From: Candidatus Woesearchaeota archaeon CG_4_10_14_0_2_um_filter_33_13
GTDB lineage: Archaea; Nanobdellota; Nanobdellia; Woesearchaeales; GW2011-AR9
NCBI GenBank assembly: GCA_002792115.1
Contig: PFNQ01000012.1
Location: forward strand, 304-41,490
DNA length: 41,187 nt
Reading direction: 5' to 3'
Part shown: piece by piece, positions 1-41,187 of the stretch
Numbering within the stretch: position 1 is the first letter of the stretch
How the letters are laid out: each line of letters starts with the position of its first letter
Position numbers and translations under genes: made by a program
The notes under the pieces: model-generated
Seen by the model: only the letters and a program-made list of their open reading frames with translations
The model's database searches: none
What the model was told of the DNA's origin: nothing

Positions 1-233
1 CTGAGTTAATTGATGAGGATAAGCGAGTTATTGCCGCCAATCAAGCTTTGCATCAAGAACAATCTGCCCACCTCGCTCAGTCCATGGCTACTGTTATGGA
101 AAAGAAAGTAGGTATGGATACCCGTTATATGAACACAGCAGTTAAGTTCGGTGAACAATTAGATAAACGAAATGCTCAAGCTGGTGCAGCATATCAAGAA
201 GCAATGAGAAAAACAGTTTATTCTTCCGTTTAA
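1..233 (+). CDS. C-terminal fragment of an unidentified protein (5' end outside window)
   Basis: Frame is open from the window edge (ELIDEDKRVIAANQALHQEQ...) to the stop at 233; no family recognised. Confidence 0.45.
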   Translation, partial: ELIDEDKRVIAANQALHQEQSAHLAQSMATVMEKKVGMDTRYMNTAVKFGEQLDKRNAQAGAAYQEAMRKTVYSSV

Positions 234-263
234 ATTCTTATCAATAATAAATGAAACAATCCA

Positions 264-863
264 TTAATTCAACTCAACAACCATTCCTTCCCAACCAGGA
301 TTGATAATTTTCGTTTTACCAACATCATCAATTATTCCAGCGGTTTCGTGGATATGGCCACAAATAACTAGTCTTGGTTTAATTCTTTCAATAAATTTAC
401 GATAATCTTTATTTCCAACATAACGTTTTTCTAACAGATCTATCTTTGTTCCATAAGGGGGACCATGAGTTACCAATACAGTTTTATCATCTTGATGTTT
501 ACTGTACCACTCCCGAGAAATTTTCCTAAACTCTGGATCTTCAGCAGCAAATCCGCCGCCGCCAAAACCCAAGAACACATAATTCTGAATTTTAATTTCT
601 TTATGATTAAAGTTTATACAATTTGGATAATCAGATAAAACCTCATCAAGCATCTTATCACTTTCATGATTGCCAGGAATAAAGTAAAATTTCTTACCAA
701 CTTCATTAAACTGACGAAGAATATATCTCAGGCCTCTTCCAAAAACAGTTAAATCGCCAGCACAAACAACAAACTCAATATCTTCTTGAGATGCTCTCTG
801 AACTAATTCTTTTAAGTATTTATTGTCCTCGTGCAAATCTACGAAAGTTAAGAATTTCATCAT
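264..863 (-). CDS. Calcineurin-like metallophosphoesterase
   Basis: Motifs CAGDLTVFG, PGNHES, VTHGPPYGT and CGHIHE fit the metallophosphoesterase superfamily. Confidence 0.9.
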   Translation of the reverse strand: MMKFLTFVDLHEDNKYLKELVQRASQEDIEFVVCAGDLTVFGRGLRYILRQFNEVGKKFYFIPGNHESDKMLDEVLSDYPNCINFNHKEIKIQNYVFLGFGGGGFAAEDPEFRKISREWYSKHQDDKTVLVTHGPPYGTKIDLLEKRYVGNKDYRKFIERIKPRLVICGHIHETAGIIDDVGKTKIINPGWEGMVVELN

Positions 864-889
864 AAAAAATAATTAATAAAAAAGAGAGT

Positions 890-1624
890 TTATTCTTCTT
901 TTTCTTCTGAATCAGAGTTCTCTTTTTCGGTCGTCTCTTCGTCAGTTGTCTCTTCGTCAAAAGATTCTTCTTGTTTTTCAACAGCTTTATTAACTTCTTT
1001 CTCGGTTCTGTCTTCAACAATAATCTCTTCTTCAGTTAAACTCTTATCTTTAAGATATAAAGATCTAACTGCCACTTCTTTGAGAGGAAAAATTTTCTTC
1101 AGTCTTCTTTTAGCTTCGTTAAGAACCTTTCTACTGACTAAATTAGAGATGAATGTTGAGAAATCAACTTTAGAAATCTCTTCTTCCAAAATCAGTTTTA
1201 ATTCTCTCTTTAAAGCGCTCTGCACAGAACGTTGAGCTCTGCATAAAGTAATCATCAAAGTCTTGACAATTACTTCCCTTCCGCCTTTAGTTTTGAAAGT
1301 AAAATAATCGTCTAATCTAGCAGTATTCTTACGTACTGCTCTTTTAACATAAGATGAAGACAACTCATACCCAACTATAATAGTTTTAAGGTTACTACCC
1401 TCAGCCTTATCTACTTGCAAAGCAATATAAACATTCTGATCTTTAATGTTGTAAGTCAAATCTTTAAGATTAACTTTAAGTCTTCTACCGATTGCACTAG
1501 AAGTACTTTGTAAATAACTTTCTCCAATTTCTTTATTACCAAAAATCTTTGGTGAGATTATCTTGTGCCAAGATTTCTTTTTAATCTTAACCTTAGCTGT
1601 TTTTTTAATATCCTTTTTTGCCAT
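890..1624 (-). CDS. rps3ae: 30S ribosomal protein eS1 (S3Ae), with acidic C-terminal tail
   Basis: N-terminal KKKSWHKIISPKIFGNKEIGES and GRRLKVNLKDL pattern typical of S3Ae. Confidence 0.93.
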   Translation of the reverse strand: MAKKDIKKTAKVKIKKKSWHKIISPKIFGNKEIGESYLQSTSSAIGRRLKVNLKDLTYNIKDQNVYIALQVDKAEGSNLKTIIVGYELSSSYVKRAVRKNTARLDDYFTFKTKGGREVIVKTLMITLCRAQRSVQSALKRELKLILEEEISKVDFSTFISNLVSRKVLNEAKRRLKKIFPLKEVAVRSLYLKDKSLTEEEIIVEDRTEKEVNKAVEKQEESFDEETTDEETTEKENSDSEEKEE

Positions 1625-1719
1625 TTTACTAAGCGAACCTCATAATGATTATATGCTAGATACCCGAATTGAACTTAAAATTGGAGATTTGTTTAAAAAG
1701 GTTTCCGTTTAAATTGGTT

Positions 1720-2676
1720 TTACTCTTCTAACAAAGCAGTATGTGGAATAAATTTACGTAACAAAGTATTGCCACAATCAATTACTTTATACCTTTGGAT
1801 TGGAAACTCTGTCCTTAAATCCTTGAGTACATCTTTTTTACAACCTATTTCTTGTTCAACCTCAATCAAAAGATCATAATCACCAATAAACCTGGTTAAA
1901 GCCACAATGTTAGGATGAATAAAGGCAAAATGAAGTAATTTTTTATCTTGGTCTAAAGGTAAATCGCTAGAACTAATCAAAATATGCTTCTTTTTTATGT
2001 TTAAAATCCCAATATCAAAATTTGCAGTATACCCTCGAATAACTTTACGCTCTTCTAAATTCTTTTTAATTTTGACAATTGTTTTTGGATTTAAACCTGT
2101 TTTTTTATGAATATCAATAACTCTCTGTTCAGAATTTTCCCAGAAAGCAGATAACACCTGACGATCCGTATTATTTAATTCTTCTAAGTCTCTATCTCCA
2201 AAAACCACTATCTCTGAATGCGGTTTCTTAAGTGCTAAGTATTTTCTGGGGTATATGTGTTTGGCAACAATCGGATAAACTTCCGCTAATTTTAAAGAAC
2301 TTTTAAACTGTTGTAAAAAATCCCTAACTTGTTTGTTGTAATAAGAAAGGTTTGGAACACTAAACATTACCGCTAAATCATACCCTTGCTCAAGCTCCTC
2401 AACCATTACTACAGAATCAATAGATTTTAATTCATTAATTATTTCTTTCTTCTTTGAAAAATTTAAGTAATTAAAATAGACGTACACCTGTAGATAACCA
2501 AATTTTGCCGAATCTAAGATTACAGAAGGGCTTAGAATCACTTTTTTATCATGTAAATTCTTGATCAGATAGCTAGCTGCCTGCTGACTAACTTTTAACT
2601 TTTTACCTAATTCCTTTGTGGAGATACGAGAGTTCTGGGTTAACTCATAGATCAAATTTTTAGTTTTAGTTGTCAT
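1720..2676 (-). CDS. Fused double Lrp/AsnC-family transcriptional regulator
   Basis: Two consecutive HTH + RAM-like halves (NSRISTKELGKKLKVSQQAASYLIKNL; DRQVLSAFWENSEQRVIDIHKKTGLNPKTIVKIKKNLEERKVIRGYTANFD). Confidence 0.82.
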   Translation of the reverse strand: MTTKTKNLIYELTQNSRISTKELGKKLKVSQQAASYLIKNLHDKKVILSPSVILDSAKFGYLQVYVYFNYLNFSKKKEIINELKSIDSVVMVEELEQGYDLAVMFSVPNLSYYNKQVRDFLQQFKSSLKLAEVYPIVAKHIYPRKYLALKKPHSEIVVFGDRDLEELNNTDRQVLSAFWENSEQRVIDIHKKTGLNPKTIVKIKKNLEERKVIRGYTANFDIGILNIKKKHILISSSDLPLDQDKKLLHFAFIHPNIVALTRFIGDYDLLIEVEQEIGCKKDVLKDLRTEFPIQRYKVIDCGNTLLRKFIPHTALLEE

Positions 2677-2756
2677 TTAGTTTGTGAATATCCACTTTGT
2701 TTATAAAAGCATGGATTTTATACAAAATACCGGATGGCTACTTTCTTATAATACCA

Positions 2757-2819
2757 CGCCTCGTGACTATCGAGGGCGAGCGTAGTCTTGACTTTAAAGA
2801 AGTAACATACTCAAGACTA
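2757..2819 (+). promoter_or_regulatory. Two inverted repeats between a TATA-like element and the start of the GCS2-type gene
   Basis: CGCCTCG (2757-2763)/CGAGGGCG (2771-2778, one bulge) and perfect 9-bp TAGTCTTGA (2783-2791)/TCAAGACTA (2811-2819); TATA-like TTTCTTATAATA about 2742-2752; ATG at 2828. Confidence 0.5.
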
Positions 2820-2827
2820 GATTTACA

Positions 2828-4051
2828 ATGAAATCAAAGATAGGATTAGAAATAGAATTAGAATTGATGAATTCTGATGGCAAGGTAGAAAACGTTGCTA
2901 CTAATGTACTAACAGACCCACGAAATGATGGTTCTTGGGTTGCAGAAACTAGATTTTGTCAAGTAGAAGTAAACTCTAGAGCATCTTCTTCAATCAGAGA
3001 TTTAGAAGCGGAAGTAATAAGGCAATTATTAATATTAGAAGAAGTCTGTGCAGATCATGGGGTTGTTCCAATTGCAGCTAGCGAATTCGGAGCGGGACAA
3101 GGAAGAAGTAATGTAGTAAAACCGCGAGAAGTGATCTATCAACGAGTATTAGGTTCAACCCTTGCTGAAGCCTTAAATTCTATTTCAGGAGTACACGCCC
3201 ATATAGATCAAATGGAAGTTAATAAAACAGGACAGTACAACCTCTTGCTCGCACTTGATCCCCTCTCATACGCAACAACCTCAACCTCACCAATATTGTT
3301 TGACGGAACTAATGGATTAAATTGTCATAGAGTTAATTTAGTGCGAAATGTTGTTTATAGAAATTTCCCATCACACGGAGAACTTCCAGAATATCTAACG
3401 GATGATGCACAAGAAATAATTAGACAAAGAAAAAGATTTGATGATTGGTTAAAGGTATCAGGACTAAGTGAAGAGGAATTCGCCAAACTATTTACGTTAG
3501 ACAATACGGGGTATTCTCCAATAAGAAGAAGAGATGGAATCGGGAAAAACGGCACATGGGAAGTTAGAACATTTGATAGTGCTCCTTTGGATATAATATT
3601 AGGAATAGTGGCTTTATACAAAGGGATCTATGACCATGCAGCAGAAACTGGATTTAATGTAGAAATAAGTAATAGACCAGGAGAATACCGGTTTGAAGAA
3701 GGAAGAATAATTTTACCTCATTTTTCAACTTTAAAAGATATGGAAAGGAAAGCAATAAGATTTGGAATGAAAGACCAACAAGTTGTTGACTATCTTAGAG
3801 CCATATTACCTTTTGCAGAAACTGGTCTCGAGGAAGGAGACAGAAAGTATTTAGACCCAGTCAAAGAGAGTTTAGTCACCACAGACAATCCTGCAGACAG
3901 AGTAATGCAATATTTAAGGAGCTTGGGCTTAGAAGGAGAAAAATTTACTCCTGAACAAACTGCCCTGGCTAATTTATTCCTCAGAAAAGAATATTTATCC
4001 GCAATCAGAAAATCTTCAGAAAATGGAACCACACAACGCCTGGTCGCTTGA
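2828..4051 (+). CDS. Glutamate-cysteine ligase-like protein (GCS2 family, YbdK/EgtA-like)
   Basis: GLEIELELM, GVHAHIDQM (GxHxHxx) and WEVRTFDSAP motifs of the GCS2 carboxylate-amine ligase fold. Confidence 0.78.
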   Translation: MKSKIGLEIELELMNSDGKVENVATNVLTDPRNDGSWVAETRFCQVEVNSRASSSIRDLEAEVIRQLLILEEVCADHGVVPIAASEFGAGQGRSNVVKPREVIYQRVLGSTLAEALNSISGVHAHIDQMEVNKTGQYNLLLALDPLSYATTSTSPILFDGTNGLNCHRVNLVRNVVYRNFPSHGELPEYLTDDAQEIIRQRKRFDDWLKVSGLSEEEFAKLFTLDNTGYSPIRRRDGIGKNGTWEVRTFDSAPLDIILGIVALYKGIYDHAAETGFNVEISNRPGEYRFEEGRIILPHFSTLKDMERKAIRFGMKDQQVVDYLRAILPFAETGLEEGDRKYLDPVKESLVTTDNPADRVMQYLRSLGLEGEKFTPEQTALANLFLRKEYLSAIRKSSENGTTQRLVA

Positions 4052-5042
4052 TTACCATCTTAGAACTGATTTTGACTTTTCAAAACTCTCTGGGTTAAAT
4101 GCGAGTATATTAGTTGCACAAGCACTATCGATGGGTATTAGCGTTGAAGTATTAGAAGAAAAGTTTCTGTCTTTAAGGAGAGGAGATAAAGAAGTGTTGT
4201 TTCGAGATGCTGACAATACCACCCTATCTTACCTTGCCGCAACAATTGTTAGGGATAAGAGATTAACAAGATTATTTTTAGAAAGAGGACAAGTTCCTGT
4301 ACCCAAAGGCAAGGCTTTTAGTCCACAAGACACTGAAGGGATTCAGAGGTTTGTTGCTGAGATTGGTAGTGTAGTCATAAAACCTGCAGACGGAGAGTGT
4401 GGGCAGAACGTCTATTGTGGGGTTACGAGCGACAACATAAATGGTGTTTTGAGTGATGTCCAGAGGCAAAAATCTCCCCAAATTGTTGAAGAGTTTGTGC
4501 AAGGACAGGAGTATAGAATTTTTGCGACTGTTCGCGGGGATATAAGCGTAATCTTAAGGCGCCCAGCGAGTGTTTTAGGTGACGATAAGAAAACGATTGC
4601 GGATTTAGTAGAGGAAAAGAACGAAGATCGTCAAGAAAAAGGGGAGTTCCCCATAACTAGCCCATATAGTAAAATAAAGATTGATGATGTTGTCAGGTTT
4701 AATCTAGCGAGTCAAGGATTTGGTGTTGATTATGTGCCAAAACATGGAGAAAGAACATATCTCAGATCAAACTCTAACTTAAGCACTGGCGGAGACTCCA
4801 TTGCTATTGAAATGGAAGAAATCGACTTACCAGTTAGGGATGTAGTTCAAAAAATATTTTTGGCAATTCCCGGGTTAAGTTATGCGGGGATAGACTTAAT
4901 AACCCCAGACATTAAACATAGTGGACCATTTTGGATAATAGAAATAAATGAAGATCCCGGGCTGAGAGGGATGGCCTTTCCGTATCAAGGAAAAGCATAT
5001 AATCCAGCTAAAGCACTTTTAGATCTGGCGTTTGAAGGATAA
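4023..5042 (+). CDS. ATP-grasp ligase similar to the C-terminal ligase of GshF / cyanophycin synthetase
   Basis: VVIKPADGECGQNV, IVEEFVQGQEYRIFATVRGDISVILRRPASVLGDDKKTIADLVEEKNEDR, GIDLITPD...IIEINEDPGLRGMAFP; overlaps the upstream gene by 29 bp. Confidence 0.82.
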   Translation: MEPHNAWSLDYHLRTDFDFSKLSGLNASILVAQALSMGISVEVLEEKFLSLRRGDKEVLFRDADNTTLSYLAATIVRDKRLTRLFLERGQVPVPKGKAFSPQDTEGIQRFVAEIGSVVIKPADGECGQNVYCGVTSDNINGVLSDVQRQKSPQIVEEFVQGQEYRIFATVRGDISVILRRPASVLGDDKKTIADLVEEKNEDRQEKGEFPITSPYSKIKIDDVVRFNLASQGFGVDYVPKHGERTYLRSNSNLSTGGDSIAIEMEEIDLPVRDVVQKIFLAIPGLSYAGIDLITPDIKHSGPFWIIEINEDPGLRGMAFPYQGKAYNPAKALLDLAFEG

Positions 5043-5047
5043 CCAAG

Positions 5048-5776
5048 ATGTGTAGGATGTTATTAGCGATAGGCGAGTTTAATATTTCTAAAATAATTGA
5101 TAGTTTTTTGTTGATGGCAAACGACCAGAATGAAACCCATGAACGACATTTAATTTTTGAGAAAGGCACATTCAAACACAAAGATGGGTGGGGTGCTGCT
5201 TATTTAGATGAAACAGAGAATTGGAGAATGATAAGGTCAATCTTGCCAATATTTGAAGATAAAAGAATAATTGAATTAAAAGATATTAAAACCAACTTAT
5301 TGATCTTACATGCCAGAAAAGCAAGTCAAGGAAAAATAGCTGTAGATAATTGCCACCCATTTAAGTTTAAAGAATGGGTTTTTTGTCATAATGGGGGGAT
5401 CAATGAAACAATAAAATTCAATGACGATTACAAACCTAAAGGGGATACAGACTCAGAAAGATTATTTTACTCTTTATTGACAGACATTAATAAAAATCCT
5501 CAGATAGATAAGACAGTAAGAACAAATATAGCCAAGTATAAAGAAAACCCAGAAGCTAATATTGTCTTAGCAAACAAGAATTACTCTTATGTATATCTAA
5601 ACAAAAACGATAAAATAAATTACTACCAAATGAAATTTCTAAAAGAAAAAAACCAGTTGATTATTTCTTCAGAAGTTCTCCTAGGAATAGGAATCAATTG
5701 GAAAAAACTAAAACAAGAAGACTTTGTAACAGTTGACAACAAAACGTTAGAGATTAATATTAATTCAAACGGATAA
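5048..5776 (+). CDS. Class II glutamine amidotransferase (EgtC/Dug3/YafJ-like)
   Basis: N-terminal MCRMLLAIGE with Cys2 as putative Ntn nucleophile; HKDGWGAAYLDE, LHARKAS, NCHPFKFKEWVFCHNGGI, GDTDSERLFYSLL. Confidence 0.87.
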   Translation: MCRMLLAIGEFNISKIIDSFLLMANDQNETHERHLIFEKGTFKHKDGWGAAYLDETENWRMIRSILPIFEDKRIIELKDIKTNLLILHARKASQGKIAVDNCHPFKFKEWVFCHNGGINETIKFNDDYKPKGDTDSERLFYSLLTDINKNPQIDKTVRTNIAKYKENPEANIVLANKNYSYVYLNKNDKINYYQMKFLKEKNQLIISSEVLLGIGINWKKLKQEDFVTVDNKTLEININSNG

Positions 5777-5785
5777 AGTTAAGGT

Positions 5786-6910
5786 CTATTCAACATCAAA
5801 CCCTTTAGCCACCAAAATTCTTCTAACAGAATCATCAATCTGTTCCTCAGGTATCTCTCCTTCTTCAACAGCGGTCTTAATCACTAAGACCATATGATAA
5901 ATCTCGTTTGGATCTTCATTAAAATTAAGAACCAGATCATTTCCCGCCTTAAACACATCAACATATAACTCATCTAAAGTAGGATAAAAGTTCTTCAATC
6001 CTAACATGTTGATTTCATCACTGATAACTAAACCAGAAAATTCTTTCTTTAAGGGCATAATTAAATTCGGAGAAACTACTGAAGGAATCCCACCAGAATC
6101 CACCACTCCCGTAGTTATAATATGACTTACCATTACAGAATCAACTTCATCCTTACCCAATAGATAAGTATATGGATAAATATCCTCTGAACTAATCTGG
6201 GCAGAAACAATGTTTTTATGTGGATCTTTAATAACCAAGGTTTTGCCAGGATAATGTTTAGCCGTGGCAATTATCCCTTTACTTTGTAATCCTAAGATAT
6301 ACGCTTCTGCTAACTCTGCGACTTCCTTTTCATCTCCTGTAAAACTACGACAACCCCAAATCTGATCATCTAAATCTACAACCGGAGCAAAATTAATATC
6401 AAATCCTAATTCATGTAATAGTTTTCCATCAATACTACCTTTTTCAAAAGCCTGACCAATACCATCAATATCTTTAACAGTAGTGGCATTAATAAAATTA
6501 GCAAATGGATTCAAACATCCCTCATAATCAACAGTTATGAAAAAGGGGATTTGTAACCCGGATTGAAGTTGAGATATTGTGTCACTATAAGATCCCTCAC
6601 TATCCATAGCAAAAAGATGTGCCCCACCAATCTGCATATCCTTAAATGCCTGCATATTATACAAACCACCATGAACAACTACCATTTGAGCAATCTTTTG
6701 TTCTAAGGTCATAGAATCAAGTTTAATGGTATTATCAATAATCTCTAATTGTGGTTGTTCTGGAATTAACCACCCGCTTGCTTTTGCAACATTTAGAGTG
6801 CCTAAAACCAATAGGACTATAATTAAAATTAAAAAAGTTCTTTCGTGAATGGTCCACTTTTTACTCTCTCTTCTCTTTTTTATCTTTTTACTCCTCATCT
6901 TACCACACAC
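5786..6910 (-). CDS. Glycoside hydrolase family 3 N-terminal domain protein (NagZ-like), membrane-anchored
   Basis: N-terminal TM segment; LDSMTLEQKIAQMVVV, FAPVVDLD, ATAKHYPGKTLVIKDPHKN, GLVISDEINMLGL. Confidence 0.82.
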   Translation of the reverse strand: MCGKMRSKKIKKRRESKKWTIHERTFLILIIVLLVLGTLNVAKASGWLIPEQPQLEIIDNTIKLDSMTLEQKIAQMVVVHGGLYNMQAFKDMQIGGAHLFAMDSEGSYSDTISQLQSGLQIPFFITVDYEGCLNPFANFINATTVKDIDGIGQAFEKGSIDGKLLHELGFDINFAPVVDLDDQIWGCRSFTGDEKEVAELAEAYILGLQSKGIIATAKHYPGKTLVIKDPHKNIVSAQISSEDIYPYTYLLGKDEVDSVMVSHIITTGVVDSGGIPSVVSPNLIMPLKKEFSGLVISDEINMLGLKNFYPTLDELYVDVFKAGNDLVLNFNEDPNEIYHMVLVIKTAVEEGEIPEEQIDDSVRRILVAKGFDVE

Positions 6911-7235
6911 TCAATTTATTACAATAGTTGTAAGCTTTGCTGTCTAGCCAATAACTTAGCTCACCAGTTTGACAACGCCATTGAACTGTCTTGTCCATGT
7001 AATAACCTTGTTCTTTAACACAAGTAAGTTGTTTTCTTGCTTCCAAACAACAAGAATCAATATCTGTCCAGGAATTATAATTATCTCTCCAATTAACTAC
7101 ACAAAGCATCTCTTCTTTATCAACAATACTCATCCCCGTGGTAGGAACTTTAACTTCAAACAACGTCAAAATTAAAATGATACAAATAATAAACAAAGAA
7201 ACGTTAGCAATAATTAAAACATTCTTATTAGTCAT
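6900..7235 (-). CDS. Small membrane-anchored cysteine-containing extracytoplasmic protein
   Basis: Internal ATG of the 207-aa ORF gives MTNKNVLIIANVSLFIICIILILTLFEVKV... then a six-Cys segment; 11-bp overlap with the downstream GH3 gene. Confidence 0.6.
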   Translation of the reverse strand: MTNKNVLIIANVSLFIICIILILTLFEVKVPTTGMSIVDKEEMLCVVNWRDNYNSWTDIDSCCLEARKQLTCVKEQGYYMDKTVQWRCQTGELSYWLDSKAYNYCNKLSVW

Positions 7236-7319
7236 AATAAATAAAATAAACAAAAATTTATATATAAAAGTATCCCTTAATACTACATAATATCTCTTAA
7301 ATTGTGAAGGTGAATAACT

Positions 7320-7556
7320 ATGGAAGTACAAATTTATACAACGCCAGTTTGTCCTTGGTGTAAAAAAGTTAAAGATTGGCTCAAGAAAAAGAAGGTTTCG
7401 TTCATTGAACATGACGTTTCTGAAAGCGATAAAGCTCGAGATGATATGATCGAGAAGTCCGGTCAGATGGCTGTACCGGTCATTGACATCGATGGAAAAA
7501 TTATTGTTGGTTTTAATGAACAAAAACTAGAAGACGCTTTGAAAAAGTCAAAATAA
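7320..7556 (+). CDS. Glutaredoxin-like protein
   Basis: YTTPVCPWCKKVKDWL (CPWC active site), AVPVIDIDGKIIVGF. Confidence 0.92.
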   Translation: MEVQIYTTPVCPWCKKVKDWLKKKKVSFIEHDVSESDKARDDMIEKSGQMAVPVIDIDGKIIVGFNEQKLEDALKKSK

Positions 7557-8474
7557 AGGCAACTGTTTGCCTTCTCTTTTTCTATAACAATACATAATAT
7601 AGTCCATTTTATTCTTAGGGGAGTGCTCACTGCCAAAAGTAAAACTCCCTCCAGGAAACGGTACTTCGGCAAGTAGATTAGTTGTTGTTTGAGCAGAGCC
7701 TAAAGATTGCCATGCCGCTTCTAGCCTAGTTCTACTCAATCTTACTTCCCAATATTCTTTAAGCTCAGTAGCAAATTCAGCGTATCTCGCAGGGTAGAAT
7801 TCCATGATGTCAAAAAGTATAACTCCCAACAAAGAACCGCCAACCGGATCACGGAAATCGCCGTTCTGCCAACGGTCAACAAATTTCTTTGCAGTTGATA
7901 ATCCCAAAAAGTAGTCCAATCGATAAGTAAACTCCAAAGCAGTAGCCATAAATAATTCTCCCCGTTCACTACAAAAAAAGTCATGCCAATATTGGGGATT
8001 ATTTCTTTGATCAGTTGTTGCATAAGCCGCCTTCATTACAGACCCCCTTACATTTTGCCAAGAAAGATTTCTATCTCGGTAAGAGTTAGACTCTAAAAGC
8101 CCCCAAATTGTTTCTCTGGCCCCAGGAAAATCATACTGACCACACAAACTCAATGTTCCACAAAGAGTTTTCATCTTTTGCTTTTCCTTCTCTTCTACAA
8201 AAGGAATTTCAGGGTAAAAATTTTTTAGAATACCAGTTAATCCTTCTCCCAAGCGAAGATGAACATCCTGGTTAAAATCTCGCGTTGATTCTAACAAGTC
8301 AGCTAAAGAGTCAACGACAACAAAATCTCTAACAGCGTGTAACTGACGTTCTACTCTCCTTGCTGAAGAAAAAATGGTTGGCCCATTTTCTTTTTTTAGG
8401 GCACTATACAAGTAGTCATATAATTTTTTGGTGCTCCAACCTAGAATTTGATCAAATGGTTTCTGTTTTCTCAT
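7548..8474 (-). CDS. Hypothetical protein
   Basis: 308-aa ORF with normal composition and no recognised domain; converges with the glutaredoxin-like gene. Confidence 0.65.
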   Translation of the reverse strand: MRKQKPFDQILGWSTKKLYDYLYSALKKENGPTIFSSARRVERQLHAVRDFVVVDSLADLLESTRDFNQDVHLRLGEGLTGILKNFYPEIPFVEEKEKQKMKTLCGTLSLCGQYDFPGARETIWGLLESNSYRDRNLSWQNVRGSVMKAAYATTDQRNNPQYWHDFFCSERGELFMATALEFTYRLDYFLGLSTAKKFVDRWQNGDFRDPVGGSLLGVILFDIMEFYPARYAEFATELKEYWEVRLSRTRLEAAWQSLGSAQTTTNLLAEVPFPGGSFTFGSEHSPKNKMDYIMYCYRKREGKQLPLF

Positions 8475-8481
8475 AAAAAAA

Positions 8482-9444
8482 TTAACAACTAATTGATCTT
8501 AGAATAGATTTAACGGACCTGTTTTTAAATAATACATCATTTAACGCCGTGATCAAAGGCAGATCAAGATTAAATTTGTCCTTAAGTTTAACTGCTTCTT
8601 TAAGTGTTATCACTCCCTCTGCAATCATTGACATCTCCCTTAACACTTCTTGAATCTTCCTGCCCTTTCCAACTTCTAATCCGACATGTCGGTTACGAGA
8701 ATGTACACTTGTACAAGTAACTATAATATCACCAATACCAGCCAAACCATAAAAGGTTTCTTCTTTTGCCCCCCACGCTAAACCAACATTCTTAATCTCT
8801 TCTAAACCTTTAGTGATAACATAAGCCTTAGTATTATCTCCCAAACCAGCACCATCAGTAACACCTACAAAAACAGCTAAGATATTCTTTAATGCTGCAG
8901 AGATTTGTACACCAATAATATCATCACTTAACTCTACTCGTAGATTATTACTTTCAATTATTTTCTTAAGTTTATCTTTTTCTTCATCTTTTTCCTCAGG
9001 TCCAGCAAGAACAATTCCAGAAAAAATACCCTTACAAACCTCTTCTGCATGTGTTGGTCCATACAAACAATAAACTGGCCCAGAAACAATCTTACTGACA
9101 ACATCACTTAATAAACGAACATTAGTAGCAAACCCCTTAGAACAAATTATTACTGGTTGATCCTTAATCCACTTTTTAGCTTTTTCAATAGTAGCTTCTA
9201 CTTTATCAGAAGGAACAACTAACAGAATTAGCTCAGAATTGGTTAATGCCTCTTCTATCTTAGAAGTAACAAAGATATTCTTTGACAGTTTAATAATAGG
9301 CAATAACTTGCAGGTTCGTTCTTCTTGCATTTCTCTAGCTTGTTCTTCAAAAAACTCCCACATTCTGATTTGATGTTTATTTCCTGCTAAATGCATTGCC
9401 AAAGCAGTACCCCAACTACCCCCACCAAGAATTGTAATGTTCAT
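8482..9444 (-). CDS. gpsA: NAD(P)-dependent glycerol-3-phosphate dehydrogenase (bacterial-type GpsA)
   Basis: MNITILGGGSWGTALAMHLA, GPTHAEEV, AALKNILAVFVGVTDG, GLAGIGDIIVTCTSVHSRNRHVG. Confidence 0.93.
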   Translation of the reverse strand: MNITILGGGSWGTALAMHLAGNKHQIRMWEFFEEQAREMQEERTCKLLPIIKLSKNIFVTSKIEEALTNSELILLVVPSDKVEATIEKAKKWIKDQPVIICSKGFATNVRLLSDVVSKIVSGPVYCLYGPTHAEEVCKGIFSGIVLAGPEEKDEEKDKLKKIIESNNLRVELSDDIIGVQISAALKNILAVFVGVTDGAGLGDNTKAYVITKGLEEIKNVGLAWGAKEETFYGLAGIGDIIVTCTSVHSRNRHVGLEVGKGRKIQEVLREMSMIAEGVITLKEAVKLKDKFNLDLPLITALNDVLFKNRSVKSILRSISC

Positions 9445-9498
9445 TTAACAATAAAAGCAAAGCTCATTTAAATGTCTTACTAAACATTTACCAAAAAG

Positions 9499-10407
9499 TT
9501 AGTAAGACCGATAATTCGGACTAACTAACATTAAGGTGTATTGTTTAATAGATTGATAAGAATATGTAAATGCTAAAGATAAAGTTGTTTCATAAGAATT
9601 CTGATCTGTAATCATTTTCTCACATATTAACGTGGCTTCTTGCCTATTCTGGTCTAATAACGCTTTATGAATATCTAAAGATGCACCTAGAAACTCACAT
9701 TTTTGAAATGCTTCATTACCTAACTTAGCGCCAGTTAATGAAATATGATCCAACTCTCCCTGTCCTCTATTACTAACTTTAAAACGAAATTCTAATTTTG
9801 CTCCGGTCCCAATTGGATAAGTGATAACTTGCATATCTGTTACTGCTAAAGGAGCACCTTGACCAGAATAAGATTTTTGATCTGACATCTTACACCCAGA
9901 ATCATAAACCTCATACAACCGAGGATTAATACAAAGGGTATCAGAAAATCCCATGATTGAGTCATAGTTAACCTTTAAGAAATAATTCCCCCGATAACTA
10001 TTAGCATTTTCAAATAATTGCCCAGACGTTCCAGCAAATTCTAAAAACTTCTTTTCGCCAACAGGAGATAAAAGACTTCTTCCAATAAGAGTATCAAAAT
10101 ATTGTGTCTCCGGCTTGACTTCAAAATATTTATTATTTAACCCAATAATGGAAACTTTTCCGTTAGTTAGATCATAAGCTGCTTGATTGTCTAATTCTAA
10201 AATAATTTTAAAATCTGATCCTGGATAAATCGATTGTGGAGGTGCATTTTGTAAAAAACCAACCACTAACTCACCAAAACCTTGCTTAAAGTTCTGTTTT
10301 CCATCCGCATTACCACCAGAACCACCACATCCCATCAATAATAAGACGCACAAAACTAAAACTAGCACTCGCAAAGATAAACTTGACGAGTGTTTTTTTC
10401 CGTTCAT
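9499..10407 (-). CDS. Predicted lipoprotein, unknown function
   Basis: N-terminal signal with lipobox-like LLLMGCGGSGG; beta-rich remainder; ATGA-type overlap with upstream gene. Confidence 0.7.
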   Translation of the reverse strand: MNGKKHSSSLSLRVLVLVLCVLLLMGCGGSGGNADGKQNFKQGFGELVVGFLQNAPPQSIYPGSDFKIILELDNQAAYDLTNGKVSIIGLNNKYFEVKPETQYFDTLIGRSLLSPVGEKKFLEFAGTSGQLFENANSYRGNYFLKVNYDSIMGFSDTLCINPRLYEVYDSGCKMSDQKSYSGQGAPLAVTDMQVITYPIGTGAKLEFRFKVSNRGQGELDHISLTGAKLGNEAFQKCEFLGASLDIHKALLDQNRQEATLICEKMITDQNSYETTLSLAFTYSYQSIKQYTLMLVSPNYRSY

Positions 10408-12308
10408 CCTTGTAACCTCACTGTAATAGATTCAGTATCTTCAATCTTATAATCATAATTTAATTGTGCCACAAATTCTATAGGTCCTTCATAACCTTTG
10501 TCCTCATTTGGATTAGCAAAATTATCAGGTAAGGAGTCAGTATTGCAAGTAAGTAAATAAATTAATTTCCCGCCATACTTTTGTTCAGGAAGTGTTACGG
10601 GCGTGTTCTGTAAGCACCCTATAAATTCTCCAGGATATCCTTCAAACCCAGTAAATTTATAGTTATTAACTTTAGTTATTTTTCCACTACCTAAATTTTC
10701 AATACTCGCAGTTAGAATTTGCCAACCACTTTCAACCACGGGATTTTCTAAAGTATTCCCATAACCAAATCCGATCCTCGCAAAATCTTTTGCCCCTTTT
10801 GATAAATGAGTTTTACCAGTTCCACTAAAATGAGCAGAGTTGATCTTTGGTGTCCACTCATTTTTCCAATCAAGGGTTTTTTCTCCAATAAAAACCCGTT
10901 CTAAAGTAGACCCAGAATTTAATCCAATAAATTCAGCAGCATAAACTAGATCATATGTACCATTAAGAACTTCATTAGAAGGAGATTTACAAGAAACCGA
11001 TAACTTGGGCTCCATGCCTTTGATTGTAAGATCCGACCCAGTTATAATCTCTCCTTCAAAAGATTGCTTCCTTTTTTTATTAGTAAAATTACAAGATAAC
11101 TTTACTTGAAATTCTTGTTCACGAGGATTTTGAATATTTAATTCAATAGGATACACTAACCCTTCTCCGGTACTGTGGGGAATATCTTTAGGGAAGTATT
11201 GACTAACAACAAAATTAGCCACTGTTGGTTTGTCTATGTTTGGATCATCTACTCCTGCAACCAAACCGCCCTTAACTCTGATCTCTTGTTGCTCTTTAAG
11301 GCATTGCGAATAAGAAGAAGTTCCTTCTTTGTTTCCTGCGGCAACACACGTCACTTTATCTTGTGAGATCTGTTGGCGTTCATTTATGCAGGCCTGTAAA
11401 TCAGTAAATCTTCCAGCAGCAATACATTTGAGATTAGACAACGCGGGATTCTCTGTTTGAGGTAAATCTGCTCTTAACTTTTCTTGCGCTTGTTGGAATT
11501 GATTTAAATCTAGGAGAGAACCTTCTTGTTCATAAGCAACCGCGGGAACTGAAGTTAATAACACAATAATAATTACATAAACAATTCCAATTACTCTTAA
11601 AACGGAAACGATCGTTCCACCAGATTCTCCTTTAGATACAGGAAGAGTCAATAAACCAAGTAACGACCACCAAGGCATATACAAGATTAAATTCTTCATC
11701 AATGCCGTAACAGTAAGATCAAATTGCTGTTGAGCAAAAGCAATCAAACCAAAGTCTAAGAATAAAAATAAAACTGGTATTAACCCCCCCAACTCTGGTT
11801 TAGCACTTTGTCCTTTCGTAAACAATGCAGGACCTAAAAAGAACAATGCACTGATGCCTCCAAAATATAACCAAAAGTAAAGATCACCTTTAGTTGCACC
11901 AAAAAAGAAATACCATACTAGAAAAACAAGCATTGGAATAAATACTCCCCACCGATCAACTTCCATCTTATCTGAAAGAGCCCAACCAGCAATGAAAAAT
12001 AAGATTAAAGCGGTAACAGTTGTAATCCCAGCCACACCATTTATTTGTAATAAATAATGAACAAAACCAATAATAATCAACAAAACTCCGGGAGCTTTCA
12101 TTGCTCCAACTGTTTCTCTGACTGCTACTCCTCCAGCAGCAAAAGCAGCTCCACTTACGGCGGTTCCTGCAGCTCCAGTAACAGAACCAACACTACCTGC
12201 CGCCCCCACAAGACCAGGAGCAACAGATTTAGCAATAGGAGCGACAGCTGCAGCACCAGAAGAACTTCCCTTAATAGCACTAAGAATAGCCGATAATCCC
12301 ATTGTCAC
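10404..12308 (-). CDS. Polytopic membrane protein with large extracytoplasmic domain
   Basis: Several hydrophobic helices in the N-terminal half, then a long soluble beta-rich Cys-containing region. Confidence 0.7.
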   Translation of the reverse strand: MTMGLSAILSAIKGSSSGAAAVAPIAKSVAPGLVGAAGSVGSVTGAAGTAVSGAAFAAGGVAVRETVGAMKAPGVLLIIIGFVHYLLQINGVAGITTVTALILFFIAGWALSDKMEVDRWGVFIPMLVFLVWYFFFGATKGDLYFWLYFGGISALFFLGPALFTKGQSAKPELGGLIPVLFLFLDFGLIAFAQQQFDLTVTALMKNLILYMPWWSLLGLLTLPVSKGESGGTIVSVLRVIGIVYVIIIVLLTSVPAVAYEQEGSLLDLNQFQQAQEKLRADLPQTENPALSNLKCIAAGRFTDLQACINERQQISQDKVTCVAAGNKEGTSSYSQCLKEQQEIRVKGGLVAGVDDPNIDKPTVANFVVSQYFPKDIPHSTGEGLVYPIELNIQNPREQEFQVKLSCNFTNKKRKQSFEGEIITGSDLTIKGMEPKLSVSCKSPSNEVLNGTYDLVYAAEFIGLNSGSTLERVFIGEKTLDWKNEWTPKINSAHFSGTGKTHLSKGAKDFARIGFGYGNTLENPVVESGWQILTASIENLGSGKITKVNNYKFTGFEGYPGEFIGCLQNTPVTLPEQKYGGKLIYLLTCNTDSLPDNFANPNEDKGYEGPIEFVAQLNYDYKIEDTESITVRLQG

Positions 12309-12388
12309 CTCTTTTTTATTACAGTTATCCTAAAGTATTCTAAAGTCTTGAAACGTTAGTTTTAATCTTTAAAAATTAAAAAACTAAC

Positions 12389-13594
12389 TTACTTTACCAA
12401 ATCAACCCTAACCATTCTAACTTCTATGGTCTTTTCTGGTTTGATCTTTACCGAGTTACTAACTTTAACTATATCATCACTTAAATCAATAACATAGGAC
12501 ACTTCTTTTGTATCAAAATGTTTTTGATGACCATTAAACACAATAGTCCCATATTTACTTGTTACTACATCAACAAACTCCAAACTTAACCTTACCCGAT
12601 TATTTCCAGCAATAACAGCATCGTACTGTTCGTTAGACAAATCAAAATAATATGTTGGATAATCAATTTCCTTTAAATTAGATTTTATAACAACATGAGA
12701 TAACACATAATTACCTTTCTCAGTCCTAAATACTAAAGAATTCTCTCCCTGATGAATCATGTTAGGAGAAAATTCAATTGGCACCATTGTAAGATCACAA
12801 TCTGGGACTCCAGAATAAATTTCTTCACCATTAATTGTAACATACAATTTTCCCACTTCCTCAAATATACAATCTGGTTTAAATTGCAAAACTAATTTTT
12901 CCAGATTTTTCTTTTCAACTTCAGAAATTAAAAAGATATTTTTAGAAGATTGTGCTTCAGTACTAGTCACTTCAGCAACAACTTTCATATTGTTTATATT
13001 AATCTCATTAGTTGCCCAAAAAGCAAGACCAGGAGATGTAGCTGCAATACTTAATTCATTTGTTTCTTTGACTTTGTTTGCAGGCAAGGTTATAGTTAAA
13101 GAATCTCCGGTTGTGATCTCTGAATTAAATACTTCATCTCCGTTTAAGAACATCCTTAAAGGACCATCTGCGTTCTCTACCTTAAATGTCAGTAAAAAAT
13201 TGGCAGAATGTTTTAAATCGGGAACATCAAAACTAAATGTGGCTATCTCTTCAGAGAAAGATCCTTTTTTAGCGTAGGCAACATTTTTTTCTGCTAAAAC
13301 CTTTGACTCTGTTTTGGTATAAATGTTAATTACCGGAAGAGGATGTTCAATTTGATTTTGTGATAAATAATCTATTCTACCAGGAGATTCCTGCATCAAG
13401 TTAACAGAAACAGTGGCTTTACTTAACTCCTTAGCTCCACCAGTCGTACTAGAACTAGAATACGGTTCATCCAAAAGTTCAGCTCGATCTTGTGGAGGAA
13501 TTAAGATTATAAACATCACAATTAAGCCCATTATTATTGCCAACAAAACTGCTGCACCCATCGCAGCTTGTCCTCTTTTATTTTCAGTTGCCAT
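12389..13594 (-). CDS. Single-pass, pilin-like N-terminus extracytoplasmic protein
   Basis: N-terminus MATENKRGQAAMGAAVLLAIIMGLIVMFIILIPP followed by beta-rich repeats. Confidence 0.65.
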   Translation of the reverse strand: MATENKRGQAAMGAAVLLAIIMGLIVMFIILIPPQDRAELLDEPYSSSSTTGGAKELSKATVSVNLMQESPGRIDYLSQNQIEHPLPVINIYTKTESKVLAEKNVAYAKKGSFSEEIATFSFDVPDLKHSANFLLTFKVENADGPLRMFLNGDEVFNSEITTGDSLTITLPANKVKETNELSIAATSPGLAFWATNEININNMKVVAEVTSTEAQSSKNIFLISEVEKKNLEKLVLQFKPDCIFEEVGKLYVTINGEEIYSGVPDCDLTMVPIEFSPNMIHQGENSLVFRTEKGNYVLSHVVIKSNLKEIDYPTYYFDLSNEQYDAVIAGNNRVRLSLEFVDVVTSKYGTIVFNGHQKHFDTKEVSYVIDLSDDIVKVSNSVKIKPEKTIEVRMVRVDLVK

Positions 13595-13708
13595 AACTTA
13601 GATATAAAATCTTTTTATATTTAAAGTATTCTATTTTTAACTGGTCGATAAAAACTAGACCTTTTTAAAGACTAAACCTTTTTATAATCATCAATCTTTC
13701 AAAGAGGT

Positions 13709-14761
13709 ATGGACATTGTTCAAGCTGATTTTAAAAAAGGGTTTGTTAAACTAAGAATTACTGATCCTGAAGATCTATGGTATTTAAGCCATTTAATCGA
13801 TCCGGGAGATTTTGTTAAAGGCAAAACCACTAGAAAGATAAAAATTGGTGAAGGTGAAAATGCCAAAGTTGCTAAGAAGGTTTACGTCTTAAAAATAGAA
13901 GCAGAAACGATTGATTATAGCAACGAAGTTTTACGGGTAAATGGAAGAATTAGAGAAGGTCCTGAAGAATTACCAAAAGATAGTTTCCAAGCAATTCCTT
14001 TAGAACAAAACAGCGAGTTTATCTTAGAGAAGGTTCAATGGTTAGAGTATCAAAAACAAAAATTAGAGGAATCAGCTCAAAAAAAATATAATTATTTACT
14101 TTGTATTTTTGATCGAGAAGAAGCACTTTTTGCCCTTACTAAAAGTTTTGGTTATGAGGTGTTACTGCAACTTAAAGGAGACGTGCCCAAGAAAGTAAAA
14201 ACCGTTGAGGTTAAACAGGATTTTCAGCAGGAAATCATCAAGGCCCTGGATGTATATTCTGGAAGATATTCTCCAGAAGCGATTATACTGGCTTCGCCAG
14301 CCTTTTACAAAGAAGATCTATTCAAAAAAATTAATCAGCCCGATTTAAAAAAGAAAATCATTTTAGCAAATTGTTCTGACGTTAGTGAAAGTTCTTTGTT
14401 TGAAATTCTAAAAAAACCAGAACTAGAATTAACCTTGAAATCATCTAGAACCAGAAAAGAAAACAAAATAGTTGAAGAACTTTTAAGTGAAATTAGTCAG
14501 AATAGATTAGCAGCATATGGGTGGAATGAAGTTAAAAATGCCATTGATGCAGGAGCAGTAAGTAAACTTCTTGTTACTGATGATTACATTCAACGCAGGA
14601 GAGCCAGTAATGAATACACGGAATTGGATTTATATTTAAAACAGATAGATACACTAAAGGGAGAAATTCATATTATCTCATCCGAACATGAAAGTGGCAG
14701 AAAGTTGATGGGGCTCGGAGGAATTGCCGCAATTTTAAGATATAAATTAGAGTGGCATTAA
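13709..14761 (+). CDS. pelA: mRNA surveillance protein Pelota (Dom34/PelA)
   Basis: N-terminal domain ITDPEDLWYLSHLIDPGDFVKGKTTRKI; C-terminal release-factor-like fold with AAYGWNEVKNAIDAGAVSKLLVTDD and ISSEHESGRKLMGLGGIAAILRY. Confidence 0.93.
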   Translation: MDIVQADFKKGFVKLRITDPEDLWYLSHLIDPGDFVKGKTTRKIKIGEGENAKVAKKVYVLKIEAETIDYSNEVLRVNGRIREGPEELPKDSFQAIPLEQNSEFILEKVQWLEYQKQKLEESAQKKYNYLLCIFDREEALFALTKSFGYEVLLQLKGDVPKKVKTVEVKQDFQQEIIKALDVYSGRYSPEAIILASPAFYKEDLFKKINQPDLKKKIILANCSDVSESSLFEILKKPELELTLKSSRTRKENKIVEELLSEISQNRLAAYGWNEVKNAIDAGAVSKLLVTDDYIQRRRASNEYTELDLYLKQIDTLKGEIHIISSEHESGRKLMGLGGIAAILRYKLEWH

Positions 14762-14915
14762 ACATAACAAACCAATCCAATAACCAAATGAATCAACTAA
14801 CAATTTACCAACTTCAATGTTTTACTCTTTCAGAATAGTCCTTCTATATTTTGTAAAACCACAACCTTTTAATAGTAGTTAAGTTTAATGATAATCAAGT
14901 AACAAAAAATTATTT

Positions 14916-15740
14916 TTGCGAAAAAAAGGAGGGGTTTTGAGGAAAATGATTGTAAAAGAAGAATTATTAAGCAAGCTACGGCGTTATTTTGACCTTAATT
15001 TATATGAGGTTAAGCTTTGGACGTCTCTCTTAAGCAGAGGGGTTTCTACCGCAGGAGAACTTTCAGATATTGCTGATGTTCCACGATCAAGGAGTTATGA
15101 TGTTTTAGAGTCCTTAGAGAAAAAAGGTTTTGTCGTTATGAAATTGGGCAAACCTATAAAGTATATAGCCATCCCTCCTGCAGAAGTTGTTGACAGAGTT
15201 AAGAAAAACATGAATGTTGAAGCTCAAGAAAAAGTCAAAAGATTAGAAACAATTAAAGGATCTCCACTATTAACTGAGTTAGAAAGTTTGCATAATAACG
15301 GAATCAGTTTAGTCGATCCTTCTGAATTAAGCGGCTGTTTAAGAGGAAGAAATAATATTTATAACCACCTGGATTTATTGATCAAAGACGCAAAGAAAAG
15401 TGTTAATATTATGACTTCCGATAGTGGATTTATTAGAAAAGTTGAAGGGTTAAAAGGTTCATTGGAAAAAGCTAAAAGAAGAGGAGTAAAAGTAAGGATT
15501 GCTACACCAATAACCAAAGATAACAAGCATGTAGTTGATAGTCTTAAGAACTTTGCTGAAGTAAAACATAATGACAAAGTAAACTCTAGGTTTGTTACTA
15601 TTGATGGTCGAGATTTAGTTTTTATGATGATGAATGATAAAGAAGTTCATCCATCTTATGACCTTGGAGTTTGGGTAAAAACACCTTATTTTACCACAGC
15701 AATGGACCAAATGTTTACTCACGCTTGGAACGTTAAATAA
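14916..15740 (+). CDS. TrmB-family transcriptional regulator
   Basis: HTH YEVKLWTSLLSRGVSTAGELSDIADVPRSRSYDVLESLEKKGFV plus PLD-like C-terminal domain; start at 14916 is a TTG, and ATG at 14946 is the likelier start. Confidence 0.85.
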   Translation: MRKKGGVLRKMIVKEELLSKLRRYFDLNLYEVKLWTSLLSRGVSTAGELSDIADVPRSRSYDVLESLEKKGFVVMKLGKPIKYIAIPPAEVVDRVKKNMNVEAQEKVKRLETIKGSPLLTELESLHNNGISLVDPSELSGCLRGRNNIYNHLDLLIKDAKKSVNIMTSDSGFIRKVEGLKGSLEKAKRRGVKVRIATPITKDNKHVVDSLKNFAEVKHNDKVNSRFVTIDGRDLVFMMMNDKEVHPSYDLGVWVKTPYFTTAMDQMFTHAWNVK

Positions 15741-15930
15741 TCTTTTTATTAATTTATTTTTATTTTATTTCTAACAAATTGAATGATATTCAAATATTGT
15801 ACTTAATTCCAACAGATGATAAGTTGTCAAGTTAACTTTATAAATGAATAAAGATTGAATAAAAAATATACTTAAATCAAATAATAATTAGACAATAGCC
15901 ATCAATTTAACATCAATACAAATACTAAAA

Positions 15931-17445
15931 ATGGAATCAATCATCTCTAAACTTCACCCATTAGAACGATCAGTTCTACCGGTTTTGCTAAAAGAAAAAG
16001 AGATTTCTGCTATTGCTAAATTATCAAATTTGCAAGAAATTGAAGTTATGCGGGCATTGCAGTGGTTAGAAAATAAAAATGTTCTAAAGATTAATGTTGA
16101 CAAAAAAAAGATTGTAGATTTAGAAGAAAACGGAATTAAGTATAAAAAAGAAGGATTACCTGAAAAACGATTATTACAATCATTAACCGAAGAGTTTCAA
16201 AGTTTAGGTGAGATTGCTAAAAAAACTAGATTAAGTACTGAAGAATTAAATGCTTGTATTGGAATTCTACGAAGAAAGGTTGCCATTGAAATTGATAAAG
16301 GTAAAGATTTAATGTTGAAATTAGGACCACAAGGTAAAAAACTATTAAAGGACGGATCTTTCGAAGAAAAATTTCTAACTAAAGATTTCCCTTTAGATTT
16401 TGACTTAATCCAAGATATAGATAAATTTGCCTTTGATGAATTAAAGAAAAGAAAAGGTCTTCTAAAAATTGAAGAAAAAAAGACCACCACTGTAACCTTA
16501 ACAGAACTAGGAAAAAAACTGGCTTCTACAAAAATTGATGGCGAAGTTATCAATCGTTTAACCATGGGGATGCTCAAAACAGGAAGTTGGAAAGGTAAAA
16601 ACTTCCGTGCTTATGATGTTGAAATAAACGTACCTAAGGTGTATAGGGGCAAGAAACATTTTGTTAATGAAGCTGTAGAATATATTAAAAGAATTTGGTT
16701 AGAACTTGGTTTTAAAGAGATGTCAGGTAATTACGTGCAATCAGCATTCTGGGATTTAGATGCCTTGTTTGTTCCTCAAGACCATCCAGCAAGAGAAATG
16801 CAAGATACTTTTTATTTAGAGGGAAAAGCTAAATTACCAAAATTCTGGGAAAAAGTTAAAGCCGTTCATGAAAATGGTGCCAATACAGGAAGTAAGGGAT
16901 GGCAATATACCTTCTCAAAAGAAGAAACTGAAAAAGTTCTTCTCCGTACACATACTACAGTATTATCTGCACAAACAATTTCAAATTTAAAAAAAGAAGA
17001 CTTACCAGCAAAGTTTTTTTCTGTAAATAAAGTTTTCCGTAATGAATCATTAGATTGGAAACATTTATTTGAATTTTACCAAGTGGAGGGTATTGTAATT
17101 GACCCCAATGCCAATATGAAACATTTGAAAGGATATTTAAGAGAATTTTACAAGAAAATGGGATATCCAAATGTAAGGATGCGACCAGCACATTTCCCTT
17201 ATACTGAACCAAGCGTGGAAGTGGATGTTTATCATCCAATCAAAAAACAATGGGTGGAATTAGGAGGAGCAGGAATCTTCCGTCCAGAGGTAGTTAAACC
17301 GTTATTGGGTTTTGAATGTCCTGTTTTGGCTTGGGGACAAGGTATGGCCAGAATAATTGCTGAATATTGGAAAATAACTGACATTAGAGATTTATACAAA
17401 AATGATCTTAAACAGATTAAAGAAATGAAAGCATGGATCAAATAA
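15931..17445 (+). CDS. pheS: Phenylalanyl-tRNA synthetase alpha subunit
   Basis: Class II aaRS core: MSGNYVQSAFWDLDALFVPQDHPAREMQDTFYL, VFRNESLDWKHLFEFYQVEG, MRPAHFPYTEPSVEVDV, WVELGGAGIFRPEV. Confidence 0.96.
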   Translation: MESIISKLHPLERSVLPVLLKEKEISAIAKLSNLQEIEVMRALQWLENKNVLKINVDKKKIVDLEENGIKYKKEGLPEKRLLQSLTEEFQSLGEIAKKTRLSTEELNACIGILRRKVAIEIDKGKDLMLKLGPQGKKLLKDGSFEEKFLTKDFPLDFDLIQDIDKFAFDELKKRKGLLKIEEKKTTTVTLTELGKKLASTKIDGEVINRLTMGMLKTGSWKGKNFRAYDVEINVPKVYRGKKHFVNEAVEYIKRIWLELGFKEMSGNYVQSAFWDLDALFVPQDHPAREMQDTFYLEGKAKLPKFWEKVKAVHENGANTGSKGWQYTFSKEETEKVLLRTHTTVLSAQTISNLKKEDLPAKFFSVNKVFRNESLDWKHLFEFYQVEGIVIDPNANMKHLKGYLREFYKKMGYPNVRMRPAHFPYTEPSVEVDVYHPIKKQWVELGGAGIFRPEVVKPLLGFECPVLAWGQGMARIIAEYWKITDIRDLYKNDLKQIKEMKAWIK

Positions 17446-17491
17446 AAATACATTATCAAAGATTAAACCATATTAAAACAATACATCAAAA

Positions 17492-18238
17492 ATGGCAACT
17501 GCAAAAGAAATTACTGAATTTTTGAACAAAGAAATTGAAATCAATAGTATTGAAGATAAATCTTGCAATGGTTTACAAGTAGAAAATACGGGAGATGTCA
17601 AAAAGATTGGTTTTACCGTAGATGCTTGCTTGGAAACTTTCCAAAAATCTGCCTTAGCAGGATGTCAAATGTTAATTGTTCATCATGGATTGATTTGGGA
17701 AGGCATCAAATATATAAAAGGAAATACCTACAAAAGAATAAAATGTTTGATTGATAACAATCTTGCACTTTATGCTGCCCATCTACCTTTAGATCGCCAT
17801 GATAAATATGGGAACAATATTATTTTAGCTAACTTGCTAAATTTAAAGGATATTAAATCGTTTGGTTTTTATGGAGATAAAACAATCGGATTTTATGGCC
17901 AAACGGAAGTAGAATTAGAACAGATTAAAGAAAAGTTAAAGGAAGCAGGCATGAATTTAACCTGCTTTGAATATGGGCCAAGACAAATCAAAAAAGTCAC
18001 CATTGTTTCCGGTGCTTTTACTGATGGGGCTTATCAAGCAGTCAGCTTAAGTGCAGACCTTTATCTTACTGGAGAAAATAAATATAATTATTTACAAGTT
18101 GCTAAAGAAAATAACTTAAACATTATCTGTGCTGGACATTACCTAACTGAAACCCTGGGTGTTAAAGCTTTAATGCCTTTACTAAAAGAAAAGTTTGGTG
18201 TAGAAGTTGAGTTTATTGAGAATCCAGTAGGACTCTAA
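17492..18238 (+). CDS. Nif3-like dinuclear metal center family protein
   Basis: DKSCNGLQVEN, GCQMLIVHHGLIWEG, LPLDRHDKYGNN, GENKYNYLQVAKENNLNIICAGHYLTET. Confidence 0.9.
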   Translation: MATAKEITEFLNKEIEINSIEDKSCNGLQVENTGDVKKIGFTVDACLETFQKSALAGCQMLIVHHGLIWEGIKYIKGNTYKRIKCLIDNNLALYAAHLPLDRHDKYGNNIILANLLNLKDIKSFGFYGDKTIGFYGQTEVELEQIKEKLKEAGMNLTCFEYGPRQIKKVTIVSGAFTDGAYQAVSLSADLYLTGENKYNYLQVAKENNLNIICAGHYLTETLGVKALMPLLKEKFGVEVEFIENPVGL

Positions 18239-18291
18239 TATATTAATAAATACTAATAACTATTAATAAACATTAAGAAAAAATACACAAA

Positions 18292-19944
18292 ATGCCAACT
18301 ATAATCCTTAACAAAGAAGTTTTTGAAAAACTTGTAGGTAAAAAATTACCATTAGATCAGCTTAAAGATCGTATTAGTATGTTAGGTACAGATTTAGAAA
18401 AAATAGAAGGCAATGAAATAGAAGTTGAAATCTTTCCGAATAGGCCAGACTTATTGTCTGAACAAGGGTTTGCTAGAGCCTTCAGTTCTTTTATTGGAGT
18501 AAAAACCGGGTTAAGAAAATATGATGTTAAAAAATCGGGGTTAAAAGTTTATGTTGATAAAAACATAAAAAACATTCGACCATACACTGTTTGTGCCATT
18601 ATCCGAGGATTAAAATTTGATGATGAAAAGATTAGAGAAATAGTACAAGTCCAAGAAAAACTGCACACCACTTTCTGTCGTAATCGAAAAAAAGCTGCAA
18701 TTGGTATTTATCCATTAGAAAACATTAAGATGCCAATATATTTTAAGGCAATGAAATCAAAGGAGATAAAATTTCGACCATTGGAATCAGAAATAATTAT
18801 GGATGGACTGCAAATATTAAGCAAACATCCAAAAGGTCGAGATTATGCCCATCTTTTAGAGGGATTAGAAATGTTTCCGGTATTTATGGACTCAAATCAG
18901 GAGATTTTATCATTAACTCCAATTATTAATTCTCACTTGACTGGTAAGGTAACTAAAAAAACTAAAGATATTTTTATTGAGTTTAGCGGGTTTGATTTAG
19001 AAGCACAAAAGGTTGGATTAAACATGTTAGTTACTATTTTTGCGGAAATGGGAGGAAAAATTGAATCCCTGGAAGTCATCTATCCAGATAAAACAATTGT
19101 AACTCCAAATCTGACTCCTAGTAAAATGAAACTGGATCTTACGTATGTTAATAAGTTGTTGGGATTAAGCTTAAAGGAAAAAGAGGTAAAAGATCTTTTA
19201 GAAAGGATGGGCTATGGGTATGAAAAAGAGGAAGTATTAGTTCCCGCGTATAGAGTTGATATTTTGCACCAAGTGGATTTAGCTGAAGATATTGCTATAG
19301 CCTATGGTTATGAAAATTTTGAAGAAACCATCCCAAATGTAGCAACCATTGGAGAAGAAAATTCTTTAGAAAAATTACAAAACAAGATTAGAGACATACT
19401 GATTGGATTACGGTTGTTAGAAGTTAAGAATTATCATTTGATTACTAACGAAGATCTTACCATTAAAATGCAAAGTAAAAATAAAGTTGTTGCTTTGAAA
19501 AACTCCTTAGGAGAACATAATCATTTACGAAATTCCATTTTACCTAGTTTATTAAAAGTGTTAAAGGATAATCAACATAACGAATATCCACAAGACATCT
19601 TCGAGCTGGGAAGAACCTTTAACTTTGATAAAAAAGAAGAAACGGGAGTTAAAGAAGAAGATAATCTTGCAATAATGTTATGCCACGATAAAAGTGATTA
19701 CACTGAGATCAAACAAGTCTTAGATGCATTGATTAGTGCCCTTGGTTTAGAGTACAAAATAAAAGAATCCAATCAAAATAGTTTTATTTCTGGAAGAGCT
19801 GGAGAAATAATCGTTCAAAACACAAAGATTGGAATGATTGGAGAAATTTCTCCAGAAGTGTTAGAACTATGGGGTTTAGTTGTTCCTGCTGTAGCATTAG
19901 AGATTAATTTAGAAACAATCTTTAAAATAATAATATCAAATTAA
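18292..19944 (+). CDS. pheT: Phenylalanyl-tRNA synthetase beta subunit
   Basis: EVEIFPNRPDLLSEQGFARAFS, VPAYRVDILHQVDLAEDIAIAYGYENFE, PQDIFELGRTF, B5/catalytic-like core. Confidence 0.95.
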   Translation: MPTIILNKEVFEKLVGKKLPLDQLKDRISMLGTDLEKIEGNEIEVEIFPNRPDLLSEQGFARAFSSFIGVKTGLRKYDVKKSGLKVYVDKNIKNIRPYTVCAIIRGLKFDDEKIREIVQVQEKLHTTFCRNRKKAAIGIYPLENIKMPIYFKAMKSKEIKFRPLESEIIMDGLQILSKHPKGRDYAHLLEGLEMFPVFMDSNQEILSLTPIINSHLTGKVTKKTKDIFIEFSGFDLEAQKVGLNMLVTIFAEMGGKIESLEVIYPDKTIVTPNLTPSKMKLDLTYVNKLLGLSLKEKEVKDLLERMGYGYEKEEVLVPAYRVDILHQVDLAEDIAIAYGYENFEETIPNVATIGEENSLEKLQNKIRDILIGLRLLEVKNYHLITNEDLTIKMQSKNKVVALKNSLGEHNHLRNSILPSLLKVLKDNQHNEYPQDIFELGRTFNFDKKEETGVKEEDNLAIMLCHDKSDYTEIKQVLDALISALGLEYKIKESNQNSFISGRAGEIIVQNTKIGMIGEISPEVLELWGLVVPAVALEINLETIFKIIISN

Positions 19945-20019
19945 ATAATCCCCCGAATTAATAACCTCAATAATCAAAAAAGAATAAGAACAAAATAAGT
20001 AATAAGAATAAAAAAAAGT

Positions 20020-20439
20020 TTATTCTATTTTTTCTGCTTTGCTATCAAGATTTTGTTCAAGAGAAGTTTCTTTTGCCTCAGCTTTCTTAACCGTTGCTTT
20101 CTTAACTACTGGCTTCTTAGTTTTCCCTTCTTTAACCATTACAGTTTTTTTGCTCTTTCTAACAGGAAATTGTCTTTGAGCTGGTTTCTTACTTTTTTTA
20201 TCTGTAACAATAATACCAACCTTTTCTAAAACAGATTTTACTTCTTGATGTGAGGCTTTATCCTTAATCTTAACAATCTGTTCCATTGGCTCAAGATGTT
20301 TAACATTAACTTTTTTACGTCTTGTTGCACCATCAAGGATTACAAACTGATTGTCAATAATCTCAATAATCACTCCTTTCTTTCCAGCATCTCTGCCTGC
20401 AAGTTTCATACAGATCCGACCGATTTGATATAAACTCAT
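20020..20439 (-). CDS. rpl14e: 50S ribosomal protein eL14, with Lys-rich C-terminal extension
   Basis: IGRICMKLAGRDAGKKGVIIEIIDNQFVILDGATRRKKVNVKHLEP. Confidence 0.93.
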   Translation of the reverse strand: MSLYQIGRICMKLAGRDAGKKGVIIEIIDNQFVILDGATRRKKVNVKHLEPMEQIVKIKDKASHQEVKSVLEKVGIIVTDKKSKKPAQRQFPVRKSKKTVMVKEGKTKKPVVKKATVKKAEAKETSLEQNLDSKAEKIE

Positions 20440-20708
20440 TTTTCAGACCTCGCTTTTTCTTGTAAAACTTTCCTCATACAGGTAGAACATAAAACTCCAC
20501 CATATGGACGTTGTGGTCTTTTGGCAGTTTTTGGCATGTTACGCATCTCAGCAGAAGTTGCATAAGGCACTCCAGCCAAAACTTTTTTACAGTGTGCACA
20601 AACGGCTTTAGACGGTTTTCTTTCTTTGTATTGCAACTTAGTGTTTCCACCTGGTGCCTTAACAAAAACTCTTCTTAATCTTCTAGATTTTAACATTCCC
20701 CTAGGCAT
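20436..20708 (-). CDS. rpl34e: 50S ribosomal protein eL34
   Basis: CAHCKKVLAGVP, AKRPQRPYGGVLCSTCMRKVL. Confidence 0.93.
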   Translation of the reverse strand: MPRGMLKSRRLRRVFVKAPGGNTKLQYKERKPSKAVCAHCKKVLAGVPYATSAEMRNMPKTAKRPQRPYGGVLCSTCMRKVLQEKARSEK

Positions 20709-20740
20709 TTTTTATTTCCTCGTTATTTATTACAGTAAAG

Positions 20741-20797
20741 CAGCTCAGAATAAATCATTCTAACCTGAGTTGCCTACAGATTTGTCCACAAGGGACA
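20741..20797 (-). promoter_or_regulatory. Structured leader of the eL34-eL14 transcription unit
   Basis: CAGCTC (20741-20746)/GAGTTG (20767-20772) enclosing AGAAT (20747-20751)/ATTCT (20757-20761), plus TGTCC (20783-20787)/GGACA (20793-20797); TATA-like ATTTATAAAT about 20818-20828 upstream on the minus strand. Confidence 0.45.
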
Positions 20798-20905
20798 TAC
20801 ACCAACAGACACCCACCCATTTATAAATCTTTTTACTAAAACTTCTAAATTAGAAACAATACAACCCCATTACAAATAAAAAAAGAGAAAATAAAAAAAC
20901 GTTAT

Positions 20906-22024
20906 TTATCCACAACTTGCCGCTGTAGCCGCCCCAACTTCGTAACCAAATCCTGGTTGATATGTTTCAGTACTCACGCCAGTAGATTCAGTACATTCTT
21001 TTGGTTGGTCATTAAAAGCGGCACAAATTGTAGCTAAGTACGCTGCTGGGCTTCTAGCGGAATTTGCTTGTTCTCCATTAATTACTAATGTAGGACTTCC
21101 ACCAACACCATATTTCTCATTATCGGCTTTGTGAACATTAAACAAAGGATAATTTCCGCTTAACCAAGTTGACTTGTCATTAAAGTTTTCAGTAATCTTA
21201 TACTGTGCATCTAACTTTGTAACACATAAATCCAACTTATCTGTATTAATCTCAGCAGAAGTTAAACATGGTTTAGCTTCTCCGGCTTCTAAGAAACAAG
21301 CCAAATAATCATTATATTTATCTGTTTGCTCGTTATTAATACAAACTTGTCTCATCTGTTCATCAACTTCAGTTTTACCATGCATAGCATAATAAACAAA
21401 CTTTAGTTGAAAATCAATTTTATCACCCAATAAGTTAACCACTGGTAAGATTCCTTTCTCAGCTTGTGTCCCATATGGACAATGTGACATGACAAATAAT
21501 TCAACTACTGGTTTATCAGATTTTGGAACATCTGCGGGTGCTTGTTGTTGTGCATCTGATGAAGCAGCTTCATTACCATATTCATTAACTTTAATTCCTT
21601 GCGGGAAAAAGATTTCTCCATCTTTAGTAACATAACTATCCACTTCCTGTCCAGAAATAGTTAACTTAACATTGTAAAGTCCACCTTCTTCAGTTACAGA
21701 CTCCAACTTTGCTACTGCCTGTCCTTGTAAAAGGTTTGTGTTTACAAACTGTACCATATTCACACCAGCCTCTTCTTTTGAGATGGTATCGGGTCCGCTA
21801 GTAAAACTTGATATTAAAGTCACAACCAATATCAAAGCTAAAACTCCCGTAGCAACTTTCCACATATCAAATTTAAGTTTTTTTCCTTTTACAGGATGAC
21901 TTTCTTTATGTGATTTATGTTCACTATGTTCTTTATGTGCATCTCTGTGTACTTCTTCATTCTTATGCTCTGAATGAATATCTTCATTAGAATCACTTTT
22001 ATTTTCATTTTCAAAATGAGTCAT
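20906..22024 (-). CDS. Membrane-anchored DsbA/thioredoxin-fold protein with His-rich N-terminus
   Basis: VVELFVMSHCPYGTQAEKGILPVV active site (CPYG), GVGGSPTLVINGEQ cis-Pro loop, one N-terminal TM. Confidence 0.87.
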   Translation of the reverse strand: MTHFENENKSDSNEDIHSEHKNEEVHRDAHKEHSEHKSHKESHPVKGKKLKFDMWKVATGVLALILVVTLISSFTSGPDTISKEEAGVNMVQFVNTNLLQGQAVAKLESVTEEGGLYNVKLTISGQEVDSYVTKDGEIFFPQGIKVNEYGNEAASSDAQQQAPADVPKSDKPVVELFVMSHCPYGTQAEKGILPVVNLLGDKIDFQLKFVYYAMHGKTEVDEQMRQVCINNEQTDKYNDYLACFLEAGEAKPCLTSAEINTDKLDLCVTKLDAQYKITENFNDKSTWLSGNYPLFNVHKADNEKYGVGGSPTLVINGEQANSARSPAAYLATICAAFNDQPKECTESTGVSTETYQPGFGYEVGAATAASCG

Positions 22025-22067
22025 TTTTACACCCCCCTATTTATTTTGTTTTGGTTATTGTAATTTA

Positions 22068-22838
22068 CTAATAGATTTTTAATGCCTTTCTTAAACTCAT
22101 ACTAAACACTAACGATAACAAGATATACCAACCTAACCATCCCCAACTACTTAACCAAGGAATACCTGCATTTTTTAAAGGCATCAATTTGTTGTGATTA
22201 ACCACAACTTGTTTGATTTCTAAATCTCTTGGTTTTGCCGGTTCTGTAGGCTCAAGATAGGTTTGATCTGTAGTAATAATAATTGTTTTTTCCAATTCAT
22301 CGTTGGCCGTCCTCACCGTTAAAGTATGTTCTCCTTGAACCTTACTTTTAAAACTCCACGCCACCTTATGATCTTCAACACTTTGATTAGACTCGGAGAT
22401 TAGTTGTAAATTCTCGCTAGTTACTAACTCTGCAGATACAACATTTTCATCAAACATAGCAGTAATAGTATAGGTCTGGCCAGGTAATAATGGCTCATAA
22501 CTTAAGTGTGCTGCCATCCAACCAAAAATCAACAAAATCGGAATCATAGTAATTAAAGTTGGTTTGAAAGACATCTTCATGTATTCCATGTTAACTTTCA
22601 TTGCTTCCTTTTGTACTTTCATCATTTCTTCTGGATTGGTACGTAACTCTTTCATCCTTTTTTGATAATCTTTTTGCTTCTCTTTCATCTCCTTCATTTT
22701 TCCTTGGTTAGTAAAAAATTTGTAAACCAAAGTAATCAACAAGGAAATAATCAAAGCTAAGACAACTAATGTAAGAAACGGACTAATGTTCAATAACGGC
22801 TGTAAAACCGGATTAAAAATTTTATCTAAAAAGACCAT
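22068..22838 (-). CDS. DUF106/EMC3/TMCO1-family (YidC/Oxa1 superfamily) membrane protein with extracytoplasmic insert
   Basis: TM-charged coiled coil (KMKEMKEKQKDYQKRMKELRTNPEEMMKVQKEAMKVNMEYMKMSFKPTLITMIPILLIFGWM)-TM architecture, terminal TM WLGWYILLSLVFSMSLRK. Confidence 0.85.
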   Translation of the reverse strand: MVFLDKIFNPVLQPLLNISPFLTLVVLALIISLLITLVYKFFTNQGKMKEMKEKQKDYQKRMKELRTNPEEMMKVQKEAMKVNMEYMKMSFKPTLITMIPILLIFGWMAAHLSYEPLLPGQTYTITAMFDENVVSAELVTSENLQLISESNQSVEDHKVAWSFKSKVQGEHTLTVRTANDELEKTIIITTDQTYLEPTEPAKPRDLEIKQVVVNHNKLMPLKNAGIPWLSSWGWLGWYILLSLVFSMSLRKALKIY

Positions 22839-22926
22839 TTTTTATTTTATTTGAAAAGGGTATATAAAAGTTATGGATTTTCATCAAAACTTTATTCAAT
22901 TGAAACAATTAAAGTAAATAAACAAA

Positions 22927-24315
22927 TTATTCCATAAATTTGCGCATAGCAGGATGCATATCCATCATGTGTTGTTTAGCAATCTCTTCATACAATTTGT
23001 AAACAATCATAACTGCTAATAAGATACCAGTTCCTCTAGACAATGCACCAGTTAAGTCAGCCACCGCCGCCAGTAATCCCACTGATGCTCCACCAACAAT
23101 TGTTAATGGCCAAATATATCTGCTTAAGATTCTTTCTAAAACTCTTTCGTCTCTTCTAAACCCAGGAATTTGTAATCCAGAATTGAGAATTTGTTTAGCT
23201 TGACTTCTAGCATCCATGTTAGCCGTTTGCATCCAAAATATACTAAATAATACTGAACCGCCCATCATTAACAAGATATAAATTACCGCTTGACCAACCA
23301 TACTCAAACTAAAACTTCCTCTAATTATGTTTTGTAATAAATCTGGAGAGTTTATCCAGTAAACTAACCCACTAATAGGAGAATTTCCAGAGAATGTTCC
23401 TAACCAAGGGTGTCCCCATCTTTCTAATAATCTTGCCACTAACTGAATATTAGCCATTAAAGCAGCAACTAAGATAACTGGAATGTTGGAAGTATAAAAG
23501 AAGTTTAATGGCCACCTCATTCCGTATCCTCTAACTTTACCAAAAGACAGAGGAATTTCAACTTTCATTGCTTGACCATAAACACAAATCATAAACACCA
23601 AGATTGTAGAAACTAGCGCTGCAATCTGTAAGCCAGCAGTGGTTATATCTCCTACAGATAACGATTGAAATAACGCGGGAATCGCTCCTGCAGCCAATTC
23701 TGGTTGAGTAGGAGATGGTAAAAAATTAAACGCGCGAATAAAAATTTGTTGTGCTACTCCTGCAGCAATAAACAAACTAATACCAGAACCAAAACCCCAT
23801 TTACTAACAACTTCGTCTAGGAACAAAATGATTATTCCTCCTAAAACTAGTTGAAAGATTAAAATAAATTCTAATTGTCCATATAAGGGTAACCCAATTA
23901 ATGACGCTGATGGAGCCAATCCACCCATTAATACATAAATTGCTCCTTCAAAAATAACAAAAAATACTCCTAAAATCTTTTGCAAACCTTGGAACCTTTG
24001 CCTTCCTTCTGTACTACTTAGGTCCAAATTAAGAATACCCGTTCCACTTAACAACTGCAAAACAATTGAAGCAGTAACTAAAGGACCAATTCCTAATGAA
24101 ATAATACTTCCAAAAGAGGCCCCTAAAATAATTGATAAAAATTCAAACTGTTGTAAGGCATTTTCTCCTAACCCAAACAAAGGAATCAACCCCATCACAA
24201 AAAAAATAATTAGAACTACTAAGGTCCATTTAAGCTTCTCTTTAAAGGGTAGCTTTTTTTGTTTGGGACCTCTAACTTCCGGTAAATGTTGAATAATCGT
24301 GTCCAGGAAAGACAT
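22927..24315 (-). CDS. secY: Preprotein translocase subunit SecY
   Basis: Polytopic, FKEKLKWTLVVLIIFFVMGLIPLFGL, GIGPLVTASIVLQLLSGTG, DEVVSKWGFGSGISLFIAAGVAQ. Confidence 0.97.
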   Translation of the reverse strand: MSFLDTIIQHLPEVRGPKQKKLPFKEKLKWTLVVLIIFFVMGLIPLFGLGENALQQFEFLSIILGASFGSIISLGIGPLVTASIVLQLLSGTGILNLDLSSTEGRQRFQGLQKILGVFFVIFEGAIYVLMGGLAPSASLIGLPLYGQLEFILIFQLVLGGIIILFLDEVVSKWGFGSGISLFIAAGVAQQIFIRAFNFLPSPTQPELAAGAIPALFQSLSVGDITTAGLQIAALVSTILVFMICVYGQAMKVEIPLSFGKVRGYGMRWPLNFFYTSNIPVILVAALMANIQLVARLLERWGHPWLGTFSGNSPISGLVYWINSPDLLQNIIRGSFSLSMVGQAVIYILLMMGGSVLFSIFWMQTANMDARSQAKQILNSGLQIPGFRRDERVLERILSRYIWPLTIVGGASVGLLAAVADLTGALSRGTGILLAVMIVYKLYEEIAKQHMMDMHPAMRKFME

Positions 24316-24328
24316 TTTGTTAAACCGT

Positions 24329-24790
24329 TTATTCAGAATTCTCTGATACTCCAGAGTTTCCCGAAATTAATTCTCCGCCTGCAGCCTTAATTTTTTCCTC
24401 TGCTTTAGGCGAGAATGCATCTACAACTATTTTAAGCTTTAGGTTAACAATACCAGTACCTAACAATTTCTGATATCCTAACTTAGCTAAATCAATAACG
24501 TAAATATCATTTTCTTTAATTACTAAACCTTTACTTACAAACTTCTCTAAATTTTTGAGCGTAAAAAGATTTAATCCGATTGCCTTTGTGGATAAAGTTT
24601 TACTAGTAAATCCTTTGTGACCTAATTTTCGATCTTTCATACCAGCCTTTTTTTGACCTGCTCTCTTACCAGTACCTGCATTACCACGTCCGCCACGAGA
24701 ACCCGCACCACGCCTTTTCTTTCTAGCGCCGCCACCATGACTGGAACCACCACGATACTTTACTACTTTTTTTCTTTTGTTGACAACCAT
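24329..24790 (-). CDS. rpl15: 50S ribosomal protein uL15
   Basis: KYRGGSSHGGGARKKRRGAGSRGGRGNAGTGKRAGQKK, plus operon position. Confidence 0.95.
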   Translation of the reverse strand: MVVNKRKKVVKYRGGSSHGGGARKKRRGAGSRGGRGNAGTGKRAGQKKAGMKDRKLGHKGFTSKTLSTKAIGLNLFTLKNLEKFVSKGLVIKENDIYVIDLAKLGYQKLLGTGIVNLKLKIVVDAFSPKAEEKIKAAGGELISGNSGVSENSE

Positions 24791-24791
24791 T

Positions 24792-25277
24792 TTATAACAT
24801 CCTGATTATTAGATCATTAATCTTTTCTGCTCTATACCCTAAAGCTCCACCAGCTTTAAAAGCAACTTTAATTCCTTTTCTACCAAATCCTTTTTGAGGA
24901 GGATTTAATCTAAAGTAAGGCTTATACTTTTTTCCTGCAACTTCTAAAGTATTATAATTATATTTTTCTTTGCGGTCAGTTAATCGGGATTGATACTCTT
25001 CTCCTCTTTTCTCAACTAACTGCTGATAGGTTTTCTCGTCAATTTCCCCCCAAGTGATATAATCTTTAACTTTCTTAATCATCCCTAAATTAACAGGATT
25101 ACCTTTGATAACAACACAATGATTTTTTCGATTTAAGTTTAATAATGCCAAAGTATCCTTTACTGGTTGAGAAACCTTAACTAAACCTCTGACTAAAACA
25201 ACAGCTAACAATTTGGTACTTGCTTCTGTTGCCACACTTTCAGATGTTCCTTTCTTTTGTTCAGTTACTTTTGCCAT
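24792..25277 (-). CDS. rpl30: 50S ribosomal protein uL30
   Basis: LAVVLVRGLVKVSQPVKDTLALLNLNRKNHCVVI, FRLNPPQKGFGRKGIK, operon position. Confidence 0.94.
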   Translation of the reverse strand: MAKVTEQKKGTSESVATEASTKLLAVVLVRGLVKVSQPVKDTLALLNLNRKNHCVVIKGNPVNLGMIKKVKDYITWGEIDEKTYQQLVEKRGEEYQSRLTDRKEKYNYNTLEVAGKKYKPYFRLNPPQKGFGRKGIKVAFKAGGALGYRAEKINDLIIRML

Positions 25278-26069
25278 TTACGCTTCCTCGCCAGTTCTAT
25301 CCTTCAACTTACCCTCAGAAATACCTAACTTTTTTAAATCTTCAGGTCGATACTTTATTTGAGACAAGTTTTTTAACGCATCCATCAAAGCGTTAACTAA
25401 ATTTAATTTGGTTTTTGTCTGACCAGATGTTTTACTCCAAATATCTTTAACTCCTGCCATTTCTAAGATTTTTGCACATTCTTTTTCAACACATAATCCT
25501 TTACCTTTAGGGGCGGGAATAAGTGTAATTTTAGCAGATCCACATTTTCCTTCTACAGCAAATGGAATAGAATGGGGTTCTTGGCAGTTACATTGCCAGC
25601 TTCCACATCCTCTTCTAACTCTTATTAAATTTAATCTTGCCCTACGCTTAGACTTATCTCTAGCAGGAACTGTTTCTTTACTTTTTCCTGTAGCCACACC
25701 AACATAACCATTTTTGTTTCCAACTACAGCACAAGTTAAAAAATGAATTTTGTTTCCTTCTTTGGTCTTCTTTTGAGTTTGACGGAAAATTCTTCTCTGT
25801 CCACCACCAAACTTACCTTTGGCTTGACCAATTAATAATAATTCCTCACTTAAATTAGGTAAAAGAGAATCAACAACTCCCACTTCTAAAATTTTTAGAT
25901 TTTGATTAAAAATATCCTCAATATCCGTGATCTCTCCATTTTTAACCTTAAGACCTAAATTGGTAGCAGGTTTCCAAGTATCAACTATCTCTGGAACTTC
26001 CTCAATAATATCCTTAACTACTTCTTCATCAGCGGCCTTAGATTTCTTTACTTTTATTTGTTCAACCAT
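25278..26069 (-). CDS. rps5: 30S ribosomal protein uS5
   Basis: KTKEGNKIHFLTCAVVGNKNGYVGVATGKSKE, VRRGCGSWQCNCQEPHSIPFAVEGKCGS. Confidence 0.95.
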   Translation of the reverse strand: MVEQIKVKKSKAADEEVVKDIIEEVPEIVDTWKPATNLGLKVKNGEITDIEDIFNQNLKILEVGVVDSLLPNLSEELLLIGQAKGKFGGGQRRIFRQTQKKTKEGNKIHFLTCAVVGNKNGYVGVATGKSKETVPARDKSKRRARLNLIRVRRGCGSWQCNCQEPHSIPFAVEGKCGSAKITLIPAPKGKGLCVEKECAKILEMAGVKDIWSKTSGQTKTKLNLVNALMDALKNLSQIKYRPEDLKKLGISEGKLKDRTGEEA

Positions 26070-26077
26070 TTTTATTC

Positions 26078-26581
26078 CTATTTACCCATAATCTTTTGCT
26101 TGATTATTTTAATATCATTTTTTAAACTTTCATTAATATGGGCCCCATTAATTCTTTCTTCCGCAGGGAAAATTTCTTCACTTCCAAATGGAATATTCAA
26201 TCCAGCATCAATTGCTCCCTTCAAAAAAGCAGCAATTCTTCCTTGACCAAAAGATCCTCTCAATCCAGTATCAAAGACTGCTTCTGAACATTTTTGGTCT
26301 AACGTTTTCTTTCCTAACAAAAGACCAGTTAAGTAAGCAGAAGGAATATTTTTACAACTTCCTTTCCAACCCAACTTTTTTAGCGCAAAAGAATCTGTTC
26401 CTGCTAAAACTAAATCGCCTTTACCATTAAAACTAATTACTTGTCCAATTATTTTCTGATTAGTTAAGCGTACTACAACCCTAGGTTGACCAGACATAAG
26501 AAGTTTCATTCTCTTCTGATAACTAGTTTTGCCCTCTCTTTTCCTTCTGTACTGGACAGTTTGTGGTTTTTTTGTTGCCAT
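26078..26581 (-). CDS. rpl18: 50S ribosomal protein uL18
   Basis: VQYRRKREGKTSYQKRMKLLMSGQPRVVVRLTNQKIIGQVISF. Confidence 0.94.
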   Translation of the reverse strand: MATKKPQTVQYRRKREGKTSYQKRMKLLMSGQPRVVVRLTNQKIIGQVISFNGKGDLVLAGTDSFALKKLGWKGSCKNIPSAYLTGLLLGKKTLDQKCSEAVFDTGLRGSFGQGRIAAFLKGAIDAGLNIPFGSEEIFPAEERINGAHINESLKNDIKIIKQKIMGK

Positions 26582-26613
26582 ATTTTATGTGAATCTTAGT
26601 TATATTCTTTAGT

Positions 26614-27072
26614 TTATTTTTTTTCTTTTTTATCTTCGACAAGACGATATTCAGTTAAGTACAATTTAATGTGCCTTTTATTCCTGAAATAACCACCTTT
26701 GACTTTATTGTACAACATTTGATAATTTTTACTGGTAACTAATTTCTTATCTCTTAACTCTTTAAGGAAATCTCTTTGAACACGCACCCTAGTCATCCAT
26801 TTTTCCTTTCGGCTAACAACGGAATTCTTTGTACCTTTCTTACTTCCTCTCCCTTTCTGACGTCCTTTCCGTTTTTGGCTAGCAATCTTTCTAGCCCTAC
26901 CTCTGGACTGTTCATTACTTTTACTTTTCACTATTTTTTTAACTGCAATTAATCCACGTAAATCTGATCGAGTGATTGCCTTCTTGACATCTTCCAAGGC
27001 ATCAACTGCAAATTTGATCTTCTTGGGTGAAGTCTTCAAGATACTTGCTGCCAACCGTTTTTTACTTTTCAT
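26614..27072 (-). CDS. rpl19e: 50S ribosomal protein eL19
   Basis: KRLAASILKTSPKKIKF, KRKGRQKGRGSKKGTKNSVVSRKEKWMTRVRVQRDFLKELRDKKLV. Confidence 0.95.
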   Translation of the reverse strand: MKSKKRLAASILKTSPKKIKFAVDALEDVKKAITRSDLRGLIAVKKIVKSKSNEQSRGRARKIASQKRKGRQKGRGSKKGTKNSVVSRKEKWMTRVRVQRDFLKELRDKKLVTSKNYQMLYNKVKGGYFRNKRHIKLYLTEYRLVEDKKEKK

Positions 27073-27122
27073 TTTTTAACCGTTCATACGTTTTATTTTA
27101 ATTTTATTTTGATATTATTAAA

Positions 27123-27740
27123 CTATTGTTTTTTTATTAATTCTTTTTCGATGGATTTCTTTTGTTCTTCCTTCTCTTCTTTATGAGATCCACTTTCTTG
27201 ATTGTCACTATTTTTCTTCTCAGTTTTTTCTTCTTCTTTTTTCTTCTTTTCTTCAGCCTTTTTCCTTTTTTCAGCGTCTTTTTTGCTCTTATCTTTCATT
27301 TTCTCTTCTTTAACTTTTTTACGAGCAACATAAGCACTATTTATTTTTTCAATTGACTGATTGACATCTTTAACATTAGTTAAACTGATTTTCTTTTCTT
27401 GAGCTACTTTCAAAATTTCAAGCATATTCTTCTTACCAACTTTTGCTACGTGAGCAATCTGTTTACTTGGAACTAGTTTTAATAAATCTGTAGGATTAGC
27501 AATTTGAACCACTTCTTTTCCAGAAGAATGTAATCCACGAACAGCCTTAGGAGAACCATAACCTGTAGTCGGTAAAATAGATTTACCTCGGTGATATTGC
27601 CTGGATCCAGAGTGTCTACCTCTAGGAAATCTCCACTTTTTCTCAATTCTCGCAGAGAACTTTGATTCTTTGATTACAAAAGTGGGTTTAGATTTTTTAA
27701 TCTTTTTCCTCAATCCTAAAAGTTTAGTTATTTTTTCCAT
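27123..27740 (-). CDS. rpl32e: 50S ribosomal protein eL32, with long Lys/Glu C-terminal tail
   Basis: KKWRFPRGRHSGSRQYHRGKSILPTTGYGSPKAVRGLHSSG. Confidence 0.92.
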   Translation of the reverse strand: MEKITKLLGLRKKIKKSKPTFVIKESKFSARIEKKWRFPRGRHSGSRQYHRGKSILPTTGYGSPKAVRGLHSSGKEVVQIANPTDLLKLVPSKQIAHVAKVGKKNMLEILKVAQEKKISLTNVKDVNQSIEKINSAYVARKKVKEEKMKDKSKKDAEKRKKAEEKKKKEEEKTEKKNSDNQESGSHKEEKEEQKKSIEKELIKKQ

Positions 27741-27750
27741 CTTTCTTGAC

Positions 27751-28302
27751 TCAAATCATATCTTTACCAGCTTTGTGAGTAATATAACATCCATCTTGGA
27801 AAATCCGAATGTCGCGATTAGTAATTCTACATAGCAATTCAATTTTAGCAGCCATCATTCCTGCTTTTTCTTTATCTGCAGACTTTACTACTATTTCAGT
27901 ACCATTGACTTTTATGTCTACACCAGGAACAATCTTAAATTTTCTAGGAACGCTTTCTCCTAAAAAGTTCTTGATCACAAATTCCGTTCCACTAACGGCA
28001 ACATTCATTGGAAAGTGACCGGAACAAATTTTTAATTTGTAAGTATGCGGTTCTTGTACACCTTTAATCATATTATTAATGTGTGCATAATAACTACCTA
28101 ACATTGTTTTTTCCCTTTTTGTTGCTTTTTCTGCAACAAGGATGATTTTATTACCCTCTAAATTAATCTTAACTTTTGGATGGAGGAAAGCTCGGTCTAT
28201 TTCTTCTTTTGAACCTTTAATCTTAACTACTTTAGTAATCGGATCTACTACTGCAGTTACTCCATTTGGAAGTTCAATTTCTTCTCTTAGGTCTATTTTC
28301 AT
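27751..28302 (-). CDS. rpl6: 50S ribosomal protein uL6
   Basis: TMLGSYYAHINNMIKGVQEPHTYKLKICSGHFPMNV, FQDGCYI. Confidence 0.95.
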   Translation of the reverse strand: MKIDLREEIELPNGVTAVVDPITKVVKIKGSKEEIDRAFLHPKVKINLEGNKIILVAEKATKREKTMLGSYYAHINNMIKGVQEPHTYKLKICSGHFPMNVAVSGTEFVIKNFLGESVPRKFKIVPGVDIKVNGTEIVVKSADKEKAGMMAAKIELLCRITNRDIRIFQDGCYITHKAGKDMI

Positions 28303-28303
28303 T

Positions 28304-28693
28304 TTAGTAACAATAAGCTAAAAGTTTTCCTCCTATTTTCTTTTCCTTAGCTTGATTATGAGGCATAATTCCTTGTGGTGTAGATATTAGTAATACACCA
28401 AAATCCTTCGCAGGCAAGTATCGCTTTTCCCATTTTTCAAACTCTCCATTCTTTGTAGAGAATCGTGGTTTTACTACCCCACATTTATTAATATTTCCTA
28501 ACAAGTTAACTTTAAGCTGGCCACCTTTTCCGTCCTCTACTTCTTCGAAAGCTCCTAAGTAACTATGCTCATTTAACAAAGTTAAGATTTTTTTGATCAT
28601 TTTTGAGGCAGGTCTAACAACTACTTCTTTCTTACCCACTCGTTCTGCGTTCATTATTTTAGCCAATGCGGCTGCTAATGGGTCATTTAACAT
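28304..28693 (-). CDS. rps8: 30S ribosomal protein uS8
   Basis: LNDPLAAALAKIMNAERVGKKEVVVRPASKMI, GVLLISTPQGIMPHNQAKEKKIGGKLLAYCY. Confidence 0.95.
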   Translation of the reverse strand: MLNDPLAAALAKIMNAERVGKKEVVVRPASKMIKKILTLLNEHSYLGAFEEVEDGKGGQLKVNLLGNINKCGVVKPRFSTKNGEFEKWEKRYLPAKDFGVLLISTPQGIMPHNQAKEKKIGGKLLAYCY

Positions 28694-28709
28694 TTGCTTT
28701 TACCTCGCC

Positions 28710-28940
28710 TTAACTATATTTCTTAAACCCTAATCCTATGGCCATGTCTCGGAAGCATCTTCTGCACAAATTAAGCCCATATTTATTAATGTGGCCGCGC
28801 ATGCATCCGCAATTTTTGCATTTGTTTAATGCAAATCCGCAGGATCGGTCTTTAGGTTGATTGAATTTGATGTATTTAGCTTTCTTAACCGGTTTAGCGT
28901 TAAGTTGTGTGAAAGCCTTTTTGTGATCGCTAGTTGTCAT
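28710..28940 (-). CDS. rps14: 30S ribosomal protein uS14 (zinc-binding type)
   Basis: [36 protein letters not shown]. Confidence 0.93.
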
Positions 28941-28947
28941 TTTTAAT

Positions 28948-29466
28948 TTAATAAACCTCCACCTTGAAGTTTTCTTTCATAAAAGCAATAGCTTCTTCCT
29001 TACTTACTTTGTGATGAACACCAATAGGTTGAGGAACAATTTTTCTTTTACTTACTCTGTAACCTGGACGTTCCAAAGTTACGGCAACTTCTAACCCAAT
29101 TATTTTTAAGTCCGGATCATATTCCAGACCACCAATATCAATATACTCTGGAATTCCAAAAGAGAAATTCCCCTGGTTATCAAAACACTTTTGAACTAAT
29201 TGATTATCTTTAGCAACTAATAACCGTTTTAATAATTCTTCAGTATTTTTTCTTACAGTAACCTTACAACCAATAGCTAAGCCTGGTCTTAATCCCCATC
29301 CAGGAATCCGTTTACTAGTTATTGTTTTAACCGGTTTTAATGGTGAAGAAAGTTTCTTCAACAAAACTAATCCTTTCTTTAACAAATCTTCGTTTTTGCC
29401 TGCACCAATATTTAGTGTAATCTTAGCAATTCTGATTTTTTTCATAGGGTTAGTTTTTTCTGTCAT
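28948..29466 (-). CDS. rpl5: 50S ribosomal protein uL5
   Basis: [54 protein letters not shown]. Confidence 0.95.
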
Positions 29467-29493
29467 TTTATTAGCAACCTTGATTATTTAGTT

Positions 29494-30186
29494 TCATTTA
29501 GTTTCATTAAGTTTTATAGATGGCTTTTCTTTACCTACTACAAACAAATATTTCTTTGAAGTGTAAACCTCTTCTTTATTCTTTAAGTATACAGCTTCTT
29601 GGCCCTTGATCTCCTTAAAAGATCCAAAATCACCAATGTGCTTTCCTTTAGTTAAGAAAACAGATGCACCTTTAGTTAAAGGTAACAATTCCTTAACTTT
29701 AAAGTCAGGTAAAGTCAACAAGAAACTATCGCCGACTTTAGCACTAACTTCACTAGTTACACTTTTACCATCATACAAATTATATTGAATTTTTCCAGCA
29801 GTAATAACACTTTTACCAACAATTTTACATGGTTTTGTGGTAGATTCTTCTTCAGTAATTTCTTGAACGGCCAACTTGCCCTTTCTAGTTAATACTACAC
29901 GATAAATCTTATTTAATTCTTTAACTTGCAAAACATCAAATAAACCAACGATAAATTTATGGTCTTTTCTTTGTCTTCCATCCACAAGGATTTGATTATT
30001 TTTAAGCATCTTTTTAACTTCATAAGAAGTTTCAGCTAAATGTAAAAAGTCTCTCAAGATTACACCCAAAGCTAAACCATTCTCAAATGAATGCGCGCCA
30101 GCATTTGGTCTACTGATAAAAGTATTAGCTTTTCTATCAATTGCCCAAGTTCTAGGTGATGTGAGTCTTTTTAAGTGATTTTTCAT
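29494..30186 (-). CDS. rps4e: 30S ribosomal protein eS4
   Basis: NHLKRLTSPRTWAIDRKANTFISRPNAGAHSFENGLALGVILRDFL. Confidence 0.95.
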   Translation of the reverse strand: MKNHLKRLTSPRTWAIDRKANTFISRPNAGAHSFENGLALGVILRDFLHLAETSYEVKKMLKNNQILVDGRQRKDHKFIVGLFDVLQVKELNKIYRVVLTRKGKLAVQEITEEESTTKPCKIVGKSVITAGKIQYNLYDGKSVTSEVSAKVGDSFLLTLPDFKVKELLPLTKGASVFLTKGKHIGDFGSFKEIKGQEAVYLKNKEEVYTSKKYLFVVGKEKPSIKLNETK

Positions 30187-30608
30187 TTTTTAACCTCTGT
30201 CTTTTTCTCCACAGTTGGTTTTTGTGTTTTTTTCTCAAATTTTTGTTTCCTTTTTTTATCGGTCAACAAAGGTTCAATAATCATTAAGTTGGAAGCCCTA
30301 AATGAAAGAGGTAATTTTGTTCCATCTTTCTTAACTGAATCAATTCCAGCCAAATATACTCTTTCCCTTTTAAGATCAACACGATCTACCTTAGCATCCT
30401 GTTTCTTAAACTGACCACGTAAAACTTTAACTTTGTCTCCTTTTTTCAACTGAGCATTACGTAACCCATACTTTTTCCTTAACTCCGCAGAGAGATGAAC
30501 ATGAACTAATTTCTGTTTAACGTGAAGAGGAGCATTATATACATACTTCCTCTGTTTTCTAGGTTGAACACTTTTGTTCCAAGATTTAACGAAACTTGCT
30601 TTTACCAT
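30183..30608 (-). CDS. rpl24: 50S ribosomal protein uL24
   Basis: HVKQKLVHVHLSAELRKKYGLRNAQLKKGDKVKVLRGQFKKQDAKVDRVDL. Confidence 0.95.
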   Translation of the reverse strand: MVKASFVKSWNKSVQPRKQRKYVYNAPLHVKQKLVHVHLSAELRKKYGLRNAQLKKGDKVKVLRGQFKKQDAKVDRVDLKRERVYLAGIDSVKKDGTKLPLSFRASNLMIIEPLLTDKKRKQKFEKKTQKPTVEKKTEVKK

Positions 30609-30609
30609 T

Positions 30610-31011
30610 TTATAAAATCATATTTGCTACTTTAGCAACAGCTGGCCATCTTTCGGCAGCTTCTTTAGCAATAGGTCCCTTGAAAATCGTTCCTTTAGGG
30701 TTTCCTTTTTCATCTTTAAGTACAACAGCAGCATTATCTTCAAACTTAACATGAGTTCCATCAGCCCGACGATATTCTTTCTTTTGTCTAACAATTACTG
30801 CAGGCACAACAGTTTTTCTCATCTCTAATTTCCCTTTTTTAACAGAAACAAAAACTAAGTCACCAACTCCTGCTGCAGGTACTCTACCTTTAACAGTTTT
30901 ATGGCCCTTTACCGCAATAATCTTCAACATTTTTGCTCCAGAATTGTCGCAGCTATTAATAATAGCCTGAACTGGTAATCCTCTGGTAACTCTACTGCTT
31001 ACTGCTTTCAT
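30610..31011 (-). CDS. rpl14: 50S ribosomal protein uL14
   Basis: RGLPVQAIINSCDNSGAKMLKIIAVKG, TVVPAVIVRQKKEYRRADGTHVKFEDNAAVVL. Confidence 0.96.
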   Translation of the reverse strand: MKAVSSRVTRGLPVQAIINSCDNSGAKMLKIIAVKGHKTVKGRVPAAGVGDLVFVSVKKGKLEMRKTVVPAVIVRQKKEYRRADGTHVKFEDNAAVVLKDEKGNPKGTIFKGPIAKEAAERWPAVAKVANMIL

Positions 31012-31361
31012 TTTTTACTTCCTTTCTCTTCAATTTGAGTTTTATTAACTATTGTTAGGATAACATGTGTTATCGTTTTACTTAACGGGCGAGTTCTCGC
31101 AACTATAACTTCGTCACCGATCTCTGCATCAACACATGCAGGATTGTGTACTCTCATTCTAGACTTTTTAACTTCATAACGCTCGTATTTGCTGATGTAT
31201 GTGGAGTGTGTCCATTCAATTGTTGCAGAATGGTTAATATCCTTTTTAACCACCTTACCATTGAATAGCTCATCCTTTACATTGATTGTCCCATGAAATG
31301 GACATTTCTGATCAGTACATTCTTTAGCGGGTGCTTTTATCCCCATTATTTCTTTTTTCAT
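31008..31361 (-). CDS. rps17: 30S ribosomal protein uS17
   Basis: CTDQKCPFHGTINVKDELFNGKVV, YEVKKSRMRVHNPACVDAEIGDEVIVARTRPLSKTITHVI. Confidence 0.95.
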   Translation of the reverse strand: MKKEIMGIKAPAKECTDQKCPFHGTINVKDELFNGKVVKKDINHSATIEWTHSTYISKYERYEVKKSRMRVHNPACVDAEIGDEVIVARTRPLSKTITHVILTIVNKTQIEEKGSKK

Positions 31362-31612
31362 TTTCCTTTTAACCTTTCTTCTGGTCTTTTGGCCAACTCT
31401 TGACCATTGATGATTTGTCCGTTACGAACAAGTTTAATTGTAATGTTATTTTTGAATAACCTTTTCTTTGTATCTTTCTGCTCAACAACAATTGTTGATT
31501 TTGTTTCGTCAACAACCCGTCCTGAGATAGACAAGTTAAATGGATTCTTTGAAGCCACAATCACAATTTTTTCCCCAATGAGTTCATGAGGATAAATGGT
31601 TGTTTTCTTCAT
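31358..31612 (-). CDS. rnp1: RNase P protein component 1 (Rpp29/Pop4)
   Basis: IYPHELIGEKIVIVASKNPFNLSISGRVVDETKSTIVV; standard archaeal position between SUI1 and S17. Confidence 0.9.
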   Translation of the reverse strand: MKKTTIYPHELIGEKIVIVASKNPFNLSISGRVVDETKSTIVVEQKDTKKRLFKNNITIKLVRNGQIINGQELAKRPEERLKGK

Positions 31613-31618
31613 TTCTTC

Positions 31619-31924
31619 CTAAGCTAATTCAATCGTTTCTTCTGAAAAACCTAAAGCAATTAACGCTTCTTTAATCCTTTTCTGATGATCACCCTGTAGT
31701 TCTACTCGACCGGTTTTAGCCGTGCCACCACAAGCAAATCTATTCTTCAGTTTTTTGAAGATTTCTTCAACATTAGCTTCTTTACTTATGCCTGCAATCA
31801 CAGTATACTTTTTTCCAAACTTTCTTTTCTCGATGGAAACCATGATTTTTTGTTGCTCCCGTGCGATTGTTTCACAAACGCAAAGGTCTTTTGGTAACCC
31901 ACATTGGTTACATACATCTACCAT
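31619..31924 (-). CDS. SUI1/eIF1-family translation initiation factor
   Basis: CNQCGLPKDLCVC, GKKYTVIAGISKEANVEEIFKKLKNRFACGGTAKTGRVELQGDHQKRIKEAL. Confidence 0.93.
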   Translation of the reverse strand: MVDVCNQCGLPKDLCVCETIAREQQKIMVSIEKRKFGKKYTVIAGISKEANVEEIFKKLKNRFACGGTAKTGRVELQGDHQKRIKEALIALGFSEETIELA

Positions 31925-31934
31925 TGTTTAATAT

Positions 31935-32138
31935 TTAGATTGCCTCCGTATTTTTTTCTTTTAACAGAGTGTTTATACGGGCAATGTTTTTTTTGACTTG
32001 TCCAATCCTACCGGGATTAGATGTATTTGCCCCAGAGTTAACTTCTACATTCAACTTAAGTAAATCTTTTTTAAGATCTACTAACCTAGATGCTAAATCT
32101 TCTTTTCCCATATTTCTAAAGTCTTTAGTAGATTTCAT
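31935..32138 (-). CDS. rpl29: 50S ribosomal protein uL29
   Basis: EDLASRLVDLKKDLLKLNVEVNSGANTSNPGRIGQVKKNIARINTLLKEK. Confidence 0.93.
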   Translation of the reverse strand: MKSTKDFRNMGKEDLASRLVDLKKDLLKLNVEVNSGANTSNPGRIGQVKKNIARINTLLKEKNTEAI

Positions 32139-32989
32139 TGTTCTTTTGAAACCTCATCATTACTTTTTGGACTATCTTCAGTGTTATCTTTATCTTTTAA
32201 AGTTGTTTCTTCAGCTGATTCTTGTTTTTCTTCTGTAGGTTCAGAGACCACTTCTTTTACAACTTCTTTTGCAGTTTCTTTCTTGACTACTGGTTTCTTA
32301 GCTACCCGTTTCTTAGGAACAGATTTCTTTTTTGCTGGTTTCTGTTCAACAGCTTTCTCAACAGCAGCAACTTCTTCCACAACTTGAATTGGTTCATCCA
32401 ATATTTCAATATGATCTGGTAAGATTACATCAGGTGGCATTATAGCAACCTTAATTCCCACAATTCCACTTTTCAACAAAGCGGATGTTTGTGCTTTTCT
32501 TACACCTTGAATGGCAATATCTCCACACTTCTTTAAATATCCTTGATAAAAACGCCAGTTTTTTGCCCTCGCGCTTGGAATTTTTCCAGAGATAAATAGT
32601 TCAACTCCTAAAGCTCCAGAGTTCATGACATTTTCCATAATTTTATGTCCAATACCTTTAAATCTAGCAGTTCCAAATCTTTCTAATGAACTAGCAATTC
32701 TGTCCGCTACAATATTAGCATCAAGGAAAATATTTCTTACCTCAATAATCTCAATTTGTGGATTTTCCAAGTGAAATTCTTTTTTCAATGCTTTTGTCAA
32801 TTCTTTGATGTTTGAACCTCTTGACCCTACAATTAAACTAGGTCTACTGGTCTCAATTATAATCTTTTCACCAAGAGGGATCTTCTTAAGTCTAATTGAA
32901 GAAACACCAACTTTGTTTAACTTGGACTCTACATATTTCTTAATGTAGTATTCCTTGGTTTTCTGAGCGACAAATTCGCGTTCAATCAT
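32135..32989 (-). CDS. rps3: 30S ribosomal protein uS3, with long charged C-terminal extension
   Basis: REFVAQKTKEYYIKKYVESKLNKVGVSSIRLKKIPLGEKIIIETSRPSLIVGSRGSNIKEL (KH domain). Confidence 0.95.
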   Translation of the reverse strand: MIEREFVAQKTKEYYIKKYVESKLNKVGVSSIRLKKIPLGEKIIIETSRPSLIVGSRGSNIKELTKALKKEFHLENPQIEIIEVRNIFLDANIVADRIASSLERFGTARFKGIGHKIMENVMNSGALGVELFISGKIPSARAKNWRFYQGYLKKCGDIAIQGVRKAQTSALLKSGIVGIKVAIMPPDVILPDHIEILDEPIQVVEEVAAVEKAVEQKPAKKKSVPKKRVAKKPVVKKETAKEVVKEVVSEPTEEKQESAEETTLKDKDNTEDSPKSNDEVSKEQ

Positions 32990-33597
32990 TCTTCCTTAGC
33001 CTCCTTAACTTCTTCCTTTTGGTCTTCTTTAACTTTTTGAGTCTCTTTCTTAACAGTTTTAGTAGTGTTTTCTTTTTTCTCCGCTTCTTTCTTCTCTATT
33101 TTAGTCTTAACTGGTTTAGCAGCAGAGGCCTCTTTATTGGAATCTTTCTTTTTAACACCCATCTCTTTAACTTCAACTTCAATGTGTGTTCTTTTTGTGC
33201 TTCTTCTATGTCGACTACCAGTCATAGGAAGAGCTGCTTTGTTAACTAATAATTTAACAATCTTTAAGTTCGCAATGTTCAATCCCTTAAATTGAGCATT
33301 TGCTTCAACTGAATTTAACAATTTCAAAAACTCTTTAGCTGCTTTTTCAGGAAATCTTCCTGCAGCCATTCCTGGTTTATGTCCAACATTTCGTTTAAAT
33401 CTGTTAAATGGAATTGCTTTTCTTAAATTCGCGACCTCTTCTAAATAGGATTTAGCAAAGGACAAAGGTTTAAACCTAAGGAAACTACTAATTTCAACAC
33501 CATGTTTAGTTGAAATAGCTAAGTTCAAACTTTTAGCACTGGCCATGTGGTCCTTATTCTCCACCTGATCTTTCTTTGCTATTTTTTTTGTTACCAT
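32986..33597 (-). CDS. rpl22: 50S ribosomal protein uL22, with Lys/Glu C-terminal extension
   Basis: NVGHKPGMAAGRFPEKAAKEFLKLLNSVEANAQFKGL, HRRSTKRTHIEVEVKE. Confidence 0.95.
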   Translation of the reverse strand: MVTKKIAKKDQVENKDHMASAKSLNLAISTKHGVEISSFLRFKPLSFAKSYLEEVANLRKAIPFNRFKRNVGHKPGMAAGRFPEKAAKEFLKLLNSVEANAQFKGLNIANLKIVKLLVNKAALPMTGSRHRRSTKRTHIEVEVKEMGVKKKDSNKEASAAKPVKTKIEKKEAEKKENTTKTVKKETQKVKEDQKEEVKEAKEE

Positions 33598-33632
33598 TCT
33601 TGTATATCCATAATTGTTATTTCTTTATCTTT

Positions 33633-34013
33633 TTATCTCGCTGAAACAGATTTACTAGACCTTGTAGCTCCAACACCTGCAGCACTATGAGATACTGTCC
33701 TACGAGTATGTGAAAATTCGCCCAGATAATGACCTAGGAATTCAACAGTAATCGTCACCAAAACATAATCTTTACCATTATAAACTCTAAAAGTTTTTCC
33801 GACCATATTTGGAGTGATAATCATATTTCTACAATGCGTTTTGATATTATCTGCACCAGCTTCGATTCTTTTCAATAATGTCTTCTGTGCATCAGTATAG
33901 CCTCTTTTAAGAGATCGTCTTTGTCTAGACGGAATCAAATCTAAGAAGGTCTTCATGTCAACAGACTTAGCTTCTTCCTCAGATTTCCCATGCCAGGTTA
34001 ATTCTTTTGCCAT
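33633..34013 (-). CDS. rps19: 30S ribosomal protein uS19
   Basis: IKTHCRNMIITPNMVGKTFRVYNGKDYVLVTITVEFLGHYLGEFSHTRRTVSHSAAGVGATRSSK. Confidence 0.96.
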   Translation of the reverse strand: MAKELTWHGKSEEEAKSVDMKTFLDLIPSRQRRSLKRGYTDAQKTLLKRIEAGADNIKTHCRNMIITPNMVGKTFRVYNGKDYVLVTITVEFLGHYLGEFSHTRRTVSHSAAGVGATRSSKSVSAR

Positions 34014-34030
34014 TTTCTTAAATTTTCAGT

Positions 34031-34735
34031 TTATTTCCTCTTACCAGTTCGACTAGGTGCGATCTTACCAACTTTTCTTCCAGGAGGTGCACTCCTTGGA
34101 GATAGGGTTGGCCTACCTTTAATGTGTGAACATTTTCCACCAAATGGATGATCCACGGCGTTCATTGATATACCACACACTTTTGGATACAATTTGTTTC
34201 GCGCTTTCATTTTCTTAAAGCGAGTACCGGCCTTTAAAAAAGGACGTTCTAACCTACCTGCACCAGCAATAATTCCAATTGCTGCCCTACAAGCTGGCAA
34301 AAATATTTTTTCGCTATTTGAAGGAAGTTTAATTCTAACTGAATTTTCAGTCTTAGCAACAACCTTTGCAAAACTTCCACTTGATCGTACTAATTTTCCG
34401 CCATCCCCTGGCCTGATTTCTAGATTATGAATTAATGTTCCCTCAGGAATGTCTTTTAATTTTAGAACATTTCCTAACTTAACTTCAGCGGAACTACCAA
34501 TGCTGATCTCATCTCCCACTTTGATACCTTCTGGAGCAATCGTCAACCCTTTCTCTCCAGACAAGAAATTAACTTCCATTAATGGAGCACTATGTCCCGG
34601 ACAATTAACTAACTCGGTAACCACACCAGAAGTTTCTATATTGTAATGTTTTGGTTTACCTTTGAACCGAAAGCCCGGCGAACGATAAGTCATCGTTCCT
34701 CTTCCCCGTCTTTGTTGTATAATTCTTTTACCCAT
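34031..34735 (-). CDS. rpl2: 50S ribosomal protein uL2
   Basis: GKRIIQQRRGRGTMTYRSPGFRFKG, CGISMNAVDHPFGGKCSHIKGRPTLSPRSAPPGRKVG. Confidence 0.97.
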   Translation of the reverse strand: MGKRIIQQRRGRGTMTYRSPGFRFKGKPKHYNIETSGVVTELVNCPGHSAPLMEVNFLSGEKGLTIAPEGIKVGDEISIGSSAEVKLGNVLKLKDIPEGTLIHNLEIRPGDGGKLVRSSGSFAKVVAKTENSVRIKLPSNSEKIFLPACRAAIGIIAGAGRLERPFLKAGTRFKKMKARNKLYPKVCGISMNAVDHPFGGKCSHIKGRPTLSPRSAPPGRKVGKIAPSRTGKRK

Positions 34736-34746
34736 TTTGTATCAGC

Positions 34747-35067
34747 CTAAATTAATCCTAAATCCGCACTTACGTCTGAAGCAACATTTCCTGCACTTAA
34801 CTTAACATAAGCTCGTTTTTGTCCATTGATGAAATTTTGTACATTAACTTGAATGACCTTAACTTTAAACAATTGTTCAACCGCCCGTTTGATGTCTCTT
34901 TTAGTTGATCTTGGATGTACAACAAAAGCTAATTTATTATCAAACTCAATTTGTCGAATACTTTTTTCTGTAGACAAAGGAAACCTAATTACTTTGTAAG
35001 GATCAAAATTGTCTTCAACAAGGGTTTGACCTTCCTGTTGTTCCTTTGTAACTGTTTTTTTAGCCAT
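34747..35067 (-). CDS. rpl23: 50S ribosomal protein uL23
   Basis: YKVIRFPLSTEKSIRQIEFDNKLAFVVHPRSTKRDIKRAVEQLFKVKVIQVNV. Confidence 0.95.
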   Translation of the reverse strand: MAKKTVTKEQQEGQTLVEDNFDPYKVIRFPLSTEKSIRQIEFDNKLAFVVHPRSTKRDIKRAVEQLFKVKVIQVNVQNFINGQKRAYVKLSAGNVASDVSADLGLI

Positions 35068-35094
35068 TTTGTTAATTATTCTTTTTTTAAATTA

Positions 35095-35907
35095 TTATTT
35101 TTGATTGAAAAGATTCTCCTTGCCCAAAACTTCTATTGCTTTTTCAGTCCAAACTGCTACTCTACCCGGATGTGCACCAGGAGCCAGTAATTCAACATTA
35201 AGGGCATTAACCTGAACGATATCAATTCCAGGAATGTTTTTCGCTGCTTTTAATGCAGGACAATCCCCGCCAACAACCAATAAAATTCCTTTCTTCTTTT
35301 TGTATTTTCTTCCCCTTAATTTTCCTAATCCTGCTCTGATCGTCTTGATTAAAGAACGTTCTAACTCATCTTTAAATCCTAAAGCCAAAAGAACATTTTC
35401 AAGTTCTTTAGTTTTAGTAAGAGCTTCAAATTTAGCAGAGATTATGAAAGGATATTCTGCAGGAACCCTATGCCCTCTAGACTCAACTAAGGACTTATTA
35501 ATAGTAGCTGCGATTGCAGAACGAATAGCTTTTTGATTTTCTTTTTGATTTAAACTCTTTTCCCAATTCTTTTCTGCTTTTGGTGCGTGTGCTCTTCTTC
35601 CTCCAACTGTTTGAGGAGAAAATGCTCCAACCCAAAAGAATCTTGTTCCTCTTCTAGATAAGATTTTTCTATTGACACGACTGATTCCAAACCCATAACT
35701 TCCACGGTAATTCTTTCTTCTTTTACTTAATCTACTAGAAGACCTCATACCTGCTTTAGGATCTGCACCATATGCTTGCCGAGCAGAGTTTTGTAAAGCT
35801 TCAACAGCCCTCTTGATTAAGTCTGGACGATAAGCCTCAGAAAATTGGCTAGGTAAATCTTTTTCTCCTGCCTTCTTCTTCTCTAAGTCTAAGATTGGTA
35901 ATTTCAT
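35095..35907 (-). CDS. rpl4: 50S ribosomal protein uL4
   Basis: RPDLIKRAVEALQNSARQAYGADPKAGMRSSSRLSKRRKNYRGSYGFGISR, GRRAHAPKAEKNW. Confidence 0.95.
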   Translation of the reverse strand: MKLPILDLEKKKAGEKDLPSQFSEAYRPDLIKRAVEALQNSARQAYGADPKAGMRSSSRLSKRRKNYRGSYGFGISRVNRKILSRRGTRFFWVGAFSPQTVGGRRAHAPKAEKNWEKSLNQKENQKAIRSAIAATINKSLVESRGHRVPAEYPFIISAKFEALTKTKELENVLLALGFKDELERSLIKTIRAGLGKLRGRKYKKKKGILLVVGGDCPALKAAKNIPGIDIVQVNALNVELLAPGAHPGRVAVWTEKAIEVLGKENLFNQK

Positions 35908-35909
35908 TT

Positions 35910-36875
35910 TTATTTGTGGATGTGAGCAACCTGTGGCGCTTCTTTAGTCATTTTAGTATTAATCCTGATGGCATTAGTCATCAAAACTGCCCTTTTCTTT
36001 GGTCCTGTTATTGAACCTTTTAATAATACATAATCATTCTTAACAGCACCATATCTTGCGAACCCACCTTTGGGCGCAATTGCTTCAATATTATTATCGA
36101 TGCTAATTACTTGCTTATTATGCTCTGTTCTTAAGTGATAACCCATTTTTCCAGGTTGAGCAACAGAAAATTCAACTCTCTTAGGAGTCCAAGAACCTAA
36201 TGTTCCGATTCCCCGCTTAGTTTTTTCAGCTTTATGTTGTCTAATTGGTACACCATATCTTTTAACAGTTCCTTGAAACCCTTTTCCTTTAGTGATTCCA
36301 TGGACATCAAGAACATTGCCATTTTCAAAAACATCATTAATTTTAATATCCTTGCCAAAAACAGCTTTAGCGTAATTAATTTTATCCTCTTTAGAACCAC
36401 CTAAAGCAATCTCAATTAACTTAGGTTTTTTTGCTCCTACAGAAGTGGTCTTTGGATTAGAATGGACTAATAAACGAAGATCCTCAAAATCAGTATATTC
36501 TTCTAATTTCTTAGCTGCTACTTTTTTTGGCATAGTGATTGCTTTACCAACAGTCTTATCAAGTTTTTCTGCTAAGACGGCACCTAATTTTTTCCAACCT
36601 AATAGTGATTTTTTATAGAATGAAACACCCATAACAGACATTGTTGGGCATTCAACAATCGTAACAGGCATAAATATTTTTTCTCCTTTTGTTAAGGATT
36701 TCGCACGATTATCAACAACATGTAAATGAGTCATCCCAACTTTGTAACCAATGAATCCTAATGGCTTAGCTTTTTTATCTGCAGCCCAAGATCTAACTCT
36801 AGCAACAGAAGATTTAGCTCTTTTCCTTGGCCAAAACTGTAAACTGCCTCTTCGAGGGGCGTGTATATTTCCCAT
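35910..36875 (-). CDS. rpl3: 50S ribosomal protein uL3
   Basis: APRRGSLQFWPRKRAKSSVARVRSW, GFIGYKVGMTHLHVVD, GITKGKGFQGTVKRYGV. Confidence 0.96.
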   Translation of the reverse strand: MGNIHAPRRGSLQFWPRKRAKSSVARVRSWAADKKAKPLGFIGYKVGMTHLHVVDNRAKSLTKGEKIFMPVTIVECPTMSVMGVSFYKKSLLGWKKLGAVLAEKLDKTVGKAITMPKKVAAKKLEEYTDFEDLRLLVHSNPKTTSVGAKKPKLIEIALGGSKEDKINYAKAVFGKDIKINDVFENGNVLDVHGITKGKGFQGTVKRYGVPIRQHKAEKTKRGIGTLGSWTPKRVEFSVAQPGKMGYHLRTEHNKQVISIDNNIEAIAPKGGFARYGAVKNDYVLLKGSITGPKKRAVLMTNAIRINTKMTKEAPQVAHIHK

Positions 36876-36885
36876 TATTGGTTTT

Positions 36886-37038
36886 CTCCTTTAAACAGCC
36901 TTTAAGTGACTTCCATCATAGAAATGATTCAGTGATGGTCGCCTTTTCAGGCCCAACAAAATCATGATCATTTACTTCCTCAAGTGAAGCAGTTTGATGA
37001 TGATTTCTTAGTAATTCCCTCTTTGGAATGAGGGTTAC
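36886..37038 (-). promoter_or_regulatory. Potentially structured leader/promoter region of the r-protein super-operon
   Basis: Hairpin CCCTC (37017-37021)/GAGGG (37030-37034) flanked by GTAA/TTAC; 11-of-12-bp stem 36959-36970/36995-37006; overlapping alternative stem 36922-36928/36967-36973; CCATCA (36913-36918)/TGATGG (36933-36938); SD-like AAAGGAG (complement of 36886-36892) next to a short stem. Confidence 0.5.
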
Positions 37039-37054
37039 TTATAAAGATATCGGT

Positions 37055-37333
37055 TTATTTGATTGATTTTTCTCCTTCTCTCACTTTTCGAACTAAAGAT
37101 TCAATAGGGTTGGGATTCTCTTTAAAGACGCGATCATGCCCAGAACCAGGGAAATTTACCCTTACCCACAATTTTTTACCGCAATTACAATGAGCCGACT
37201 TATAGTGGTGATTATCCGGACTACAGGGATCCCATTCAGAAATCCAATTCTCTTTCTCAATAACTGTACCACAATGGTGACAGCGGATAACTTCATCCTT
37301 TTGAATATCTTGTAAAACTTTTTCGATGTGCAT
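37055..37333 (-). CDS. Small zinc-ribbon-like protein
   Basis: CHHCGTVIEKENW...DPCSPDNHHYKSAHCNCGKKLWVRV. Confidence 0.7.
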   Translation of the reverse strand: MHIEKVLQDIQKDEVIRCHHCGTVIEKENWISEWDPCSPDNHHYKSAHCNCGKKLWVRVNFPGSGHDRVFKENPNPIESLVRKVREGEKSIK

Positions 37334-37388
37334 ATCCTCACTTTGGTTAAGAGAAACTTTATATACCTTATGGCTAATGTGAGTTTTA

Positions 37389-38261
37389 ATGAAATATCAA
37401 CATAGTACTATCATTGGGGATTTTGTTTTAGATGAAAAGAATATCCTTAGTAAAGCTAAAAAGAAGGAAGAATTAAATAAACTCCCTAAGAACAAGTTAC
37501 CGATTGTTTTAGAACAATTGAAGAAAAAAGAATATTTCTCAGAATTCTACTTAGCTAATCTAAAGATAACTAAACAAAAAATAAAAGAATCTGTTTCTGA
37601 AGACCAACTAATTGTTCAGGCCATATCTAATGTTAATGAATTAGACCGTACTATCAATATGTTAATAAAAAGGTTAAGAGAATGGTACGCACTATATTGT
37701 CCCGAATTTGAACACAAGTTTATTTATCAAGAAAAATTTGTAGATTTAGTCTTAGAAAAAAATCGGCAAGAGTTAATGAAAGAAGTTGGTGTAGAAGAAA
37801 CTATGGGTGCTGATTTAGATAAGTTACATGTCCAAGAGATGAAACAATTAGCCTTAAGAGTTAGGGAATTAATCTTTTTACGTAAGGAACACGAAGATTA
37901 TTTAGAGAAAGTAATGAAAAAATATTCTCCGAACATATTAGAATTGGCTGGAATAACAATAGGTGCAAAATTATTAGAGTTAGGCAAAAGCCTTAAACAT
38001 TTAGCTTTTTTGCCAGCTTCAACAATACAATTATTGGGAGCAGAGAAAGCCTTATTTCGCCACATTAAAAGTGGCAGTAGAAGTCCAAAATATGGAGTTA
38101 TCTTTCAACATCCATTTATACAAAAAGCCAAAAAAAATGAACGTGGCAAAGTTGCTAGGGTTCTCGCTGATAAATTGTCATTGTGTGCAAGATTAGATTA
38201 CTTTAAAGGTGAATTTAAAGCCGCAGAATATAAGAAAGAGATTGAAGAGAAGTTCCAATGA
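37389..38261 (+). CDS. nop5: Nop5/Nop56/Nop58-family C/D box sRNP core protein
   Basis: AISNVNELDRTINMLIKRLREWYALYCPEF, LAFLPASTIQLLGAEKALFRHIKSGSRSPKYGVIFQHPFI (Nop domain). Confidence 0.95.
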   Translation: MKYQHSTIIGDFVLDEKNILSKAKKKEELNKLPKNKLPIVLEQLKKKEYFSEFYLANLKITKQKIKESVSEDQLIVQAISNVNELDRTINMLIKRLREWYALYCPEFEHKFIYQEKFVDLVLEKNRQELMKEVGVEETMGADLDKLHVQEMKQLALRVRELIFLRKEHEDYLEKVMKKYSPNILELAGITIGAKLLELGKSLKHLAFLPASTIQLLGAEKALFRHIKSGSRSPKYGVIFQHPFIQKAKKNERGKVARVLADKLSLCARLDYFKGEFKAAEYKKEIEEKFQ

Positions 38262-38770
38262 AAGAAATAGAAGTGAAAATTTTAGATATTGACGTTGACG
38301 CCGTTAGAACTAAGTTATTACAATTGGGAGCTAAAAAGAAATTTGAAGGAGTCGTCCATGCTCTGGCGTTTGATTTTCCAGACCAGCGATTAAAAAAAGA
38401 AGGCTCTTTTTTAAGAATCAGAAAAATGGGCGAAAAGACTGAACTCTGTTTTAAGGGGAAGAAAGATGATTCTCCGTTTAAAAGAAGAGAAGAAACTGAA
38501 GTAACTACCAACAACTTTGAAACAACTATTGAAATAATGAAACATCTAGGATTACAAATAACTCATGAGGGAAAAAAGAACCGTGAATCTTATACTAATG
38601 GAAAAGTTAACTTTGAGATTGATAACGATGAAAGGATTCCTCACTTTTTAGAAATAGAAGCCCCAACTGAAGAATTAGTTGAAGAATATGTTAAAAAATT
38701 AGGGTACTCTATGAATCAAACTAACAACTGGAGCTATTTAGACGTTGAAAAACATTACAAAGTAAAATGA
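38258..38770 (+). CDS. CYTH-domain protein (class IV adenylate cyclase CyaB / triphosphatase-like)
   Basis: KEIEVKILDIDVDAVRTKLLQLGAKK (ExExK-type motif), LRIRKMGEKTELCFKGKK, FLEIEAPTEE. Confidence 0.88.
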   Translation: MKEIEVKILDIDVDAVRTKLLQLGAKKKFEGVVHALAFDFPDQRLKKEGSFLRIRKMGEKTELCFKGKKDDSPFKRREETEVTTNNFETTIEIMKHLGLQITHEGKKNRESYTNGKVNFEIDNDERIPHFLEIEAPTEELVEEYVKKLGYSMNQTNNWSYLDVEKHYKVK

Positions 38771-39423
38771 AAGAACACAAATTATTTGAGATCTATGAGG
38801 ACAGAAAAAGAATTTACACCAAAAGTATTCTTCCCGGAAAAACCCATTTTGAAGAAAGAACTACTCGAGATGGAAAAGAAGAATATCGTGAATTTGATCC
38901 TACTAGAAGTAAATTAGCCGCTACTATTACTAAAGGGTGTACCAACATCGGTTTAAGAAAAGGTGATGTGGTTTTGTATTTAGGAGCAAGCCATGGATAC
39001 ACTTGCTCATTTGTTTCTGACATTGTGGGCAAGGAAGGATTAATTTTTGGTTTAGATCCTGCCCCCAGAGTTGTACGAGACCTAGTGTTTTTATCAGAAT
39101 TACGACAAAATATTGTCCCCATCTTAGCAGATGCAAATCATCCCGACCAATATACTGATAAGGTCTGCCAAGCAGATATTGTTTATCAGGATATTGCTCA
39201 AAAAAATCAATCAGAGATTTTTATTAAGAATTGTAATCTCTTTCTTAAAAAAGGAGGTTATGGTTTGTTAGCAATAAAAGCCAGAAGCATAGATATTTCT
39301 AAAAAACCAAAAGATATTTTTGTCAAGATTAGACAAGAATTAGAGAAAATATTTACGGTAATTGATTACAGATTCTTAGATCCATTCGAAAAAGACCATT
39401 GTATGATCATTGTAAAGAAATGA
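38767..39423 (+). CDS. flpA: Fibrillarin-like rRNA/tRNA 2'-O-methyltransferase
   Basis: YREFDPTRSKLAATI, VLYLGASHGYTCSFVSDIVG, DIVYQDIAQKNQSEIFIKNCNLFLKKGGYGLLAIKARSID. Confidence 0.95.
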   Translation: MKEHKLFEIYEDRKRIYTKSILPGKTHFEERTTRDGKEEYREFDPTRSKLAATITKGCTNIGLRKGDVVLYLGASHGYTCSFVSDIVGKEGLIFGLDPAPRVVRDLVFLSELRQNIVPILADANHPDQYTDKVCQADIVYQDIAQKNQSEIFIKNCNLFLKKGGYGLLAIKARSIDISKKPKDIFVKIRQELEKIFTVIDYRFLDPFEKDHCMIIVKK

Positions 39424-39427
39424 TAAA

Positions 39428-40024
39428 ATGAGTAGGATCGCTATAGATATTGTTGTTCTTCCTCCTGAAAAAGTTATGGATCAAATTATTAAGATTAACC
39501 AATCAGAAGCGATTAAAGGAAATGCTAAAGGAGAATTAAACAAAAATGATTTCCTACCCCATATTTCTTTAGCTATGGGCATTGTTGATGAGAGTAAATT
39601 TGTTCAAGTAACAGAAATAGTCACATCCATCACCAAAAGTATTTCACCTGTAAAATTAGAATTAATAGATTATTATTTTGTAGTTGGAGAAGATGGCATT
39701 AAATCCTATGCCATAAAAGTTGGTGGACAGTTACACTATCTACATAAACAACTAATGAGCTCATTAAAAAATTACTTTACTCATGATGCAACAAAAGAGG
39801 ATATGTATAATCAAGAAACCGAACCAAATTATGTTAACACTTACAAAAAAAATGATAGTTTTAAAAATTATGTCCCACATATAACTATCCGTTGTAAAGA
39901 AATTAACACTGTATTAATAAAACAAGAGTTTATTGCGGATAGAATTGCCATCTGCCATATTGGAAAATCTACAACTTGCAGAAAAATCTTATTTGAAACA
40001 AAACTAAAAAATAAAAAAAGGTGA
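39428..40024 (+). CDS. 2H phosphoesterase superfamily protein (2'-5' RNA ligase/CPDase-like)
   Basis: Two HxS/T motifs: FLPHISLAMG and YVPHITIRC. Confidence 0.8.
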   Translation: MSRIAIDIVVLPPEKVMDQIIKINQSEAIKGNAKGELNKNDFLPHISLAMGIVDESKFVQVTEIVTSITKSISPVKLELIDYYFVVGEDGIKSYAIKVGGQLHYLHKQLMSSLKNYFTHDATKEDMYNQETEPNYVNTYKKNDSFKNYVPHITIRCKEINTVLIKQEFIADRIAICHIGKSTTCRKILFETKLKNKKR

Positions 40025-40314
40025 TGATAATGACTTTAGCAAATGAAGCTGCATATTTGTATGTGCATTCTAAAGAGTTGTTAAGTTTAAACAAAGAACT
40101 TCGTAACTTAACAAATAAAGCTCAAAAGCATGTTGAAAAACATAATAAATCTAAAACTGAAGAAGATCGTTACAAGCATCGTTGTAAACATGGAAAGACT
40201 ACTGAAGAAATCCAAAAAATAATAAAAAAACATAACACTACTTTACAAAAACTGAAATCTCATCAAATTGCCTTTGCTCACGCCCTACAAAAGGAACATC
40301 GGTCTCTTGTTTGA
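40021..40314 (+). CDS. Hypothetical small charged, probably helical protein
   Basis: Overlaps the preceding stop (GTGA); ATGs at 40024 and 40030 are alternative starts; K/H-rich. Confidence 0.6.
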   Translation: MMIMTLANEAAYLYVHSKELLSLNKELRNLTNKAQKHVEKHNKSKTEEDRYKHRCKHGKTTEEIQKIIKKHNTTLQKLKSHQIAFAHALQKEHRSLV

Positions 40315-40324
40315 TTTCTGAAAT

Positions 40325-41187
40325 TTAATTTTTTTGATTTAACACCGCATTCAAAAATCCAAGGTATAAGGGATGTGGAGTTAAAGGTTTGGAGACATAT
40401 TCTGGATGAAATTGTGTTCCTACAAAAAAAGGGTGCGTCTCTTTTGATAATTCCAGTATCTGCATTATTTCTCTGCCAGGAGCTTTTCCAGAAAAGATTA
40501 ATCCTTTTTCTTCTAACATTTTTAGATAATCTGGGTTACATTCCCACCTATGCCTAAATCTTTCTCTGATCAAAGGAGAGTTATACAAACTTTCTGCAGT
40601 AGTATTTTGCTTTATCTCTACATCATGACCACCTAAACGCATATTTCCTCCCAAACCAGAAATTGCTTTTTGTTCAGGTAAAATGTCAATAACAGGATGG
40701 CAACAATTCGCTTCAATTTCCGTACTATTGCTACCATCAAGACCACAAACATTTCTTGCATATTCAATCACAGCCATTTGAAAACCATAACATAATCCTA
40801 AATAAGGCATCTTATTCTCTCTAGCAAATTGAATACAATTAATCTTTCCTTCAGAACCTCGAGATCCGAAAGCTCCTGGAACGATTATACCATGAACATC
40901 CGATAATTCTTCTTTAGTTTTCCCATAATCTAGATCGGTTGTATCAACCCATTTCAGATTAACTTTAACTCCTAAATTTGTTCCGGCATGTTCTAGGGCC
41001 TTGATAATTGAGGCATAAGAATCTCTTAAAGAAGTATACTTTCCGGTTATCCCAATAGTAACTTCTTTCTGCAAATTCAAAATCTGGTTAACATAATTAT
41101 CCCATTTATCTCTCGCTAGATAATCATTCTTTACCTTTGGCCTTAACCCTAATAAATCAATGGTGTAATCATCAATCCTACATTTTT
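40325..41187 (-). CDS. pyrG: CTP synthase, C-terminal part (gene runs off the window)
   Basis: GATase domain PGAFGSRGSEGKINCIQFARENKMPYLGLCYGFQMAVIEYARNV, GTQFHPEY; frame stays open to the edge (KCRIDDYTIDLLGLRPKVKNDYLARDKWDNYVNQI upstream of the TTG at 41078-41080). Confidence 0.95.
   Translation of the reverse strand, partial: KCRIDDYTIDLLGLRPKVKNDYLARDKWDNYVNQILNLQKEVTIGITGKYTSLRDSYASIIKALEHAGTNLGVKVNLKWVDTTDLDYGKTKEELSDVHGIIVPGAFGSRGSEGKINCIQFARENKMPYLGLCYGFQMAVIEYARNVCGLDGSNSTEIEANCCHPVIDILPEQKAISGLGGNMRLGGHDVEIKQNTTAESLYNSPLIRERFRHRWECNPDYLKMLEEKGLIFSGKAPGREIMQILELSKETHPFFVGTQFHPEYVSKPLTPHPLYLGFLNAVLNQKN

Follow-up and report, generated by a model that had tools for sequence, protein, structure and literature searches.

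The three genes at positions 2828 to 5776 of the window (the whole stretch of 41,187 nucleotides analyzed here, G000:C26:304-41490, which comes from a genome of 1.33 Mb that is 92% complete) are all intact and encoded on the + strand. Gene 1 (2828..4051, 407 aa) codes for a predicted carboxylate-amine (gamma-glutamyl) ligase of the GCS2 superfamily, gene 2 (4023..5042, 339 aa) for a predicted stand-alone ATP-grasp ligase of the clade that includes the GshF C-terminal domain and CphA, and gene 3 (5048..5776, 242 aa) for a predicted stand-alone hydrolase with the class II glutamine-amidotransferase (Ntn) fold of the EgtC/YafJ/Dug3 type. As described in an earlier sequence-only reading, the respective ORFs (ORF1 to ORF3) are co-directional, with a 29-bp overlap between ORF1 and ORF2 (4023-4051) and a 5-bp gap between ORF2 and ORF3; they form one apparent transcription unit. 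The ATG codon of gene 2 at position 4023 is backed by a homolog in genome G044 (44% identity), which has a colinear start and matches from residue 2. All three family assignments made in the sequence-only reading were borne out by profile searches and, for genes 1 and 3, by predicted folds, and the catalytic motifs that were to be sought in these proteins are present. The genomes used for comparison (designated by G-numbers, with G000 being the window genome, and their loci by L-numbers) are draft MAGs, with a family sample of 49. A taxonomic scan with an alignment of six gene 1 sequences retrieved five loci, all of them from Woesearchaeota, Nanoarchaeota, or unclassified archaea; the nearest named relatives in that scan were “Candidatus Woesearchaeota” MAGs (SI-series isolates), one Nanoarchaeota MAG obtained from a marine glass biofilm, and one unclassified archaeon.

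The gene 1 product scores 24.7 bits against the Pfam GCS2 profile (PF04107; cut-off, 21), and five further homologs that were scanned are all above that cut-off. Its motifs G6LEIE10, G121VH123AH125, R233, and T243WE245VR247 are invariant columns in an alignment of 21 relatives. When compared with known structures, the profile of these 21 relatives matched YbdK (1r8g/1tt4) at E=1.3e-9 and the plant glutamate-cysteine ligase (GCL) at 1e-6 to 2e-5, with the ExE, HxH, and R..TxExR motifs brought into register. The AlphaFold2 model (pLDDT 75, pTM 0.81) best matched YbdK, plant GCL, GshF, and the E. coli-type GshA in a structure search, whereas its matches to glutamine synthetase and to PafA/Dop were far weaker. 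The profile score, the glutamine-synthetase-like fold, and the three motifs place the protein in the GCS2 superfamily, of which it is predicted to be a divergent gamma-glutamyl ligase. YbdK is its best match by both structure and profile, but the two proteins share just 14% identity and the YbdK equivalog models miss gene 1 at their cut-offs; among the curated equivalog models, none came near its cut-off, with the best carboxylate-amine ligase model, PRK13515, giving 31 bits versus the 371 required.

The sequence-only reading had also offered a peptide-tag ligase cycle; in a cycle of the Pup type, a ligase and a deconjugase would respectively attach and remove a protein tag. The glutamine-synthetase-like fold does include PafA and Dop, to which gene 1 shows weak matches (E about 2e-3), but its matches to YbdK and GCL are better by 4 to 5 orders of magnitude, no Pup-like gene was noticed in the locus among the ORFs of 80 aa or more, and the fold of gene 3 is that of a small-molecule Ntn amidohydrolase. 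Such a cycle finds no support in these comparisons and is scarcely credible.

The gene 2 product hits the CphA (TIGR02068, 2e-52) and GshAB (NF002688, 4e-52) profiles almost equally well, followed by the N-acetylglutaminylglutamine-type profile TIGR03103 (1e-39). Its best match in the PDB is the GshAB protein from Pasteurella (3ln7, 7.6e-33), the alignment with the streptococcal GshAB begins at residue 6, and the GshF synthetase domain is matched across nearly the full length of the protein. The motifs are mixed, being GshF-like in NSNLSTGGDSI and FPYxGK and CphA-like in EIN..PGLR. Homologs encoded on bacterial plasmids are all less than 60% identical to gene 2 (about 29 to 34% for the top 15); almost all of them carry a GshAB or CphA annotation. 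These similarities point to a stand-alone ATP-grasp ligase of the GshF/CphA type. Among the compared genomes, the homolog in G044 adjoins genes for an alanine-dehydrogenase-like protein and a YheC/D-type ATP-grasp; the only others, more distant, are found in G051, G239, G286 (32%), and G321 (28%), and those with ∼32% identity are located in a different, radical-SAM-like cassette.

The gene 3 product matches the GATase_4 (3.9e-22) and EgtC (TIGR03442, 1.8e-16) profiles, and its own profile retrieves the YafJ-like protein 1te5 from the PDB at 1.2e-17. Residues Cys2, Arg90 (in H88AR90), H114-N115-G116, and Asp135 are invariant in an alignment of 20 relatives. The AlphaFold2 model (pLDDT 84.9, pTM 0.87) is closest to EgtC (4zfk/4zfj; E=1.4e-15, TM 0.76 to 0.81), with YafJ-like 1te5 and GlmS behind, and, as in EgtC, YafJ, and Dug3, no acceptor domain follows the hydrolase fold. 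The presence of the Cys nucleophile, the substrate Arg, the Asn-Gly oxyanion pair, and the Asp assigns gene 3 to the EgtC/YafJ/Dug3 class II amidohydrolases (GATase_4), so that it can be predicted to be an EgtC/YafJ-type hydrolase with the class II amidotransferase fold, acting presumably on gamma-glutamyl amides. It is also encoded in 13 genomes that lack gene 1, where it may act alone.

With EgtC as the closest structure, one could take gene 1 for EgtA and gene 3 for EgtC of an ergothioneine-type protecting-group pathway, particularly as the pairing of GCS2 and EgtC proteins is known from egtABCDE clusters (PMC7278568). However, the EgtD family (PF10017) was not found in the window genome (92% complete) and is present in just 7 of the 49 family genomes, nor does the locus carry an EgtB-like gene; because EgtD was not found, this pathway is considered very improbable.

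Upstream of the operon lie two potential regulatory features. A perfect 9-bp inverted repeat, TAGTCTTGA-N19-TCAAGACTA (2783..2819, with no strand assigned), immediately precedes the start of ORF1 and represents a possible operator; among the 173 fetched loci, it is found only in those that contain the window's own sequence. The other candidate regulator is the product of a divergently oriented gene (1720..2676, - strand), a double Lrp/AsnC-type protein in which two stretches match HTH_24 (1.4e-10) and which was not found at the corresponding place in other GCS2 loci. RNA-based regulation of the operon was rejected, since an Rfam search of the window gave no match and the predicted RNA fold at the repeat is ordinary, i.e., not unusually stable (z=-0.37).

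Gene 1 is present in 20 and gene 3 in 32 of the 49 family genomes. In 18 of the 20 gene 1-carrying genomes, the two genes share a locus; the exceptions are G038, where gene 3 lies on a separate contig, and G033, where it was not detected. Gene 3 accompanies gene 1 in 19 of 20 genomes and occurs in 13 of the 29 genomes without gene 1 (Fisher p = 2.4e-4, a value calculated with the genomes counted as independent and therefore somewhat inflated in significance by their kinship). Conservation of the triad in relatives, a check proposed in the sequence-only reading, does not hold for the three genes as such: the pair of GCS2-like ligase and GATase is conserved, whereas a GshF-type gene beside genes 1 and 3 was seen in the window genome only. 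The genomic site of the pair is usually fixed, with genes for Cbf5, a metallophosphoesterase, and ribosomal protein S3Ae on one flank and, on the opposite flank, genes for GH3, a small protein, glutaredoxin, and a glycerol-3-phosphate dehydrogenase. The operon lies in a variable island, because the flanking frame exists without any operon gene in some genomes (loci L158 and L162). Gene 1 distances track the S3Ae tree (r=0.78), and no coupling of gene 3 with gene 1 distances beyond that of S3Ae was detected (partial r=-0.19), so that co-evolution of the two genes past species divergence was rejected and the link within the pair rests on co-location rather than on correlated rates.

Two neighbors proved uninformative about the function of the operon. 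The intact glutaredoxin gene of the window (7320..7556, + strand; 78 aa, CPWC) has counterparts in 48 of the 49 family genomes and occupies the same spot where GATase and GCS2 genes are absent; it belongs to the conserved flanking frame, i.e., to housekeeping synteny, is not operon specific, and was rejected as evidence of a thiol function. The DUF3335/C39 neighbor encoded in relatives' loci was likewise rejected as an active cysteine peptidase, as its catalytic Cys is replaced by Thr in 11 of 14 cases; the window genome lacks this neighbor.

The distribution of gene 3 brings up the explanation that it forms the core of a salvage system degrading gamma-glutamyl peptides imported from a host, with the ligases being separate later additions. 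Many genomes without gene 1 have gene 3 next to S3Ae, and symbiotic lifestyles are usual among DPANN archaea. Weighing against salvage are the significant association between the presence of genes 1 and 3, the 29-bp and 5-bp spacing within what appears to be a single transcription unit of the window, and the fact that no peptide transporter was seen near the operon, all of which make this explanation improbable.

While genes 1 and 3 stay, the ligase between or beside them varies. ATP-grasp genes of six types were found near or next to gene 1 in 8 of the 20 genomes that carry it, against a chance level, among a handful of neighbors, of perhaps 1 genome in 20 by a rough estimate. In addition to the GshF-type gene of the window, these include a GshB-type ligase in the G018 island (GSH-S_ATP, 1e-30); a circularly permuted, glutathionylspermidine-synthase-like ATP-grasp in the islands of G006, G010 (GSP_synth, 1.3e-6), and G045 (CP_ATPgrasp_2, 0.005); a Ddl-like ligase in the G038 locus; and, with weak matches (E about 1e-3), a pre-ATP-grasp ligase in G022 and a GAK/MptN-like ATP-grasp in G040. 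The glutathionylspermidine-synthase-like family was detected in 4 of 96 genomes, and all four carry gene 1. This variation suggests that what is conserved is a make-and-break pair, to which second ligases of different kinds can be added. A two-step pathway would not be universal, because 12 of the 20 gene 1 loci show no nearby ATP-grasp.

On balance, the operon probably represents a unit for making and breaking a gamma-glutamyl peptide, with gene 2 adding the third unit. The “make-extend-hydrolyse” sequence proposed from the DNA alone fits these data and has precedents in the logic of egtA/egtC and of glutathione and Dug3. In actinobacteria, EgtA forms gamma-Glu-Cys and the Glu is later removed by EgtC, so that gamma-Glu serves as a temporary handle (PMC7278568); Dug2/Dug3 cleaves glutathione and gamma-Glu dipeptides (PMC7617739). 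The direction of the reactions, their substrates, the order of the steps, and the product that we infer are as follows. Gene 1 would use ATP to activate the gamma-carboxylate of Glu as gamma-glutamyl phosphate and join it to an amino compound X, yielding gamma-Glu-X. Gene 2 would then activate the free carboxylate of gamma-Glu-X and attach a third unit, as the GshF C-terminal domain does, and the N-terminal-cysteine hydrolase encoded by gene 3 could take off the gamma-glutamyl group for turnover or for unmasking of the finished product. The small gamma-glutamyl peptide made and recycled in this way is perhaps glutathione-like, a tripeptide of this kind being the most economical product, and a thiol is plausible.

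In one specific form of the make-and-break explanation, the operon would yield glutathione itself or gamma-Glu-Cys: genes 1 and 2 would be a split GshF, and gene 3 would handle Dug3-like glutathione turnover as a cysteine and glutamate reserve. The order of ligase and synthetase genes parallels the domain order of GshF, and some methanogens carry a GshA-like gene syntenic to a GshF-type GshB-like gene (PMC7278568). Three of the exchangeable ligases come from glutathione-linked families (GshF, GshB, and GSP_synth), and a glutathione-like product is favored because such families recur in the middle slot. However, gene 1 is remote from every curated glutamate-cysteine ligase model, Cys ligation is not the rule among GCS2 folds, gene 2 scores equally well with CphA, and the neighboring glutaredoxin is background synteny, so that glutathione or gamma-Glu-Cys as such appears rather unlikely. 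About equally doubtful is a non-thiol gamma-glutamyl or D-amino-acid peptide serving in storage, as an osmolyte, in the envelope, or in signaling, with a modular island whose products differ by genome. In favor of such a peptide is the gene content of sister islands, which includes Asp/Glu racemase, M55 D-aminopeptidase, and GAK/MptN-like ATP-grasp (G023, G040, and G004), glutamate racemase, Ddl-like ligase, and class I GATase (G009), and beta-aspartyl peptidase with the pre-ATP-grasp ligase (G022); alanine-dehydrogenase-like genes are found in G003 and G044. Nevertheless, the island of the window genome carries none of these sister-island genes, and a shared genomic hot spot need not imply one pathway.

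Across this family of Woesearchaeota, the fixed-site ligase/hydrolase pair, the six types of swapped second ligases, and the occasional racemases raise the tentative idea that relatives make different, previously undescribed gamma-glutamyl peptides. If so, closely related symbionts would differ in the small gamma-glutamyl peptide that they make. With unrelated enzymes replacing the second ligase, the locus provides a natural set of comparisons by which to ask what product selection acts on and whether chemistry like that of glutathione was put together from parts more than once. To our knowledge, hardly any low-molecular-weight thiol or gamma-glutamyl peptide is known from DPANN archaea. The pair has been kept by part of the lineage in genomes of ∼1.2 Mb that are otherwise much reduced, which suggests that its product is worth the cost.

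Searches of the open-access literature turned up no description of a locus of this kind from DPANN archaea or of one with a hydrolase, although related GCS2/GATase neighborhoods may be mentioned in a broad survey of amidoligases (Iyer et al., 2009). Several known systems share parts of the arrangement. The ATP-grasp ligase of N-acetylglutaminylglutamine amide (NAGGN) synthesis belongs to the same clade as gene 2 (TIGR03103, 1e-39) and has a class II GATase partner; unlike that system, gene 3 lacks an asparagine-synthetase domain, gene 2 lacks a GNAT domain, and the GCS2 ligase is extra. The actinobacterial egtABCDE likewise clusters the genes for a GCS2-fold gamma-glutamyl ligase and a class II Ntn gamma-glutamyl hydrolase, but here the genome is without EgtD, the locus without EgtB and EgtE, and an ATP-grasp ligase sits between the outer genes. 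The yeast Dug2/Dug3 system of glutathione degradation shares the GATase_4-type subunit that cleaves gamma-Glu bonds (PMC7617739), whereas the operon lacks the Dug2 (M20) subunit; the one clear M20 family protein encoded elsewhere in the genome is a candidate partner at most. GshF (GshAB) has the same order of gamma-glutamyl ligase and ATP-grasp, but the operon consists of two overlapping genes, its first part is GCS2-like rather than of the proteobacterial GshA type, the C-terminal PGLR of gene 2 is CphA-like, and a hydrolase is added. A 2020 review, using InterPro, did not find the GshB and GshF families in archaea and noted the pairs of GshA-like and GshF-type GshB-like genes in methanogens (PMC7278568). 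These pairs are also archaeal and likewise combine a syntenic gamma-glutamyl ligase gene with one for a stand-alone ATP-grasp of the GshF type, although the methanogen ligase is related to the N-terminal domain of GshF, whereas the ligase described here is GCS2-like, comes from a DPANN lineage, and is accompanied by an EgtC-like hydrolase. A split-GshF-like arrangement is known from methanogens, while its DPANN setting and the added hydrolase are apparently new.

Genes 1 (the GCS2-like ligase) and 3 (the EgtC/YafJ-type GATase) are repeatedly neighboured by a DUF3335/Peptidase C39-like protein, encoded at positions 3954-4559 of locus L024 and aligned with 13 homologs (alignment A5). Since a Thr residue occupies the position of the catalytic Cys in 11 of these 14 sequences, the protein may not act as a peptidase. 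No such protein was found in the genome that carries the window.

In the island of genome G009, genes for a Ddl-like ATP-grasp protein, glutamate racemase, class I GATase, C39-like protein, and EgtC-like GATase follow one another (L114:4596-8470). In G061, the C39-like gene is grouped with a pre-ATP-grasp ligase homolog and a pair of amidohydrolase-like genes, all adjacent (L166:4000-7404). The islands of G023, G040, and G004 (L116:2247-5483, L037:2-5020, and L169:3768-7123) each combine an Asp/Glu racemase, whose top NCBIfam match in L116 is the cysteate racemase CuyB, with an M55 D-aminopeptidase and an unrecognised ATP-grasp-like protein of 330-340 aa. Two alanine-dehydrogenase-like genes flank the GCS2/GATase pair in G003 (L026:5321-10948); in G044, such a gene is followed by a homolog of gene 2, the GshF/CphA-type ATP-grasp. 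Distant gene-2 homologs from three genomes of other families belong to a separate conserved cassette (L113:4731-8938, L149:5818-9723, and L150:127-3767), which also encodes one radical-SAM-like protein, one methyltransferase-like protein, and a third of 310-360 aa.

Downstream of the operon, the window encodes an intact 78-aa glutaredoxin (7320-7556, +), overlapped by an opposite-strand, TTG-started ORF call (6900-7523) that is probably spurious, and a 308-aa protein (7548-8474, -) that gave no match in the Pfam scan and had no counterpart in the other loci compared.

In sister families within the taxonomic order, a GCS2-like paralog of 445-460 aa adjoins a gene of the N-formylglutamate amidohydrolase family (L042, L044, L045, L046, L047, and L049; PF05013 was assigned by a scan of the L044 member). 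This is a second pairing of a ligase with an amidohydrolase.
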